NCBI RefSeq assembly: GCF_012769535.1
Contig: NZ_CP046565.1
Span: 186,001-250,000 of the forward strand
Reading direction: 5' to 3'
From: Methylococcus geothermalis
GTDB taxonomy: Bacteria > Pseudomonadota > Gammaproteobacteria > Methylococcales > Methylococcaceae
Length of the DNA stretch: 64,000 nt
In this document: one piece after another, positions 1 through 64,000 of the stretch
Layout of the letters: each line of letters begins with the position of its first letter
Numbering within the stretch: position 1 is the stretch's first letter
Made by a program: the position numbers and the translations under genes
The notes under the pieces: generated by a model
The model's database searches: none
What the model saw: the letters and a program-made list of their open reading frames with translations, nothing else
Told to the model about the DNA's origin: nothing

Positions 1-1
1 G

Positions 2-685
2 CCGGGGGTGGTCACGCATATGGACATCATGCCGGTGTTCGATATCTACGTATCGGCCGAGGGGCGCGACCTCGGTGGCGTGCTGGCCGATGTCGAGAGA
101 GTCGTCAAGTCTATGGAGAACGAGCTGCCCCGCGGCACGAAGGTCGACATCAAGGGACAGGCCGAAACCATGGCCCGTGCGTACATTGAGCTGCTGGGTG
201 GCCTCCTTGCCGCGATCGTGCTGATCTATTTGCTGCTCGTCATCAACTTCCAGTCCTGGCTCGATCCCTTCATCATCATTACCGCCCTGCCCGGCGCCTT
301 GGCGGGCATCGCCTGGTCGCTGTTCATCACCCATACCAATATTTCGGTGCCGGCGCTGACGGGCGCCATCATGTCGATGGGTACGGCAACCGCCAATTCG
401 ATCCTGGTCGTTTCCTACGCCCGCGAACGGCTCGAAGTGCATGGCGATGCCCTCAAAGCAGCCGTCGAGGCGGGCTACGCGCGCATCCGGCCGGTGCTGA
501 TGACCGCCTCGGCCATGGTCATCGGCATGCTGCCGATGTCGCTGAGCAACTCCCAGAACGCGCCGCTGGGCCGCGCCGTCATGGGCGGATTGATGCTCGC
601 CACCTTTGCGACCCTGCTGTTCGTGCCCTGCGTTTACGCCATGATTTACAGCAAGCGAACCGCCAGCCGAAAGGAGAAAAGCTGA
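2..685 (+). CDS. RND efflux pump, inner-membrane subunit (C-terminal part)
   Basis: Partial gene: the reading frame is open to the window edge, so the GTG at 8 is probably internal. The roughly 228 residues visible are the C-terminal end of an AcrB/CzcA-type resistance-nodulation-division transporter. It shows the last periplasmic stretch, then about five hydrophobic helices, with the family-typical segment RIRPVLMTASAMVIGMLPM and a conserved final helix before a basic tail. Such pumps exchange protons for exported compounds across the inner membrane. Its stop overlaps the start of the adaptor gene (TGATG), and the outer-membrane partner follows, so the three form one operon. Substrate cannot be told. 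Confidence 0.93.
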   Translation, partial: PGVVTHMDIMPVFDIYVSAEGRDLGGVLADVERVVKSMENELPRGTKVDIKGQAETMARAYIELLGGLLAAIVLIYLLLVINFQSWLDPFIIITALPGALAGIAWSLFITHTNISVPALTGAIMSMGTATANSILVVSYARERLEVHGDALKAAVEAGYARIRPVLMTASAMVIGMLPMSLSNSQNAPLGRAVMGGLMLATFATLLFVPCVYAMIYSKRTASRKEKS

Positions 686-1911
686 TGCCCAAGATTCTGC
701 GCGAACCGCGTGTTGCCCTAGCGATCCTGCTTTGCATCGCATATGTCGGCTATCAGTTCTATGAGCGCAAGCGCGCCGCCGATGCCCTGCGCGAGGAGAC
801 GCTCAGGGAGGCCGTGCCGACCGTTGCCGTGACTCATGCCCGACCGGTTGCGCCGACCGCGACCATTTCGCTTCCCGGCAATATCGACGCCTGGTATCAG
901 GCGCCGATCTATGCCCAGATCCCGGGCTATGTGAAGATGTGGTACAAGGATTACGGCGCGCGCGTGAAGCAGGGGGAGGTGCTCGCAGAAATCAGCCAGC
1001 CGACGCTCGATGCCGAATTTTCTCAGGCCAAGGCGGATCTGGACTCGCAGCGCGCCAAATACAATCTCGCCCTGGTGTCCCTGAAGCGCTGGCTGGCCCT
1101 GCGCGAATCGCATGCAGTGTCGGAGCAGTCGATTTCGGTCCAGGAAGCCAATGAGCGATCCGAAGCGGCACTGGTCAAGGCCGCGGAGAACAACGTCAAT
1201 AATTTTCTGGCGAAGATGCGCTTCAAAACCATCGTCGCACCCTATGACGGCGTGGTGACGCAACGCAATATCAACGTCGGCGATTATATCAATAAGGACG
1301 GCTATATCAGCAGCGCCAACGGCAATACGGTCAGCAATCTGTTTTCCGTGGCCGATATCCATAAGATGCGCCTCTTCATTTCCGTGCCGAGCACCTTTGC
1401 GGAAATACTTAAACCCGGCCTTACCGCGGACGTCACCGTGCCGCAATTCACCAACCGTCATTTCACCGCCAACTTCCTGACCGCCGCCAATGGCATCGAC
1501 CCGAATACCCGCACCATCATTACCGAATTCACGATCGACAATGAAGATGGCGCATTATGGCCAGGATCGTACGCCACGGTCAGTCTCACGGTGCCGGTTG
1601 ATACCCATATTCTGAGCATTCCCGCCAGCGCCCTGGTATTTCAGGAAGCCAACACCCAAGTCGCCGTGGTGTCGGATGACGATCGCGTTCACTTCAAGCC
1701 GATCCAGGTGAGCAAAATTCTCGACGGAACGGTCGAATTCACCGAAGGCGTTTCCCGCGACGAGCGTATCGTGAACAACCCCAGCGCCGCCTTGCTCGAA
1801 GGCGACAAGGTGCGCGTCGTCACGCCCGCGCCGGGCTATGATCTTTCCAGCCAGGAAACGCCTCCTGCGGCCAAGCAACCCGCCTCAACAATCCCCGCTC
1901 CCGCCGAATAA
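685..1911 (+). CDS. RND efflux periplasmic adaptor (membrane fusion protein)
   Basis: A 408-residue HlyD/AcrA-family adaptor that would bridge the inner-membrane pump and the outer-membrane channel. It has an N-terminal membrane anchor (about residues 10-25), a lipoyl-like half domain near residues 65-105, a helical hairpin to about 175, the second lipoyl half (APYDGVVTQRNINVGDYI), a beta-barrel domain, and a Pro/Ala-rich C-terminus. AAGGAG lies just before the ATG, which overlaps the pump stop codon by one base, indicating translational coupling. The next gene overlaps its own stop in the same manner. Typical family length. Confidence 0.94.
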   Translation: MPKILREPRVALAILLCIAYVGYQFYERKRAADALREETLREAVPTVAVTHARPVAPTATISLPGNIDAWYQAPIYAQIPGYVKMWYKDYGARVKQGEVLAEISQPTLDAEFSQAKADLDSQRAKYNLALVSLKRWLALRESHAVSEQSISVQEANERSEAALVKAAENNVNNFLAKMRFKTIVAPYDGVVTQRNINVGDYINKDGYISSANGNTVSNLFSVADIHKMRLFISVPSTFAEILKPGLTADVTVPQFTNRHFTANFLTAANGIDPNTRTIITEFTIDNEDGALWPGSYATVSLTVPVDTHILSIPASALVFQEANTQVAVVSDDDRVHFKPIQVSKILDGTVEFTEGVSRDERIVNNPSAALLEGDKVRVVTPAPGYDLSSQETPPAAKQPASTIPAPAE

Positions 1912-3533
1912 TGGGCAAGCGCCTGCGGACGACCCCGGAAATGTCACGTATTCTTCGCACACGCATGCGGCGTAGCGGCCTGTTATTACTGCTGGCGCTC
2001 AATTTGTCGGCGTGTATCGATGGCCCGGCCATCGATCTGGCGCCCAACTATGAGCCCACCCCATTCGTCGTCCCCGATGCCTGGCATGGGTCGAGCCCCT
2101 TTGTCGAAGCCAAGCCGTCGGATGGCGAGTTGCGCCCGGATTGGTGGAAGCTTTTTAACGATCCGATCCTGAACCGGCTCGAAGAACAGGCCATGGCGGC
2201 CAATCCCGATCTGCAGGCCGCCGCCGAGCGCTTCGTCCAGGCGCGCGACATGATGATGAAGGTGCGCTCGCGCCTGATCCCGCAACTCGGTGTGGAATTC
2301 GGCGCTTCGGACAATCGGCAGTCCGTCAATACGCTGTTTCGCGCGCCCAACGCTCCGATCGAGCAGTCGGACTACTCCAGCGGGGGACTCGCAACCTGGG
2401 AGCCCGACTTCTGGTCGGCGATCCGCAACCGGGTGCGGGCGGAGATTTACCAGGCAGAACAGCGCGCCGCCGAATACGGGCTCGCGCGCCTGAGCCTGCA
2501 GGCGGAAATCGCGGCGGACTATTTCACGCTGCGCGGCTACGATGCACAGGATTCGGTCTATACCCAGTCGATCGCCTACTATAAAAAGTCGCTGGAAATC
2601 GTCGATGCCCAGTTCAAAGGCGCGATCGTGCCGCAACTCGACGTCGCCCGTGCCGAATACCTGCTGCACAGCACCGAGGCGAAAGAGCTCGATATTCAGG
2701 GCAAACGTCAGGTAGCCGAACATGCCATCGCCATCCTCGTCAACATGGCGCCGGCCGCTTTCAGTATCGCGCCCGTTGACGAGCTGCCATCGCCGAATTT
2801 TACGGTTCCGCAGAATATTCCTGCCTCCCTGCTCGAACGCCGGCCCGACATCGCCCAGATGGAGCGCCAGATGGCGCAGGCGAACCGCGCCATCGGCATC
2901 GCTCGCGCCGCTTTTTTCCCGAATGTGGTGTTCAAGGCCAGTGGCGGCTATGAAAACGGCAGCATGAACCTGATCGCGCTTGCCAACAGCTACTGGTCCT
3001 ACGGCGCTTCCGTTTCCATGCCGCTGTTTCAGGGCGGTCTACGCCGCGCTCAATTGCAGCAGTCCTGGTCGGCCTATCGCGAAACCGAAGACAAGTACCG
3101 TTCGACCGTGCTCAACGCCTTTCGCGAAGTCGAAAACGGTTTGAGCCTGACCAATCGGCTGACCTTAGCGGCCGATCGGCAGGACGAAGCCGTCAAGGCC
3201 GCGCTGCAAACGCAAAACCTGACCATGGAGCTTTATCTGGGCGGCCTGATCACCAGTCTTGATCTCATCTACGCGCAGATCAACACGCTGACGGCGCGCA
3301 TCGACGCCGTGGTGCTCAAGACCGAACGGCTGAAAAGCTTGGTTGCGCTCGTACGCGCGCTCGGCGGCGGCTGGAACCGCAAGCAATTGCCCGCCGACGA
3401 TCAGATTCAGCCCTTCGGCGTGTTCGAAGAATATGGCAATGCCGGTAAACCGGCGCCTGCGGGTGGAATCGACGTTCCGGCGGACAATAACAGGCTGAAT
3501 AACGACCTGACCAAGCCGCTTGTTCAGCCATGA
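1911..3533 (+). CDS. RND efflux outer-membrane lipoprotein, NodT/OprM family
   Basis: A 540-residue outer-membrane factor. The N-terminus carries a lipoprotein signal with lipobox LSAC (Cys at about residue 35), followed by two OEP repeats rich in coiled-coil heptads (around 90-300 and 310-490). Motif LLERRPDIAQMERQMAQANRAIGIARAAFFP is the typical second-repeat junction of NodT proteins (quoted region about residues 305-335). TolC-like trimers form the exit duct for the pump encoded upstream. The ATG at 1911 overlaps the adaptor stop; an internal ATG at 1941 would also leave a good signal peptide, so the exact start is uncertain. A Pro/Asn-rich tail of about 50 residues follows the domain. 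Confidence 0.93.
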   Translation: MGKRLRTTPEMSRILRTRMRRSGLLLLLALNLSACIDGPAIDLAPNYEPTPFVVPDAWHGSSPFVEAKPSDGELRPDWWKLFNDPILNRLEEQAMAANPDLQAAAERFVQARDMMMKVRSRLIPQLGVEFGASDNRQSVNTLFRAPNAPIEQSDYSSGGLATWEPDFWSAIRNRVRAEIYQAEQRAAEYGLARLSLQAEIAADYFTLRGYDAQDSVYTQSIAYYKKSLEIVDAQFKGAIVPQLDVARAEYLLHSTEAKELDIQGKRQVAEHAIAILVNMAPAAFSIAPVDELPSPNFTVPQNIPASLLERRPDIAQMERQMAQANRAIGIARAAFFPNVVFKASGGYENGSMNLIALANSYWSYGASVSMPLFQGGLRRAQLQQSWSAYRETEDKYRSTVLNAFREVENGLSLTNRLTLAADRQDEAVKAALQTQNLTMELYLGGLITSLDLIYAQINTLTARIDAVVLKTERLKSLVALVRALGGGWNRKQLPADDQIQPFGVFEEYGNAGKPAPAGGIDVPADNNRLNNDLTKPLVQP

Positions 3534-3616
3534 GCAACGGGGTTTTCCCTATCCCGGCGGAAAACACCCGAGGAAAGCGATAAGGCGAGAAATGAACGAT
3601 TTCCGCCCGGCGGGGA

Positions 3617-3919
3617 AAACCCAGCGGCGCACCCAGGTGCCGGCCGAACATCGTGATCGACACGGCGGACGCCAAGGGTTTCGTCGAAAACGGTCGGATC
3701 GGCGAGAGCGTCAGGCTGAAAATCACCGATCCCTGCCCGCGCTGCGTCATGAGGCCCCTGGCACAGGGCGATCTCCCCAAGGACCCTGGCATTTTCAAGC
3801 ACGGCATCGCGCGCGACAGCGTGCATGTGCCTTTCGCGGGCAGGGCGCTGTCCCGCGTGGGCGTCCACGCCAAGGTCCCGGCTCACCGGGCCGGCAAGAT
3901 TCTCCCTCGGGCCTCACTC
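3617..3919 (+). pseudogene. Eroded MOSC-domain protein remnant
   Basis: The plus-strand frame read here gives RPNIVIDTADAKGFVENG, then RLKITDPCPRCVM, LAQGDLPKDPG and VHVPFAGRAL. These are characteristic of the C-terminal half of MOSC-domain proteins (MoCo sulfurase C-terminal family), including the conserved Cys in PCPRC. There is no start codon with an N-terminal domain: a stop sits at 3593-3595. Several residues appear missing between IGESV and RLKITDP, and the frame ends without the expected terminus. I infer a decayed fragment between the efflux operon and the next genes. The longer overlapping frames on both strands show no protein-like features. Confidence 0.6.
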
Positions 3920-4069
3920 GTCATAAACCCGCCGCACCAGTTCCCGGAACCAGCGCGGGCGGGCGATCACGACGTAGATGCCCACGAGACTGGTGATGGG
4001 CATCGGCCCCACGCCCAGGAGGGTGAGCAGCAGCAGTACGAAGATGCAATTCCAGCGGGATGCGTTCAT
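3914..4069 (-). CDS. Small membrane protein, 51 residues, unknown function
   Basis: A short minus-strand gene, start at 4069, preceded by GAGG at a spacing of about 8 bases. It encodes an N-terminal polar stub, one long hydrophobic segment interrupted by GPMPITS (residues 21-27), then a basic amphipathic tail RPRWFRELVRRVYDE. The hydrophobic/basic pattern and the clean ribosome site argue for a real protein; the other frames here are arginine-rich antisense shadows. It is transcribed divergently from the MCE transporter operon and could share its regulatory region. I do not know a function. Confidence 0.6.
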   Translation of the reverse strand: MNASRWNCIFVLLLLTLLGVGPMPITSLVGIYVVIARPRWFRELVRRVYDE

Positions 4070-4170
4070 GATTTGAGCCTCGGCTGTCCTGTTGATCGAT
4101 GCGCTCCATGATCGTCCAATATCGACGACCGAAAAAGCGTCCCCGCCCGTTCCGTCCCCGTAAAGTAAAC

Positions 4171-5298
4171 ATGACCGACTCCGCGTCCCAAATGCTTGCC
4201 CCTCCCGAATTCGCCGTGGCGCGCGGCAGGGCTGCCGTCCGCGGCCATTGGAACCTGCGCGGCCTGATGGCGGGCGCGCCGGACCTGCGGGAGCGGCTGC
4301 GGAATACGGCGCGGGAACGCGACCTGGAATGGGATTTGCGCGAGGTGACCCTGCTCGACAGCGCCGGCGCCTTCGTCCTGTGGCAGGCCTGGGGCGAGCG
4401 GCTGCCCGAGCGGGTGCTGCTGCGCCCCGAGCAGCAATCCGCATTCCGCCGCTGGCAGGCCGGCGGGATTCCGTCGATGCGGGACGGCCAGCGGCCTCCC
4501 GTGCCGATGCGCCGACGGATCATCGCCGCGCTGGCCGGCCTGGGTGACCACCTGCTGGCGATCCTCGCGCTGCTCGGCCAGTTGATCCTGGACCTGCTTC
4601 ATCTCGCCCGCCATCCGGGTGAAATTCCCTGGCGGGAGATTTCGTCCACGATCCACGAAACCGGCGGCCGCGCCTTAGGGATCACGGCCCTGGTGGGCTT
4701 TCTGATAGGGGTGGTGGTCAGCTATCTGTCCTCCTTGCAACTGCGAACCTTCGGCGCACAGGTCTACATCGTCAACATCCTGGGAATGAGCATCATCCGC
4801 GAACTCGGCCCGCTGCTGGCCGCCATCCTGGTAGCGGGCCGCTCCGGCTCGTCGATGACTGCACGGATCGGCGTGATGCGAGTGACCCAGGAACTGGACG
4901 CCCTCGCGGCCATGGGCATTTCGCAGTCGCTGCGGCTGATCCTGCCCAAGGTCATCGCGCTGGTGGTGGCCTTGCCGCTCCTGGTGGTGTGGACCGACGT
5001 GGTCGCCCTGGCGGGCGGCGCCGTTTCGGCCCACCTCGAGCTGGAAATCGGCTACCACCAGTTCTTCCAGAAACTGCCAGCCGCGGTTCCCGTCACCAAC
5101 TTCGCCATCGGCCTGGGCAAGGCCGCCGTGTTCGGCCTGTTCGTCGCACTGATCGCCTGCCATTACGGACTGCGCATCGAGCCCAATACCGAAAGCCTCG
5201 GCAATGAGACCACGAATTCGGTCGTGGTTTCCATCACCCTGGTGATCCTGATCGACGCCGTGTTCGCCATCCTGTTCCGAGGTGTGGGCATACGATGA
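4171..5298 (+). CDS. MCE-type lipid ABC transporter permease with N-terminal STAS-like domain (MlaE family)
   Basis: About 375 residues. The first ~100 residues look like a STAS-type domain (WDLREVTLLDSAGAFVLWQAWG), followed by a MlaE/YrbE permease of about 260 residues with five or six hydrophobic helices and family signature ELGPLLAAILVAGRSGSSMTARIG. The permease would move phospholipid or another lipid between the inner membrane and the periplasmic MCE protein. I chose the ATG at 4171 (MTDSAS); the frame stays open to 4099 but the extra residues are Arg/Pro-rich and unlikely. Its stop overlaps the ATPase start by four bases. MlaB-like STAS fused to the permease is a known variant of this family. 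Confidence 0.9.
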   Translation: MTDSASQMLAPPEFAVARGRAAVRGHWNLRGLMAGAPDLRERLRNTARERDLEWDLREVTLLDSAGAFVLWQAWGERLPERVLLRPEQQSAFRRWQAGGIPSMRDGQRPPVPMRRRIIAALAGLGDHLLAILALLGQLILDLLHLARHPGEIPWREISSTIHETGGRALGITALVGFLIGVVVSYLSSLQLRTFGAQVYIVNILGMSIIRELGPLLAAILVAGRSGSSMTARIGVMRVTQELDALAAMGISQSLRLILPKVIALVVALPLLVVWTDVVALAGGAVSAHLELEIGYHQFFQKLPAAVPVTNFAIGLGKAAVFGLFVALIACHYGLRIEPNTESLGNETTNSVVVSITLVILIDAVFAILFRGVGIR

Positions 5299-6065
5299 CG
5301 GACGGCGAAGTCATACGCATGGAGCACGTCTGGACGGCCTTCGGCGACAATCTGGTCCATCGCGACATCAGCTTGAGTCTTGCGCGCGGGCAGATCCTGG
5401 GGCTGGTCGGCGCCTCCGGCTGCGGCAAAACGGTGCTGATGCGCGAAATGATCGGCCTGCAGACACCCACCCAAGGGCAGGTTTGGCTGCTCGGCGAGTC
5501 GCTGGCGGAAGCCGACGCCCGCCGCAGGCAGCAGCTCCGCAACCGCTGCGGCGTGCTGTTCCAGGGTGGCGCCCTGTTCAGCGCGCTGAACGTGTTCGAC
5601 AACATCGCCTTCCCGCTGCGCGAACTCAAGGCGCTGGACGAGGAACTCATCGCCCATCTGGTCTGCATGAAGCTCGCCATGGTCGGCCTGGGGGCGGCCG
5701 ATGCCCTGCTGATGCCGGCGGAACTGTCCGGCGGCATGGTCAAACGCGCCGCCCTGGCCCGGGCCTTGATCATGGAGCCCGAAGTGGTCTTCCTGGACGA
5801 ACCCACCTCCGGCCTCGATCCGGTGCTGGGCGAAGAATTCGTCACCCTGTTGGGGCAGCTGCACCGGGAGCTGGGCTTCACCGTGGTCATGGTCACCCAC
5901 GACCTCGATACGCTCAGCGACCTGTGCACCTGCGTGGCGGTCCTCGCCGGGCAGCAACTGGTATCCTACGGCACACTGGACGATGCGATCGCCTGCACGC
6001 ATCCTTTCGCCCGCGACTTCTTCCACGGCAAACGCGCCCAGAGAATCCTCGGAAGGCACGATTGA
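5295..6065 (+). CDS. MCE-type lipid ABC transporter ATPase (MlaF family)
   Basis: A 256-residue ATP-binding cassette. Walker A is GASGCGKT (about residues 36-43), the signature LSGGMVKRAALARAL has the Met/Val after GG common in MlaF proteins, Walker B is VVFLDEPTSGLD, and the switch histidine lies in VTHDLD. It should power the STAS-permease encoded just upstream, with which it overlaps by ATGA, and precedes the MCE substrate-binding protein by one base. In the E. coli system the ATPase forms a dimer under the MlaE dimer. The lipid handled here is not deducible. Confidence 0.93.
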   Translation: MTDGEVIRMEHVWTAFGDNLVHRDISLSLARGQILGLVGASGCGKTVLMREMIGLQTPTQGQVWLLGESLAEADARRRQQLRNRCGVLFQGGALFSALNVFDNIAFPLRELKALDEELIAHLVCMKLAMVGLGAADALLMPAELSGGMVKRAALARALIMEPEVVFLDEPTSGLDPVLGEEFVTLLGQLHRELGFTVVMVTHDLDTLSDLCTCVAVLAGQQLVSYGTLDDAIACTHPFARDFFHGKRAQRILGRHD

Positions 6066-6066
6066 A

Positions 6067-6981
6067 ATGGTCAAGGAAACCTATGCCCTGCTGACCGGCC
6101 TGTTCGTCGTGATCCTCGGCGGTGCCCTCATCGGCATCGCCCTGTTCCTGGGCGATTATGGTGCGGAACGCGATGTCTACATCGTCTCCACCCAGGGCGC
6201 CGTCTCCGGCCTCAACCCGGAGTCGCTGGTCATCTTCCGCGGCGTCCGGGCCGGCAAGGTCACCTCGATCAGCTTCGCGCCCGATGATCCCCGCACCATC
6301 CTGGTCCGGATCGAGGTCGACAAGGGCCTGCCCATCACCCGCGGCACCTATGCCACCCTGCGGGTGCAGCCGCTCACCGGGCTGGCCCAGATCGACCTCA
6401 GCGACGACGGCAGCGATCCGCGCCCCCTGCACACCCATCCGCGGAACCCCTCGAACATCCCGCTGCACCCCTCGTTGCTGGACAAACTGGCGGGCTCGGG
6501 GACCGACATCCTCACCCAGGTCGCGCAACTCACCAGCCGCCTGAACGCCTTCCTCGACGACGGCAACCGCAACCGCATCGCGCATACCCTGGAAAGCCTG
6601 GACACCGCGGCGGCGGAGCTGGTCCGCCTGGAGCAGCGCATGGGAGAGGCGATCGAGCGCATTCCGGCCTTGGACGATAGATTGCAACAGGCGCTGGCGG
6701 ACCATTCCGCCATGGCCCGCGACGTCCGCGAAACCTCCCGCCAGATCAGGGAGTTGAGCAACAGCGCAAAGAAGGTCGTGGAGCTCGGAGCAACCGCGGG
6801 CGATACCCTCGTCCGCGACCGCCTGCCGGAATGGAACCGGCTGATGGACGACGCCGCCCGCACGGCGGCCAATCTGCGCAGGCTTTCGAAAACGCTGGAA
6901 GCCGATCCGCAAGCCCTGCTGCTGGGACCGCGGCCGGGCATCCCAGGTCCGGGGGAACCGGGATTTCAGGAGCCGAAATGA
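6067..6981 (+). CDS. MCE-domain lipid-binding protein (MlaD family)
   Basis: About 304 residues starting at ATG 6067, immediately after the ATPase. One N-terminal transmembrane helix (residues 7-28) is followed by a single MCE domain: VYIVSTQGAVSGLNPESLVIFRGVRAGKV and later the typical PLTGLAQIDLS turn. Residues 150-270 form a long helical coiled region, then a Pro/Gly-rich tail. MlaD-like proteins form hexameric rings that receive lipid from, or pass it to, the permease; the coiled region may extend this into a tube. The stop overlaps the start of the lipoprotein gene (ATGA), so the operon has four tightly coupled genes. Confidence 0.9.
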   Translation: MVKETYALLTGLFVVILGGALIGIALFLGDYGAERDVYIVSTQGAVSGLNPESLVIFRGVRAGKVTSISFAPDDPRTILVRIEVDKGLPITRGTYATLRVQPLTGLAQIDLSDDGSDPRPLHTHPRNPSNIPLHPSLLDKLAGSGTDILTQVAQLTSRLNAFLDDGNRNRIAHTLESLDTAAAELVRLEQRMGEAIERIPALDDRLQQALADHSAMARDVRETSRQIRELSNSAKKVVELGATAGDTLVRDRLPEWNRLMDDAARTAANLRRLSKTLEADPQALLLGPRPGIPGPGEPGFQEPK

Positions 6982-7499
6982 CGCGATGCCTTTCCTGGAT
7001 ACTGATGCTGTCGCTCGCCCTGCCCGCCTGCAGCCTGTTGCCGGAACGCCCGCCCCCGGCCGCGCTGCACGACTTCGGCATCGCCGCCGCCGCCGCGCCG
7101 GCGCCTTGGTCGGCGGTCGAAGTCGACGCCCCGGACTGGCTGCAGACCGACCGCTTGCAGTACCGCCTCCTCTACGCCAATCCCACCGAACTGCGCGCCT
7201 ATGCCCTTGACCGCTGGATCGCCCCGCCGCCGGCGCTGCTGGAGCAGCGGCTGAAGGCTGAACGCAACGGCAGCGGCTACCGCCTCCGCATCGAACTCCA
7301 GAGTTTCGAACAGGTGTTCGACCGCCCCGGCAGCTCTCATGTCACGATCCGCTTCCGCGCCGAAACGCCGACCGCCGACAAGACCTTCCAGCTCGACCAG
7401 CCCACAGCCAGCCCCGATGCCGCCGGGGCCGTACAAGCCTTCGCGCAGGCGATCGACCGCGCCGTCACCCAGCTCCGGACATGGCAGCCGTCAAACTGA
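6978..7499 (+). CDS. ABC-type transport auxiliary lipoprotein (PqiC-like)
   Basis: A 173-residue lipoprotein with a signal peptide ending in lipobox LPAC (Cys at residue 15). The remainder fits the ABC_trans_aux/PqiC fold: LQTDRLQYRLLYANPTELRAYALDRWIAPP, a region that in this family reports on the accessory component of MCE transporters, then FRAETPTADKTF and a C-terminal helix with Trp. It probably sits on the inner leaflet of the outer membrane and receives the MCE tunnel. Start at 6978 overlaps the MCE gene by four bases. Last gene of the operon; about 200 bases without a gene follow. Confidence 0.85.
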   Translation: MTRCLSWILMLSLALPACSLLPERPPPAALHDFGIAAAAAPAPWSAVEVDAPDWLQTDRLQYRLLYANPTELRAYALDRWIAPPPALLEQRLKAERNGSGYRLRIELQSFEQVFDRPGSSHVTIRFRAETPTADKTFQLDQPTASPDAAGAVQAFAQAIDRAVTQLRTWQPSN

Positions 7500-7701
7500 T
7501 GCGGGGCGTATGGCCCTTCTCTCTCTTGGGGAGAGGGGAACGTTTCCCGCCGCTTCCTGTCTGATTGAATACGACCCCCGTCTTCCCCCGTTCGGCGCGA
7601 AGCGTCCGGGATGCCGCAGCAAACGTACCTCCCATCCACCCCGCCCTGCCGGCGTATCTTCGTCCGGAAGCGCAACCGATCCGCACAGGTCCAGTTCCCC
7701 T

Positions 7702-8880
7702 ATGTCACATGGTTTAACGCATCTTTCCTTTTGGCCATTGTTGTTCGCGACCTTGGCTTTGACACATGTCACCATCGTCAGCGTCACCATCTTCCTGCAC
7801 CGTCACCAAGCCCACCGGGCGCTGTCCCTGCATCCCATAGCCAGCCATTTCTTTCGTTTCTGGCTCTGGCTGACGACGGCGACCGTGACCAAGGAATGGG
7901 TTTCCATCCATCGCAAGCATCACGCGCGCTGCGAAACCCCGGCAGACCCGCATAGCCCCCAAGTCCTCGGCATATTTACCGTCCTGCTGCGGGGTTGGAT
8001 GCTGTATCGCAAGGAAGCGAGAAACGCCGCGACCCTGGCCCAGTTCGGCAACGGTACGCCCGACGACTGGCTGGAACGCAAGCTGTACAGCCGCTTTCCC
8101 GACCTGGGAATAGCGCTGATGCTGGCCTTGAACCTGCTCCTGTTCGGCGCCGCGGGCGTGGCAGTGTGGGCGGTGCAGATGCTGTGGATTCCGTTCTGGG
8201 CGGCCGGCGTCGTCAACGGTCTCGGCCATTACTTGGGCTACCGCAATTTCGAAACCCCCGATGCGTCCACCAATCTGTGGCCCATCGGCATCATCATCGG
8301 CGGCGAGGAGCTGCACAACAACCACCATGCCTATCCCGCCTCGGCGAGGTTTTCGAACCAGGGATGGGAAATCGATCTCGGCTGGCTGTATATCCGGCTG
8401 ATGGCCCTCTTGAAACTGGCCAAGATCAGAAATACGCCTCCCAAGACCACCATCCATGCGAAAGCGTTGTCCGTCGACATGGACACCGTCAAAGCCGTGC
8501 TGCGCAACCGCGCGCACATCCTGAGCCTGTACGGTCGCCGCGTCATCGCGCCGGTCATGCGGTGGGAGCAGGCGAAATCGCCGAGAGCCGATCGTCGACG
8601 ACTCCGGCGGATGCGTCCGTTGCTGCTGCGCGAATACATCCAGGTGGACCCCGCCGCCTGGCAAAATTTCAGTCAGATGCTGGACAACAGCCAAGCCTTG
8701 GCGACGATCTACCAGTTCAAGCAACAGCTCAAGGCGGTATGGACCGACTCGCTCGCGAGCCACGAGGAGCGCCTGGAACGCTTGCGCGTCTGGTGCCTCC
8801 AGGCGAAACAAAGCGACCTCCCCTGGTTGCAGCACTTCGCCGACACCCTGAGCGGTTACCGGCTGCAGCCCGCCCATTAA
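7702..8880 (+). CDS. Acyl-lipid/acyl-CoA delta-9 type fatty-acid desaturase
   Basis: A 392-residue membrane di-iron desaturase. The three histidine boxes are present: HRHQAHR (about residue 33), HRKHHA (about 73) and HNNHH (about 206), with hydrophobic segments before, between and after them. It would introduce a cis double bond into membrane acyl chains. The C-terminal ~150 residues are soluble and helical (YQFKQQLKAVW ... LSGYRLQPAH), an extension I recall from proteobacterial desaturases of this subgroup. Start chosen at ATG 7702 just before the first membrane helix; the upstream part of the frame is low-complexity and has no protein character. The ribosome site is weak. Converges on the FetB-like gene. 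Confidence 0.88.
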   Translation: MSHGLTHLSFWPLLFATLALTHVTIVSVTIFLHRHQAHRALSLHPIASHFFRFWLWLTTATVTKEWVSIHRKHHARCETPADPHSPQVLGIFTVLLRGWMLYRKEARNAATLAQFGNGTPDDWLERKLYSRFPDLGIALMLALNLLLFGAAGVAVWAVQMLWIPFWAAGVVNGLGHYLGYRNFETPDASTNLWPIGIIIGGEELHNNHHAYPASARFSNQGWEIDLGWLYIRLMALLKLAKIRNTPPKTTIHAKALSVDMDTVKAVLRNRAHILSLYGRRVIAPVMRWEQAKSPRADRRRLRRMRPLLLREYIQVDPAAWQNFSQMLDNSQALATIYQFKQQLKAVWTDSLASHEERLERLRVWCLQAKQSDLPWLQHFADTLSGYRLQPAH

Positions 8881-8899
8881 CCACCGTCCGCGAGAAAGA

Positions 8900-8923
8900 G
8901 TGAGGGGCGCCCGCCCCCTTCAC
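8900..8923. terminator. Possible bidirectional hairpin between convergent genes
   Basis: GTGAGGGGC and a matching CCCC-TT-CAC arm can pair with a one- or two-base bulge around a GC-rich loop, overlapping the end of the fetB-like gene. There is no T-run, so it is only a weak terminator candidate. Confidence 0.3.
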
Positions 8924-9714
8924 CGGTGCCTGAAAATCACCTCCCGCAGCACGTCGAACTCGTTGAAGGCGAAGCGCAGGCTGAGCGCGAGGTTGAGCAC
9001 GGCGGCCAGGCTCATGCTGGCGAAGATGCAGAGCATGATGGCGATCTGGTATTTCACCGCCACCCAGGGTTCGCTGCCGCCGAGGATCTGGCCGGTCATC
9101 ATGCCGGGCAGGGACACCAGCCCGAGGGTCGCCATGCTGGCCAGGGTCGGGCTGACCGAGGCCTTGAGCGCCTCGCGGAAATACGGCCGCACCGCTTCGC
9201 GGCGAGTCGCGCCCAGCAGAAGGTAGGTGAGGTATTCGTTCTCGTTCTTCCGGATCGCAGAATAGAACCGTTCCAGGCCGATCACGTTGCCCTGCAGGCA
9301 GTTGCCCAGGATCATGCCGGTCAGCGGCACCAGATAGCGCGCATCGTAAAGCGGTTCCGGCCGGATCACCAAGAGCAGCAGGTAGGCCACGGAGAACAGC
9401 GTTCCGACCGTGATCGCCGCCAGGGTCGACAGAAAGAAATGCCGGCTCCGCAGCCCCGCCCGCCGCACGATGGTGAAATCGGCCACGATCAGCATGACCG
9501 CGATCCAGGCAAGGTTGAGCACGGGGTCGTTGATCGCGAACAGGTACTTGAGATAGAGCCCGACCAGCGCCAGTTGCAGGCTCATCCGGAAGATGCTCAG
9601 CCACAGGTCGCACGACAGCCGCAGCCCGCCGGTCCGCAGCAGCAGCCAGGGCAGGATGGCGATGCCATAGAGCAGCGCCATGCCCGTAGGGGATATGTCG
9701 ACCGTATCCATCAT
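8920..9714 (-). CDS. fetB: ABC exporter permease, FetB (YbbM) family
   Basis: A 264-residue multi-spanning membrane protein starting at 9714 (or the adjacent ATG at 9711). It has about seven hydrophobic segments and the family block PLTGMILGNCLQGNVIGLERFYSAIRKNENEYLTYLLLGATRREA, plus LVSLPGMMTGQILGGSEP, both typical of the UPF0014/FetB family. In E. coli FetAB exports iron and protects against peroxide stress; plant homologues (ALS3/STAR2) relate to aluminium tolerance. It overlaps the ATPase stop by four bases. Function as a metal exporter is inferred from the family only. Confidence 0.9.
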   Translation of the reverse strand: MMDTVDISPTGMALLYGIAILPWLLLRTGGLRLSCDLWLSIFRMSLQLALVGLYLKYLFAINDPVLNLAWIAVMLIVADFTIVRRAGLRSRHFFLSTLAAITVGTLFSVAYLLLLVIRPEPLYDARYLVPLTGMILGNCLQGNVIGLERFYSAIRKNENEYLTYLLLGATRREAVRPYFREALKASVSPTLASMATLGLVSLPGMMTGQILGGSEPWVAVKYQIAIMLCIFASMSLAAVLNLALSLRFAFNEFDVLREVIFRHR

Positions 9715-10358
9715 GCCGCTCCGGCCAAATGGCCCTCCTCCAGTTCGAACACCGTGTCGCAACGGGCGATCCAGGCCGGATCGTGCGCCACCGACAGCAC
9801 GGTGAGGGCCGGGTCGCCGAAGAAGTCCAGCACTGCCCGCTTGCTCTCCTCGTCCAGGGCGGAAGTCACCTCGTCCAGCAGATAGAGCCGCTTGCCCAGG
9901 AGTTGGGCGCGGGCGATGGCGATCCGCTGCTTTTCTCCGCCGGAGACACGAACGCAATCCTGGTCCAGGATGGACGGCGCAAGGCCAAGCCGCGCCAGGG
10001 TTTCAGCCAGCGCGTCGGCGGAAGGCATCTTGCCCCGATGAGCCCTGAAGCCGAAGGGCAGCAGCAGCGCATCCCGCACCGTGTCCGCGCCCAGCACCGG
10101 CTCCTGGCCGATATAAGCGGCGCAGGCGCGAATCGCGGTAACCGCGTCTCGATCCAGGGGCTTGCCGGAGAAATAGACGCAGCCTGCGGTCACCGGATAC
10201 ACCCCCAGCAGCGTCTTGAGCACCGTGCTCTTGCCCGAGCCGGATTGACCCCGAAACACCGCCTTGTCGCCTTCGCGGATGTCGAAACTCAGGTTGCGGA
10301 GGATCGTACGCCCTCCGGCGGCGACCGAGACGCGGTCGAACCGGACTAAGATGGTCAC
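9711..10358 (-). CDS. fetA: ABC exporter ATPase, FetA (YbbL) family
   Basis: A 215-residue compact ATPase with Walker A GQSGSGKST, Q-loop AYIGQEPVL, signature VSGGEKQRIAIARA and Walker B LYLLDEVTSALD, followed by the switch His in VAHDPA. The length matches FetA. I chose the GTG at 10358 because GAGAGGTGGG lies just before it and the domain begins directly; the open frame upstream is Arg-rich and lacks features. Encoded with the FetB-like permease as a two-gene unit, divergent from the DUF502 gene. The 251-base divergent gap (10359-10609) shows no clear promoter or repeat by eye. Confidence 0.88.
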   Translation of the reverse strand: MTILVRFDRVSVAAGGRTILRNLSFDIREGDKAVFRGQSGSGKSTVLKTLLGVYPVTAGCVYFSGKPLDRDAVTAIRACAAYIGQEPVLGADTVRDALLLPFGFRAHRGKMPSADALAETLARLGLAPSILDQDCVRVSGGEKQRIAIARAQLLGKRLYLLDEVTSALDEESKRAVLDFFGDPALTVLSVAHDPAWIARCDTVFELEEGHLAGAA

Positions 10359-10609
10359 CGGCCCACCTCTCTTAGCCGGCCCCTCGGCGTTGTTCACGTA
10401 CCATCGGCGCTCCCATTTTCGACGTCGCAAGGCGACCGCCGGCCGCCCGCAGATCGCGGGAACAGGCGGCGGTCGCGCCGGATTATAGCCTTCCCGCCGG
10501 TCGCACCGGGCAATACGCGGATGAGCGGATAGACCTCTCGGAAGAATCCTCGCGGCCACCAGCGAACCGCTGGTATCCTCTGTCGCCATCGCCCCCTGGA
10601 GACCCGCCC

Positions 10610-11209
10610 ATGAAGCATTCGTTGCAGCAGTTTTTCAACTACTTTCTGATCGGCGTACTGGGCGTGTTGCCCATCGTCATCGTCCTGCAGGTCGTGATCT
10701 ACGTGGAAAACCTGCTGAGAAACTTCGTGGTGAATTTCTTCGGCGGATACCAGAACCTCCTCATCCCCGGCGTGATGTTCACCGCGGCCGTGCTTTTCCT
10801 CACTTATTTCGGCTACCTGCTCAAGCACGGCAAGGCCCATCTGCTCTATTTCGTGGAAAATCTGGTCGTCCGCATCCCGCTACTGGGCACCCTTTACCGG
10901 GTGACGCAGAAGCTGGTGAACATCTTCCGCGGCGACGGATCGACCAAGCTGCGGGAAGTGGTGTACATCGAATACCCCAAGGACGGACTCTGGGTTCCCG
11001 CCTTCGTCACCAACCGGGTCGGCGACCAGTACGTCGTCTATGTCCCGACCTCGCCCAATCCCACCTCCGGCTTCACCGTGATCCTGCACGAATCGAGGAT
11101 CAGGCGCTCCCACATGACGATCGAGGAAGCCTCCAGCTTCGTGATCAGCCTGGGGGTGGACATGCCCAAGCCGGGCGAGGCGGCGGAACTCAAGACGAGC
11201 CCCAAATAA
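10610..11209 (+). CDS. DUF502 family membrane protein
   Basis: A 199-residue protein with two N-terminal transmembrane segments (about 9-32 and 48-68) and a soluble C-terminal part. Conserved DUF502 elements visible are RIPLLGTLYRVTQKLV, VVYIEYPKDGLWVPAFVT, VYVPTSPNPTSGF and the final acidic/basic stretch. The family is widespread in bacteria and plants (COV-like) and has no firm biochemical role. ATG at 10610 is preceded by GGAG. It stands alone between the FetAB unit and the hydrogenase operon. Confidence 0.88.
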   Translation: MKHSLQQFFNYFLIGVLGVLPIVIVLQVVIYVENLLRNFVVNFFGGYQNLLIPGVMFTAAVLFLTYFGYLLKHGKAHLLYFVENLVVRIPLLGTLYRVTQKLVNIFRGDGSTKLREVVYIEYPKDGLWVPAFVTNRVGDQYVVYVPTSPNPTSGFTVILHESRIRRSHMTIEEASSFVISLGVDMPKPGEAAELKTSPK

Positions 11210-11249
11210 ATCCCGACCCGCTCGTTCGTCTTTTTCCGCGCCTGGACGA

Positions 11250-11278
11250 TTGACATCGCGCCCCAAAACCCGTAGAAA
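11250..11278 (+). promoter_or_regulatory. Putative sigma70-type promoter of the hup operon
   Basis: TTGACA at 11250-11255 is followed after exactly 17 bases by TAGAAA at 11273-11278, a perfect -35 and a 4-of-6 match -10, about 110 bases before hupS. No convincing -24/-12 sigma54 motif was seen nearby. Position and orientation suit the hydrogenase operon, but no transcription start is known from the sequence. Confidence 0.5.
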
Positions 11279-11396
11279 GCATTTCCCATGTTTCTAGTAA
11301 GGTTTAACCGTCATCGACAACAATAAGGCCGGCGAGTGAGCCGCGGCAGGGCTGGCGCGTCGGATCCAAAGGCCGAAACGGCTTCGAGGAGGAAGC

Positions 11397-12485
11397 ATGG
11401 CTACGACCGCACGCCCGGAAACGTTCTACGATGTGATGCGCCGCCAAGGGGTGACCCGGCGCAGTTTTCTCAAGTTCTGCGGCTTGACCGCATCGGCCCT
11501 CGCACTGGGGCCGGAATTCATCGGCACCATCGCCCACGCCATGGAGACCAAGCCGCGCACCCCGGTGCTGTGGCTGCATGGCCTGGAATGCACCTGCTGT
11601 TCCGAGTCCTTCATCCGTTCGGCCCACCCGCTGGCCAAGGACGTGGTGTTGTCGATGCTCTCGCTGGACTACGACGACACCCTCATGGCCGCGGCCGGCT
11701 TCCAGGCCGAAGCCATGCTGGAAGACACCATGCAGAAGTACAAGGGCCGCTACATCCTCGCGGTGGAGGGCAACCCGCCGCTGAACGAGGACGGCATGTT
11801 CTGCATCGTCGGCGGCAAACCCTTCATCGAGCGGCTGCGCCATGCCGCCAAGGACGCCGCCGCCATCATCGCCTGGGGGTCCTGCGCCTCCAACGGCTGC
11901 GTGCAGGCGGCCCGCCCCAATCCGACCCAGGCCACGCCGATCCATAAGGTCATCACCGACAAGCCCATCATCAAGGTGCCCGGCTGTCCGCCCATCGCCG
12001 AGGTCATGACCGGCGTTGTGACCTACATGCTGGCCTTCGACAAGATTCCCGAACTCGATGCCCAGGGCCGGCCCAAGATGTTCTACGGCCAGCGCATCCA
12101 CGATAAATGCTACCGCCGCCCCCACTTCGACGCCGGCCAGTTCGTCGAACACTGGGACGACGAGGCCGCGCGCAAGGGCTACTGTTTGTACAAGGTCGGC
12201 TGCAAAGGGCCGACCACCTACAACGCCTGCTCGACGGTACGCTGGAACAACGGGGTGTCCTTCCCGATCCAGTCCGGCCACGGCTGCATCGGCTGCTCCG
12301 AGGAGAACTTCTGGGACAAGGGCTCCTTCTACGACCGCGTCACCGAACTCAAGGTGTTCGGCGTCGAGGCCAATGCCGACGAGGTCGGGCTGGTTGCCGC
12401 CGGCGCCGTGGGCGCGGGCATCGCGGCGCATGCCGCCGTCTCGATCGCCAAGAAGAAAGACCACGAGAAAGAAACGCAAGAATAA
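11397..12485 (+). CDS. hupS: Uptake [NiFe] hydrogenase small subunit
   Basis: A 362-residue precursor. The N-terminus has a twin-arginine signal (RRSFLKF, residues 21-27) and a hydrophobic core ending near residue 48, so the folded heterodimer is exported by Tat. Iron-sulfur ligands are visible: ECTCC at 64-68, GSCASNGC, and the C-terminal-half Cys/His set ([28 protein letters not shown]). A C-terminal hydrophobic helix near 320-345 would anchor it to the membrane beside the cytochrome b. GAGGAGG precedes the ATG. First gene of hupSLECD, feeding electrons from periplasmic H2 oxidation to the respiratory chain. Confidence 0.97.
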
Positions 12486-12500
12486 GGATCGGGGAACGTC

Positions 12501-14294
12501 ATGACCGTCACTCAAACACCCAACGGTTTCACCCTCAACGACGCCGGCAAGCGGATCGTGGTCGATCCGGTCACCCGCATCGAGGGCCACATGCGCTGCG
12601 AAGTGAATGTGGACGAACACGGCATCATCAGCAACGCGGTCTCCAGCGGCACCATGTGGCGCGGGCTGGAAGTCATCCTGAAGGGCCGCGATCCGCGCGA
12701 CGCCTGGGCCTTCACCGAAAGGATCTGCGGCGTCTGCACCGGCACCCACGCCCTGACCTCGGTGCGGGCGGTGGAGGACGCGCTGGGGATCAGCATCCCG
12801 GAGAACGCCAACGCCATCCGCAACATCATGCAGCTCACCCTGCAGGCCCACGACCATCTGGTGCATTTCTACCATCTGCACGCGCTGGACTGGGTCGACG
12901 TGGTCAGCGCGCTCAAGGCCGATCCGAAAGCCACGTCCGAGCTGGCACAGAGCATTTCACCCTGGGCCAAGTCGTCGCCGGGCTATTTCCACGACATCGC
13001 CAGCCGGCTGAAGAAGTTCGTCGAGAGCGGCCAGCTCGGGCCGTTCGGCAACGGTTACTGGGGCAATCCGGCCTACCGTTTGCCGCCGGAAGCCAACCTG
13101 ATGGCGGTGGCGCATTACCTGGAAGCGCTGGATTTCCAGAAGGAAATCGTCAAGATCCACACGGTCTACGGCGGCAAGAACCCGCATCCGAACTGGCTGG
13201 TCGGCGGCGTGCCTTGCGCCATCAACGTCGACGGCGTCGGCGCGGTGGGCGCGGTCAACATGGAGCGGCTCAACCTGGTGTCCTCCATCATCGACCAGAC
13301 CATCGAGTTCATCGAGCAGGTCTATCTGCCCGACCTGCAGGCGATCGCCAGCTTCTACAAGGACTGGCTGTACGGCGGCGGCCTGTCGGCCACCAACGTG
13401 CTGTCCTACGGCGACATTCCGGAAAAGGCCAACGACCGCTCGGTGAACAACCTGTTGCTGCCGCACGGCGCCATCATCAACGGCAACCTGAAGGAAGTGC
13501 ACGAGGTCGATCTGAAGGACCCGGAGCAGATACAGGAGTTCGTCACCCATTCCTGGTACAAGTATGACGACGAGGACCGCGGACTGCATCCCTTCGACGG
13601 CGTCACCCAGCCGAATTTCGCGCTCGGACGCAACACCAAGGGCACCCGCACCAACATCGAGAACCTGGACGAGAGCGCCAAGTATTCCTGGATCAAGGCG
13701 CCGCGTTGGCGCGGCCACGCCATGGAAGTCGGCCCGCTGGCCCGCTACATCGTCGGCTATGCCAAGGGCATCCCGGAAATCAAGGAGCCGGTCGACAAGC
13801 TGCTCACCGATCTCGGCCTGCCGCTGACCGCGCTGTTCTCCACCCTGGGACGCACCGCCGCCCGCGGTCTGGAAGCCCAGTATTGCGCGCGTCTGATGAG
13901 GCACTTCCAGGACAAGCTGGTCAGCAACATCAAGGCAGGCGATCTGGCGACCGCCAACACGGCTCGGTGGGAACCGGCCACCTGGCCCAAGGAAGCCATG
14001 GGCGCGGGCACCACGGAGGCACCGCGCGGCGCGCTGGGGCACTGGATCAGGATCAAGGACGGCAAGATCGACAACTACCAGTGCATCGTGCCCACCACCT
14101 GGAACGGTTCGCCGCGCGACCCCAAGGGCAACATCGGCGCGTTCGAGGCCGCTCTGATGAACACCAAGGTGGAAAACCCGGACCAGCCGCTGGAAATCCT
14201 GCGCACCCTGCACAGCTTCGATCCCTGCCTGGCCTGCTCGACCCATGTCATGGACAAGGACGGGCGGGAAGTCACGCGGCTCAAGGTGCGCTGA
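12501..14294 (+). CDS. hupL: Uptake [NiFe] hydrogenase large subunit
   Basis: A 597-residue group 1 hydrogenase catalytic subunit. The nickel ligands are RICGVC (Cys76 and Cys79) and DPCLAC near the C-terminus. The latter continues STHV, and the last 15 residues after the His are the peptide that a maturation protease removes once NiFe(CN)2CO is inserted. The N-terminal signature [10 protein letters not shown] is present. It has no signal peptide and travels with HupS through Tat. Start at 12501, 15 bases after hupS. Full family length and intact motifs indicate an active enzyme. Confidence 0.97.
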
Positions 14295-14319
14295 GCGTTC
14301 AACAAATAAGGAGACCATC

Positions 14320-14898
14320 ATGCATCCTGTTCGTTGGTTCGGAACGACAAGTCTATTGGCGCTGAGCCCCGTCGCGCTCGCGCATACCGGCGTTCACCCC
14401 GTCGCGGGCTTCCTGTCCGGTTTCACCCATCCCTTCTTGGGCGCCGACCACCTGCTCGCCATGATCGCCGTGGGGCTGTGGGCGGTGGCCGTCGCGCCGC
14501 GGCGGGTGTGGCTGCTACCCTTGGCGTTCATGGCGGTCATGGGGCTGGGCGGATGGCTGGGCGCCGCCGGCCTTACGCTGGCTTACACCGAAACCGGCAT
14601 CGCCGCCTCGGTCGTCCTGTTGGGACTGCTGGTGACCGGCCAAGTCCGCGTATCCCAATTCACCGCCGTCGGCCTCGTCGGCCTGTTCGCGCTGTTCCAT
14701 GGGCATGCGCACGGCGCCGAGATCGGCGCAGGTATCGAGCCTTGGGCTTATGCCTCCGGCTTCCTCACCGCGACCGGGCTGCTTCACTTGGGCGGCGTCA
14801 TGCTGGGGCGGCGGCTGCTGGCGCAACCGCTCTGGTACCGCGGCTGCGGCGTGGCGATGGGCGCCATGGGCCTGGCGCTGCTGACGCAAGCCTTGTGA
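14320..14898 (+). CDS. hupE: HupE/UreJ family metal-transport or accessory membrane protein
   Basis: A 192-residue protein with an apparent cleavable signal peptide and about six hydrophobic helices. It carries the HupE/UreJ signature HPVAGFLSGFTHPFLGADHLLAMIAVGLWA (about residues 27-57), with several His and Asp in the first loops, and a second His cluster HGHAHGAE. Family members are proposed nickel or cobalt permeases; in rhizobia HupE mediates Ni2+ uptake. Strong AAGGAG before ATG 14320. Placement between hupL and the cytochrome b gene supports nickel supply for the hydrogenase. Confidence 0.93.
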   Translation: MHPVRWFGTTSLLALSPVALAHTGVHPVAGFLSGFTHPFLGADHLLAMIAVGLWAVAVAPRRVWLLPLAFMAVMGLGGWLGAAGLTLAYTETGIAASVVLLGLLVTGQVRVSQFTAVGLVGLFALFHGHAHGAEIGAGIEPWAYASGFLTATGLLHLGGVMLGRRLLAQPLWYRGCGVAMGAMGLALLTQAL

Positions 14899-14909
14899 GG
14901 GCCGCAGCC

Positions 14910-15596
14910 ATGGCGAGCGTCGAGAGTTTTGGCGAACCGGTCTACGTCTACGAGAAGCCGGTACGGCTGTGGCACTGGGTCAACGCCCTCGCCATCGTCG
15001 TGTTGGTGGTCACGGGCTTCCTGATCGCCCGGCCGCCGGTGGTGACTTCCGGCGAGGCCAGCGACCACTACCTGATGGGCTACATCCGCTTCGTTCACTT
15101 CTCCGCCGGCTACGTGCTGGCCGTCGGTCTGATCGGCCGCGCCTACTGGGCGCTGGTGGGCAACCGGTATGCCCGCGAGCTGTTCGCGCCGCGCGTCCAC
15201 GATGTCCACTGGTGGCAGGCGCTGCTGCACGAGGTCCGCTGGTATCTGTTCCTGGTCGAGGAACCCCGCAAGCACGCGGGCCACAACCCACTCGCAGGAC
15301 TGGCCATGTTCTTGTTCTACGTGCTCGGCAGCCTCTTCATGATCGCGACGGGCTTCGCCCTGTATGGCGAGGGGCTGGGCGCGGGAAGCTGGGCGGCCAA
15401 TGCCTTCGGCTGGGTACTGCCCGCCCTGGGCGGCAGCCAGCAGGTCCACAGCCTGCATCATCTGGGCATGGGGTACCTGGTGGTCTTCACCCTCATCCAC
15501 GTCTACGTGGCCGTGCGGGAACAACACCTGTCGCGCCAGTCGGTCACCACGACCATGATCGACGGCTGGCGGGTGTGGAAGGACGACCGGCCGTGA
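14910..15596 (+). CDS. hupC: Ni/Fe-hydrogenase b-type cytochrome
   Basis: A 228-residue integral membrane di-haem cytochrome b that takes electrons from HupS and passes them to quinone. It starts at ATG 14910 with YVYEKPVRLWHWVNALAI; four membrane helices carry haem-ligand His residues (RLWHW, RFVHFSAGY, HSLHHLGMGY, LIHVYVAVREQ). The final loop MIDGWRVWKDD is typical of the family. The upstream continuation of the frame (to 14334) runs through hupE out of frame and is not coding. It begins 11 bases after hupE and ends four bases before hupD. Confidence 0.94.
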   Translation: MASVESFGEPVYVYEKPVRLWHWVNALAIVVLVVTGFLIARPPVVTSGEASDHYLMGYIRFVHFSAGYVLAVGLIGRAYWALVGNRYARELFAPRVHDVHWWQALLHEVRWYLFLVEEPRKHAGHNPLAGLAMFLFYVLGSLFMIATGFALYGEGLGAGSWAANAFGWVLPALGGSQQVHSLHHLGMGYLVVFTLIHVYVAVREQHLSRQSVTTTMIDGWRVWKDDRP

Positions 15597-15600
15597 TCCG

Positions 15601-16206
15601 ATGGCGCCTCGCGTCCTGATCCTAGGGATAGGCAACCTGCTGTGGGCGGACGAGGGCTTCGGCGTGCGCGTCGCCCAGGCGCTGCAGCGGGACTACGTCT
15701 TCCCTGAGAACGTCACCGTGATGGACGGCGGCACCCAAGGGCTGGCGCTGATCCCTTACGTCCAGGAATGCGACGTGCTCATCATCGCCGACGCGGTGGA
15801 TTTCGGGCTGGCTCCGGCCTCGCTGGTCGAAGCCCGGGACGAGGACGTGCCCGCCTACCTGCATTCGGGCAAGACCAGCCTGCACCAAGTCAGCTTCCAG
15901 GAGGTGCTGGCCTTGTGCAAACTGATGGGACAAGGCCCGGAGCAACTCCATCTGGTGGGCGTGCAGCCCGTCGACATGAAGGACTACGGCGGCAGCCTGA
16001 CCCCGGAGGTCAAGGCGCAACTCGAACCCGCCATCGCCCGGATACTCGCCGTCTGCATGGAACTCGGACTGCCCGCCCAGGCGCGGCAGGGCATGGGAGA
16101 CGCAAAGGATGCCCTGGACATGGCGTACTACGAACGCCATCGGCCCTCGGCCGAAGAAGCCTGTCGCATCGGCGACGCCCGCTTCCTGCCGGGCGATCGC
16201 CGCTGA
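15601..16206 (+). CDS. hupD: Hydrogenase maturation endopeptidase
   Basis: A 201-residue HyaD/HupD-type nickel-dependent protease that trims the HupL C-terminal peptide after cofactor insertion. The N-terminus has the family pattern LILGIGNLLWADEGFGVRVAQAL with the metal-binding Glu/Asp (about residue 18), MDGGTQGLALIP and, in the middle, the metal-ligand Asp of ADAVDFG and His of TSLHQVSFQEVLAL. Start ATG 15601 follows hupC by four bases. Its substrate sequence, the HupL tail, is present upstream. Confidence 0.94.
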   Translation: MAPRVLILGIGNLLWADEGFGVRVAQALQRDYVFPENVTVMDGGTQGLALIPYVQECDVLIIADAVDFGLAPASLVEARDEDVPAYLHSGKTSLHQVSFQEVLALCKLMGQGPEQLHLVGVQPVDMKDYGGSLTPEVKAQLEPAIARILAVCMELGLPAQARQGMGDAKDALDMAYYERHRPSAEEACRIGDARFLPGDRR

Positions 16207-16239
16207 GCGCCCGGTGCCACCGACACCTCGGAAGCCCTC

Positions 16240-17076
16240 ATGCAAGACGATTCCGCGTTCATCGCAACCGAAACCGCGCCGCCCATCCGCCCGCACGACG
16301 ACCCCGAATGCGCCTATCCGCCCATGCCGGAAACCATGGCGACCTTCGCGCCGCCGGCTTTGCATGCGCTGAGCCCGGCTGAAATCGGCGGCGGCCGCGC
16401 CGTGCTACAGGAGGTGATCGACCGGCTTGCGGGTCACTCCGGCGCCATCGACTTGGCCCGTTGCGACACGCCGAGCCGCCGCTTCGTCGACGAAGTGCTC
16501 GGCGAAGGCGAAGTGATCATACGCATCGCAGCGCCGCGGGACCGGCTGATGATCCGCGAATCGGTCTTCGCCGGGGTCTGGCGCATCCAGCATTACCAAG
16601 ACGACGAACCCAGACTGGACTATCTGGAAACCGGCCCCGTGCCGGGGACCGTCTACGAATGGGCGGAGCGCCTGACGGCCGATGCGCCGCCGCAGCGCCC
16701 GCAGCGCTTTCCGGAAGGGCTCATGAATGCCCCTGCGCTGCTGACCGAGATCTTCGACCATTCGGCGGACTGCCGGGCCGATCGTCCCCATGTCATCAAC
16801 CTGTCGCTGCTGCCGCTGACGCCGGAGGACTCGAACTTCCTGATCGAGACCTTGGGTCTGGCCGGCCTGTCCATCCTGTCCAGAGGTTACGGCGACTGCC
16901 GGGTGAGCCTCACCCGCCTGCCGAATGTGTGGTGGGTGCAGTATTTCAACTCTCCCGGCCAGCTGATCCTCAATACCCTGGAGATCACTCGCCTGCCCGC
17001 CGTGGTCAAGGCCGCGCCGGAAGATCTGGAAGATTCCCGCGTACGCATCGCGGAAGCCCTGGAGCAACTGGGATAG
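16240..17076 (+). CDS. hupH: Hydrogenase expression/formation protein, HupH/HyaF family
   Basis: A 278-residue protein of the HupH family. Conserved blocks include GEGEVIIRI, WRIQHYQDDEPRLDYLE, MNAPALLTEI and SRGYGDCRVSLTRLPNVWWVQYFNS, the last with a conserved Cys. The family assists assembly of uptake hydrogenase, probably protecting or maturing the small subunit under oxygen (HyaF/HupH). The first ~50 residues are variable and Pro-rich. It is 33 bases after hupD in the same direction, so likely co-transcribed. The weak ribosome site makes the start slightly uncertain. Confidence 0.88.
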   Translation: MQDDSAFIATETAPPIRPHDDPECAYPPMPETMATFAPPALHALSPAEIGGGRAVLQEVIDRLAGHSGAIDLARCDTPSRRFVDEVLGEGEVIIRIAAPRDRLMIRESVFAGVWRIQHYQDDEPRLDYLETGPVPGTVYEWAERLTADAPPQRPQRFPEGLMNAPALLTEIFDHSADCRADRPHVINLSLLPLTPEDSNFLIETLGLAGLSILSRGYGDCRVSLTRLPNVWWVQYFNSPGQLILNTLEITRLPAVVKAAPEDLEDSRVRIAEALEQLG

Positions 17077-17199
17077 ATCCGGTGCGCCTGCCCTCATCCG
17101 TCGAAACCTTGACCGGCGTCAAAGAACGGGCCCCGGGGTCCCTCTATATTGTCAACGCTGGCTTAATACAGCGTCATCAACACAATACGAGGAGTCACC

Positions 17200-17370
17200 A
17201 TGAACGACGTCAAAGAGAAAGATTATTTCTGGTTTTACATCGCGGGCCTGATCATCGCAGTCGTCGTGACGCTCGCAATGGTCAAGAGCAGCGAACATGG
17301 CAAGTACGTCACCGCTGCCAACGCCATCGCGGAAGACGCCGCCAACTCCGCCTACAAACACGCTCCTTGA
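17200..17370 (+). CDS. Small single-helix membrane protein, 56 residues
   Basis: A clear short gene: GAGGAGT lies 6 bases before ATG 17200 and the frame ends at TGA 17368. The product has a charged N-terminus (MNDVKEKD), one aromatic-led membrane helix (about residues 9-28, FWFYIAGLIIAVVV) and a soluble helical tail rich in Ala, Asn, Lys and His (SSEHGKYVTAANAIAEDAANS). It follows hupH by 123 bases, enough for its own promoter. I do not recognise the family. Position suggests a hydrogenase-linked or general small membrane subunit, but this is only context. Confidence 0.72.
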   Translation: MNDVKEKDYFWFYIAGLIIAVVVTLAMVKSSEHGKYVTAANAIAEDAANSAYKHAP

Positions 17371-17499
17371 TCCAAGTCTTCTGACGCGCCGTCTCCGCGT
17401 CGGAACGCGCGCCTCGCGTGGCGCACCTTGCGACGAGCACGAGATGCAATCGACAGGGATGTCATCTAACGTTTTTTCATAAGCTCGAACGAGCCTGCG

Positions 17500-18336
17500 C
17501 TATTGAGCCAGGGCAGGCTTCTGATACCCGCCGTGCAACGAGGCCACGGCGTAGCGCCGTAGCGTCCCGTCCAGCCTCAGCGCCGTGAGTTCGCCTCCCC
17601 ACAGGCAGCCGGTATCCAGGCAATAGCAGTCCTTGCCGGCAAAATACCCCAGGGTGGACCAGTGCCCGAACAGGATCGTGGCGCCGGACGGTCGCCTGCC
17701 GGCCACCTCAAACCAGGGAACCAGAAAAGCGGGTTGATGCCCCGGCGCACCTTTCTGCTTGAAATCCAGCCGCCCCGCCCCATCGCAATAGCGCATGCGG
17801 GTCAAGGCGTTGGTGATGAATCGGAGCCGGTCCCATCCCGCCAGATCGTCGGACCAGACATCGGGCTTATCACCGTACATCTGGCGGCAGAACTCGGCGA
17901 TATCCCCGCCAGCCAGGACCGCCTCGACCTCTGCAGCCCTGGCCGAAGCCGTGTCCGCATCCCAGCATGGTGGAATCCCGGCATGAACCAGGCAATACCC
18001 GCTCTCCCGGTGGACCAGCGGCCGGGTGCGCAGCCAATCCAGCAATTCGTTCCTGTCGCTCGCTTCCAGCACATCGCCGAAGGTATCCTTATGCTTGACC
18101 CTGGAAACGCCATAGGCCACCGCCAGCAGGTGCAGATCATGGTTGCCGAGGACCGTGGCGGCCGCCGGTCCCAGCGAACGGATGAACCGCAGGGTTTCCA
18201 GCGACTGGGGCCCGCGGTTGACCAAGTCACCCGTAAACAGCAGACGGTCCCCCGCCGGATCGAAGCGAATCAGGTCGAGCAGGCGCTGCAGCTCGGCGTA
18301 GCAGCCCTGGACATCGCCGATGGCGTAGACGGCCAT
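17500..18336 (-). CDS. apaH: Symmetrical bis(5'-nucleosyl)-tetraphosphatase
   Basis: A 278-residue metallophosphatase hydrolysing Ap4A to two ADP. Motifs in order: AIGDVQGCY (the GDxQG form usual for many ApaH proteins), FTGDLVNRGPQSLETL, VLGNHDLHLLAVA, LVHAGIPPCWD, and near the end FGHWSTLGYFAGKDCYCLDTGCLWGGELTALRL. I start at ATG 18336 (MAVYAIGD), matching E. coli ApaH; the frame extends 15 codons upstream without family support. It is divergent from mpl. Confidence 0.95.
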   Translation of the reverse strand: MAVYAIGDVQGCYAELQRLLDLIRFDPAGDRLLFTGDLVNRGPQSLETLRFIRSLGPAAATVLGNHDLHLLAVAYGVSRVKHKDTFGDVLEASDRNELLDWLRTRPLVHRESGYCLVHAGIPPCWDADTASARAAEVEAVLAGGDIAEFCRQMYGDKPDVWSDDLAGWDRLRFITNALTRMRYCDGAGRLDFKQKGAPGHQPAFLVPWFEVAGRRPSGATILFGHWSTLGYFAGKDCYCLDTGCLWGGELTALRLDGTLRRYAVASLHGGYQKPALAQ

Positions 18337-18523
18337 GTCAGCGGGCGCCCCGCCAAAAGACCAAAGCGATGCGAACTTCACCGCAGTACAACGACATCAG
18401 GCGAACTCTCCAGTGCTGTAAACAGGAAATATATGGGAACCATGGGCTGGCCATTTTATACGTCCGCGGTCCGCCGGCGCCATGCGCGTTTCGCCTTTAT
18501 CCTCCGGCGAAACGATACGGCGA

Positions 18524-18529
18524 TATAAT
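18524..18529 (+). promoter_or_regulatory. mpl: Possible -10 element upstream of mpl
   Basis: A perfect TATAAT sits about 100 bases before the mpl start in the 291-base divergent apaH-mpl gap. No good -35 hexamer is present at 16-18 bases (the site reads as CCTCCG), so it would be an extended or activated promoter, or chance. Confidence 0.3.
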
Positions 18530-18627
18530 CGGACTTCCCTTGCTCCAAATCGCTGGCGGATGCGCGGTATCCATCCGCAGGCGAATCCGTCCCCACCAAT
18601 CCGATGAATTAACCGAGGCCTCGATAA

Positions 18628-19992
18628 GTGCGTATTCACATCCTGGGTATCTGCGGCACCTTCATGGGCGGCCTCGCCATCATGGCCCGCCAGCTCGGCC
18701 ATACCGTCACGGGATCGGACCAGAATGTCTATCCTCCGATGAGCACCCTGCTGGAACAGCAGGGCATCGACCTCAGCGACGGCTACAGCCCGGACAATCT
18801 CCATCCCATCCCCGATCTCGTCATCATCGGCAATGCGCTCTCGCGCGGGAATCCGGAGGTGGAGGCAGTGCTGAACATGGGGCTGGCATACACCTCCGGC
18901 CCGCAGTGGCTTTACAACTACGTCCTCAAGGGACGGTGGGTGCTGGCGGTCGCGGGAACCCACGGCAAGACCACGACCTCCAGCATGCTGGCCTGGATAT
19001 TGGAACACGATGGGCACAAACCGGGCTTCCTGATCGGCGGGGTGCCGCTCAATTTCGGCGTTTCCGCCCGCCTCGGCGAAGGCCGTTTTTTCGTGGTGGA
19101 GGCGGACGAGTATGACACCGCCTTTTTCGACAAGCGTTCCAAGTTCGTCCATTACCGCCCGCGCACCACGATCCTGAACAACCTGGAATACGACCACGCC
19201 GACATCTTCCCCGACCTCGCCTCGATCCAGCGGCAGTTTCACCACCTCGTGCGCAGCGTCCCCGGCAACGGCCTGCTGGTGGTTCCGGAGCGGGACGAAA
19301 ACCTGGCCGAAGTGCTCAGGATGGGATGCTGGACGCCGATCGAAAAAACCGCGCTCGGGCCGGACAATGCCGCCGACTGGCAGGCGCACCCGCTGGCGGA
19401 AGACGGCAGTCGGTTCGATGTGGTGTTCCGGGACGAGTGGCTGGGCACGATCCACTGGCAGCTCTCCGGCCGGCACAACATGCTCAACGCCCTGTCCGCC
19501 CTTGCCGCGTCTCATCATGCCGGCATCGAGCCGGCCGCAGCGATCTCGGCCCTGAGCCGGTTCCAAAGCGTCAAACGCCGCCTGGAAGTGCGCGCCCAGC
19601 TCCGCGGCATCACCCTCTATGACGACTTCGCCCACCACCCCACGGCGATCGCCACGACGCTCGAAGGTCTGCGCGCGCGGGTCGACGGCGCGCGCCTCAT
19701 CGCGGTCGTCGAACCGCGCTCCAACACCATGCGCATGGGCGTACACGCCGACACGCTCGCGGCGTCCCTCGCCCCCGCCGACCTCGCCATCCTTTACCAG
19801 GCGCCCGACCTGGGATGGGACGTGACGAAAGTCACCTCCGCTTCGGACCGCATCGTCACCTGCGACAGCATCGGCGCGATCGTCGAGCGCCTGCGGCAGG
19901 AATGCCGGGCGGGCGATCACGTGGTCTTCATGAGCAACGGAAGTTTCGGCGGCATCCACGAAAAAACCGAGGCCGTGCTGCGGGAAGGCTGA
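18628..19992 (+). CDS. mpl: UDP-N-acetylmuramate:L-Ala-gamma-D-Glu-meso-DAP ligase
   Basis: A 454-residue Mur-ligase family enzyme that recycles murein tripeptide by ligating it to UDP-MurNAc. It begins at GTG 18628 with the Mpl hallmark RIHILGICGTFMGGLAIMARQLGH. The ATP loop is GTHGKTTTSSML (about 110-121), followed by EADEYDTAFFDKRSKFVHYRP and YDDFAHHPTAI, all typical of Mpl rather than MurC. Length matches the family. Stand-alone gene between apaH and the large membrane protein. Confidence 0.96.
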   Translation: MRIHILGICGTFMGGLAIMARQLGHTVTGSDQNVYPPMSTLLEQQGIDLSDGYSPDNLHPIPDLVIIGNALSRGNPEVEAVLNMGLAYTSGPQWLYNYVLKGRWVLAVAGTHGKTTTSSMLAWILEHDGHKPGFLIGGVPLNFGVSARLGEGRFFVVEADEYDTAFFDKRSKFVHYRPRTTILNNLEYDHADIFPDLASIQRQFHHLVRSVPGNGLLVVPERDENLAEVLRMGCWTPIEKTALGPDNAADWQAHPLAEDGSRFDVVFRDEWLGTIHWQLSGRHNMLNALSALAASHHAGIEPAAAISALSRFQSVKRRLEVRAQLRGITLYDDFAHHPTAIATTLEGLRARVDGARLIAVVEPRSNTMRMGVHADTLAASLAPADLAILYQAPDLGWDVTKVTSASDRIVTCDSIGAIVERLRQECRAGDHVVFMSNGSFGGIHEKTEAVLREG

Positions 19993-20061
19993 CGCACGGC
20001 GCTCTTGCCCGACACCTCCGCTACGCCTAAAGTCGGGGCAACATCGGCGAGGATCGCTCCA

Positions 20062-23000
20062 ATGGTTCGACACATCGCATTGTGGGTCCTGCTGGCCTGC
20101 GCCGTCCCCGCCTGGACCGGCCCGCTGAACTCGCCCGCCATTCCCGAAGCGCTCAAACCCTGGATACCCTGGGCGCTTTATGGCCACGAGGCCGATGCCT
20201 GTCCCCATTTCCTCGAACAGCCCGGCGAACGCCGCTGCGCCTGGCCCGGGGAACTCGATCTGGAACTCCACGATGGCGGCGGCAATTTCCGCAGCCGCTG
20301 GCGAAGCTTCGTCGATACCTGGGTGCCTCTCCCGGGCGACCCGCGATCCTGGCCGCTGGCGGTCGAACTGGACGGCAGACCGGCGACCGTCTCGACCCGC
20401 AACGCGGTTCCCGGCGTCCGCCTGCCGCCCGGCGCTCACACGATCGCCGGACGCTTCCTGTGGACTACCATGCCGGACACCCTGCGCGTTCCCATCGAAA
20501 TCGGACTGGTCCGGCTCAGCGTCGGCGGTCGCGCGATAGCGTTTCCGTCCGTCGACGACCAGGGACAACTGTGGCTGCGTAAGACCCCTGACGGCGCCGC
20601 ACCCGAAACCTCGCCGCTCAAGCTCGAGGTCTTCCGTCTGCTGAGAGACGCCGTTCCGATGGAAGTCTCGACCCGGCTCGAACTCGACGTCTCGGGGGAA
20701 ACGCGCGAGGTTCTGCTGGAAGGCTCCCTACTGCCGGGTTTCATTCCGCTCTCGTTGAACAGCCCGCTCCCCGCCCGCCTCGAGCCGGACGGACGTCTTC
20801 GGCTGCAGCTTCGCCCCGGCCACTGGAACATCGGCATCGACAGCCGGGCCAACCGGGATGGGCAGGAACTCGCCCTCCCTGCATTCGCTGCGCCGTGGCC
20901 GCGGGAAGAGCTGTGGTCGTTCGCCGCCGACCGGTCGATTCGGGTGGCCGAAATTTCCGGCGCCCCCCTGGTCAACCCGCGGCTGACGCGGCTTCCCGAG
21001 GAATACCGCTCGCTGCCGACCTATGCGATGGCCCCGGACACCGTATTGCGGTTCGATCCGGTCCGGCGCGGCGACCCGGAACCCGAACCCGATACACTGG
21101 CTATCCGCCGGTCGCTCTGGCTGGATTTTTCGGGACAGGGCCTCACCATCCTGGACGACATCTCCGGCCGAATCACCCGCAACTGGCGCCTCGACGCCGC
21201 ACCCGCCATGAAGCCGGGACGGGTGACGGTGGATGGCCAGCCCCAGACCATCACCCGTCTCGACGCGGGTCCGGGTGGTGTGGAAATCCGAAGAGGCGAA
21301 CTCCACCTGCGGGCGGAAAGCCGCTGGGAAGCCGGTGTATCGTCCCTCCCCGCGACGGGCTGGAACACCGACTTCGTAAGCGCGGCCGCCGAACTCCACC
21401 TGCCGCCAGGCTGGCGCCTCTTCGCCGCACCGGGCGCCGACCATGTGCCGGACTCCTGGATCGGTCGCTGGTCCCTGCTCGATCTGTTCCTAGTCCTCAT
21501 CACCACGCTCGCAGCCGCGCGGCTCTGGGGTTGGCCGGCCGGAAGCATCGCGCTCCTCACGCTCACCCTCACCTGGCACGAGCCGGATGCGCCGCAAAGC
21601 GTGTGGCTCTGGCTGCTCGGGGTCACCGCCTTGGGCCGGGTGATTCCGTCCGGCAGCTTCGCCTCGGCGCTGCGCATCGTCCGGATGATCGTCCTGGCCG
21701 CGCTGGCGATCGCCAGCTTGCCATTCGCGGTGCAACAGCTTCGGCTGAGCCTTTATCCGCAGCTGGAGCCGCATGCCATGGCCTTCGACTACGGCGGTCA
21801 GGCGGCGGAAACGGCGGCCATCGCACCAGCGGCTCCTGCGATGGTGCTGCGGGAAAAATCGGGCTCGCCTGAGGAAGCCGAAACCCCGCCGCCGGCCGAT
21901 CCGAGCCGCACCGTCGACCCGGACGCCCTCACCCAGACCGGTCCCGGCCTGCCGCAATGGCAATGGCACCGGATCACGCTGAACTGGAACGGGCCGGTGC
22001 TGGACGACCAGCAGCTCAGGCTGCTGCTGATCCCGCCCTGGGCCAGCCGCGGCCTGAACGTTCTCAGGGTGGCGCTGCTGGCCGTGACCGTTCTGCTGCT
22101 CCTGGGCTGGCGTGGGAAATCCGGTGTTTCGGGACTGATGGTGCTGCCCTTGCTCCTGGTCATCACGCCCGACAGCCGCGCCGGCGAGTTCCCGCCGCCG
22201 GCACTGCTCGACGAACTCGAGACCCGCCTGCTCGCGGCCCCGGAATGCGGCACCGAATGCGCCCAGATCGAACGCATGAAACTCCGCATCCGACCCGGCG
22301 ATCTGCTGATGACTCTGAAAGCGCACGCGGAGCAACGCGTCGCCATTCCGCTGCCGGCGCAAGCTGCCCAGTGGATCCCATCCCGCATCCGGGTCGATGG
22401 CGACCTTGCCACCGGTCCCTACGCCAATGCCGAGGGCTTACTCTGGCTGATGCTCGATCCGGGCGTCCACAGGGTCGAACTCTCCGGACCCTTGCCGAAA
22501 CTTCCCCGGATCGACCTGCCGCTGCCCCTCCGGCCGCATCGGGTCGATATCGAAAGCGATGGATGGGAGGTCATCGGAATCGACCCGAATGGAAAACCCG
22601 AACCGCAGGTTCAGTTCGTGCGCAGAGGCGGCAGCGCTTCCACGGAACGACGCTTGGAAAGCGCTCCATTACCCGTGTTCCTTGCGGTCGAACGCACCCT
22701 GCGGCTGGGACTCGACTGGCGCGTCGCCACTCGAGTGACACGGCTATCGCCCGCCGAAGCGCCGGTGGCGCTGAACGTTCCGCTGCTGCCCGGAGAAGCG
22801 GTCATCTCGCCGGGGATCTCGACCGAAAACGGAAGCGTGCGAATTCATCTGCCGCCGGGCATCCTAGACGCGAACTGGGAATCGACCCTCGACCGAACCG
22901 GCAGGCTGGAACTGCGCGCGCCGCAAACTAGCGACTGGACCGAAATTTGGCGCCTCGATGCCAGCCCGGTCTGGCACATCGAAACGAGCGGCATCCCCGT

Positions 23001-24084
23001 GGCCCATCACCAGGATGCCGGCGGCCATTGGCTGCCCGAATGGCGTCCGTGGCCAGGCGAAACGGTCACCCTGCTCCTCAGCCGTCCGCCGGCTGTCCCC
23101 GGTAACGCGCTCACCATCGAAAGCAGCGCGCTCGAAACCCGCCCCGGCCAACGGGCGACGGACACGGAGCTGGCGTTGGGCATCCGTAGCGCCAAGGGCG
23201 GCCAGCATGGGGTGACCCTGCCCGAGGGTGCCGAGCTGCAGTCGGTCGAGATCGACGGCACCGCCCAACCCATCCGCCTGAATGGGAGCGCCGTCACCCT
23301 ACCCCTGCACCCAGGCGAACAAACGGTCCGGCTGACATGGCGCACGCCGGTCGGAATCGGGCTGCGCACCGCGGCGCCGAGGGTGGATATCGGCTCCCCC
23401 AGTGTGAACAGCCGAATCGGCATCGAACTCGGCCAGGACCGCTGGGTCCTCCTGGTCGGCGGGCCGACGCTGGGACCTTCGGTACTGTTCTGGGGAACGC
23501 TGGGCGTGATCGTGATCGCCGCCGTCGCACTGGGGATGCGGCTGGACCGCTTGCCGCTCAAGATCCGGCATTGGCTGCTGCTGCTGATCGGTCTGAGTCA
23601 AGTCCCTCTGGCGGCGAGCCTCGTGGTCATCGGCTGGATCGGAGCCCTGGAGTGGCGCGGCCATGGGGAAATGCCGCCCGAGCCGCGGCACTTCAACCTC
23701 ATTCAGTCGGGTCTTGCCCTGCTCACCGTCCTCGCGCTGAGTATCCTGCTGTCGGCTGTGCATCAAGGGCTGCTCGGCCTGCCCGACATGGGAATCACCG
23801 GCTATGACTCCAGCGCGTATCGGCTCAACTGGTACACGGACCGGAGCGGCCCTCTGCTGCCCCGGCCCTGGGTCGTCTCGGTTCCGCTGTTTGCCTACCG
23901 GCTGCTCATGCTGGCCTGGGCCTTGTGGCTGGCCTACGCCCTGCTGGACTGGCTGCGTTGGGGTTGGGGTTGTTTTTCCGCGGGGGGACTTTGGCGGCAG
24001 AATCCCGGGACAGCACCCGCTGCCGGCGTTGCACCACCCCGGACCGCCGATACGACTGCTCCGAATGACCCTTGGCAGCGTTGA
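20062..24084 (+). CDS. Very large membrane protein of unknown function, 1340 residues
   Basis: Start at ATG 20062 (GAGGA upstream) gives a Sec-type signal peptide of about 20 residues. A long exported region (about 25-490) has beta-rich, Trp/Pro-containing sequence. Then come three or four hydrophobic helices (about 485-580), another pair near 690-730, a second exported region (about 740-1130) and four or five C-terminal helices (about 1140-1310). Cys pairs occur in the exported parts (ACPHF ... RRCAW; ECGTECAQ). Codon use and third-position G+C agree with neighbours, so it is a true gene. I do not recognise the family; the alternation of exported beta regions and helices hints at an envelope scaffold or transport protein. 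Confidence 0.8.
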   Translation: MVRHIALWVLLACAVPAWTGPLNSPAIPEALKPWIPWALYGHEADACPHFLEQPGERRCAWPGELDLELHDGGGNFRSRWRSFVDTWVPLPGDPRSWPLAVELDGRPATVSTRNAVPGVRLPPGAHTIAGRFLWTTMPDTLRVPIEIGLVRLSVGGRAIAFPSVDDQGQLWLRKTPDGAAPETSPLKLEVFRLLRDAVPMEVSTRLELDVSGETREVLLEGSLLPGFIPLSLNSPLPARLEPDGRLRLQLRPGHWNIGIDSRANRDGQELALPAFAAPWPREELWSFAADRSIRVAEISGAPLVNPRLTRLPEEYRSLPTYAMAPDTVLRFDPVRRGDPEPEPDTLAIRRSLWLDFSGQGLTILDDISGRITRNWRLDAAPAMKPGRVTVDGQPQTITRLDAGPGGVEIRRGELHLRAESRWEAGVSSLPATGWNTDFVSAAAELHLPPGWRLFAAPGADHVPDSWIGRWSLLDLFLVLITTLAAARLWGWPAGSIALLTLTLTWHEPDAPQSVWLWLLGVTALGRVIPSGSFASALRIVRMIVLAALAIASLPFAVQQLRLSLYPQLEPHAMAFDYGGQAAETAAIAPAAPAMVLREKSGSPEEAETPPPADPSRTVDPDALTQTGPGLPQWQWHRITLNWNGPVLDDQQLRLLLIPPWASRGLNVLRVALLAVTVLLLLGWRGKSGVSGLMVLPLLLVITPDSRAGEFPPPALLDELETRLLAAPECGTECAQIERMKLRIRPGDLLMTLKAHAEQRVAIPLPAQAAQWIPSRIRVDGDLATGPYANAEGLLWLMLDPGVHRVELSGPLPKLPRIDLPLPLRPHRVDIESDGWEVIGIDPNGKPEPQVQFVRRGGSASTERRLESAPLPVFLAVERTLRLGLDWRVATRVTRLSPAEAPVALNVPLLPGEAVISPGISTENGSVRIHLPPGILDANWESTLDRTGRLELRAPQTSDWTEIWRLDASPVWHIETSGIPVAHHQDAGGHWLPEWRPWPGETVTLLLSRPPAVPGNALTIESSALETRPGQRATDTELALGIRSAKGGQHGVTLPEGAELQSVEIDGTAQPIRLNGSAVTLPLHPGEQTVRLTWRTPVGIGLRTAAPRVDIGSPSVNSRIGIELGQDRWVLLVGGPTLGPSVLFWGTLGVIVIAAVALGMRLDRLPLKIRHWLLLLIGLSQVPLAASLVVIGWIGALEWRGHGEMPPEPRHFNLIQSGLALLTVLALSILLSAVHQGLLGLPDMGITGYDSSAYRLNWYTDRSGPLLPRPWVVSVPLFAYRLLMLAWALWLAYALLDWLRWGWGCFSAGGLWRQNPGTAPAAGVAPPRTADTTAPNDPWQR

Positions 24085-24090
24085 ACGACT

Positions 24091-24585
24091 CTATTGAAAG
24101 GGCCTTACGCCGTCGAAGATGAATTCGCGTAGCACTGCGACCATCCGCTGGCAGGATTCCGAATTCAAACCATCCGGAGGCACGAGCGTATCCGCTTTAT
24201 CCAGCGCCGCGTGAAGTTCGTTTTCATCGTGAACAACGCTGATACCCGGACGTGTCATCAGCCATTTCGCGGTAAACTCCTGATGATCGTTCCTGTGCTC
24301 CCCCAAATCGGCCCGCCGTGGCATGACGATCAAGGGCTTGCCGTGCTCGGCCGCGCTGATGACGGTTCCCATGCCGGCATGCGCGACGATCACCTTCGCC
24401 TGCTTCAGGAGATCGAGATACTCTCCCGCCTCCATCACCTCGGCCCATCGCATGGCTGCCGGACGCCAGGCAGTGCGGCCGATCTGTCCGAAGACTTCCG
24501 TCTGGGGATGTCTTGCGGCCCAGGCATCGACGGAGCGGGACAGCCGGTCGAACGGCACCTGGGAGCCCACGGTCAGGAAAATCAA
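24091..24585 (-). CDS. Split glycosyltransferase catalytic subunit, Alg13/PssE/EpsF-like
   Basis: About 164 residues, C-terminal GT28-type domain. It begins FLTVGSQVPFDRL and has the donor-binding block AKVIVAHAGMGTVISAAEHGKPLIVMPRRADLGEHRNDHQ, typical of Alg13-like halves that bind UDP-sugar. I choose the TTG at 24585 because it overlaps the stop of the Alg14-like gene (TTGA) and places the domain at the N-terminus as in homologues; the open frame further upstream lies inside that gene. The pair would transfer one sugar onto the lipid-linked repeat. Last gene of the EPS locus; converges on the large membrane protein with a six-base gap. Confidence 0.85.
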   Translation of the reverse strand: MIFLTVGSQVPFDRLSRSVDAWAARHPQTEVFGQIGRTAWRPAAMRWAEVMEAGEYLDLLKQAKVIVAHAGMGTVISAAEHGKPLIVMPRRADLGEHRNDHQEFTAKWLMTRPGISVVHDENELHAALDKADTLVPPDGLNSESCQRMVAVLREFIFDGVRPFQ

Positions 24586-25052
24586 AGCACGGCCCCGATG
24601 TAATGGGGCCCGTCGGGGCGGGCCAGATGCTCCCACTGGGTCAGCCACAAATCCGCATAGCGGCGCACGAGCCGGCCGGACAGCGACATTCTGCCCACGT
24701 TGGCGATGCTGTCGATCCAGATGGTGCGCGCCCCCAGCAGCTTGCCCAAACGCAGAGCGAAATAGCCTGGCGCGGCGCCGGTCGAGATCACGACATCGGG
24801 CCGCTCGCGGAGAATGATCCGGACCAATTCGCAGATCAGCAGTATGCCGCGCAGCCAATCCTTCTTGTTGGCATCCGTTACCAGATAAAACCGCGCACCC
24901 GGCGGGATGCTTTGCCGATAGTCCGAAAAATGGGTCGCTACGAATGCCATGTCGCCGCCGCGGAGGGCATCCCGGAGCCGCATCAGCTGCATCCAGTGCC
25001 CGCCGCCGGAAGCAACCGCAAGGATGCGCGGCCGCTTGCTTCCGTTATCCAT
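24582..25052 (-). CDS. Split glycosyltransferase membrane-anchor subunit, Alg14/PssD/EpsE-like
   Basis: About 156 residues: RILAVASGGGHWMQLMRL at the N-terminus, then a hydrophobic helix (WLRGILLICELVRIIL), RPDVVISTGAAPGYFALRLGKLLGARTIWIDSIANVGRMSLSGRL (split over several lines), and YADLWLTQWEHLA. This is the acceptor-binding, membrane-associated half of GT28 enzymes, which recruits the Alg13-like half. An ATG at 25052 and a TTG at 25055 are both possible; AAGGAG is upstream. Coupled to the downstream gene by overlapping stop/start. Confidence 0.86.
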   Translation of the reverse strand: MDNGSKRPRILAVASGGGHWMQLMRLRDALRGGDMAFVATHFSDYRQSIPPGARFYLVTDANKKDWLRGILLICELVRIILRERPDVVISTGAAPGYFALRLGKLLGARTIWIDSIANVGRMSLSGRLVRRYADLWLTQWEHLARPDGPHYIGAVL

Positions 25053-25094
25053 CAATTGGCTGTTGCTCCTTCAATGATCCCTGAAAAGAAGATA

Positions 25095-26189
25095 TCAGTT
25101 CGGTACGATCATCCGCGCCCGCTTCCAATATCCGAAATAATCGAACTGCAATGGCGTGGTATCGTTGTACAGGTACATCGCCATAGACCAGTAGTGTGGA
25201 GACGAGGCGTTTGGAACCAGCGTGGCACCAACCGCATTGGCCACCAGAGTGCCATTGATCCATGTCTTGAAATAGCCTTGTCCGCCGCTCGCAATGGGAC
25301 GATCATCGAGATAGGCATCGATGACTATATTAATGTCCTGCTGCGGCAGCAATCCCGTTATCATTCCGAGCCGCTCGTGTTTGAGCTCCGGACCTATGCT
25401 TCCGTCGATGTGTATCGCCAGTCGCTGGCTGTTGGTCGGATCGGTATCGACCACCATTCCGATCGAGGGAGGAGAACCGTCCGGTTTTATCTGCCAAATA
25501 AGCCCGGGATGGCTGTCGCGGGGCATGAATGTCCAGGATTTGGTCAGGTCCGCCCCGCCGAATCTGACGCTCAGATCCCAGACGAAGCGCCGCCGGGAGG
25601 GAACATAATAGCTGTTGAGCTGGGTTCTGAGCGTGCCCTCCACCACACCATCCCCGGCCTTGTAGCCGATGGCCGTGTAGCCGTTGGTCTTGAATACCCG
25701 TCCCGGAATACCGGCATCGGTGATATTCCAGCCATTGATGACTTTGGCTTGTCCTGCCGCGGCATCCCAGTAGTTGATCGTGTCGAAATCGGCGATGCCG
25801 ATGTTCGGATTGACGAAGGGGACCGATCCGCCAAAGTCGAAAGTGCGTGGCTTACCGCTCAAGTCGATACGCTGGGTTTGATTGCCGACGATGATGTCGT
25901 ACGGATCGGAAGCCACGAAGACCGTGCCGGTAATGGTGGCATCCGGCGCCGGTGTGGGCGACGGAGTCGGCGAAGAAATCGGAGTTGGCGTGGGGGTCGG
26001 TGTTGGCGTCGCGGTGGGTTTCGGGGTCGGGGTCGCCCTGACCCTCGACGATTTGACTTTCGCCGCCGTGGCGGCTTGCAACGACGACGCGAGCACGATG
26101 AAAGCGAGTGCGCCGGCGATCCGCCGGAAAACGCGGTGGCGCGGCGATGAGAAGCCGTCCGAAAACAAAGAATCCGAATTCCTGCTCAT
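25095..26189 (-). CDS. Secreted jelly-roll protein with Thr-Pro linker, polysaccharide-lyase-like
   Basis: A 364-residue exported protein. A Tat/Sec-like N-terminus (SPRHRVFRRIAGALAFIVLASSLQAATA) is followed by a Pro-Thr repeat linker (about residues 50-82) and a ~280-residue domain. Sequence such as FGGADLTKSWTFMPRDSHPGLIWQIKPDG, VDTDPTNSQRLAIHIDG and GYFKTWINGTLV resembles the concanavalin-like fold of polysaccharide lyases (heparin-lyase I/PL20 type). I infer a periplasmic or surface enzyme that trims or binds the polymer made by this locus; catalytic residues were not verified. AGGGGG lies before the ATG. Confidence 0.62.
   Translation of the reverse strand: MSRNSDSLFSDGFSSPRHRVFRRIAGALAFIVLASSLQAATAAKVKSSRVRATPTPKPTATPTPTPTPTPISSPTPSPTPAPDATITGTVFVASDPYDIIVGNQTQRIDLSGKPRTFDFGGSVPFVNPNIGIADFDTINYWDAAAGQAKVINGWNITDAGIPGRVFKTNGYTAIGYKAGDGVVEGTLRTQLNSYYVPSRRRFVWDLSVRFGGADLTKSWTFMPRDSHPGLIWQIKPDGSPPSIGMVVDTDPTNSQRLAIHIDGSIGPELKHERLGMITGLLPQQDINIVIDAYLDDRPIASGGQGYFKTWINGTLVANAVGATLVPNASSPHYWSMAMYLYNDTTPLQFDYFGYWKRARMIVPN
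25960..26045 (-). repeat. Short tandem repeat encoding Thr-Pro linker
   Basis: Imperfect six-base units (GTCGGN-type on the plus strand) within the secreted-protein gene code for alternating Pro-Thr/Ser. The linker separates the signal region from the catalytic-like domain. Such tracts can vary in length by slippage in units of two residues without frameshift. Confidence 0.7.
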
Positions 26190-26311
26190 GATACCCCCTT
26201 ACCCAGGTCTAACGACTTTCGTCCGGAACCGATCCTCGGCAACCCGATCAGCAGACGAGTCACCGTATTGTCATGTTGGAACACATTTCCCCGGCAGAAT
26301 TCCAACCTGCC

Positions 26312-27388
26312 CTACCCGCTTGCCGCTCGCCCGGCAACAGTGACGCACCGGTAAACGGCATCGAGCTGGCGCAGTACGCCTTGTATTGCATAGTAGTTCA
26401 CCACACGGCGAAATGCACTTTCGCGCAGCCGCTGGCGCAGCCCGGTATCCTTCAGGGCAGCAACCAGCGCCTCGGCCAGCGCTTCGACGTCGCCCGGCGG
26501 CACCAGCAGACCGCATTCTCCGTCGCCGAGGAGTTCGGGAATGCCTCCGACCGGGGTGGCCACGACCGGAACGCCAGCCGCCATCGCTTCCAGAATGCAG
26601 ACGGGCAGCCCTTCGAAGTAGGAGGGAAGGACCAGCACCCGGGCCGCAGACAACTTGGCGTCCTTCTCGGCCTCCCTGATCCAACCCGGCAGCCGCACGG
26701 CATCGGAGACTCCCAGCTCCACCGCAAGCCGCCTGACAGCCTCCCTTTCGCCGTCGCCGGCAAGCGTCAACACGGCGTCCGGGACACGTTTCAGCACAAG
26801 GGGAATGGCCCGGACCAGATCGAAGACGCCTTTCTTCTCGCGCAAGCGACCCAGGAACAGCACCTCCGGCCGCCCCGAGCCGCGCTCCTCCGGCAGGGCA
26901 TCGGGAACACGCACCGGATTGCCTATGACCCGAACGCTCGCCCGCGGCTCGATGGCCAGCAGGACCTTGGACCAGGCTTCGGTAAGGGCGATCACGCAGG
27001 CGGCACGCCGCAGCGTCCTCCGTACCCACCATTTTGCCGCGGGACGGCACTCGCTGGCGTAGAACACGCCGAATTCGCCGCTATGGACATGGAAGACATA
27101 GGGGGTGCCGAACAGGTCAGCCAACGCGCAAAGCACCGACTTCCTCCAGAAACTGCCGCGCGAGGCGCTATGGGCATGCACGATGGCCAAACGACGCGCC
27201 AAGAGCCGGCCCAGCAACCGTGTCCCCGCCATCGCCATGACACGAAGCTGGGTCGGAAGACTTGGCCCCTCATACGAGCACAGGCGCTCGATTTTCCAGC
27301 GGGAGACGAAATCCGGCTCAAGATAGGCCTCGATCACCGCCGCAATGCCGCCATTCGTCCCCGGCCCGATCATCAGAACTCTGCGCAT
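26312..27388 (-). CDS. GT4-family glycosyltransferase of the EPS locus
   Basis: About 358 residues, a GT-B fold transferase. The N-terminal half has MRRVLMIGPGTNGGIAAVIEAYL and VHAHSASRGSFWRKSV; the C-terminal half has the GT4 donor motif LFLGRLREKKGVFDLVRAIP, AGDGERE, VLVLPSYFEGLPVCILEAMAAGVPVVATPVGGIPELL (EX7E motif: E at PSYFEG and LEAM). Start ATG 27388 has GAGGA at good spacing; a second candidate ATG at 27418 overlaps the flippase stop. It would add a sugar to the undecaprenyl-linked repeat. Sugar specificity is not readable. Confidence 0.9.
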   Translation of the reverse strand: MRRVLMIGPGTNGGIAAVIEAYLEPDFVSRWKIERLCSYEGPSLPTQLRVMAMAGTRLLGRLLARRLAIVHAHSASRGSFWRKSVLCALADLFGTPYVFHVHSGEFGVFYASECRPAAKWWVRRTLRRAACVIALTEAWSKVLLAIEPRASVRVIGNPVRVPDALPEERGSGRPEVLFLGRLREKKGVFDLVRAIPLVLKRVPDAVLTLAGDGEREAVRRLAVELGVSDAVRLPGWIREAEKDAKLSAARVLVLPSYFEGLPVCILEAMAAGVPVVATPVGGIPELLGDGECGLLVPPGDVEALAEALVAALKDTGLRQRLRESAFRRVVNYYAIQGVLRQLDAVYRCVTVAGRAASG

Positions 27389-27414
27389 GGTTCCTCTTTC
27401 CCCGGAAAAATCGA

Positions 27415-28968
27415 TCATTCGGCGGGCATACGCGACAACAGCCTGGCGGCGCGCGGGCTCCAAGCCGACACGAGCGCCGCTTCGGCGGCGCTCAATGGCT
27501 TCGCCACCAGCGTTCCCACCGCGCCGAGGAGCAGACAGGCCGCAACGCTCGTCGGCATATCGAAGCGGACCAGCGGGCCTGACCAGACCAGTGCGCAGGC
27601 CCCCACGCCATACCAGGTTGCCAGACGAAGCAATCCGCCCCAAGCCAGCCTGAAAGGATATCCCCGCCGCCGCAAAGCCAGGATGATGCCGAAATTGAAA
27701 AATGCCTCCGAGGCTATGACGAGCAGTATCAGTTCAGTCAGGCTTCCGCCTGAAGCCAAAAGGAAAACCGCCATGACCGGCACCGCGAGCAGCCAGAAAC
27801 CCCATCGGACATACAGGTCGGTGGCCAACACCGCATTGCAGGACAGCTCGACCACCCGGCGCAGAATCGTCAGTGCGGTACCGACCAGCATCAGCGCAAT
27901 GACGGGACCCGCCTCACGAAAACGCTCTCCGCCCAGGAGCGTAGCGCCCATCCTGCCGAAGGCGATGAAATAGACGACGACCGGCATGAGCAGGATCATG
28001 GAAGATTTGAACCAGATCCCGACCCGCAGCGTGAAGCCGCCGAAGTCCCGGCGCCGGCTGAAAAAGGCGATCAAAGTGGGCTGAATGACGCTGCGCAGGA
28101 GATCGGTCGGCAGGTAACGGCGCACCTGGTCGGAAAAATTGGTGCTGAAACCGAAAACCGCGGCAGCGTCAGCCCCAAGGATGCGGGCGACGATGAGGGT
28201 CAGCATTTGCGAGCCGTAGGCGAAGGCGAGGAGGTAGCTGATATAGGTATTGACCGCCAACTTGAGAAGCTGCTTCCGGCGCGGCGGTGTCCAGTCCCCC
28301 GAAGGCGCCACCCGATGACGCAGTGACCACATCTCGCGCAGCAGCAGCACGGCGCCTAAGCCCGTACTCCCGCAGGACGCCATCAGCTCATAGCGCACGG
28401 CATCCAAGGCAGTGATCTCATGCCCCGCAAACCAATCGGACCCCAGCAGAAAGGCCAGCATCCCCGAACGAACCACCTGAGCCGATTGGGCGGCACCCTG
28501 GCGCATCAAGGTGCCGAGCATCTGCTCGCGATAGAGGCGTCCGAATCCCTCCACGGCCAGGACAGCGCCGGCCAGGGACAATACCGGCGCCGCCGTCTCC
28601 ATACGCAGCAGGTTCGCGACATGGTCGGCATAAAGGGACAAAACCGCGCCCGCACAGGCATAGAAGGCCATTTGCATCCCGGCGAGCTGGGAGATGATGC
28701 CTACGATCGCCCTCCCCGCGGCATGCAGCCGGTACTCCGGAAGTATCCGGGCCGCCACCCAATCCAGTCCCGGCGTCGAGAGCGCAAGCCCCGTTTCCAT
28801 GGCCGCCAACGCAGCCATGTAGGTCCCATAGGCCTCCAGCGGCAACACCCGGGCAGCGAGCGCGAACGCCGAAAATGTCAACAAGGCCGAAACGGCCCGC
28901 CCCGACAGGTAAGCGAGCGCGCTACGCCGGAGCGCGGCGGCACCGTACGGATTGCCGGAACCGCTCAT
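27415..28968 (-). CDS. Oligosaccharide flippase (Wzx-like, PST family)
   Basis: A 517-residue protein with about 12-14 hydrophobic helices, polytopic throughout, with small basic loops. Sequence such as ALAYLSGRAVSALLTFSAFALAARVLPLEAYGTYMA at the N-terminus and LKLAVNTYISYLLAFAYGSQM fit the polysaccharide transporter (PST) branch of MOP flippases. It would translocate lipid-linked repeat units to the periplasm. The start ATG at 28968 has GGGAGG upstream and overlaps the stop of the preceding transferase by four bases. Confidence 0.87.
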   Translation of the reverse strand: MSGSGNPYGAAALRRSALAYLSGRAVSALLTFSAFALAARVLPLEAYGTYMAALAAMETGLALSTPGLDWVAARILPEYRLHAAGRAIVGIISQLAGMQMAFYACAGAVLSLYADHVANLLRMETAAPVLSLAGAVLAVEGFGRLYREQMLGTLMRQGAAQSAQVVRSGMLAFLLGSDWFAGHEITALDAVRYELMASCGSTGLGAVLLLREMWSLRHRVAPSGDWTPPRRKQLLKLAVNTYISYLLAFAYGSQMLTLIVARILGADAAAVFGFSTNFSDQVRRYLPTDLLRSVIQPTLIAFFSRRRDFGGFTLRVGIWFKSSMILLMPVVVYFIAFGRMGATLLGGERFREAGPVIALMLVGTALTILRRVVELSCNAVLATDLYVRWGFWLLAVPVMAVFLLASGGSLTELILLVIASEAFFNFGIILALRRRGYPFRLAWGGLLRLATWYGVGACALVWSGPLVRFDMPTSVAACLLLGAVGTLVAKPLSAAEAALVSAWSPRAARLLSRMPAE

Positions 28969-30176
28969 CGCGCCTCCCCGCCGGCCAGCTGCCGGTATTT
29001 TTCGGCGAGGTTCCTCGCGATGACCTCGTAGCTTCTAAGACCCGGTATCGCCCGCCGCCCCGCCTCGCCCATGCGGCGCGCGGCCGCGGGGTCCCGCAGC
29101 AATCGCAGCATGCCGGCGGCGAAACCGTCCGGAGTCAGCGGCACGCAAAGCCCCCCGCCGGTTTCGCCGATCAGGTAGGCCTGATCGGGAAGATCGTTGG
29201 CGACCACCGGAATACCCCAGGCCATGTATTCAATGACCTTGGTCGGAGACGCCACTTCCAGGGACGGCGTGCGCGCGCAAGGCGACAGTCCGATCTCGGC
29301 GTTCCGCAAATAGCGACGGGCCTCTTCCGCCGGCAGCCAACCCGTGAACAGGACATGGTCCTGCAACCCGAGCTCGCTCACCAGGCCGTCGAACCAGAGC
29401 CTCTCGCGCGGGTCCTCCGCATCCCCCACGCAAACCAGCAAGGCTGTGGGGAACTCCTCGCGCACCGCGGCCATCGCTTCGATCATGACTTCCGAACGGC
29501 GCGCCCGTTCCAATGCGCCCAGATAGACGATGACGCGCCGCCCAGCGAGGCGCGGATCGTCCGCCGGGGGAATGTCCTCGAGCCTTTCGGGAATCGTCGC
29601 TCCCATCGGCACCGGCGTCATGCGTACGGCAGGCAGGCCATAGCTCTCCAGCAACGTCCGCATGGCCTCGCTTTGCACGAAAATGTGGTCCGCAGCCGGC
29701 AGGACGCAGCGATACAAAAGCCAGGAGGATAGCCGCCCGCGTAGCCGGAACAGCAAGCACCGTCCAGTCCCGACCAGGCCGGACGGATCGGGCGAGCCGC
29801 GTTCCAGCCAGTAGTCGGGGAAAGGGAAGGACATCCAGTAATAGAACGGTTTTCCCCGTAGCCGGGCCGCACAAAGGCCGATCAACGCCCCGAAAATCCT
29901 GTCCCGAACCTGAACCGCGGCATAATCGGCACGCGCCAGCCGGAAAAGGTCCAGTGCAAGCATCAACCGCGCCCCGATCCGCCCCCATCGGCCGCGGGCG
30001 GTTCGCGTGAACACCCTGCCCGCCTCCCAGGCGCACTCGTTGCCGTCGCCCTCATGCACGGCAACGATGTCCGAGTACACACCGAACCTGGGCAGGTAAT
30101 GGCCGAACAGCGTCGCCACGTCGACCCGGAAGGTGGGAAACGGCTCACGCGTGAGATAGAGCAGTCTGATGTTCAT
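28965..30176 (-). CDS. Glycosyltransferase, GT4-like, of the EPS locus
   Basis: A 403-residue GT-B transferase. N-terminus NIRLLYLTREPFPTFRVDVATLFGHYL; donor half contains RRVIVYLGALERARRSEVMIEAM, VGDAEDPRER, LFTGWLPAEEARRYLRNAEIGLSPCA and SPTKVIEYMAWGIPVVAND (the glutamate-containing motif SPTKVIEYM). Acts in the cytoplasm on the lipid-linked repeat unit. It overlaps the Wzy-like gene by 32 bases and the flippase gene by four, so translation is tightly coupled. Confidence 0.9.
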   Translation of the reverse strand: MNIRLLYLTREPFPTFRVDVATLFGHYLPRFGVYSDIVAVHEGDGNECAWEAGRVFTRTARGRWGRIGARLMLALDLFRLARADYAAVQVRDRIFGALIGLCAARLRGKPFYYWMSFPFPDYWLERGSPDPSGLVGTGRCLLFRLRGRLSSWLLYRCVLPAADHIFVQSEAMRTLLESYGLPAVRMTPVPMGATIPERLEDIPPADDPRLAGRRVIVYLGALERARRSEVMIEAMAAVREEFPTALLVCVGDAEDPRERLWFDGLVSELGLQDHVLFTGWLPAEEARRYLRNAEIGLSPCARTPSLEVASPTKVIEYMAWGIPVVANDLPDQAYLIGETGGGLCVPLTPDGFAAGMLRLLRDPAAARRMGEAGRRAIPGLRSYEVIARNLAEKYRQLAGGEAR

Positions 30177-31734
30177 GGCGTTGCGATGAATTCTCCGGCG
30201 ACGGTTTCGGCAGGTCCGCTCGAGCCAGCCAAGCGAGATAACCCAAAGTGAATGCGAACAGCAGTTCGTGGCTCGGGCTGTTCATGAGGCTGTTCGAATA
30301 CCACAGCGAAAATACGTTGGCGGCGAGGCAAACCCTCAACGCGACCAGCCGGCCGCGTTCGGCGCCGTCCGCGCACCGGGAAAGCAACCTTCCCGAAGCG
30401 CGCCAGGCGGTCGCGAGCACGCCCAGAAACAGGGTGGCACCGACAACGCCCGAATCCCAAAGCAGGGTGGATGCCGTATTCAGGTTGATGGCCATGGCGG
30501 GGTATTTTCGGTTGAGATGCCCTTCCACCAGCGTGCCAGCCCCCGCGTAGGATGCGCCCATTCCGTGGCCGAACAGCGTTTCGACCGGATTATGGAGCCC
30601 ATGTTCATGGAGCCAGAAGGTCAGGACGGTGGTGCGGTTGAGGCTGGCCTTGTTTCCATAGTAGCCCGCCGAACCGAAATTGTAGTCGATGGTGTTCTGC
30701 ACCATCTGTTCCGGAGACTTCCCCTGGATGGCGAACGCGGAAAAATACAGCCAGGCCAACACGACCGTGAAAAGCGCCCCGCTCGTCAAAGCCGCCGCGG
30801 CAACCAGCGGCTTGCGGCGGATTTCCCGGGAAAACACCTGGAGGAACATCATGGGAAGCAGCACCAGGGCGATCTTGGTTTCCCCCAGGAACAGCGGCAC
30901 GCCCAGTTCGACCACGAACACCGACGTCCACAAGGACGACAGCGCCCGCTCCCGCCACGCGGTCAATACATAGGCAAGGCAAACGACCAGGAAAATGACC
31001 ATGGTTCCATTTTCCCCCCCGCCTTCGAAATTCGGCTCGAACGTCCCTGAAACGATGTCGATGGGGACGATGCCTCCCCCCATCCCCACGCGCAGCGGCA
31101 CCAGGACGATTCTTTCGTAAAGCGCAACCGGCAATTGCAGGATTGCGGCGAACAGAAGAAACCCACCCCAAGCTTGGAAATGGCGCCGCCACGCCCCCGT
31201 CACGGGAGCCACCGCCAACGCCAAGGCGAGTCCCAGCATCTGATAGGAGCGCTTGATGCCCGCCAGGATTTCCAGCACGGATCCCTTGCCCAGCAGCGAT
31301 GTGCCTGCCGATAACGCAACCAGGACCAGGAACAGCATGAGAAAGCCGGGCAGCCGAACCCGTTCCCGCCGGCGCCCCAGAAAGAGCGAGAACAGCCCGG
31401 CCGCCAGCAGGAAAAAACCCAGCATGGACAATGCCCAGGAAAGCTTGGTCATGCGGGGAAACATCAAGAGCACCGCGCCATTGACGACCAGAGTGCCGGC
31501 CAGCAACAGCCAGACCGCGAAGTCGATCCGGGACAGCAGAAAAAGGCTCAGGAAACCGCCCACGAAAACGGCGAGAACGATGGGCTGGCTGATCGAGGCA
31601 AGCAAGCCCGCCAGAACGGCAACGGCCGTGACGAGGCCGATTTCCCACGGCCGGTACGCCGGCACGGCATCCCCGGCGCCGTGCGGCACGCCGGAAGCGC
31701 CGAACCGCCACTGCATGCCGCCGCCCGGCGTCAC
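30145..31734 (-). CDS. O-antigen ligase/polymerase-like membrane protein (Wzy-type)
   Basis: A 529-residue membrane protein with about 11-12 helices and a larger periplasmic loop (about 315-430) containing the RX3L-like and H-rich pattern of Wzy/WaaL proteins: LNRTTVLTFWLHEHGLHNPVETLFGHGMGAS. Such proteins polymerise repeat units or ligate them. GTG 31734 overlaps the stop of the EpsG-like gene (GTGA); an ATG at 31716 is an alternative. Lies in the operon between the kinase-like protein and a transferase. Confidence 0.85.
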   Translation of the reverse strand: MTPGGGMQWRFGASGVPHGAGDAVPAYRPWEIGLVTAVAVLAGLLASISQPIVLAVFVGGFLSLFLLSRIDFAVWLLLAGTLVVNGAVLLMFPRMTKLSWALSMLGFFLLAAGLFSLFLGRRRERVRLPGFLMLFLVLVALSAGTSLLGKGSVLEILAGIKRSYQMLGLALALAVAPVTGAWRRHFQAWGGFLLFAAILQLPVALYERIVLVPLRVGMGGGIVPIDIVSGTFEPNFEGGGENGTMVIFLVVCLAYVLTAWRERALSSLWTSVFVVELGVPLFLGETKIALVLLPMMFLQVFSREIRRKPLVAAAALTSGALFTVVLAWLYFSAFAIQGKSPEQMVQNTIDYNFGSAGYYGNKASLNRTTVLTFWLHEHGLHNPVETLFGHGMGASYAGAGTLVEGHLNRKYPAMAINLNTASTLLWDSGVVGATLFLGVLATAWRASGRLLSRCADGAERGRLVALRVCLAANVFSLWYSNSLMNSPSHELLFAFTLGYLAWLARADLPKPSPENSSQRHEHQTALSHA

Positions 31735-32600
31735 GAGGTCAGAACCACGCCCAGCACCTCGACGCCCGCGCCAGAAAGCTGGTCCTTGACCGCCACCGCA
31801 TCGCCGAGCCGGGTCGAATGGCGGCGGACCACGATGACGCAGCCCGCGGCGCGCGTCGCCACGATTTGGGCGTCGGCGCTCCGCAGCGCCGGCGAGGTAT
31901 TCAGCAGCACGATGTCGTACCGCTCGGCGGCCTCATCCAGAAGCCGGATGAAAGCCCCCCGGCTCAGCAATTCCTGGGGATTGGGTGGCGGCGCACCGGC
32001 CGGCAGCACGCTCAGATCGCCGAGGGCCGGAATGCCGCGGATCGCCTTCTCCGGACTGTGGCGCCCGGCAAGGACGCCCGACAAGCCGGGGTCGCCGCGC
32101 AGCTTGAAAAGGCGGTGCAGCTCCGGCTCCCGCAGGTTTGCGTCGATCAGCAAGGTCCGCTCTCCCAACTGGGAAAACACCACGGCCAGATTCGCCGCCA
32201 AGCGACCGCATCCTTCGCCCGGCAGCCCCGAGGCCAGAGCGAGCAGCCGCCTATGCCCTCCGAACCAGCGCAGCATCAGGACGCTGCGCAGGTCCCGCAG
32301 CGCTTCGCCTTCCGGCCCCGGCGGGCAAAAGGCCGCGATCAGATCCGCATCGACGCTGGTGTCCGAGTCGGGCAGGCAAGGGTGCGCGAACTGGCGCGCC
32401 AGCGCGTGGCGCAGATCGTCCTCGCCGATCAGCCCCAGGCTCAGCGCCGCTTCGCCGAACCTCAACCCATCCTCCCGCTGCTTTTCCGCGATGGCCTCGA
32501 TGTCCCTTTCCGACAGCTTCCCGACATGCAGCAGAAGCTGTCCCAACTGGACATCGCTGCGGGGCAAACCCGAGCCATCGGGTGACGCGAGATTTTTCAT
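31731..32600 (-). CDS. epsG: EpsG-type chain-length tyrosine-kinase homologue with degenerate ATPase motifs
   Basis: A 289-residue protein matching the EpsG family in layout: an N-terminal MshE-N-like helical domain (about 17-76, QLGQLLLHVGKLSERDIEAIAEKQ) and a BY-kinase-like ATPase domain. The P-loop reads GLPGEGCGR (125-133), lacking the Lys and Ser/Thr; Walker A' is IDANLR (152-157) instead of IDADLR; Walker B is LLNTSP (232-237) instead of DTP. No tyrosine cluster is seen at the C-terminus. It probably partners the Wzz-like protein but may be catalytically inactive. Start ATG 32600. Confidence 0.82.
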   Translation of the reverse strand: MKNLASPDGSGLPRSDVQLGQLLLHVGKLSERDIEAIAEKQREDGLRFGEAALSLGLIGEDDLRHALARQFAHPCLPDSDTSVDADLIAAFCPPGPEGEALRDLRSVLMLRWFGGHRRLLALASGLPGEGCGRLAANLAVVFSQLGERTLLIDANLREPELHRLFKLRGDPGLSGVLAGRHSPEKAIRGIPALGDLSVLPAGAPPPNPQELLSRGAFIRLLDEAAERYDIVLLNTSPALRSADAQIVATRAAGCVIVVRRHSTRLGDAVAVKDQLSGAGVEVLGVVLTS

Positions 32601-32631
32601 GGCATTCGTCCCGGAACTTTCTTGTCAGTCC

Positions 32632-34047
32632 TTAGAACGCGGACCGTACGGCAAGCTGGAAAGGGCGAGGCCGCGCCATCCCTTCCGGCGGTATTTCGGC
32701 AAGGAGGGGCAGGCCCAGCTCGTCGATGACGTCCTCCGCGGAACGGATGCGCCTGTCCTTGAACTCGAACAGGAGGACGAAGGCCAACCCCAACCCTCCG
32801 CCCAGGATGACCGACAGCACCAAGTTCAGCAGCACCTTCGGCTTGCTGGGCTTGAGCGGCGGCACCGCGGGGGACAGCACGGCGATGTTGGTCCCCTCCA
32901 GCCGGCTCTCCAGCTGCAGTTGGCTCGCCCGCTGCAAAGCGGCATCGTAGACGCGCTGGGCGTTCTCCACCTCGCGTTTCAACACGCTCAGCTTGTCCTG
33001 CTCCGCGCCCAGACCGAGGATGCGCTTCCTCTGTTCGGCCACGGCATGTTCCAGATCCGCCACACGCTGACGGGCGAGTTCGGCGGCACGCTCGATGGCG
33101 CCCATAGCGTTCGCCACCTCGGCGGCGAGCATCTTCCGCAGGCTCGAGACCTCGGCCGCCACGGCTTGCCGTTGCGGATGGTTCCAGTCATAGCGCGAAC
33201 CGACTTCGGCGAGCCGGGCCTCGGTGCGTGCCAGCTCGGCCTTCAGCACCTGCAGCGCGGGGTTCTGCAACAAATCCGGAAGTTCGTCCACCCCCCCACG
33301 GGCTGCCGCGTCCCTCATCTGCTGCGCCCGCGCCCCGCTGTCATACATCTGGCCCTTCGCCGCCGCGAGCTGTGCGGAAAGATCGGACAAATGAGCGGTT
33401 TCGACGTCCAGCTTGTCGCCCGCCGCGAGCACGCCGTGCTCGATCTGGTAGCTCGAAAGCTCGGCCTGCGCCTTCTCCAGCGCGCCCCGCAGCGCATGCA
33501 CCTGCTCGTCGAACCAGGCCGCCTGGCGCCTCACCGGCTCCAGCTTGAGTTCGACGTTGGCACGGATACTGGTCTGGGCAAAGGCATTCGCCACATCCGT
33601 GGCGAACAAGGGATCGGACGCGGCGAAAGAGATCGTGATGACATCGCTTTCCCGCGACGGCGACACGTCCAGGTCTTCCAGCAGCTTGTCCGCCGCCCAG
33701 TCACGGAATACCGCGCGCGCGCGCGCCTTCCTGGCGACTTTCCCGAAGCGTTCGCGGTAAGCGGGAACCTCCGAGAGCTTCAGCGCATCCGCGACGCATG
33801 CCGCCACGGCGTGGCTGCCGATGATGTCCACCTGGGTCGCGAGGTAACCGGCCATGAGATCGGACGGAAACGCCGAGCCGGTGAGCGGATCGCCACCCTT
33901 GTAATCGATCACGACGGTGGTCGATGCCGTATAGGTCTTGGGCATCGCGACACTGGCCACCAGTGTGGTCAGCACGGTCACGACCAACGTCCAGCCGAAC
34001 ACCCGCCAGCGCGCGAGAAGGATCAGGATGAGCCGGTTGGCGCCCAT
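32632..34047 (-). CDS. epsF: Polysaccharide chain-length determinant (EpsF/Wzz-like)
   Basis: A 471-residue polysaccharide co-polymerase. It has a transmembrane helix near residues 17-37, a long periplasmic part with coiled-coil (about 170-390), and a C-terminal helix around 410-432 (VLLNLVLSVILGGGLGLAFVLLF) followed by FKDRRIRSAEDVIDELGLPLLAEIPP, the cytosolic motif seen in these proteins. SPAVPPLKPSKPKVL is the Pro-rich segment before the second helix. It would set polymer length with the EpsG-like protein. Start at 34047, three bases after the export-protein stop. Confidence 0.92.
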   Translation of the reverse strand: MGANRLILILLARWRVFGWTLVVTVLTTLVASVAMPKTYTASTTVVIDYKGGDPLTGSAFPSDLMAGYLATQVDIIGSHAVAACVADALKLSEVPAYRERFGKVARKARARAVFRDWAADKLLEDLDVSPSRESDVITISFAASDPLFATDVANAFAQTSIRANVELKLEPVRRQAAWFDEQVHALRGALEKAQAELSSYQIEHGVLAAGDKLDVETAHLSDLSAQLAAAKGQMYDSGARAQQMRDAAARGGVDELPDLLQNPALQVLKAELARTEARLAEVGSRYDWNHPQRQAVAAEVSSLRKMLAAEVANAMGAIERAAELARQRVADLEHAVAEQRKRILGLGAEQDKLSVLKREVENAQRVYDAALQRASQLQLESRLEGTNIAVLSPAVPPLKPSKPKVLLNLVLSVILGGGLGLAFVLLFEFKDRRIRSAEDVIDELGLPLLAEIPPEGMARPRPFQLAVRSAF

Positions 34048-34050
34048 GGA

Positions 34051-34899
34051 TCAGAACCACCGCTCGCGGACGTAGAGCACATCATCGGGCTGCAGGGAAT
34101 AGGAACCGTCGACCGATATCTCCTGTTCGGCTGCCGCTGCGTCACGCCGTTTGATGACCGGCGCGGGCCAGGTATCGGTCCCCCGCGGCGTCAATCCGCC
34201 GGCCGCGGAAATCGCCTGGCTGACCGTCATTCCCCGCTGGAGGCGGTAGACGCCGGGCCGCTGAACTTCCCCGTAGACATAAAACTGCGGCGCCTTTGGA
34301 ATGAAGAGGGTATCGCCGGCCGCCACCTCGGGATTCTGGCCGGGGCTTCCCTCGAAGAGGGCTTTGAGATCGACGACGAGCTTCTCGCCGTTGGCGCGCA
34401 GCAGCGTCGCCGTGTCGGCCGCATCGGCCGTCACCACCCCCCCGGCGGCGGCCAGCATATCCATGACCCGGCTCTGTTTCTCGATCGGGTACTTACCGGG
34501 ATTTTTGACCTGCCCCAACACCGCGACTTCCCTGGCCTTGAACTGGGAGACCACCACGGTGACATGCGGTTCGCTGATATAGCCCCCTTGGCGCAACTTG
34601 CCCGCGATGCGCGCCTCGGCTTCAGCCGCCGTCAAATCTCCGATGCTGATCGGACCGGTGAGCGGAAACGTGATGCTCCCCGTCTGGCTGATCCGGGTTT
34701 CAAGGGCTAGTTCAGGATAGTTGAACACGCTGATCCTTATCACATCTCCCGGCCCGAGCCGGTAGTCGCCCGTCTCGTGCAAAGGCGCCGGCCCGGATGC
34801 CACGTCCCCGACCGCGGCCCCCCAGCCGAGCATCAGGCCCATCGCAAGCGCGAAGCACTGAACGGCCGTTTTCAGTGCGGCACCAATCTTCCTCGGCAT
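34051..34899 (-). CDS. epsE: Polysaccharide export protein (Wza/EpsE-like)
   Basis: About 282 residues with signal peptide (CFALAMGLMLGWGAAVG), a Poly_export domain starting YRLGPGDVIRISVFNYPELALETRISQTGSITFPLTG and two SLBB-like repeats (VAVLGQVKNPGKYPI; FYVYGEVQRPGVYRLQ). It should form the periplasmic/outer-membrane exit for the polymer. There is no lipobox Cys at the expected position, unlike Wza of E. coli. Start ATG 34899 has GGAGAATCC upstream; the longer open frame is unsupported. Confidence 0.91.
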   Translation of the reverse strand: MPRKIGAALKTAVQCFALAMGLMLGWGAAVGDVASGPAPLHETGDYRLGPGDVIRISVFNYPELALETRISQTGSITFPLTGPISIGDLTAAEAEARIAGKLRQGGYISEPHVTVVVSQFKAREVAVLGQVKNPGKYPIEKQSRVMDMLAAAGGVVTADAADTATLLRANGEKLVVDLKALFEGSPGQNPEVAAGDTLFIPKAPQFYVYGEVQRPGVYRLQRGMTVSQAISAAGGLTPRGTDTWPAPVIKRRDAAAAEQEISVDGSYSLQPDDVLYVRERWF

Positions 34900-34955
34900 C
34901 AGGATTCTCCTGTTCGTCACATTGCGCTCGCTGCAAATCCGCCAGACTTCGTCCT

Positions 34956-36359
34956 TCAATAGGCATTCTTTTGCTTCAGAACCACGCCCACGGTCTTCAG
35001 CAGTATCCACAGGTCCAGCCAAAGCGACCAATTCCGCAGATACTCCAGATCGTAGCTGATGCGCGCAGCCATCTTCTCGACCGTTTCCGTCTCGCCGCGC
35101 AAACCATTGACCTGCGCCCAGCCGGTGATGCCGGGTTTCACCTTGTGGCGGACCATGTAACCCTTGATCAGCCCCCGGTACAGCTCGTTGTGCGCCACCG
35201 CATGGGGCCGCGGCCCCACCAGACTCATGGTGCCCTGCAGTACGTTCAGGAACTGGGGCAATTCATCCAGAGATGTCCGCCTCAAGATCGCTCCCAGCGG
35301 CGTAACCCGGGCATCCCCGTGCTTCGCCTGGGTGACGGTGCCGCCATCCTCGCAAACCGTCATGGTGCGGAACTTGTAAACGAAGATCTCCTCGCCGTCC
35401 TCGCCGTAGCGCCGCTGCTTGAACAGCACCGGCCCCGGCGACGACAACCGCACCGCCAGGGCAATCAGCAGCATGACCGGCGCAAGAAGCACCAGTGCCA
35501 CGGCGGCACCCACGATATCCATCAAACGCTTGCTCAAGCCCCGTATCCCGATGAAGGGCGATTCACAAACCGCCATCACCGGGATGCCGGCCAGCGTATC
35601 CCAGCGGGCCTGGAGCAGGTCCGTCATGAACAGATCGGGAACGAAATACACGGAGACGGTCGAATCCTTCAAACCGTCCAGCAACTCGAGAATCCGGGGC
35701 TGGCGGGCGATGGGCAAGGTGATGTAGACCGCATGCACCCCATGATTCCGAACAAACTCCGGCAGATCGGCGGTCCGGCCGAGCACTGGCAGATCGCGGG
35801 GATCGGCGGTACGGTCCGCCGGCCTGTCCTCGAAAAAGCCGAGCACGTCCGTGCGCAGGAAGGTATGGCCCTGGATCGCCTCCGCCAGTTTTACCCCCAT
35901 TTCCGTCACCCCAACGATCACCGCCTTGCGATGGGAGCCTTGCCGCCGAACATAACTACTGACCATCGGGCCGACGGCGAACTGTCCGAACAGCAGGATC
36001 AACGGGGTAGCGGCTGCCCATGCCAAAAAGCCGGGCTCGTCCAGGAAATCTTCGATGCCGGCGATATAGGTCAGCAAAGCGACCACCGCCAGCGTAAAAA
36101 TCCATCGCGCCAGGGTATCGAACGCCGTCTCGAAAAAAGAACGCGCGGTCAACCTGTCATTCAAGCGCGTCACCTTGAAGGTATGGGAGACGATGATGAA
36201 CACCAGAAAAAACATCAGGATGTTCACCCCCTCCAGTGGATACCCTTCGAATCTCAGGCTAGCCAGAAATATCCCGGACGCGACCACCGGCGCGAACAGC
36301 GTCTTGAGCAGAAAAACCAGAGGGCTTTCAAAAACCGAAGGAGCGCCAGCCTGCTTCAT
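34956..36359 (-). CDS. epsB: Undecaprenyl-phosphate glycosyl-1-phosphate transferase (EPS priming enzyme)
   Basis: About 467 residues, a WbaP/WcaJ-type polyprenol phosphotransferase. Four N-terminal helices (to about 130) precede a Rossmann-like central domain (KAVIVGVTEMGVKLAEAI); then a re-entrant helix and the catalytic bacterial sugar transferase domain: KRLMDIVGAAVALVLLAP, RRYGEDGEEIFVYKFRTM, RRTSLDELPQFLNVLQGTMSLVGPRPHAVAHNELY and GITGWAQVNGLRGET. It transfers hexose-1-phosphate (usually glucose or galactose) to undecaprenyl phosphate. Start ATG 36359 chosen; TTG at 36392 also possible. It is first of the core EPS genes after the ATP-grasp gene. Confidence 0.93.
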   Translation of the reverse strand: MKQAGAPSVFESPLVFLLKTLFAPVVASGIFLASLRFEGYPLEGVNILMFFLVFIIVSHTFKVTRLNDRLTARSFFETAFDTLARWIFTLAVVALLTYIAGIEDFLDEPGFLAWAAATPLILLFGQFAVGPMVSSYVRRQGSHRKAVIVGVTEMGVKLAEAIQGHTFLRTDVLGFFEDRPADRTADPRDLPVLGRTADLPEFVRNHGVHAVYITLPIARQPRILELLDGLKDSTVSVYFVPDLFMTDLLQARWDTLAGIPVMAVCESPFIGIRGLSKRLMDIVGAAVALVLLAPVMLLIALAVRLSSPGPVLFKQRRYGEDGEEIFVYKFRTMTVCEDGGTVTQAKHGDARVTPLGAILRRTSLDELPQFLNVLQGTMSLVGPRPHAVAHNELYRGLIKGYMVRHKVKPGITGWAQVNGLRGETETVEKMAARISYDLEYLRNWSLWLDLWILLKTVGVVLKQKNAY

Positions 36360-36454
36360 AAGTTGAACCCATATCCCATTTCGCCAAAACAAAAACCGCT
36401 GTGCGGAACGCTGCCTGACTTACATCTTGTAACCGCAATCCTGCCGCCGGGACA

Positions 36455-37609
36455 TTAGCACCCGACGAATCTGAAGCGGACTTTCGCTTTTTCCAAGACA
36501 CGAGCCACCCTGCCTGCAATCAAGCCTGGGAGATTAAGCCAGACTTCGATGAAAAAAAATGGAATCGGGTCAGCCAACCAATACCGCAACATGGCAATAT
36601 CATTGACAGTTATCTTCCATGGAGTAAACAGCTTTAACGCAAACGAATAAGGGGAGCTGAATATTCCGTCAGATCCACCACCAGCTTCACAGACACCCCC
36701 AATTCCCAGCCCAGCAAAATTGACCCCTGCCACCATGGCAAAATCCATGTTATACCAGAACCTGGGATTGCACTCAATTAGGCACACAGCTTCTCCACCA
36801 GAAGATATTCTGGCATCGAAGCATATAACGCCGTCAAACTTAACGTGACGCGCTATGGCCTGCGCCAGCTCAGAAAGCACGTTATGCTCAAAAAAGCAAA
36901 TCCCCTTCTTTCGTTTGTACACAACGCGATGTGTACAAACTCCCTCGACACAAAACAGGCTGATGCAAACGTCCTCACCTTCAATAAAATCTTGTAGAAG
37001 AATGGGGCTGTAATCTATTTTACCGATAGCAACACCTGCAGAACACGCCTCTAGCTTCACCACCCCGTCACTGCCATAGGCATCGACAGGCTTTGCAATC
37101 ACAGGAAAATGAAGCTGTCCTGAATCATACATCGACCTTAACTCGGAGGCATCGGCAAGCAGCACGCTCGATGGATGAGGCATGCCTAAACCCCAACAGA
37201 GGCCGGCAAATTTGCCTTTGTCGTTGAGAATATCGAAGACCGATGGAGGCGGAACAGGAAAGCATTTCGATCGTAGGCGACTTTTTATGAATCCTAGCAG
37301 CCTCGTGGTATCACCACAGCCGGGGATGACATAATCTATGCCCAGATTGGTGCTCAGATCGTTGATGATTTCGACGAGCCCTGAAGCGCTTTCCTCTCCG
37401 AAATCACCAGAATACATGACGAAGTCCTCGCAATATCTTGACAGAGCCAGGGGTTTCGCTTGCTTGTTTCCCAATACGAAAATGAGTGCGCCAGCTTGGG
37501 CAGCACACCGCAGCACGCGGTACTGAAAAGGCGTGTTCGAGGCTATTAGTAGTACCGAAAGCTTCTTGATGTCGGATGAACTGCCAGCTATTCCAGCTTC
37601 AACACACAT
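36455..37609 (-). CDS. ATP-grasp family ligase, AT-rich and Cys-rich
   Basis: A 384-residue protein in the PylC/CarB ATP-grasp style. Pre-grasp fold: VLLIASNTPFQYRVLRCAAQAGALIFVLGN; ATP-grasp elements HFPVIAKPVDAYGSDGVVKL, LLQDFIEGEDVCISLFCV and the metal-binding CLIECNPRFWYNMD. Such enzymes join a carboxylate to an amine or similar nucleophile through acyl phosphate. The DNA is visibly less G+C-rich than all neighbours, and Cys is unusually common. The last ~50 residues carry a hydrophobic aromatic segment (LADPIPFFFIEVWLNLPGLIAG) that may associate with membrane. I infer a recently acquired EPS-decorating gene. Confidence 0.8.
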   Translation of the reverse strand: MCVEAGIAGSSSDIKKLSVLLIASNTPFQYRVLRCAAQAGALIFVLGNKQAKPLALSRYCEDFVMYSGDFGEESASGLVEIINDLSTNLGIDYVIPGCGDTTRLLGFIKSRLRSKCFPVPPPSVFDILNDKGKFAGLCWGLGMPHPSSVLLADASELRSMYDSGQLHFPVIAKPVDAYGSDGVVKLEACSAGVAIGKIDYSPILLQDFIEGEDVCISLFCVEGVCTHRVVYKRKKGICFFEHNVLSELAQAIARHVKFDGVICFDARISSGGEAVCLIECNPRFWYNMDFAMVAGVNFAGLGIGGVCEAGGGSDGIFSSPYSFALKLFTPWKITVNDIAMLRYWLADPIPFFFIEVWLNLPGLIAGRVARVLEKAKVRFRFVGC

Positions 37610-37630
37610 AATCGATGATCCCCGCCAATC

Positions 37631-38875
37631 TCAGAACCTCAATGCAACGCCCAGAGAGATACCGTCGTACTCGTAATTAAAAAACACCCGATTCACTTTT
37701 CTTTTCTCATACCGGTACGTCAGAAATACATCAACATACTCCACCGGCCTGTAGGTGACACCGGCTTGCGCCGCAAAGAAATCGTCAACGCGGCGAGATA
37801 CCTGGATTTGGGAAGAGTTGCCCCCCCCATCCCCGACGTAATTCCGGCTTTCCCATGAAAATTCGCCGGCGATTTCGACCTTTCGGCTCGCCTCCCATTT
37901 TGACAGCAATTTGACGCCGTTGCCGACGAAATAGCTCGACGCGACATCCTGGTAAGCTTCGAGATTTTGCCAGCCGGAAATCTTCATGCTGGCTTTGTCC
38001 GTCGGCAGCCACTCCACACCCAGGCGCCAGATACAACCCGAGTAGTCGAACCACGGCGCTTGGGCGAAGCTCTGGGCGAGGTACCCAACATATCCGTCGA
38101 AACGGGTCTTGGCGGAAAACACATAACCACCAACAAACTTCACGGAATTGACGTCGTATTCGTCGAAGCTGAATTTCGCCGGATTTCTCTGAGGATAAAA
38201 CCCCGTGCCGTGGCGATATTCGATTCCCGCCGAGTTGCCTGCGGCATTCTGGTATACCACTTCCGCTGTCTCGCTGAGTTCCTGGACATCATTCTGCCTA
38301 CGGTTGCGCACACTGTGGCTGATTTCGTCCCAGCGCACGCCGGCACCCATTCGCCAATCGGGTGACAACTGATATTTCACCTTTCCGAAATAAGCCATGT
38401 TGGTCAGCATGTCCTTGCGAGGAATGACGTAGTTTCCGAAGGCGTTCAGGTATTGCTGATATTCGGCCCCGATCTGGGTCGACCAAGCCCTGGAAACATC
38501 CCAGATCCAGGAGGCGTCGTTGACGGTGGACACATTTTGCAGGGCGGTGTTCCGCACGAAAATGTTGTCGTCGACGCCAAGGTTCATGTTGACTCGATGA
38601 GGGCCTGAATACCAGCGCACTTTGGCGCCTGCCGAAAGGCGATTGATGAAGTCGGCCTTGCTGCCCCCCGGGGATACATTGTCGATCAAGGCGTTAGCCT
38701 CGGCCGCAGTGAGACTTGAAGGCAGACGGAACACATTGGTATCGTAAGTGAAAGTATTCGATACAAACGGCTGAAACCCATCAGTCTTGTCCGCCACTGC
38801 CCAGGCCGGCCCCGTCATACAGGCGAGCGAGCATCGCAGGAGCAGCCGGAATGCTCTAGCCGTGCCAAAAACCAT
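37631..38875 (-). CDS. epsL: EpsL-like outer-membrane beta-barrel protein
   Basis: A 414-residue exported protein with signal peptide (LLLRCSLACMTGPAWAVA). The mature part has alternating beta strands rich in Tyr, Trp and Asn, ending in a Phe (GVALRF), as in outer-membrane barrels. SNTFTYDTNVFRLPSSLT and DFINRLSAGAKVRWYSGPHRVNMNLGV resemble EpsL proteins of methanolan/exosortase-associated EPS loci. It could be the outer-membrane secretion pore for the polymer. First gene of the minus-strand locus; an unnamed short open frame abuts its start. Confidence 0.8.
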   Translation of the reverse strand: MVFGTARAFRLLLRCSLACMTGPAWAVADKTDGFQPFVSNTFTYDTNVFRLPSSLTAAEANALIDNVSPGGSKADFINRLSAGAKVRWYSGPHRVNMNLGVDDNIFVRNTALQNVSTVNDASWIWDVSRAWSTQIGAEYQQYLNAFGNYVIPRKDMLTNMAYFGKVKYQLSPDWRMGAGVRWDEISHSVRNRRQNDVQELSETAEVVYQNAAGNSAGIEYRHGTGFYPQRNPAKFSFDEYDVNSVKFVGGYVFSAKTRFDGYVGYLAQSFAQAPWFDYSGCIWRLGVEWLPTDKASMKISGWQNLEAYQDVASSYFVGNGVKLLSKWEASRKVEIAGEFSWESRNYVGDGGGNSSQIQVSRRVDDFFAAQAGVTYRPVEYVDVFLTYRYEKRKVNRVFFNYEYDGISLGVALRF

Positions 38876-39061
38876 TTACGGGAATATCCCTATTGAAAGG
38901 AAACCGTCCTCTCGGCAAAAGAGCGTGAGCACGACTCCGACGAAACCCATGTTCCAGTTCTCCCCTACCCCGGCGGAAGGTATTCGCGCACCGATGCGGA
39001 GGAGAAACCACGCGCATAGTGCGGTATGGTAATTGAGTTGAGCCAACGGAGCCATGCCCAT
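38876..39061 (-). CDS. Short open frame abutting epsL, 61 residues, doubtful
   Basis: The only open frame in the 263-base gap before epsL. Its TAA is directly followed by the epsL ATG with no intervening base, which would permit translational coupling. Starting at ATG 39061 the product would have one hydrophobic stretch (LCAWFLLRIG) and another (MGFVGVVLTLF). No homologue is recognised, and no good ribosome site is seen. It may be a remnant of a gene that once preceded epsL. Confidence 0.3.
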   Translation of the reverse strand: MGMAPLAQLNYHTALCAWFLLRIGARIPSAGVGENWNMGFVGVVLTLFCREDGFLSIGIFP

Positions 39062-39138
39062 AGGCAACCATGCTTGCGCAGCAGCCCCGAGTGCGGTGAA
39101 ACTCCATTTTTTGACTTGCGCCGAGATTGATCCGGCAG

Positions 39139-39459
39139 ATGAACATGGCCAAAACCCCATTGACCCCGTGTCCCCGCACCGTGGCCGAAGCGGTGGAAAT
39201 GCTTGTCGAAGAATTCGACGACCGGCAGAAGGCCGAGGTCGCCTTGACGTTCAAGACCGCGCTCTACCTCCTGCATTTCAGCCTCGGAAGCCACATCCGC
39301 AAAACGTGCGGTCTGTGGGCGCCAGACAGCCCGTTGCGGCGCGACTGCAGTCGCGCCTTAGGTCGCGACGACCTACCCCCGGACGAAGCATCCGACGTCA
39401 TCGTCGAAGCACTGTGGGAGCGGCTGCAGCCTTACCGCGACTTCAACACCAGGCGTTGA
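39139..39459 (+). CDS. DUF6794-like small protein, 106 residues
   Basis: A soluble acidic protein with RTVAEAVEMLVEEFDDRQKAEVALT, LYLLHFSLGSHIRKTCGLWAPDS and DASDVIVEALWERLQPY-like sequence, matching the layout of DUF6794 proteins (a conserved HFxLGxxIRxxxGLW core). The family has no known role. I choose ATG 39139; 39145 is another option. It stands alone between convergent and divergent neighbours and ends 15 bases before the OpgD-like gene on the other strand. Confidence 0.7.
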   Translation: MNMAKTPLTPCPRTVAEAVEMLVEEFDDRQKAEVALTFKTALYLLHFSLGSHIRKTCGLWAPDSPLRRDCSRALGRDDLPPDEASDVIVEALWERLQPYRDFNTRR

Positions 39460-39474
39460 GAAGCATGCCGGCGC

Positions 39475-41055
39475 TCAGGCCGGCGGCCTGAACTGATACA
39501 ACCAGGTTTCGGTCAAGGCGTCGCCGTTGCCCTGGATGTAGAGACGCAGCTCCACCGGCCCAGCCCCGTCCGGCGTCAGGTCGAATATCGCGCGCCAGCG
39601 CCGGGTATTGGGGATCGGCTCGATGAAGGCGCCTTGAATCGCTCCGCTGGACGCCGTGACGACCGGCGATGCCTTGACGGTGTCGCCCCACAACGGTTCC
39701 AGCGCCGCACCGGCGAATTCCACCGCGAATTTGTAGACGCCGCGGGGCCGCGGCTTGCCGGGCTGACCGCCGCGGCCGATGCGGGTCGCGACGCAACGGG
39801 CGACGGCGGCCGGATACGGCTCGTCGGCCAGCCAGTGCAAGCGATACCGCAAACGGTAGGATGCACCGGCCTTGGGTGCCTCGGCCGGACGCCAGTAAGC
39901 GCCGATGTTGTCGTGAATCTCGTCGTCCGTGGGCAGTTCGACCAGTTGCACCGCCCCCTCCCCCCAGCCGTCCAGCGGCTCGACCCACAGGCTGGGCCGG
40001 CGTTCGTAGTTCACGCCGTCGAGATAGTTCTCGAACACCCGGTCGCGCTGGAGCAGGCCGAACCCCTTGGGATCGTGGTCGACGAAGCTCGAGGTCACCG
40101 GGTACGGCTGATTGATCAGCGGCCGCCAGATTCGCTCGCCGGACCCGGTCCAGATGGCGAGGCCGTCCGAATCGTGGACCTCGGGCCGCCAGTCCTCCAG
40201 CTTCCGTTTCTCCGACTCGCTGAACCAGTACATCGAAGTCAGCGGGGCAAGGCCGAGCCGCTTGACTCCCCGGCGCATGAACACCGCCGCCTCGATCTCC
40301 TGCACCACGCCTTCTTTCCGCCAGGTGAGGAAGCGATAGGCTCCGGCGACGCTGGGGCCGTCCAGCAGTGCGCAGATGACGACCGGGTCGGTTTCGGCGG
40401 CGGCGCCCTCGATGTAGAACTCGGTGAAATCCGGGAACTCCTCGGGAGTCGGCTCGGCGGCGTCGATGACGACGCCGCGGGCCGAAAGGCCGTACTGGTT
40501 CAGCGCACCGATGGCACGGAAATAGGAGGCGCCCAGATAGGCGATCCAGTCCTGCGTGCGCCAATCGGAGCGGCTCCGGGCCTCCTGCAGGCGGAAGCCG
40601 GCAAATCCCGATTTTTCCGGCATTTGCCGGGCTGGACTGTCACCCGGCATGTCGAAGTAGTCGGCGCTGTAGTAGATCTGGCGCGATTTTCCGCCCTCGA
40701 CGGCATGAACCTTGACCGGTTTCTGGAAAAACTGGCCAAGGTGAAAAAACGTGACCGGGTAAACGGAGGGCCCTTCGGCGAACAACGCGTCCTCGGTCCG
40801 GAAATGGATCTGACCCCAGGCTTCGTAATCCAGTTTGCGAACGACCTGGGAGACCGCCGGCGGCGGAGCGTAGGGGCGCGACGCAAGCGCCTCCGCCCGT
40901 TTCACCAGCATCTCGTAGCTGAAAGGAAGGGAAGCGCCGAACTTGAGCCCTTTCGGCTCCGCCCAGCTCCGCGGCACGGCGGCCAGCAGCGGGGCACCCA
41001 GCCCGAGCATTGCACTCAGGCGCACGAAATTGCGCCGACTCGTCTTTCCGATCAT
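39475..41055 (-). CDS. opgD: Periplasmic glucan biosynthesis protein, OpgD/OpgG family
   Basis: A 526-residue exported protein. The start ATG 41055 gives a twin-arginine signal (TSRRNFVRLSAMLGLGAP), favouring OpgD, which uses Tat, over Sec-exported OpgG. Hallmarks of the MdoG domain are seen: LDYEAWGQIHFR, SPARQMPEKSGFAGFRL, FLGASYFRA-like (AYLGASYFRAIGALNQYGLSARG), GFGLLQRDRVFENYLDGVNYERRPSLWVEPLDGWGEGAVQLVELPT and NIGAYWRP. It acts in synthesis or trimming of osmoregulated periplasmic glucans. An OpgH partner is not in this window. Confidence 0.92.
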   Translation of the reverse strand: MIGKTSRRNFVRLSAMLGLGAPLLAAVPRSWAEPKGLKFGASLPFSYEMLVKRAEALASRPYAPPPAVSQVVRKLDYEAWGQIHFRTEDALFAEGPSVYPVTFFHLGQFFQKPVKVHAVEGGKSRQIYYSADYFDMPGDSPARQMPEKSGFAGFRLQEARSRSDWRTQDWIAYLGASYFRAIGALNQYGLSARGVVIDAAEPTPEEFPDFTEFYIEGAAAETDPVVICALLDGPSVAGAYRFLTWRKEGVVQEIEAAVFMRRGVKRLGLAPLTSMYWFSESEKRKLEDWRPEVHDSDGLAIWTGSGERIWRPLINQPYPVTSSFVDHDPKGFGLLQRDRVFENYLDGVNYERRPSLWVEPLDGWGEGAVQLVELPTDDEIHDNIGAYWRPAEAPKAGASYRLRYRLHWLADEPYPAAVARCVATRIGRGGQPGKPRPRGVYKFAVEFAGAALEPLWGDTVKASPVVTASSGAIQGAFIEPIPNTRRWRAIFDLTPDGAGPVELRLYIQGNGDALTETWLYQFRPPA

Positions 41056-41068
41056 GCGTGACTCGTCC

Positions 41069-42151
41069 CTATGGCAAGAAATAGAAGGCAATGGCGAGGA
41101 TGACGTAAACCGCCAGCAGGTTGACCCCTTCCATCCAGTTCGACTCGCCGTCCATCGCGATCAGAACCACGGCAGCGACCGCAATCGCGACCGCGACGAC
41201 CTCGAAGGTGGAAAAGACCAGGTCCATCGGCTGGCCCATCAGAGAGCCGGCGAACACCAGCAGCGGGGCGACGAACAGGGCGATCTGGATACTGGAGCCG
41301 ATGGCGATGTTCATGGCCAGGTCCATGTGGTTCTTGGCCGCCATCATGACCGCCGTGCTGTGTTCGGCCGCGTTGCCGACGATGGCGACGAGGATCACGC
41401 CGATGAAGACGTTGGTCATGCCCAGATCATGCGCCGCATGCTCCACCGCGCCCACCAGCAGCTCGCTCATCCAGGCGACGAGCACCGTGGCGCCGAGCAG
41501 AATAAGCAACGATTTGCGCTTGCTCCAGGTTCCCACGCCGAGCGCCTCGTCGGTTTCGTCCGAGGACTCGCCCACGTAAAGATGCCGATGAGTGCGCAGG
41601 GTGAACACCAGGCTGAGGATGTAGGTGACGAACAGCACCAGGGCGATTTCCAGGCTCAGCTCCTGTTCGTGAGGCTCCGGATGCCCTTGGACGACCATGT
41701 GGAAAATCGCCGGCACCACCAGCCCGATCGCGCTGAGGCCGGCCAGGGTGACGCCGAGTCCGGCGGCGGTACGGTTGAAATACTGGGTTTCGTACTTCAA
41801 CCCGCCGACCACCACGCTGGCGCCCAGCACCAGCAGGATGTTGCCGATGATCGAGCCGGTGATCGAGGCCTTGACCACGTCGATCAGGCCTGCCCGCAGC
41901 GCCACGAAGCCGATGATCAGTTCCGCCGCGTTGCCGAACGAAGCATTGAGCAACCCCCCGAGGCCCGCGCCGAGATGTTCGGCGAGATATTCGGTGGCCT
42001 TTCCCATCTGACCCGCCAGGGGGACGATCGCAAGCGCGGACCCCGCGAAAATCCAGACCGGGTCCGCATGGACCCACGCCAGCGCCATGCTGACCGGCAC
42101 GAAAACCAGCAGCAACGACATAGGTTCGATTTCGAACTTTCCGACTCTCAT
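41069..42151 (-). CDS. cax: Calcium/proton antiporter, CaCA/Cax family
   Basis: About 360 residues, eleven hydrophobic helices. The two alpha repeats are clear: [45 protein letters not shown] and [42 protein letters not shown], each with the ion-binding Glu. An acidic loop ([10 protein letters not shown]) separates the halves. Start ATG 42151 has GGGAAGG upstream; the long open frame above it is a shadow. It would expel Ca2+ in exchange for H+ at the inner membrane. Confidence 0.95.
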
Positions 42152-42297
42152 ACCTTCCCGCTTCAGCCCTCCCGAACAATCCGCCTGTCTTGGAATCTTG
42201 GCGCACAATGCCAAATGATCCCATAAAACGGCGGGGTTGCCGCAAGAACATCTCAGGAAGCGAGGAGCGGAAGGCTCCGGCCGCAGGCGGCGAAAAG

Positions 42298-42891
42298 TCA
42301 GCGGGAACGCTGATAAGTCCCGATCAGTTCGGCTTGGCCGAGCACATGCCCGGCCATGGCTTGCTCCAGTTTCGCTTTGTCCGGCCGGTGCAGATCGGGC
42401 AAGACGGTATCCAGGGCATAGAGCTTGTGGAAATAGCGGTGGCGGCCGATCGGAGGGCAGGGCCCGCCGTAGCCCGTGCGCTTCCAGTCGTTCATACCCT
42501 GCAGCGTCCCGACCGGCAGCGACTGCATCGCTTCGGGCAAGCCCGGGGCGTCCGCGGGCAGGTTGTAGAGCACCCAATGAACCCAGGTCATTTTGGGCGC
42601 TTTCGGGTCCGGCGCATCGGGATCATCCACGATGAGCGCCAGACTCCGGGTGCCGGCCGGCAGCCCCGACCAGGCAAGAGGCGGCGACACATCGCCGCCG
42701 TCGCAGGTGTACTTGCGAGGTATCTCGCCATTCGGCGGAAAAGCCTCGGAACTGAGGGTGAACCCCATGGCCGTCTCTCCCGGCACCGCTTCGGCGGCGG
42801 CACTTCCAATGCCGCCCCAGAACAGCGGATGGTGGATGAGCAACGCGAGCATCCCGCCGCGAAACGCACGTTTCCGGTCGAAGCATTTCAT
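42298..42891 (-). CDS. Phosphatidylethanolamine-binding protein-like (YbhB/Raf kinase inhibitor family), exported
   Basis: A 197-residue protein: an N-terminal hydrophobic signal (about 12-35) then a complete PEBP domain, [64 protein letters not shown] and [13 protein letters not shown], the ligand-pocket motifs. Bacterial members are small soluble proteins of uncertain role. The signal suggests a periplasmic location. ATG 42891 follows GGAGCAAGA. Upstream of it, on the same strand, lies a GT2 gene ending 83 bases away. Confidence 0.88.
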
Positions 42892-42973
42892 TCTTGCTCC
42901 TCCGCTTGGAACATTTCTCGCCAGCGATCTTCCCACCACCGGGACTGCGGATTCAAGGGGATTCCGCACACCC

Positions 42974-43708
42974 TTACTCCACCCGCGATACGCCCGGCGC
43001 CCTTCCGCTCTGCTGCTGCGACCAGTAGCCCCAGTCCGATCCGCGCCAGCGGGCAGGAATCAGATCCCAGTACAGCAACGCGCACCGGAACACGGAATGA
43101 CAGGTTTTGCGCCAAAGCCCGCTGTCCAGGCGACGATGGTCACGCGCATAGACCGGCAGCGCCGGCTCGAACCGGATCCGATAGCCGGCCCGCTTGATCC
43201 GCCACACCAGTTCCGAATCCTCGTTGCACACCAGCTCCGGATCGAACCCGCCGACGGCGACCAGCGCCTCCTTCCGGACCAGCATGTTGGAACCGGTCGC
43301 GGCCGGAATCCCCAGCCAGTGCGAACACTGCTGGCCATAGCCGAACCAGCGGTAGTAGACCGCGAAACGGTCGCGCGACAGCTTGGACCCATAGACCACG
43401 TCGGCCTCGGCCAAGCCGCCCAGTGATTCGAAATAACCGCCCGGAAACACCACGTCGGCATCGGTGAACAGCAGCCAATCCGTGTGGGCCAGTTCCGCGC
43501 CCAGCTGCCGCGCTTCGGTAATCGTGCTTTTCCGCCGCAGCACCTGCGTTCGGGCGGGACGAAGCCGCTGGATGATGTCCGGCGTTTCGTCCTCGCTGGC
43601 ATCGACGACGATCAGATGCACCGCCTCGGGCAAGGACGCCAGGAACGCCCCGATATTACCGGCCTCGTTACGGGTGGGAAGAACGACGGTGATGGATTCC
43701 AGATTCAT
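42974..43708 (-). CDS. Family 2 glycosyltransferase
   Basis: A 244-residue GT-A transferase: SITVVLPTRNEAGNIGAFLASL (nucleotide-binding), HLIVVDASEDET, LLFTDADVVFPGGYF (DxD-type motif), GGFDPELVCNEDSELVWRIKRAGYRIRFE (the ED-containing catalytic motif). The C-terminus has no obvious membrane helix. It resembles dolichyl-phosphate-mannose-synthase-like transferases of unknown acceptor. Divergent from metK. Confidence 0.9.
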   Translation of the reverse strand: MNLESITVVLPTRNEAGNIGAFLASLPEAVHLIVVDASEDETPDIIQRLRPARTQVLRRKSTITEARQLGAELAHTDWLLFTDADVVFPGGYFESLGGLAEADVVYGSKLSRDRFAVYYRWFGYGQQCSHWLGIPAATGSNMLVRKEALVAVGGFDPELVCNEDSELVWRIKRAGYRIRFEPALPVYARDHRRLDSGLWRKTCHSVFRCALLYWDLIPARWRGSDWGYWSQQQSGRAPGVSRVE

Positions 43709-43811
43709 GGCTCGCCCTCTTGGTATAGTTAGTGTCCAAAGTCACGAAAAGACCCGAACCTCATTGGATAACATGCCGATGTTACGAAACGGCTGACTTC
43801 GACGGCGGGCT

Positions 43812-43839
43812 TTGTCTACCCGATCCCCTGGCCTATAAT
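43812..43839 (+). promoter_or_regulatory. metK: metK promoter
   Basis: TTGTCT (43812-43817), 16-base spacer, then perfect TATAAT (43834-43839), 48 bases before the metK GTG. This is the clearest sigma70-type promoter in the window and leaves a short leader without room for a SAM riboswitch. Confidence 0.72.
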
Positions 43840-43886
43840 TCGCCCTCAGCTTAAACCATGCCGTTCAACCGTAGGAAGCATCATAA

Positions 43887-45059
43887 GTGAGCAAATCTTT
43901 CATCTTCACTTCGGAATCCGTTTCCGAAGGTCACCCGGACAAGATCGCAGACCAGGTTTCCGACGCCATGCTGGATGCGATCCTGGCGCAGGACCCCAAG
44001 GCGCGCGTGGCCGTGGAAACCTTGGTCAAGACCGGCATGGTCGTGCTCGCCGGCGAAGTCACCACCTCGGCCTGGGTGGACACCGAAGAGCTGGTGCGCA
44101 AGGTCGTGCACGACATCGGCTACGACAACCCGGAAATCGGCTTCGACTGGCAAAGCTGCGCCGTGCTGACGGCCATCGGCAAGCAGTCGCCCGACATCGC
44201 CGCGGGCGTGGACGAATTCGACAGCCACGAGCAGGGCGCAGGCGACCAGGGCCTGATGTTCGGCTATGCCACCAATGAGACCGACGTGCTGATGCCGGCC
44301 CCGATCACCTATGCCCACCGGCTGGTGCAGCGGCAGGCCGAAGTCCGCAAGCACAAGGTGCTGCCCTGGCTGCGGCCGGACGCCAAAAGCCAGGTCACCT
44401 TCCGCTACGAAGACGGCAAGCCGGCCGCGGTCGATGCCGTGGTGCTCTCGACCCAGCACGCGCCGGACGTGGACCAGAAGGACATCCGCGAGGCGGTCAT
44501 GGAGGAGATCATCTACCATGTCCTGCCGAGAGAGTGGCTGCACAAGGACACCAAATATTTCATCAACCCGACCGGCAGCTTCGTCATCGGCGGTCCGGTG
44601 GGCGACTGCGGACTGACGGGACGCAAGATCATCGTCGACACCTACGGCGGCATGGCGCGCCACGGCGGCGGCGCCTTCAGCGGCAAGGACCCCTCCAAGG
44701 TCGACCGTTCGGCCGCTTACATGGGCCGCTACGTCGCCAAGAACATCGTGGCCGCCGGCCTGGCCGACCGTTGTGAAATCCAGGTGTCCTACGCCATCGG
44801 CGTAGCCGAGCCGACCTCGATCAGCATCGAAACCTTCGGCACCGGCAAGATTCCGGAGGAAACCCTGGTCAAACTGGTGCGCGAGCACTTCGATCTGCGC
44901 CCGAAGGGGCTGATCACCATGCTGGACCTGCTGCGGCCGATCTATCGTCCGACCGCCGCCTACGGCCACTTCGGTCGCACCGAGGGCAGCTTCACCTGGG
45001 AACGGACCGACAAGGCCGAACTACTGCGCGAAGCGGCGGGCCTGCCGGCCGTCGCCTGA
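43887..45059 (+). CDS. metK: S-adenosylmethionine synthetase
   Basis: A 390-residue enzyme making AdoMet from methionine and ATP. It begins at GTG 43887 with [29 protein letters not shown]. Further signatures are [12 protein letters not shown], the P-loop-like [33 protein letters not shown] and [29 protein letters not shown]. Length and motifs are complete. It leads the AdoMet-cycle cluster with ahcY and metF downstream on the same strand. Confidence 0.98.
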
Positions 45060-45079
45060 TCCCGGCAAACAGCATTTCT

Positions 45080-45098
45080 GCCGCCGGGTCCCGGCGGC
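45080..45098 (+). terminator. GC-rich hairpin after metK
   Basis: CCGCCGGG and CCCGGCGG (45081-45097) form a strong stem 21 bases after the metK stop and just before the SAH riboswitch. Only GTTGT follows, not a T-run, so it is a weak intrinsic terminator or a structural insulator. Confidence 0.35.
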
Positions 45099-45103
45099 GT
45101 TGT

Positions 45104-45183
45104 CCGCGCCGAGGGGCGCTGCGACGGCCCGCATCGGGGCCGCCAGGCTCGGCGAGGCAACTTGGTTTTCCAACGGCGCTCTG
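45104..45183 (+). ncRNA. S-adenosylhomocysteine (SAH) riboswitch
   Basis: The leader of ahcY contains the SAH aptamer pattern. P1 is CGCCGAG (45107-45113) with CTCGGCG (45148-45154). The conserved core GGGGCGCTGCGACGG follows P1; P2 is CGGCCC (45125-45130) with GGGCCG (45137-45142). A small stem TTGG/CCAA follows P1, and GGGCGC (45114-45119) can pair with GCGCTC (45176-45181) as the pseudoknot helix. The known class turns on ahcY when SAH accumulates. Placement directly upstream of ahcY (start 45261) agrees. Confidence 0.88.
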
Positions 45184-45260
45184 TTTATCTCCACCGGTCG
45201 CGGCTGCCGATGGATAATCAGAGCTTTCCGCACTGGTGGAGAACCGACGAAGAGGTATCT

Positions 45261-46676
45261 ATGAACGCTGTAGCAAACGCCGCATTCAACGACTACAAGG
45301 TCGCCGATCTTTCCCTGGCCGGCTGGGGCCGCAAGGAAATCGCCATCGCCGAGACCGAAATGCCGGGACTCATGGCGATCCGCGAGGAATACCGCGCGGC
45401 CCAGCCGCTCAAGGGCGCCCGCATCAGCGGCTCCCTGCACATGACCATCCAGACCGCGGTGCTGATCGAGACCCTGGTCGCGCTGGGCGCCGAAGTCCGC
45501 TGGGCCTCCTGCAACATCTTCTCCACCCAGGACCATGCCGCCGCGGCCATCGCCGCCGAAGGCATCCCGGTGTTTGCCTACAAGGGCGAATCACTGGAAG
45601 AGTACTGGGAATACACCCACCGCATCCTGGAATGGCCGGGCGATGCGGGCCCCAACATGATCCTGGACGACGGCGGCGATGCCACGCTGCTGGTGACCTT
45701 GGGCGCCAGGGCCGAGAAGGACGCCTCCCTCATCGCCCACCCCACCTGCGAAGAGGAGGAGGTACTGTTCGCCGCCATCAGGAAGACGCTGGCGGCCAGG
45801 CCGGGCTGGTACGCCAAGCTGCAAGCCGGCATCCAGGGCGTCACCGAGGAGACCACCACCGGCGTGCACCGTCTGTACCAGATGCAGGCGGAAGGACGGC
45901 TGCCGTTCCCGGCGATCAACGTCAACGACTCGGTGACCAAGTCCAAGTTCGACAACCTCTACGGCTGCCGCGAATCCCTGGTGGACGGCATCAAACGCGC
46001 CACCGACGTGATGATCGCCGGCAAGATCGCGGTAGTGCTGGGCTACGGCGACGTCGGCAAGGGCTGCGCCCAGTCCCTGCGAGGCCTCGGCGCCACCGTG
46101 TGGATCACCGAAATCGACCCGATCTGCGCCCTGCAGGCGGCGATGGAAGGCTACCGGGTGGTCACCATGGATGAGGCCTGCGACAAGGCCGACATCTTCG
46201 TCACCGCCACCGGCAATGTGGGCGTCATCACCCACGATCACATGGTGAAGATGAAGGACCAGGCCATCGTCTGCAACATCGGCCATTTCGATTCGGAAAT
46301 CGAGGTCGCAAGCCTGAAGCAGTACCCCTGGGAGAACATCAAGCCGCAGGTGGACCACATTCTCTTCCCCTCCGGCCGCCGCATCATCCTGCTGGCGGAA
46401 GGGCGGCTGGTGAACCTGGGCTGCGCCACCGGTCACCCGTCCTTCGTGATGTCCAACTCCTTCACCAACCAGACCTTGGCCCAGATCGAGCTGTTCTGTC
46501 ACGGCGAGCGCTACAAAAACGAGGTCTACGTCCTGCCCAAGCACCTGGACGAGAAAGTGGCGCGGCTGCACCTGAAGAAGATCGGCGCGGCGCTGACGGT
46601 GCTGACGCCGGAGCAGGCCGCGTATATCGGCGTGCCGGTGGAAGGGCCATACAAGCCGGGCCACTATCGCTACTGA
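45261..46676 (+). CDS. ahcY: Adenosylhomocysteinase
   Basis: A 471-residue NAD-dependent enzyme that cleaves S-adenosylhomocysteine to adenosine and homocysteine, removing the product inhibitor of methyltransferases. Start ATG 45261 has AGAGG upstream; the frame continues upward through the riboswitch without protein character. Signatures: [42 protein letters not shown], the NAD loop [21 protein letters not shown], and [12 protein letters not shown]-like [18 protein letters not shown], ending PYKPGHYRY. Under the SAH riboswitch upstream and followed by metF. Confidence 0.98.
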
Positions 46677-46701
46677 TGGATCAAAGGGCCATTTCGTGCG
46701 C

Positions 46702-46730
46702 ATCGAAACCCGGAATTCCCGGGTTTCGAT
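46702..46730. other. Stem-loop 1 in ahcY-metF spacer
   Basis: ATCGAAACCC (46702-46711) pairs perfectly with GGGTTTCGAT (46721-46730), extendable by two G-C pairs, around a short AATT-containing loop. No T-run follows, so it is not an ordinary intrinsic terminator. Outer ATTTC/GAAAT arms can extend it further. Confidence 0.7.
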
Positions 46731-46753
46731 CGGAAATGCCGAGCACCTTAATC

Positions 46754-46795
46754 CGAAATCCGGCCCTGCGCGGGATTTCGCGTTCCTTAAGGGAA
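46754..46795 (+). other. Stem-loops 2 and 3 in ahcY-metF spacer, overlapping the metF ribosome site
   Basis: CGAAATCC (46754-46761) pairs with GGATTTCG (46773-46780). Directly after it, TTCC (46783-46786) can pair with GGAA (46792-46795) around TTAAG. The latter arm contains the AAGGGAA ribosome site four bases before the metF ATG, so the hairpin could limit metF translation. No known riboswitch class is recognised. Confidence 0.5.
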
Positions 46796-46799
46796 TGCA

Positions 46800-47657
46800 A
46801 TGAAGACGCAACAGAAATATCCGCGGGTGTTCAGCTTCGAATTTTTTCCGCCGAAGACGGAGGAGGCCGCGGAAAACCTGCGCCGAACCTTGGGCAAGCT
46901 GGCGCCGCTCAAGCCGCGCTTCTGCTCGGTGACCTTCGGCGCCGGCGGTTCGACCCGCGAGAAAACCTTCGAAACGGCGCTGGAAATCCAGCAGACCACC
47001 GGCATCGAATGCGCGCCGCACCTGTCCTGCATCGCCTCCACCCGCCAGAGCATCCGCGAGATCCTGGAGGCCTACCGTTCCCATGGCATCCGCCACATCG
47101 TGGCGCTGCGCGGGGACATGCCCTCGGGCATGCTGTCGGCGGGGGAGTTCCGCTACGCCAACGAACTGGTGGCATTCATCCGTTCCGAAACGGGGAATCA
47201 TTTCCATATCGACGTGGCCTGCTATCCGGAAGTCCACCCGCAGGCGGCCAGCGCCGAGAGCGATTTGAAGAACTTCAAGCGCAAGGTGGATGCCGGCGCC
47301 GACAGCGCCATCACCCAGTATTTCTACAATCCGGAAGCCTATTTCCGGTTCGTGGACGACTGCGAACGGCTCGGCATCGACATCCCCATCGTGCCGGGGA
47401 TCATGCCGATCACCAATTATTCGCAGTTGGCGAGATTTTCCGACATGTGCGGCGCCGACATTCCGCGCTGGATCCGGAAGCGGCTGGAGGCCTTCGGCGA
47501 CGACCGCAAGTCCATCCGGGCCTTCGGACTGGATGTAGTGGCGGATCTTTGCCGGCGGCTGTTGGAACGGGGTGCGCCGGGGCTGCATTTCTACACGCTG
47601 AACCGGGCGGATGCCAGCCTTGACGTCTGGAATGCGCTGGGGCTGGGATCGGCCTGA
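46800..47657 (+). CDS. metF: 5,10-methylenetetrahydrofolate reductase
   Basis: A 285-residue FAD enzyme that makes methyl-THF for methionine synthesis. Signatures are FSFEFFPPKTEEAAENL, FCSVTFGAGGSTREKT, HIVALRGDMP, ADSAITQYFYNPEAYFRFVDDC and VPGIMPITNY. Length is that of bacterial MetF. It completes the AdoMet-cycle set metK-ahcY-metF and converges on rpoH. The initiation region can form a hairpin (see spacer). Confidence 0.97.
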   Translation: MKTQQKYPRVFSFEFFPPKTEEAAENLRRTLGKLAPLKPRFCSVTFGAGGSTREKTFETALEIQQTTGIECAPHLSCIASTRQSIREILEAYRSHGIRHIVALRGDMPSGMLSAGEFRYANELVAFIRSETGNHFHIDVACYPEVHPQAASAESDLKNFKRKVDAGADSAITQYFYNPEAYFRFVDDCERLGIDIPIVPGIMPITNYSQLARFSDMCGADIPRWIRKRLEAFGDDRKSIRAFGLDVVADLCRRLLERGAPGLHFYTLNRADASLDVWNALGLGSA

Positions 47658-47705
47658 GGAACGCCGGCGGACACGGCCGGCCGGCGCCTGCCCGCCTTTT
47701 GAAAA

Positions 47706-48566
47706 TCAGGCGGCGTCCGCGAGAGCGTTCCGCAGCTTCTTCATCGCGCTGTTTTCGAGCTGGCGAATGCGCTCGGCGGAGACGTTGTAGCGCGCCGCCA
47801 GATCGTGCAGCGTCAGCTTATCCTCGCTGAGCCAACGGCTGGCCACGATGTCCCGGCTGCGGTCGTCCAGTTGGCCGATGGCTTCGTGCAGCTTCTCCTG
47901 CTGGCGGTTGTCCCATTCGCTGTGCTCGATGAGCTGGGCCGGATCCGCGCCTTCCTGCTGGAGATAATGGATGGGCGCGTGGCCTTCGCGGTCGTCGACG
48001 TCCTCGTCGCCGTGCGCCTCTAGCGCCATGTCCGGGTTGTTCAGCCGGTGTTCCATCTTGTAGACGTCCTCGACGTCCACGCCCAGTTCCGCAGCCACCG
48101 CGGCGGCTTCTTCGGGGTTGAGCCAGCCGAGCCGGTTCTTCATCTTGCGCAGATTGAAGAACAGCTTGCGCTGTGCCTTGGTGGTGGCGATCTTCACGAT
48201 GCGCCAGTTCTGGATGATGAATTCGTGGATCTCCGCCCGGATCCAGTGCACTGCGAACGAGACCAGCCGCACGCCGACGTCCGGATCATAGCGCTTCACC
48301 GCTTTCATCAGGCCGATATTACCCTCCTGGATCAGGTCGGCCAGCGGCAGGCCGTAGCCGAGATAGCCGCGCGCGATGTAGGCCACGAACCGCAGGTTCG
48401 ACAGCACCAGGCGCCTTGCGGCCTCCAGGTCCTGCTCGTCACGGAAGCGGATGGCCAGCTCCCGCTCCTCGTCGGCGTCCAGACGCGGCAGGCGGTTCAC
48501 TGCGGCGAAATAATCGTCGATGGAACCCAGCGGCAGATTGGTCGGGAGTGTCAATTCTTGAGTCAT
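47706..48566 (-). CDS. rpoH: RNA polymerase heat-shock sigma factor sigma-32
   Basis: A 286-residue sigma70-family factor. Region 2 reads NLRFVAYIARGYLGYGLPLADLIQEGNIGLMKAVKRYDPDVGVRLVSFAVHWIRAEIHEFI; the RpoH box QRKLFFNLRKMK follows, a hallmark that separates RpoH from other sigma factors. Region 4 helix-turn-helix (LTLHDLAARYNVSAERIRQLENSAMKKLR) is at the end. Start ATG 48566 (MTQELTLPTN) is family-consistent. A perfect CIRCE operator stands 29 bases upstream of the start, so HrcA probably represses it. Confidence 0.96.
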   Translation of the reverse strand: MTQELTLPTNLPLGSIDDYFAAVNRLPRLDADEERELAIRFRDEQDLEAARRLVLSNLRFVAYIARGYLGYGLPLADLIQEGNIGLMKAVKRYDPDVGVRLVSFAVHWIRAEIHEFIIQNWRIVKIATTKAQRKLFFNLRKMKNRLGWLNPEEAAAVAAELGVDVEDVYKMEHRLNNPDMALEAHGDEDVDDREGHAPIHYLQQEGADPAQLIEHSEWDNRQQEKLHEAIGQLDDRSRDIVASRWLSEDKLTLHDLAARYNVSAERIRQLENSAMKKLRNALADAA

Positions 48567-48595
48567 GGGATGCCCTGTTCTCGTGATGATGGATT

Positions 48596-48622
48596 TTAGC
48601 ACTCGACCCATTCGAGTGCTAA
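48596..48622. promoter_or_regulatory. CIRCE operator upstream of rpoH (HrcA binding site)
   Basis: TTAGCACTC (48596-48604), nine-base spacer, GAGTGCTAA (48614-48622): an exact match to the CIRCE consensus TTAGCACTC-N9-GAGTGCTAA. On the minus strand the downstream arm runs into TAAAAT, a possible -10 hexamer, so HrcA bound here would block rpoH transcription. hrcA itself is not in the window. Confidence 0.92.
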
Positions 48623-48699
48623 AACTAGCGCAAGTTCCTCACCTCGACAAGTCCTGCCAGCTTCACTGGCGCCGTCGCGGCGGCCTGATCGAACGTGGA

Positions 48700-49878
48700 T
48701 CATCCGGTGACGAATGCCGTTTCGCAGCACTGGCTCAACACCTCCGATAGCAGGCCGATGCCCTGCTCGATCTTTTCCGGCGTCGCGTGGCTGAAATTCA
48801 GCCGCAAAGCCGGATAACGCTGGTCCGCGACCGGGAAAAACGGCTCTCCCGGCATGAAAGCCACATCATGGGTCAGCGCCACCTTGAGTGCGGCCAGCGT
48901 ATCCACATCCTCGACCAGGCGCAGCCAGAAAAACAGCCCGCCGGCAGGTGCCGACCATTCCGCAAGGCCGCTGAAATGCCGGACTAAGGCGAACTGCATG
49001 GTGTTTCGGCGCTCGGCATAGACGCCGTTCATGTGCGCCAAATGTTTTTCGAAGTCATCCGAAGCAATGAAATGCGTCAACCAGGCCTGTCCGATTCGGC
49101 TGGTGTGAAGATCACTCGATTGCTTGAGACGGACGATCCACGGAAACAATGCCGGAGACGAAGCAAGATAACCCACCCGCAGTCCCGGTGCAGTAATCTT
49201 GGAAAAACTGCCGAGATAGACCCAGGGCGCGCGCTCCAAATAAGCGCAGACCGGCGTTCGATCGCATGGCGAATAGACCAGATCCCGATAGGGGTCATCC
49301 TCCACCAGAGGCGTGCCGGTTTCATCCAGCACGGCAGCGACGGCGCGGCGTGCCGCATCAGTGTAACAGCACCCCGAGGGGTTCTGAAAACTGGGAATGA
49401 GATAAACGAAAGCGGGCCGATGACGGACGATGGCCGCTTTCAGCGCGTCCGGATCGATGCCCTCGACCTGCAAGGGCAGGCCGTGAAACGCCGCGCCGTA
49501 AACCCGGAAACATTGAAGCGCCGCGAGGTAGGTCGGCGACTCCAGCAACACCGGCGTTCCCTCGTCGATGAACAGCTTGCCCACCAGATCGATGCCCTGC
49601 TGGGAACCCGTCGTCACCAGCACTTGATCGGCTTGGCACCGAAGCCCCAGGCCTGAAAGCCCCTGTGCGATCAGCGCCCGCAACCTGGGCTCGCCTTCGC
49701 TGGGACCGTACTGGCGGGAATCGGCGGCACAAGCGTCGAAATCCAGATCCGGCATCAGCTCTTCCGCCGGCAGGCCCCCGGCGAAAGAGATCACCCCGGG
49801 TTGCTGAGTGATCTGCAAAATGTCCCGGATGAGGGAACTGGTAAGGCGTTCGGTACGGCGAGAAAGTCGATGCGTCAT
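48700..49878 (-). CDS. PLP-dependent aminotransferase (class I/II, LysN/MocR-domain-like)
   Basis: About 392 residues starting at ATG 49878 (MTHRLSRRTERL). The fold-type I pattern is clear: ISFAGGLPAEELMPDLDFD, YGPSEGEPRLRALIAQ, VTTGSQQGIDLVGKLFIDEG, YLIPSFQNPSGCCYT, LVEDDPYRDLVY and the PLP-lysine motif YLGSFSKITAPGLRVGYL. It resembles 2-aminoadipate/valine-pyruvate-type transaminases; no GntR helix-turn-helix is fused at the N-terminus. The long open frame upstream lacks features. Substrate unknown. Confidence 0.88.
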   Translation of the reverse strand: MTHRLSRRTERLTSSLIRDILQITQQPGVISFAGGLPAEELMPDLDFDACAADSRQYGPSEGEPRLRALIAQGLSGLGLRCQADQVLVTTGSQQGIDLVGKLFIDEGTPVLLESPTYLAALQCFRVYGAAFHGLPLQVEGIDPDALKAAIVRHRPAFVYLIPSFQNPSGCCYTDAARRAVAAVLDETGTPLVEDDPYRDLVYSPCDRTPVCAYLERAPWVYLGSFSKITAPGLRVGYLASSPALFPWIVRLKQSSDLHTSRIGQAWLTHFIASDDFEKHLAHMNGVYAERRNTMQFALVRHFSGLAEWSAPAGGLFFWLRLVEDVDTLAALKVALTHDVAFMPGEPFFPVADQRYPALRLNFSHATPEKIEQGIGLLSEVLSQCCETAFVTG

Positions 49879-50333
49879 GAGAATCCGGCAGGGTTGGTCG
49901 AGCCGATTCGGCTGGATGGTTCGGAAAAAATCTGCGAGAAATGCGCGGCAAGCCCTTCCGGCCAAAGAGGAGAGCTCATTGGCCGTCCTTTTTCGCAAAG
50001 TCTTGACTATACAACATTTGGGCCGCATCCCTTCACCCCGCATAGGCCCCGGACGCATGGCGGGCCGTCCCGCGCACCCCGAGCGTGTGGAAGCAAGGCG
50101 ACGAAATTTATTTGCCTGCGTAGAAACCAAGCATGGTCTTGATCGAAAAATTTGGTTAGTATTACCGCCCGATTACGAAAGATGAAGCCGCCAGGCGTCG
50201 CCTTTCGTTAGCGCCGCGTTGTAGCCGGGCAGGTACCGGCGAGTCGACGGGCAGAGGGATACGACAGCAGTCACCCGGCTCCAGACTCTAAAATTACAAC
50301 GATAACTATGATACCCGAGGAGACTCAGTCGAT
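49879..50333. other. 455-base region without a clear gene
   Basis: Divergent gap between the aminotransferase and the small secreted protein. It is more AT-rich than the coding DNA in places (50100-50170 and 50285-50315). Candidate elements are a TTGATC...TATTAC pair near 50133-50160 and a TATGAT near 50308, neither with ideal spacing. The open frames here are Arg-rich shadows. No repeat or RNA class was recognised. Confidence 0.4.
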
Positions 50334-50702
50334 ATGAAAATTCAGAATGCCTTGTCCAAATTTGCCGCTTTGCTGGTAGCCGGCTCCTTGAGCTTCGGCG
50401 CCTTTGCCGCGGAAAGCCCCGAAGGTGTGAGGCAAGTCACCGCAGAAGCCCTGAAGGTGGCCCAGGAAGCGCTTTCGCAGGCTAAAGCCGGCGAAAAGGA
50501 TGCAGCCTTGGCCTCTGCCAAACTTTATCGCCAGAAAGCCAAGGAAATCACCGGCGGCGGCGCCGGGCCTTCCCTGTCCAAGGCCATGACCGCCGCCAAG
50601 GAAGCTGCATCCGACCTCGAGGCCGGCAACAATGACGCTGCGATCGAGAAGCTGACCGACGTCGTGAACCGCATGACGGTGATCAACAAAGAGACGAAGT
50701 AA
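50334..50702 (+). CDS. Small secreted alpha-helical protein, 122 residues
   Basis: A clean signal peptide (KFAALLVAGSLSFGAFAAE) followed by a ~98-residue Ala/Lys/Glu-rich helical domain with two similar halves (VTAEALKVAQEALSQAKAGEKDAALASAKLYRQKAKEI and LSKAMTAAKEAASDLEAGNNDAAIEKLTDVV). The layout resembles small metal-binding proteins of the SmbP type, but the His residues that bind metal there are absent. GAGGAGA precedes the ATG and a strong terminator follows, so it is a monocistronic, perhaps well-expressed periplasmic protein. Confidence 0.85.
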   Translation: MKIQNALSKFAALLVAGSLSFGAFAAESPEGVRQVTAEALKVAQEALSQAKAGEKDAALASAKLYRQKAKEITGGGAGPSLSKAMTAAKEAASDLEAGNNDAAIEKLTDVVNRMTVINKETK

Positions 50703-50743
50703 GCTTGCTGCGATCGACCGGCGGCTTGCTCGCCGGGAAGCGA

Positions 50744-50774
50744 AGGCGGGGCGGAATACGCTCCGCCTTTTTTC
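50744..50774 (+). terminator. Intrinsic terminator after the small secreted protein
   Basis: An 11-bp stem AAGGCGGGGCG / CGCTCCGCCTT (one G-T pair) with loop GAATA is followed by a run of T (50769-50774). A textbook rho-independent terminator 42 bases after the stop codon. Confidence 0.9.
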
Positions 50775-50802
50775 ATGCCATTCGCGGCAGTATTCGGAGC
50801 GC

Positions 50803-51156
50803 TTACGGCTGGTGCCGCACACCGGCACCGGCAAGGTAATCAGGCGTACTCGGTTCCGGGTTGGCCTCCATGTAGGCTCGGAAACCGGCGAATACCGGCC
50901 AGGTGACCGTCTCCATGCCACCCGCGGCCAACAGCCCGATGCCGGCGACGGTGCGCTCCACCCAGCTCGGCCGGGTTTTCATCTGGAAGTCCTTCCGCAG
51001 AGTCTCCTCGTCGTCGGCCATCAACGCGTAAGTCAGCCGCGTATTGTGGAACGCCATGGGCTGAGCCGGCCGGTCCGGCGTCGCAGGCTCCATAACGCAG
51101 CCGGCCAGGACGAAAACAAAAGTCGAAACCGTCAATTTGGAAGGCTTGGTCACCAT
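50803..51156 (-). CDS. Lipoprotein of unknown function, 117 residues
   Basis: Signal peptide with lipobox LAGC (Cys at residue 20), so it should be lipidated. The mature part is about 97 residues, with RPAQPMAFHNTRLTYALMADDEETLRKDFQMKTRPSWVERTVAGIGLLAAGGMETVTWPVFAGF; a moderately hydrophobic Gly-rich stretch near 72-92 could insert in a membrane. No family is recognised. Convergent with the small secreted protein and divergent from thiE. Confidence 0.75.
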   Translation of the reverse strand: MVTKPSKLTVSTFVFVLAGCVMEPATPDRPAQPMAFHNTRLTYALMADDEETLRKDFQMKTRPSWVERTVAGIGLLAAGGMETVTWPVFAGFRAYMEANPEPSTPDYLAGAGVRHQP

Positions 51157-51271
51157 CGTCTTGAGGAAGAATCCAGGATGGTCATGAGCGTACCATGGAT
51201 GGCGAGGCAGCGGGCAGGTGCCTGCCGGGTTCTGACAGAAGAGAGTACCCTATACCTTCGGAAAACACGTT

Positions 51272-51934
51272 GTGGCCGAAAACTCGATGCCGATGCCCAT
51301 CCCCTTCCCTCCCAAGGGCCTATATGTGATCACGCCCGACCGGCTCCGAGGGGAGGCGCTGCTTGCCGCCGTCGAAAGCGCCGTTTTCGGGGGCGCCGCG
51401 GTGGTGCAATACCGGCCCAAGTCGGGATCGGCGAAGGATCACCTGGCTGAAGGGGAGCGATTGCGTAAATCCTGCCGCGCCGCGGGAGTTCCTCTCATCA
51501 TCAACGACAGCGCGCGGCTGGCGGCAAACATCGGTGCCGACGGCGTGCACCTGGGCAAGGATGACGGCGCAGTGGCGACGGCGCGAAGCGTGCTCGGCCA
51601 CCGGGCTATCGTCGGCGTTTCCTGTTACGACTCGCTGGAGCGGGCGCTCCGCGCGGAAGCCGAGGGCGCGGATTACGTCGCCTTCGGCGCATTTTTCCCG
51701 TCCGCCACCAAACCCGGCGCCCCCCGTGCCCGACTGGAGACCTTGCGGGAGGCGAGAACCCGCCTGAATATCCCGATCGTCGCCATCGGGGGCATAGACG
51801 CCACCAATGCCACTCAAGCCATCGACGCCGGCGCAGACCTGGTTGCAGTCATCGAAGCGGTATTCGGGGCATCGGATGTTGCCCGCGCGGCACTCGCACT
51901 GCGAAGCCTTTTCCCCTCCCCGCCAAAGCGGTAG
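51272..51934 (+). CDS. thiE: Thiamine-phosphate synthase
   Basis: About 220 residues forming a TIM barrel that couples HMP-PP and HET-P. Signatures: GLYVITPDRL, AVVQYRPKSGSAKD, IINDSARLAANIGADGVHLGKDDGAV, GVSCYDSLERALRAEAEGADYVAFGAFFPSATKPGA, IPIVAIGGIDATNA and AVIEAVFGA. The reaction core is intact. Start could be GTG 51272 or ATG 51287. Alone, without other thi genes nearby. Confidence 0.94.
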   Translation: MAENSMPMPIPFPPKGLYVITPDRLRGEALLAAVESAVFGGAAVVQYRPKSGSAKDHLAEGERLRKSCRAAGVPLIINDSARLAANIGADGVHLGKDDGAVATARSVLGHRAIVGVSCYDSLERALRAEAEGADYVAFGAFFPSATKPGAPRARLETLREARTRLNIPIVAIGGIDATNATQAIDAGADLVAVIEAVFGASDVARAALALRSLFPSPPKR

Positions 51935-52048
51935 CCGCTCCCCTGTGGCGGTTGAAACAAAGCCTTGCATGATCCCATTGTCCTCGGCGCCGAACGGCGG
52001 CATCATAACGGGTTAATGCTTTAATCAACCGAAGGGTCGAGAATCGCC

Positions 52049-54736
52049 ATGATCGCAAGCCATCCATCCCCAAACTCCCAGTCCGCGGCCAATACGGATA
52101 CCGATCCGGAGGAAACCCGGGAGTGGCTGGACGCGCTTGCAGCCGTCATCGAAACGGAAGGCGTCGAGCGCGCCCATTTCCTGATAGAAAAGCTCGTCGA
52201 CAAGGCACGCCGCTCCGGCGCGAACCTGCCTTACAAGGCCCACACTGCCTACATCAATACCATTCCGCCACATGCCGAGGCGCGCAGCCCAGGCGATGCC
52301 GGCATCGAACACCGCATCCGCTGCTATCTGCGCTGGAATGCCATGGCGATGGTGGTACGCGCGAACCAGAAATCCACCGAGTACGGCGGGCACATTTCCA
52401 GCTTCGCCTCCTCGGCCACCCTCTACGACGTCGGCTTCAACCATTTCTTCCACGCCCCCGACCGCGACCACGGCGGCGACCTGGTGTTTTTCCAGGGCCA
52501 TTCCGCGCCCGGCATCTATGCCCGGGCCTTCCTGGAAGGGCGGCTGACGGAAGAGCACTTGGACCGGTTCCGTGCCGAAGTCGGCGGCGGCGGGCTTTCA
52601 TCCTACCCCCACCCCTGGCTGATGCCGGATTTTTGGCAGTTCCCGACGGTCTCCATGGGCCTCGGGCCGCTGATGGCGATCTATCAGGCGCGGTTCATGA
52701 AATACCTGGCCGATCGCAAGATCCTCCTGAACACCGAAGGCCGCAAGGTCTGGTGCTTCTGCGGCGACGGCGAGATGGACGAGCCGGAATCCATGGGCGC
52801 CATCGGCCTTGCCGGCCGGGAAAAGCTGGACAACCTGATTTTCGTGGTCAACTGCAACCTGCAGCGCCTGGATGGGCCGGTGCGCGGCGACGGCAAGATC
52901 ATCCAGGACCTGGAGGCAGAATTTCGCGGCGCCGGCTGGAACGTCATCAAGGTGATCTGGGGCTCGCACTGGGACGCTCTGCTGGCCCGCGACACCAAGG
53001 GACTGCTGCAGCAGCGCATGGAAGAGGTGGTCGATGGCGAATACCAGACCTACAAGGCCAAGGATGGTGCCTATGTCCGGAAGCATTTCTTCGGCAAATA
53101 TCCCGAACTGCTGGAGATGGTCGCCAACATGTCCGATGATGACATCTGGCACCTGAACCGGGGCGGCCACGATCCGCACAAGGTCTATGCCGCCTACGCC
53201 GCCGCGGTGGCGCACAAGGGCCAGCCGACGGTGATCCTGGCCAAGACCATCAAGGGCTACGGCATGGGCCGGGCCGGCGAAGGCCAGATGGGCGCGCACC
53301 AGCAGAAGAAGCTGGACGCCGAAGCGCTCAAGGCTTTCCGCGACCGTTTCAACATTCCGATTCCGGACGACAAGGTGCATGAGGCACCGTACTACAAGCC
53401 GGCTGAGGACAGTCCCGAGATGGTCTACCTGCAGGAGCGCCGCAAGGCGCTGGGCGGTTACCTGCCGCAGAGGCGGAAGGAGGCGCCCCATCTGCAGATT
53501 CCCGATCTGAGCATCTTCGAGACGATGCTGAAGAGCTCGGAAGACCGTGAAATGTCCACGACGATGGCCTTCGTCCGGCTGCTCTCCTCCCTGCTACGCG
53601 ACAAGGCGCTGGGCCGCTACGTGGTGCCGATCGTGCCCGACGAAGCTCGCACCTTCGGCATGGAAGGCCTGTTCCGGCAATACGGCATCTATTCCTCGGT
53701 CGGCCAGCTCTACGAGCCCCAGGACGCCGACACCGTGATGTTCTACCGCGAGGACAAATCCGGCCAAATTCTGGAAGAAGGGATCTGCGAAGCGGGCGGC
53801 ATGTGCGACTGGATCGCCGCCGGCACGGCGTTCAGCAATCACAACGTGCAGATGATCCCGTTCTATATCTACTACTCCATGTTCGGCTTCCAGCGCGTCG
53901 GCGACCTGATGTGGGCGGCGGGCGACATGCAGGCCCGTGGTTTCCTCATGGGCGGCACCGCGGGACGCACCACCCTGGCCGGCGAAGGCCTGCAGCACCA
54001 GGACGGCCACAGCCACCTGATCATGGGGGCGATCCCCAACTGCATCACCTACGACCCGACCTTCGCCTACGAACTGGCGATCATCGTGCACGATGGCCTG
54101 CGCCGCATGTACCAGGAAAACGAGAACGTCTTCTACTACATCACGGTGATGAACGAGAACTACAGCCATCCCGCCCTGCCGGAAGGCGCGAAGGAAGGCA
54201 TCGTCAAGGGACTGTACAAGTTCCGCGATGCCGGCAAGGACGAGGCCGTGCAATTGATGGGCAGCGGCACGATCCTGCGCGAAGTGCTGAAAGCGGCCGA
54301 TCTGCTGGAGGCGGATTACGGCATCAAGGCCGGCGTCTGGAGCGCCACCAGCTTCAACCAGTTGCGCCGCGATGGCTCGGAGATTTCGCGCTGGAACCTG
54401 CTGCATCCGGAACAGTCGCGGAAAATCAGCTATGTCGAACGGTGCCTGGCGGCGAGCACGGGTCCGATCATCGCGGCGACGGACTACGTCAAGGCCTATC
54501 CGGACCTGATCCGGGAATTCGTGCCCCGGAGCTACACCGTGCTCGGGACCGACGGTTTCGGCCGCAGCGACCGCCGTTCGGCGCTGCGCCAGTTTTTCGA
54601 GGTGGATAGCTACCACATCGCGTTCGCGGCCCTGAAGTCCCTGGCCGACGAAGGCGGCATCGAAAAATCCAAGCTGGCGGATGCGATGGCCCGCTGGAAC
54701 ATCGACCCGGACAAGGCCAACCCGGTCGGCTGCTGA
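52049..54736 (+). CDS. aceE: Pyruvate dehydrogenase E1 component, homodimeric type
   Basis: An 895-residue ThDP enzyme decarboxylating pyruvate and acetylating the E2 lipoyl group. The ThDP motif is FCGDGEMDEPESMGAIGLAGREKLDNLIFVVNCNLQRLDGPVRG; other blocks are GHISSFASSATLYDVGFNHFF, RTTLAGEGLQHQDGHSHL and YNVLGTDGFGRSD-like YTVLGTDGFGRSDRR. Length matches E. coli AceE. ATG 52049; followed by aceF after 18 bases with GAGGAGG upstream of that gene. Confidence 0.98.
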   Translation: MIASHPSPNSQSAANTDTDPEETREWLDALAAVIETEGVERAHFLIEKLVDKARRSGANLPYKAHTAYINTIPPHAEARSPGDAGIEHRIRCYLRWNAMAMVVRANQKSTEYGGHISSFASSATLYDVGFNHFFHAPDRDHGGDLVFFQGHSAPGIYARAFLEGRLTEEHLDRFRAEVGGGGLSSYPHPWLMPDFWQFPTVSMGLGPLMAIYQARFMKYLADRKILLNTEGRKVWCFCGDGEMDEPESMGAIGLAGREKLDNLIFVVNCNLQRLDGPVRGDGKIIQDLEAEFRGAGWNVIKVIWGSHWDALLARDTKGLLQQRMEEVVDGEYQTYKAKDGAYVRKHFFGKYPELLEMVANMSDDDIWHLNRGGHDPHKVYAAYAAAVAHKGQPTVILAKTIKGYGMGRAGEGQMGAHQQKKLDAEALKAFRDRFNIPIPDDKVHEAPYYKPAEDSPEMVYLQERRKALGGYLPQRRKEAPHLQIPDLSIFETMLKSSEDREMSTTMAFVRLLSSLLRDKALGRYVVPIVPDEARTFGMEGLFRQYGIYSSVGQLYEPQDADTVMFYREDKSGQILEEGICEAGGMCDWIAAGTAFSNHNVQMIPFYIYYSMFGFQRVGDLMWAAGDMQARGFLMGGTAGRTTLAGEGLQHQDGHSHLIMGAIPNCITYDPTFAYELAIIVHDGLRRMYQENENVFYYITVMNENYSHPALPEGAKEGIVKGLYKFRDAGKDEAVQLMGSGTILREVLKAADLLEADYGIKAGVWSATSFNQLRRDGSEISRWNLLHPEQSRKISYVERCLAASTGPIIAATDYVKAYPDLIREFVPRSYTVLGTDGFGRSDRRSALRQFFEVDSYHIAFAALKSLADEGGIEKSKLADAMARWNIDPDKANPVGC

Positions 54737-54754
54737 GGAGGAGGATAAGAAAAA

Positions 54755-56059
54755 ATGGCACAAGAACAAACCGTCGTCGTCCCCGACATCGGCGACTTCA
54801 AGGACGTCGAAATCATCGAGGTGCTGGTCAAGCCAGGCGACAAGGTCGCGGCGAACGACTCGCTCATCACCCTGGAGAGCGACAAGGCGGCGATGGAGAT
54901 TCCCTCGCCCTACGCCGGCATCGTGGCCGAATTGTATGTAGGCGTGGGCAGCAAGGTCAGCATGGGGACACCGATCCTGCTGTTGCGGGCGGATGAGGGG
55001 GCGGAAGCGCCCGTAGCGGTAGCCGCGCCCACCGAACCTGCATCGGCACCCGCCCCGGCTGTCGCCGAACGAGTTGCGCCGGCGCAGTCCGCCGAAGCGG
55101 CTCCCGCGGCGCCCGCAGCGCCTGCGGTCGAAAGTGCGGTTGCGGCAGAAGGTACGGGACCGGCCCATGCCAGCCCCGCCGTCCGCCGCTTCGCCCGCGA
55201 ACTCGGCGTCGATGTGGCGAAAGTCCGCGGCACCGGCCCCAAGGGCCGCATCCTGAAGGCCGACATTCAAGCCTTCGTGAAGAGCCGCATAGCGCAGGCC
55301 GAACGGGCGGGCACCGGCGGTTTCGCCTTGCCGGAGATGCCGGAAATCGACTTCGCCCAGTTCGGAGCGATCGAACGCCAGCCGCTTTCGCGGATCCAGA
55401 AGCTCTCTGCGGCCAATCTCCACCGGACCTGGATCACGGTCCCGCACGTCACCCAGCACGACGAGGCCGACATCACCGAGCTGGAAGCCTTCCGCCATGC
55501 ACTCAAGGCCGAATCCGCCAAGCGCGGCGTCAAGCTGACCCCGCTGCCGTTCATCATCAAGGCCGTGGTCGCCGCCCTGAAAGCCTTCCCGCGCTTCAAC
55601 GCATCGCTTGCGCCCAACGGCGAAGAACTGATCCTCAAGAGCTACTACCATATCGGGTTCGCGGTGGACACGCCGGACGGCCTGGTGGTGCCGGTGATCC
55701 GCGATGCCGATGCTAAGGGCATCTGGGACATCGCCGCCGAGCTCGCCGCCATCGGCGACAAGGCCCGCGGCAAGAAGCTGCGCACCGCCGACCTGCAGGG
55801 CGGCACCTTCACCGTCTCCAGCTTAGGGGGGATCGGCGGCACGGCCTTCACGCCGATCATCAACGCCCCCGAGGTCGCCATCCTGGGCGTCTCCAAGGCG
55901 CAGCTGCGGCCGCTGTTCCAAGACGGCCAGTTCGTCCCGCGGCTGATGCTGCCCTTGTCGTTGTCCTATGACCACCGCGTGATCGACGGCGCCGATGGCG
56001 TCCGCTTCGTCACCTATGTCAGCAGCCTGCTCGCCGACATGCGGCGCATCCTGCTCTAA
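54755..56059 (+). CDS. aceF: Pyruvate dehydrogenase E2, dihydrolipoamide acetyltransferase
   Basis: A 434-residue protein with a single N-terminal lipoyl domain (Lys44 in ESDKAAMEIPSP), an Ala/Pro-rich hinge (about 85-140), an E1/E3-binding domain (SPAVRRFARELGVDVAKVRGTGPKGRILKADI) and the CoA-acyltransferase catalytic domain ending with LSYDHRVIDGADGVRF (catalytic His/Asp). One lipoyl domain is fewer than in E. coli (three), a common variation. Forms the core of the PDH complex with the AceE and Lpd encoded on either side. Confidence 0.97.
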   Translation: MAQEQTVVVPDIGDFKDVEIIEVLVKPGDKVAANDSLITLESDKAAMEIPSPYAGIVAELYVGVGSKVSMGTPILLLRADEGAEAPVAVAAPTEPASAPAPAVAERVAPAQSAEAAPAAPAAPAVESAVAAEGTGPAHASPAVRRFARELGVDVAKVRGTGPKGRILKADIQAFVKSRIAQAERAGTGGFALPEMPEIDFAQFGAIERQPLSRIQKLSAANLHRTWITVPHVTQHDEADITELEAFRHALKAESAKRGVKLTPLPFIIKAVVAALKAFPRFNASLAPNGEELILKSYYHIGFAVDTPDGLVVPVIRDADAKGIWDIAAELAAIGDKARGKKLRTADLQGGTFTVSSLGGIGGTAFTPIINAPEVAILGVSKAQLRPLFQDGQFVPRLMLPLSLSYDHRVIDGADGVRFVTYVSSLLADMRRILL

Positions 56060-56078
56060 GTCAAGTAAGGAGTCTCCG

Positions 56079-57500
56079 ATGGCTGAACCCAAGACGATTC
56101 ACGCCGAGGTCCTGGTGCTGGGCGGCGGGCCGGGCGGTTACACCGCCGCTTTCCGCGCAGCGGACCTGGGCAAGCAGGTGGTCCTGGTCGAACGCTACCC
56201 GACCCTGGGCGGCGTCTGTCTCAACGTGGGCTGCATCCCGTCCAAGGCCTTGCTGCACACGGCGCAGATCATCCATGAAGCCAAGGAGGCCAGCGAATTC
56301 GGCGTCCGCTTCGGCGCGCCGGAAATCGATCTGGACCAGGTGCGCAACTTCAAGGACAAGGTGGTCAAAACCCTGACCGGCGGGCTCGATGCGCTCGCCA
56401 AGCAGCGCAAGGTGACGGTCGTGCAGGGCACCGGCCATTTCGCCAGCGACCACAGCATGCAGGTGGCGACGGCCGATGGCCCGGTCACGGTGAGTTTCGA
56501 CCAGGCCATCATCGCCGCCGGTTCGCGGGCGGCGAAGATTCCCGGCTTCCCGAACGACGACCCGCGCCTGATGGACTCCACCGACGCCCTGGCGCTGCAA
56601 GAAGTCCCCAAGCGCCTCCTGATCGTCGGCGGCGGCATCATCGGCCTGGAAATGGCCACGGTGTATCACGCCTTGGGCGCCGGCATCACCGTGGTGGAAC
56701 TGATGGACCAGTTGATCCCCGGCTGCGATGCCGACCTGGTGCGTCCGCTGCATCAGCACATCAAGAAGCAGTATGAGAACATCCATCTCAAGACCCGCGT
56801 CACCCGCATCGAACCCGAAGCGGCCGGCCTCAAGGTGTTCTTCGAAGGCGAAGGCGCACCCGAATCCGACCTGTTCGACCGGGTGCTGGTGGCGGTGGGG
56901 CGCACCCCGAACGGCGGCCTGATCGGTGCGGAAAACGCAGGTGTCCACGTCGATGCCAAGGGCTTCATTCCGGTCGACGAGCGCCAGCGCACCAATGTCC
57001 CGCATATCTATGCCATCGGCGACATCGTCGGCAACCCCATGCTGGCCCACAAGGCCACCCACGAGGCCAAGGTCGCCGCCGAAGTCATCGCCGGTCATCC
57101 TTCGGCGTTCCAGGCGCTGACCATTCCGTCGGTGGCCTATACCGATCCGGAAGTCGCCTGGATGGGCGTCACCGAAACCCAGGCGAAAGCCCAGGGCATC
57201 GAATACGAAAAAGCCGTGTTCCCCTGGGCCGCGAGCGGTCGCGCCTTGGGCATCGGCCGCAAGGAAGGCGCCACCAAGCTGCTGTGCGACAAGGCCACCA
57301 AGCGGGTGATCGGCGCGGGCATCGTCGGTCCCCATGCGGGCGAACTCATCGCCGAAGCCGTGCTGGCCCTGGAAATGGGCGCCGACGCGGAAGACATCGG
57401 CCTGACCGTCCACGCCCACCCGACTTTGTCGGAAACGTTCGCCTTCGCGGCGGAAATGATCGAAGGCACGATCACCGACCTTTATCTCCGCAAACGTTAG
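56079..57500 (+). CDS. lpdA: Dihydrolipoamide dehydrogenase (E3)
   Basis: A 473-residue flavoprotein reoxidising lipoamide. FAD-binding GGGPGGYTAAFRAADLG, redox disulfide GGVCLNVGCIPSKALLH (Cys47, Cys52), NAD-binding IVGGGIIGLEMATVYHALGA, AIGDIVGNPMLAHKATHEA and the C-terminal catalytic HAHPTLSETF are all present. Start ATG 56079 has AAGGAG upstream; the frame upstream overlaps aceF out of frame. Last gene of the pdh operon, followed by a strong terminator. Confidence 0.98.
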   Translation: MAEPKTIHAEVLVLGGGPGGYTAAFRAADLGKQVVLVERYPTLGGVCLNVGCIPSKALLHTAQIIHEAKEASEFGVRFGAPEIDLDQVRNFKDKVVKTLTGGLDALAKQRKVTVVQGTGHFASDHSMQVATADGPVTVSFDQAIIAAGSRAAKIPGFPNDDPRLMDSTDALALQEVPKRLLIVGGGIIGLEMATVYHALGAGITVVELMDQLIPGCDADLVRPLHQHIKKQYENIHLKTRVTRIEPEAAGLKVFFEGEGAPESDLFDRVLVAVGRTPNGGLIGAENAGVHVDAKGFIPVDERQRTNVPHIYAIGDIVGNPMLAHKATHEAKVAAEVIAGHPSAFQALTIPSVAYTDPEVAWMGVTETQAKAQGIEYEKAVFPWAASGRALGIGRKEGATKLLCDKATKRVIGAGIVGPHAGELIAEAVLALEMGADAEDIGLTVHAHPTLSETFAFAAEMIEGTITDLYLRKR

Positions 57501-57548
57501 CGGCGGCCGCGGCCCGGGTCAGCGCCCATGATTCGTCCGCGTGAGCAG

Positions 57549-57606
57549 AAAATGATGCCGTGTCCAGGGGCTGCGCTGTTCGCAGCGTGAACGGCATCAT
57601 TTTTTT
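57549..57606 (+). terminator. Intrinsic terminator of the pdh operon
   Basis: A 13-bp perfect stem AAAATGATGCCGT (57549-57561) / ACGGCATCATTTT (57591-57603) encloses an inner hairpin CTGCG/CGCAG (57571-57585) and is followed by a T-run to 57606. The A-rich 5' arm makes it bidirectional in principle. Confidence 0.9.
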
Positions 57607-57624
57607 ACGCCCCGTCTGCCCGCG

Positions 57625-57990
57625 ATGGAGTTTGGGGACTATCCCGGCGAGCCCCATCTCAATCTCAAAGGAGCGGCGATGGAGCCGAGGCTGGACACGC
57701 CAAAGGCCCGCCGCTACCGGACGGAATCGCGTCGACAGAGCGCCCAAGGGCCAAACGTCAACGGCCATGATCGGTGCGTCAACCGGGGCTGCGGCTCCCG
57801 TTGTCTCGAGGTAGCCGTGGTCGATCTGACGAAGGGCAAGGTGTGGTTTGCACCCACCGAAGCTTGCGCAACGCCAGACATCGACAAACGGGGAAGCCCC
57901 GTTTGGATCGACGCCCGCATCGAGATGCAGACTCTTCGATCGGTACGAATGCCAGATGAGGGGAGAAACGGCTTGCCCGGACGCCGCGCT
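57625..57990 (+). pseudogene. Eroded remnant of a small secreted Cys-containing protein family
   Basis: The frame reads FGDYPGEPHLNLKGAA, ARRYRTESRRQSAQGPNVNGHDRCVNRGCGSRCLEVAVVDLTKGKVWFAP and IDARIEMQTLRSVRMPDEGRN (spread over the region). This follows the layout of a family of exported proteins I recall (PNFxGHYxVVxWGCGxxCxxxAxVDxxTGxVYFPP). Here the normally conserved Tyr/Trp positions are changed, there is no signal peptide (the pdh terminator lies directly upstream), and the C-terminal YYxW segment is missing. The open frame runs on to 58260 into the lipoprotein gene without family character. I infer a decaying fragment. Confidence 0.5.
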
Positions 57991-58143
57991 GCCGCCATGC
58001 CTCCCTCTGGACACAGGAAGGAGCCAAATCGGTGGGAGTGGGATGCGTCGCGGAATCAGGCCCCCGAAACGAGTGAGGCACACGCTCGGCCCGACGCTCC
58101 CGACGTACGATTCGGAAAGACAAACTTCGCGCTCCAGGGATGC

Positions 58144-58863
58144 CTAATGAGCGTGATCATGGCCGTCTCCGACATCGGTCTCATGCAGGATCCGTTTCAC
58201 GAAGGGATCGCTTTCCATGTCTCCGAGATCGGCGTAATCGATGACACTGTAATTGCCTGAAACATCGTGAGGCCAGGGAGCATCCTGAAGGGAGTAAAGG
58301 CTTCGCAGCGTCACCGTGACTTCCCGCTCTGGAAACCGCTGGCGGATCACTCCGGGAATGTTTTCCCGCTCCAGCCACAAAATCTCGTACCCGACCCCAT
58401 CCACCTGTCCGCCGTAGCGCAGTGCTTGACGACCTTCGAGGGTTTCGCGCCCCTCGAACTGCAGCCTTGAGTTCAGCAGGCCCGGATCGATCAGCAGGGC
58501 AACCTTGCTCCACAGCGGATAGCGACTCCGTGCTCGTAGATCGTCCGGATTGGATTCCACCACCTTGCGGTCACGGTGAAATACCCGTTCGTAGAAGATC
58601 AGTCCCTTGACACTGCGTCGCCAGATTTCCCCTTCATCTGTATCCAGGGAACGCGTTTCCACGAAGTCCGCATCTCGCCAGAAGTGCCAGCGATTGCTCT
58701 GGACGTGAGCATTGCCGCCGGTGTCGGAGCTGACCGTTTCGTATTCAGCAGCGATCGGGGGCAATCTGCCGGCATCGATGGTGGGCTTCATGTGAGACGT
58801 ATGGCCGGCACAGCCTGAAAGTCCTACCAGGACAAGACAGAACAAGAGCGCGTGGATTCGCAT
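58144..58863 (-). CDS. Lipoprotein of unknown function beside phoA, 239 residues
   Basis: Signal peptide with lipobox LSGC (Cys at residue 18). The mature protein is mostly beta-like: NRWHFWRDADFVETRSLDTDEGEIWRRSVKGLIFYERVFHRDRKVVES, RLQFEGRETLEGRQALRYGGQVDGVGYEILWLERENIPGVIRQRF (in separate stretches), consistent with an outer-membrane lipoprotein of the LolA/MucB-like style, though not assignable. It ends with a His/Asp-rich tail (DVGDGHDHAH) that could bind metal. Same strand as phoA, 115 bases downstream of it. Confidence 0.78.
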   Translation of the reverse strand: MRIHALLFCLVLVGLSGCAGHTSHMKPTIDAGRLPPIAAEYETVSSDTGGNAHVQSNRWHFWRDADFVETRSLDTDEGEIWRRSVKGLIFYERVFHRDRKVVESNPDDLRARSRYPLWSKVALLIDPGLLNSRLQFEGRETLEGRQALRYGGQVDGVGYEILWLERENIPGVIRQRFPEREVTVTLRSLYSLQDAPWPHDVSGNYSVIDYADLGDMESDPFVKRILHETDVGDGHDHAH

Positions 58864-58978
58864 GGCAAAGATTAACGAGCGGTGAAAGGGTGCGAAACGC
58901 CAGTTATATGGCGCTGAAGCGGCGTCGAACGAAAAGCCAAGGCCGTCCCTGGCCTCGAGAATGGAAAGCCCCGTTGCG

Positions 58979-60610
58979 TTATTTCATTCTCAGCGCCGCC
59001 GCCATGACATGATAGATGACATTCTGCTCCAGCGTGCCCCGAACCAGATGCGCCTGCGGTCCGCTGGCGTAGATCGCCACATCTTCGCCTGCATGAGTTT
59101 CCGCGCTCAGGGGAACCATGCCTTCTTGCAAATAAGAAGGGTCGGCGGTATCTGTGGCGGACAGATCCGGCCGGCCGGTTGCGGGATCGTAAGCCACGGG
59201 GGAGTGGCCCTCGCTGCCCGCCCCATTGCTCAGATTAGGCGTGAACGTTTTCGAGCCTGCGCCCTGGAGCGGCTTCTTCTTTGCTGCATCGCTAAAAGAC
59301 GCACCCACATAGCCCGGGCCGTTGGCATAGGATACGGTGGTGTAGGGAAGGCCAAGGAGGTCCAAGGTCGGCTCGGTTTCATTGGCCGCAACGACTTTAC
59401 CCAGAATTGGATTCCCACGCTTGGGGTAGCCCGCGATGGTGAAGACATGGCTGTGATCGGCGGTCACCAGAATCAGCGTGTTTTTCGAGCTGGTCATCTC
59501 CAGCGCCGTCTTGACCGCCTCCGACATCGCGATCGTGTCGGTCAATGCGCGGTAAGCATTGGAGGCATGGTGAGCGTGGTCGATACGGCCACCTTCTACC
59601 ATCAGGTAGTACCCCTTTTTATTCTTACTCAGGATTTCGATGGCCTTCTTTGTCATCTCTGAGAGAGAAGGTTCGCCTGCCGGATCCAGCGCACGGTCGG
59701 CCTCGTAATGCATGTGCGAGCGCTCGAACAATCCCAACAGATGGTCGGTGGAGCCAGGATCGATGGCATCGAACTGGTTCTTGTTCCAGACGTAGGCGTA
59801 ACCGGGCGCGGTCCCATCCTTGTCCCATTCCTGGTACAGGCTGCGACCGTCGGTGCGTCGGCCCTTCTGATTGGGGTATTCGGGGTCTGTTTCCTGATTC
59901 GTGTAGAACTGCGTGCGTCCACCACCCAGCGCGACTTCGAGGCCGTCGCCGTAGGGAAAGTCGATCAGCTGTGCCGCGATGTCCTTGACCGTAGCACCCG
60001 CCGGTAACTGATAATTACCTTCCCAGTCCCGATTACCGATGTGAGCGTAGTTGACGGCCGGGGTCGCATGGGTGATCCGGGTCGTCGTCACGACGCCGGT
60101 AGACATGCCACGCTCCTCGGCCCGCTCCAAGATTGTCTTGAGCGAATGAGCGGCGACGACGCCGGCATCCGTTTCATCGTGAGCGGTGTTTTGGTCGACG
60201 GCGATCGCCCCTTCGTTGGCCTTGACACCAGTGACCATGGCCGTCGCAGTGGGCGCAGAATCGGAGGTTTGCTGATTGGCGCTGGCCGTAACCGCATGGG
60301 CCAGATTTGGCATGGTTTCGAAAGCCAGACGGTTGATTTCACCATCCCGACCCTGCATTTGGCCTTCCAGGATGCGAGCGGCGGTGACGGTGGAAACGCC
60401 CATGCCGTCGCCGACGAACAGAATGACGTTCTTGGCATAGCGTACGTTGGGTATTTGGCGTCTGAGCTGCTTTACGGTCTGTTCGCCGAGCATTTGCCAT
60501 CCTTCCGGCGAATTCTCAAAGCTGGCGTCCGCTGCGAAGGCCGGGACCGAGACCAAGCCGAAAGAAATAGCGCTCGCAAGTGCCGTGACAATGGGAAATA
60601 CAGGTTTCAT
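58979..60610 (-). CDS. phoA: Alkaline phosphatase, PhoA family
   Basis: A 543-residue periplasmic enzyme with signal peptide ending AFAAD. Active-site parts are visible: VGDGMG (66-71), the nucleophile motif DSAPTATAM (Ser118), LVEGGRIDHAHHASN-like MVEGGRIDHAHHASNAYRALTD, VTADHSHVF and, near the C-terminus, GSEGHSPVAYDP followed by GEDVAIYASGP. Zn/Mg ligands therefore look complete. It releases phosphate from organic esters. No clear Pho box was seen in the 320 bases upstream. Confidence 0.96.
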   Translation of the reverse strand: MKPVFPIVTALASAISFGLVSVPAFAADASFENSPEGWQMLGEQTVKQLRRQIPNVRYAKNVILFVGDGMGVSTVTAARILEGQMQGRDGEINRLAFETMPNLAHAVTASANQQTSDSAPTATAMVTGVKANEGAIAVDQNTAHDETDAGVVAAHSLKTILERAEERGMSTGVVTTTRITHATPAVNYAHIGNRDWEGNYQLPAGATVKDIAAQLIDFPYGDGLEVALGGGRTQFYTNQETDPEYPNQKGRRTDGRSLYQEWDKDGTAPGYAYVWNKNQFDAIDPGSTDHLLGLFERSHMHYEADRALDPAGEPSLSEMTKKAIEILSKNKKGYYLMVEGGRIDHAHHASNAYRALTDTIAMSEAVKTALEMTSSKNTLILVTADHSHVFTIAGYPKRGNPILGKVVAANETEPTLDLLGLPYTTVSYANGPGYVGASFSDAAKKKPLQGAGSKTFTPNLSNGAGSEGHSPVAYDPATGRPDLSATDTADPSYLQEGMVPLSAETHAGEDVAIYASGPQAHLVRGTLEQNVIYHVMAAALRMK

Positions 60611-60932
60611 GGCGGCTCCGTGGTTATCGTTGGCGGTGGTAAGGAACGAGGGAGCCAGCTTAACCAGGCCATATGTCTTATCGGTTACAAAGACGTGTCG
60701 GAATAATGAACGCGGTCTTGCCTCCTTCCGAGAAATCGCTCGTCACCCCCTTAGATAGGGGATCAAGCTTCACTGATCGCCAACATCCGGCCAAGCCGAG
60801 AGTATTGCCGGCGCCCCCTGGAAAGTGGGTACGAAAAGCCACGCAAGGCAAATGAAGAAGGCCCGCGCGATAGCAAGCCTTTGGGAATCCCGTGTCTTCT
60901 GGCGGTGGCGTGGAACCCTGCGCCAAACCTAG
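60611..60932. other. Gap between phoA and the IS element
   Basis: About 320 bases with no supported gene. It should contain the phoA promoter on the minus strand, but I see no convincing -35/-10 pair or tandem Pho-box CTGTCAT repeats. It ends at the CTAG duplication of the insertion sequence. Confidence 0.4.
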
Positions 60933-62104
60933 GGAACCTCTGAACAAACCCTGCGGGTAAGCTATTCCTGCCCAGAACCCCTGAACGCGGAGCCCCGATG
61001 AAACAGACCACCTTCGCCTCCTTAGCCTTTGACCGGAAGAAGAAGCAGACCCGGCGTGAGAAGTTCCTGGCCGAGATGGAGCGGGCGGTGCCGTGGCCGG
61101 AACTGCTGGCGGTGATCGAACCGCATTACCCGAAAGCGGGTCGGCGCGGTCGTCAACCGTACCCGTTGGCGACGATGCTCAGGCTTTACTTCCTCCAGCA
61201 ATGGTATGCCTTGTCCGACCCGGGCCTGGAAGACGCCCTGTACGAGATCGAATCGATGCGGCGTTTTGCGGGTCTGGAGTTGGCCGATGACGCGCTGCCG
61301 GATGAAACCACGATCCTCAACTTCCGGCGCCTGCTGGAACGTCACGAGCTGACGGCGAAGTTGATGAACGCCATCAATGACGTGTTGGAAGCGCGAGGGT
61401 TGCTGCTCAAGGGGGGCACGATGGTGGATGCGACGATCATCCATGCCGCGCCATCGACGAAGAACAAGGCCAAAGCGCGCGACCCGGAGATGCATCAGAC
61501 CAAGAAGGGCCATCAGTGGTTCTTCGGCATGAAGGTGCACGTGGGAGCGGATGTTCACACCGGTGTCGCCCACACGGTCTCGGTCACACCGGCCCACGCC
61601 TCGGACATCAGCCAGTTGCCGAACCTGCTGCGCGAGGACGACCGGCTGATCCTCGGCGATGCCGGCTACGTCAACGACACCTATAAGCGCGCGGCGCGGC
61701 AGGCCGGGGTCGTGTGGGGCGTGGCCCTGAAGGCCCGTCCGAAACGGCGGCTGGGGTCGGCACAGAAACGCCGCAATCGAAAGATGTCCTCGCTGCGCAG
61801 CCGCATCGAGCACCTTTTTCGGGTGATGAAGCGGCAGTTCGGCTACACCAAGACGCGCTACCGGGGTCTGGCTAAGAACGCCGCCCAGGTGTTGACCCTG
61901 ATAGGGTTGACCCATCTCTACCTGAAGCGGTACGCATTGATGACCTGACGGGCGAGGTGCGCCCGGAATCCGCCCCGACGGGCGCATCCGGGGGGGGGAT
62001 CGCCACGGTAAGTAAGGAATTTCGGTACCCTTCACCCATTTTCAAAGCCTGATTATCAGCGGGATGTGTTTTTACCGGCCAAATCGGGTTTGTTCAGAGG
62101 TTCC
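60933..62104 (+). mobile_element. Complete IS5-family insertion sequence, 1172 bp
   Basis: Perfect 19-base terminal inverted repeats, GGAACCTCTGAACAAACCC at 60933-60951 and its complement at 62086-62104, flank one transposase gene. The element is bordered on both sides by CTAG (60929-60932 and 62105-62108), the target duplication expected for IS5-group elements. Intact ends and gene suggest it is or was recently mobile. Confidence 0.93.
60998..61948 (+). CDS. IS5-family transposase
   Basis: A 316-residue DDE transposase. N-terminal domain of unknown (DUF772-like) type: YPLATMLRLYFLQQWYALSDPGLEDALYEIESMRRFAGL and DETTILNFRRLLE. The catalytic triad residues sit in MVDATIIHAAPS (first Asp), ILGDAGYVND (second Asp) and SRIEHLFRVMKRQFGY (Glu, Y-(2)-R-(3)-E-(6)-K-type region). 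GGAG precedes ATG 60998. No frameshift or internal stop, so the enzyme is presumably functional. Confidence 0.96.
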   Translation: MKQTTFASLAFDRKKKQTRREKFLAEMERAVPWPELLAVIEPHYPKAGRRGRQPYPLATMLRLYFLQQWYALSDPGLEDALYEIESMRRFAGLELADDALPDETTILNFRRLLERHELTAKLMNAINDVLEARGLLLKGGTMVDATIIHAAPSTKNKAKARDPEMHQTKKGHQWFFGMKVHVGADVHTGVAHTVSVTPAHASDISQLPNLLREDDRLILGDAGYVNDTYKRAARQAGVVWGVALKARPKRRLGSAQKRRNRKMSSLRSRIEHLFRVMKRQFGYTKTRYRGLAKNAAQVLTLIGLTHLYLKRYALMT

Positions 62105-62139
62105 CTAGGTATTGGTAGTCAAGAAAATAATGTCACTGT

Positions 62140-62286
62140 TTACTCGCCCTCACCCGCTTGGCGGTAGATGTGGCGGGTGTCGATGAAGAGCACGGTGTCG
62201 GCACGAGAAATCCCTCCCGGCCTCCCCTTCTCGGGGGGAGGATTTTCTTTGCCCTTGTCGTTGGTAGATACCGTCTTGCGCGTCAT
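62140..62286 (-). pseudogene. Possible scrap of a type I restriction-modification HsdM gene
   Basis: A 48-codon minus-strand frame starting at ATG 62286 ends SRADTVLFIDTRHIYRQ followed by a short tail and stop. DTVLFIDARxIYRQ is a C-terminal signature of HsdM-type N6-adenine methylases. The rest of that enzyme is absent, and the first half (Lys/Glu/Pro-rich) is not recognisable. I read it as a deletion remnant next to the IS, but the match is short. Confidence 0.35.
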
Positions 62287-62418
62287 GTCGCAAGCCCGTC
62301 ATGGGCGGACAAGCGGCAGCGCATCCGCCAAATTCGGCTCCGCTGCTCTTCGAGTCGGCGGGGCGGTGGATGCGCTTCGCTTATCCCCCTGCTGACCGGT
62401 GGGCAGTTTCAGCAGCGC

Positions 62419-62829
62419 TTATTCCTGAACCGTCGCCAGGGACAGCCGGTTGACCCCGGCCTTGTGGGCGGTGGCCAGCACCTTGGCGACGACGGCATAG
62501 CTCACCGCCTGGTCGGCATGGACGATGTACAGGGCGTCCGGATTCTGCTGCACCGCTTCCCGGAGCCTGGCTTCCAGCTGCGCCAGATCGGCGATCTCGG
62601 TCTTGTCCAGCACGATGCGTCCCTGGGCGTCGATGCCGATCGGGGTCGACTTGTTGTCGTCCGAGGCGGCCACCGCGCCGGTCTTGGGCAGGTTGACGTT
62701 CATGCTCTGGGTCAGCAGCGGCGCCGTCACCAGGAACACGATCACCAGCACCAGCATGACGTCGACCAGCGGGGTGACGTTGATCTCGCTCATCACTTCG
62801 TCGTTGTCGCCCCCGGTTTTCATGGCCAT
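62419..62829 (-). CDS. exbD: ExbD-type energy-transducing protein
   Basis: A 136-residue ExbD/TolR protein. One N-terminal membrane helix carries the essential Asp in INVTPLVDVMLVLVIVFLVTAPLL; the periplasmic part ends with YIVHADQAVSYAVVAKVLATAHKAG. AAGGAG lies six bases before ATG 62829, which I prefer to the GTG at 62844 that overlaps the exbB stop. It uses the proton gradient with ExbB to energise TonB. Confidence 0.94.
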   Translation of the reverse strand: MAMKTGGDNDEVMSEINVTPLVDVMLVLVIVFLVTAPLLTQSMNVNLPKTGAVAASDDNKSTPIGIDAQGRIVLDKTEIADLAQLEARLREAVQQNPDALYIVHADQAVSYAVVAKVLATAHKAGVNRLSLATVQE

Positions 62830-62840
62830 GGCGGTCTCCT

Positions 62841-63521
62841 TCACTCGCCCTGAGCGTAGCCGACGGGGCGGTGGGCGGTCTCGGCGCTGACCAGGTGCAG
62901 GAAGTCTTCGGCGAAGATTTCCAGCGCCTGCTGCCGGCGCCGCGATTGCCGCATCAAAAAGTTGTAGGCCAGCACGGCGGGCACCGCGACGGCGATGCCG
63001 ATGGCGGTGGCGATCAGCGCCTCGCCGATCGGACCGGCCACCACCTCGAGGCTGGCCTTGCCGCTTTTGCTGATGTCCTGCAAGGCATGCATGATGCCCC
63101 AGACGGTCCCGAACAGGCCCACGAAAGGCGCCGTCGACCCGATGCTGGCAAGGACCGTGAGCCCGATGTCCGACAGCCGCGATTCGCGCTCCAGTTGCCG
63201 CTTGAGCTTGCGCTCCAGGGTGGCCACCAGATCGCCGCGGTGCTTCAGGCTGGGGACGCCGTCCCCGTTACCGCTGTCGAACACCTGGAACCCCGCCGTC
63301 GCCAGCCGGTACAAAGGACAGACACCAGCCTCCCCCATCCTCAGCCGCGCCTCGTCGAGCGTGGCCGCACTCCAGAATTTCTCCTCGAACCGGCGGTTGC
63401 CCACCGCATGCCGCCAGTATTGCCCCCCTTTCAGCAGGATGACGGTCCAGGTGAGGACGGAAAACGAGATCAGTACCCAGAGGGTGACGTTGATGATGAG
63501 GGTGGACGTATCGGTGACCAT
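62841..63521 (-). CDS. exbB: ExbB-type proton channel protein
   Basis: A 226-residue MotA/TolQ/ExbB protein. Three membrane helices: near 12-30, and the pair near 125-150 and 165-190, with LASIGSTAPFVGLFGTVWGIMHALQDI and GPIGEALIATAIGIAVAVPAVLAYNFL, the family signatures. Forms the pentameric channel around ExbD. ATG 63521 lies 18 bases after the tonB stop; downstream its stop abuts the exbD leader. Confidence 0.95.
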   Translation of the reverse strand: MVTDTSTLIINVTLWVLISFSVLTWTVILLKGGQYWRHAVGNRRFEEKFWSAATLDEARLRMGEAGVCPLYRLATAGFQVFDSGNGDGVPSLKHRGDLVATLERKLKRQLERESRLSDIGLTVLASIGSTAPFVGLFGTVWGIMHALQDISKSGKASLEVVAGPIGEALIATAIGIAVAVPAVLAYNFLMRQSRRRQQALEIFAEDFLHLVSAETAHRPVGYAQGE

Positions 63522-63539
63522 GATTCCTGCCGAGTGCTG

Positions 63540-64000
63540 TCAATGAGTCAGAGAGAATTCGAGCGGTACCACGACCCAGCTGGCCACCGCCTTGCCGCCC
63601 TTGGTCGCCGGGACGAAGCGCCAGCGGCGGACCGTTTCCATCGCGGACTCGTCGAGGATGTCGTGGCCGCTGCTGGCTTGCAGCTCGACCTCTGCCGGAA
63701 GTCCCGTGGGCATGACGTGAACCTTCATCGTCACCTTCCCCTGCCAGCGCTGCCTCTTGGCGAATGCCGGGTAGTCGGGCAGCGGATTGTGCAAATAATT
63801 GGCGTTGAAGTTCGCCGGGGTCGACGCGGGTATGGGCGTACCGCTGCCGCCTGCCACGCCTTCGCCGCGTGCGGCGGACGAGGTTTCAGGAGGCGGCGCG
63901 GCAGGCTCGGCCTTGGCGGCGCTATCGCCCACCGTCCGCTCGGGCTGGACCGGAAGCGGCTTGGGCAGGGTCTTCGCCACCGGTTTGGGCTTGGCGACGG
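63540..64000 (-). CDS. tonB: TonB protein (C-terminal part, runs off the window)
   Basis: Partial: the frame continues to the window edge through Lys-Pro repeats (VAKPKPVAKTLPKPLPV) typical of the TonB periplasmic spacer, so the GTG near 63980 is not a believable start. The C-terminal domain is present: YLHNPLPDYPAFAKRQRWQGKVTMKVHVMPTG, ASSGHDILDESAMETVRRWRFVPATKGGKAVASWVVVPLEF (several stretches). It contacts TonB-dependent outer-membrane receptors. Heads the tonB-exbB-exbD unit. Confidence 0.93.
   Translation of the reverse strand, partial: VAKPKPVAKTLPKPLPVQPERTVGDSAAKAEPAAPPPETSSAARGEGVAGGSGTPIPASTPANFNANYLHNPLPDYPAFAKRQRWQGKVTMKVHVMPTGLPAEVELQASSGHDILDESAMETVRRWRFVPATKGGKAVASWVVVPLEFSLTH

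Follow-up and report, generated by a model that had tools for sequence, protein, structure and literature searches.

Control of chaperone operons by HrcA and its operator CIRCE follows the Bacillus subtilis paradigm, with sigma70-type promoters. Here we asked what such an operator does in front of the gene for the heat-shock sigma factor itself, as seen in a 64,000-nucleotide stretch of the Methylococcus geothermalis genome (the window), and which promoter it would govern. The gene 3′ of the operator was identified as RpoH by a profile search (TIGR02392, 413.4 bits, cut-off 323.1) and nothing else in the genome (3.37 Mb) scored above the cut-off; among the relatives listed, the best was Methylococcus capsulatus str. 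Texas, whose RpoH is 95% identical. The rpoH start was set at 48566, because most of the relatives listed align from or near residue 1 of the resulting 286-aa form. A longer frame of 301 aa, opening with an ATG inside CIRCE (48611), was rejected, as the relatives begin to align only around the later ATG. Elsewhere in the window, a SAH riboswitch (RF01057, 65 bits) was found at 45105-45188 on the plus strand, between metK-like and ahcY-like frames recognised by eye; a metF-like frame comes next and is convergent with rpoH.

The operator is a perfect CIRCE, TTAGCACTC-N9-GAGTGCTAA (in full, TTAGCACTCGACCCATTCGAGTGCTAA), with 18 of 18 fixed positions matching, and it was the sole match in the whole window at up to three mismatches, where shuffles led us to expect 0.01. 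A gap of 29 bases separates it from the rpoH ATG on the minus strand (Table 1). A preliminary description of this DNA had claimed an exact HrcA operator match, this distance to the sigma-32 start and a candidate -10 overlapping CIRCE, all of which were borne out; for the -10 we distinguish a weak sigma70-like TAGTTT from a better-supported sigma-E-type TCGAA. Judged by the sequence comparisons described below, the CIRCE at rpoH is very likely a genuine operator that is in use.

Table 1 Recognised and predicted features around the start of rpoH (window positions)
Feature	Position	Strand	Remarks
CIRCE, HrcA operator, 9-9-9 palindrome	48596..48622	.	0 mismatches
Putative sigma-E-type -35, GGAACTT	48632..48638	minus	invariant in 4 aligned Methylococcus; position tied to CIRCE in other families
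Putative sigma-E-type -10, TCGAA	48611..48615	minus	N16 spacer to the -35; loop base 3 is A in 41/47 gap-9 matches
Expected sigma-E-type transcript start (predicted)	48604..48606	minus	from the usual -10 to +1 spacing
Possible sigma70-like -35, TTGTCG	48645..48650	minus	weak match; TTGYCG in 4 Methylococcus sequences
Possible sigma70-like -10, TAGTTT	48622..48627	minus	17 nt after TTGTCG; same hexamer at the hrcA CIRCE; TAGGGT in one close locus (L006)
rpoH, sigma-32, 286 aa	47706..48566	minus	TIGR02392 413 bits, cut-off 323

Both components that the preliminary description had proposed looking for in the genome, an hrcA gene and further CIRCE sites, were found. There is one copy of hrcA (TIGR00331, 301.7 bits, cut-off 197.2), and its presence disposes of the objection which that description had raised to its own proposal, namely a genome without hrcA. 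At up to two mismatches, CIRCE occurs genome-wide at three sites, before rpoH (0 mismatches), hrcA (1) and groESL (1). A GrpE-like frame follows hrcA, and the third CIRCE precedes GroES-like and GroEL-like frames, all three frames being recognised by eye from their translations. Judged by eye, the hrcA CIRCE lies behind a perfect TTGACA, with TAGTTT at the site, and the groESL CIRCE has the promoter TTGACA-N16-TATCAT. The rpoH and hrcA sites have GCTAGTTT in common (window 48622-48629; L002 1494-1501), immediately bordering CIRCE; the stretch may be a promoter edge that was copied, or else a sigma70 -10 used at both sites.

A recurrent GGAACTT was noticed upstream of CIRCE in relatives. In the window it opens a putative sigma-E-type promoter, GGAACTT-GCGCTAGTTTTAGCAC-TCGAA, with an N16 spacer, which reads from 48638 to 48611. 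Because this promoter runs into CIRCE, the operator would itself supply the promoter -10: the TC of TCGAA closes the left CIRCE arm, and its GAA occupies loop bases 1-3. The -10 form TCNNA and the spacer of 15-17 nt used throughout follow the E. coli rpoH promoter and the sigma-E consensus. The genome encodes RpoE (316 bits, cut-off 236), with RseA and MucB/RseB genes behind rpoE (RseA_N 26.7 bits, just above the cut-off of 24; MucB_RseB 185 bits), and no loose match to the sigma-E motif was seen before this rpoE. Within the window genome alone, GGAACTT-N15..17-TCNNA was not enriched (5 places vs 13 for the pattern read backwards), so the case for the motif is a comparative one.

For this comparison we used 81 rpoH sequences, consisting of the window and the best 80 of 449 relatives, a sample biased to close ones because the best were taken. 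CIRCE (≤2 mismatches, within 200 nt) was present in 75 of the 81, 41 times without a mismatch, 26 times with one and 8 times with two. GGAACTT (≤1 mismatch) lies 9 nt before CIRCE in 26 of 74 distinct sequences, the mean per offset being 0.73. When the 74 CIRCE-bearing sequences were classified, 31 had the -35 at gap 9 (≤1 mismatch), 17 had it elsewhere together with TCNNA, and 26 had neither. The last group includes several Gallionella and Nitrotoga relatives, and by eye 8 of its members carry GAACTT or GAACTC at gap 7 with TC after 16 nt, the final A being absent. Among the 19 closest loci (L005-L023), the motif is missing in five (L007, L008, L010, L018 and L022); in L007 and L008, TTGATT or TTGATC-N18-TACTAT stands in its place.

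Two other promoter types were considered and rejected. The CTTGAA of a sigma-32 promoter before rpoH is not fixed relative to CIRCE, with at most 4 of the 74 sequences having it at any one offset (≤1 mismatch). Sigma70 as a general rule fared no better, since TTGACA and TATAAT gave no comparable upstream peak in the 74 sequences; the 19 TTGACA-like matches that share an offset stem from the CIRCE arm (TTGGCA).

We also sampled the class evenly, drawing 94 genomes of which no two shared a family label, and this yielded 85 rpoH genes in 84 genomes (one of the 85, in G059, is partial and under the cut-off, and was counted as present). CIRCE (≤2 mismatches) was found at 55 of the 85 rpoH genes, at 52/60 where hrcA was found vs 3/25 where it was not (Fisher 7e-11). 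The three exceptions are in G005 (62% complete), G038 (81%) and G016 (97%). Presence of hrcA, rpoE and rpoH was scored from one HMM search each, some genomes being incomplete, and a few genes below the curated cut-off were scored as present (hrcA of G067; rpoE of G024, G046, G069 and G070). The preliminary description held such wiring to be reported mainly for some beta- and gammaproteobacteria. In that form the statement was not supported, given the 52/60 in the class draw and a case in print for Geobacter sulfurreducens (PMC545781).

The sigma-E motif behaved similarly towards its own regulator. It adjoins CIRCE, defined as lying within 50 nt before CIRCE or inside it, in 42/48 CIRCE-bearing rpoH genes of the draw from genomes with RpoE vs 0/7 from genomes without found RpoE, and it is absent at the remaining 6/48 rpoH genes with both CIRCE and RpoE. 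The reverse strand gave 0/48 and shuffling gave a mean of 0.19 and a maximum of 2 in 500 runs. The associated Fisher value of 3.9e-6 was computed on 43 + 5 vs 0 + 7, thereby including G019, where the motif lies past CIRCE.

Several individual loci deserve description. At four of them (L200 in G064, L220 in G089, L212 in G075 and L224 in G042) the best rpoH CIRCE has three mismatches, and at three of these the sigma-E motif is retained, a pattern that would agree with the operator decaying before the promoter was lost. In G010 (L249), where no RpoE was found, a second CIRCE with one mismatch lies directly before the rpoH CIRCE, as if the operator had been doubled. The MAG SKS1.bin42 has two rpoH loci (L033 and L037), whose CIRCE sites show one and two mismatches, and both loci have GGAACTT 10 nt before CIRCE.

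Searching 274 genomes for GAACTT-N0..30-CIRCE without mismatch gave 68 matches in 67 genomes, 47 of them at gap 9. As many as 64 of the 68 are at rpoH in the correct orientation, and 58 of these 64 have TCNNA at N15-17. In the other four, GAACTT lies on the strand opposite to rpoH (G040 and G163), at a groESL CIRCE where TTGACA overlaps GAACTT (the second site of G249), or at a clpB-like gene (G072). At gap 9, 41/47 matches have A at loop base 3, a position not fixed by the CIRCE consensus; at base 1 there are 28 T and 14 A, and positions 2 and 4-9 are mixed (n=47). Where the -35 is shifted (gap ≤5 or ≥20), TCNNA still occurs at N15-17 in 10/12 matches (shuffle mean 0.89, maximum 5, 2000 runs), the two without a coupled -10 being the groESL site of G249 and the wrong-strand reading in G040. 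The putative -10 is thus seen to shift together with the putative -35.

With the gap fixed at 9 and one mismatch allowed, GAACTT-N9-CIRCE returned 79 sites in 79/274 genomes, 78 at rpoH and one at a clpB-like gene; the 78 include one in G093 that was matched on the wrong strand (on the right strand its gap is 10), where rpoH runs off the end of the contig (82 bits). At hrcA loci, none of the 18 CIRCE sites has the sigma-E motif, a control drawn from the best 30 of 65 hrcA matches, of which 18 had CIRCE, and covering 45 nt before CIRCE rather than 50. CIRCE sites at groESL were covered across genomes as matches of the GAACTT-CIRCE searches. The sole exception among the 79, in G072 (L166, G072:C8, ~1505-1546), is a composite site before a gene recognised by eye as ClpB-like; the rpoH of that genome has no CIRCE (best 6 mismatches).

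Each half of the composite therefore tracks the presence of its own regulator, as the -10 tracks the -35, and the same predicted overlapping switch appears to recur in dozens of bacterial families. We consider it likely that HrcA blocks a sigma-E-type rpoH promoter whose -10 and start lie inside CIRCE, thereby joining envelope and cytoplasmic stress. From the sites, their spacing and conservation, and the hrcA, rpoE, rseA and rseB genes, all read from sequence, we infer binding, steric repression, inducing signals and logic as follows. At rest, CIRCE-bound HrcA would cover the -10 and +1 and exclude RNA polymerase. Misfolded cytoplasmic protein would draw GroE off HrcA, as in the GroE titration model set out in PMC6032397, so that HrcA would be released and the promoter open, while envelope stress would free sigma-E from RseA and allow it to transcribe rpoH. 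Expression of rpoH would therefore be maximal when cytoplasm and envelope both report damage, for example upon heat. A weaker sigma70-like promoter may use the same operator.

The proposal in the preliminary description that a repressor is wired to rpoH fits with the CIRCE, the hrcA gene, the two other sites and the conservation in 75/81 sequences, but it missed the sigma-E-type promoter. With a promoter of that type under the operator, loss of HrcA alone need not raise rpoH fully, and the rise of the whole sigma-32 regulon upon HrcA inactivation is a prediction of that description.

Alternatively, TTGTCG-N17-TAGTTT could be a plain sigma70 promoter repressed through CIRCE, like the promoters of hrcA and groESL, in which case GGAACTT would be incidental in Methylococcus geothermalis. 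The promoters at those two CIRCE sites would agree with this (at hrcA, the same TAGTTT behind its perfect TTGACA; at groESL, TTGACA-N16-TATCAT), TTGYCG and CGCTAG are kept in four Methylococcus sequences, and L007 and L008 look sigma70-driven. However, by eye the window hexamers are weak (4/6 and 3/6), the -10 becomes TAGGGT in L006 while GGAACTT is unchanged, and the link between the sigma-E motif and CIRCE holds in many families, with the motif found in 0/7 CIRCE-bearing genes without found RpoE, making a sigma70 promoter alone an unlikely account. Two real overlapping promoters, both shut by one HrcA, with sigma70 providing basal and sigma-E stress expression, would be compatible with the sigma-E/HrcA switch that we favour, and we rate this arrangement as a genuine possibility, if somewhat below an even chance. 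Methylococcus keeps each of the two hexamer pairs at least in part, and both -10s lie inside or against CIRCE, although the two starts are predictions from sequence.

The remaining explanations do away with a DNA operator or with function altogether. An inverted repeat near a start codon could work at the RNA level, by forming a hairpin or a thermometer in the transcript, but folds of two likely 5′ ends did not surpass those of shuffled sequences (z -0.07 and -0.15), the sole Rfam match in the window at the gathering threshold is the SAH riboswitch elsewhere, and CIRCE presence tracks hrcA. Moreover, a transcript from the predicted sigma-E start would begin close to the right CIRCE arm, so that an mRNA hairpin would be incomplete, and we regard a role in RNA as very improbable. 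That the site is a chance occurrence or a relic without function we hardly credit at all: no supporting points were found, and against it stand the 0.01 matches expected in the window and the retention of CIRCE in 75/81 rpoH sequences.

Concerning the origin of the sigma-E/HrcA composite, we tentatively suggest, with the balance tipping only slightly against it, that it was the ancestral control of rpoH in Gammaproteobacteria sensu lato (betas included), with an operator half-site fused as the -10, and that the E. coli sigma-E promoter is a remnant left after HrcA loss. If so, both compartments once controlled the heat-shock sigma factor through a single site, and the composite would give a simple account of the sigma-E promoter at enteric rpoH. 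If the switch operates as proposed, rpoH outside the enteric model would integrate envelope and cytoplasmic damage at one promoter.

In E. coli K-12, rpoH is preceded by GAACTT-N16-TCTGA, which ends 93 nt before the ATG and which we take to be rpoHP3. As in the window, the form is GAACTT-N16-TC-N2-A, with the same spacing and before the same gene, but CIRCE is absent (the best candidate over 244 nt has 8 mismatches), and E. coli was not among the control genomes matched in the HrcA profile search. In the accessible part of PMC3490749, E. coli rpoHP3 is called sigma-E-dependent, and SigE of Bordetella bronchiseptica is described as transcribing rpoH (fam) in vitro, from a sigma-E-like promoter immediately 5′ of rpoH, as here; neither HrcA nor CIRCE is mentioned there, and we compared this promoter by its description. 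For Xylella fastidiosa there are studies of the RpoH and RpoE regulons, cited in PMC3224663, which may already contain parts of the present picture.

On the operator side, a CIRCE before rpoH is in print as a prediction for Geobacter sulfurreducens (PMC545781). As here, it is perfect and near the rpoH start (position -51), and the other CIRCE targets are groESL and hrcA-grpE-dnaK-dnaJ, whereas the available part of that paper mentions no sigma-E promoter at rpoH. For beta-, gamma- and epsilonproteobacteria it refers to Permina and Gelfand 2003, a study that may already list rpoH for the group treated here. Among the matches listed in the open-access literature, we found no description of a CIRCE/sigma-E interlock at rpoH, and with most subscription papers outside this scope we call the interlock new only provisionally. 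Taken singly, HrcA at rpoH was known as a prediction and sigma-E at rpoH from experiments in E. coli and Bordetella, whereas here they would share bases, in many families. The new part is the overlap of CIRCE with a sigma-E-type promoter, HrcA wiring at rpoH being common and half known. Compared with the chaperone operons of Bacillus subtilis, the operator, the repressor and, presumably, GroE titration are the same, whereas the target here is a sigma factor gene with a putative sigma-E-type promoter.
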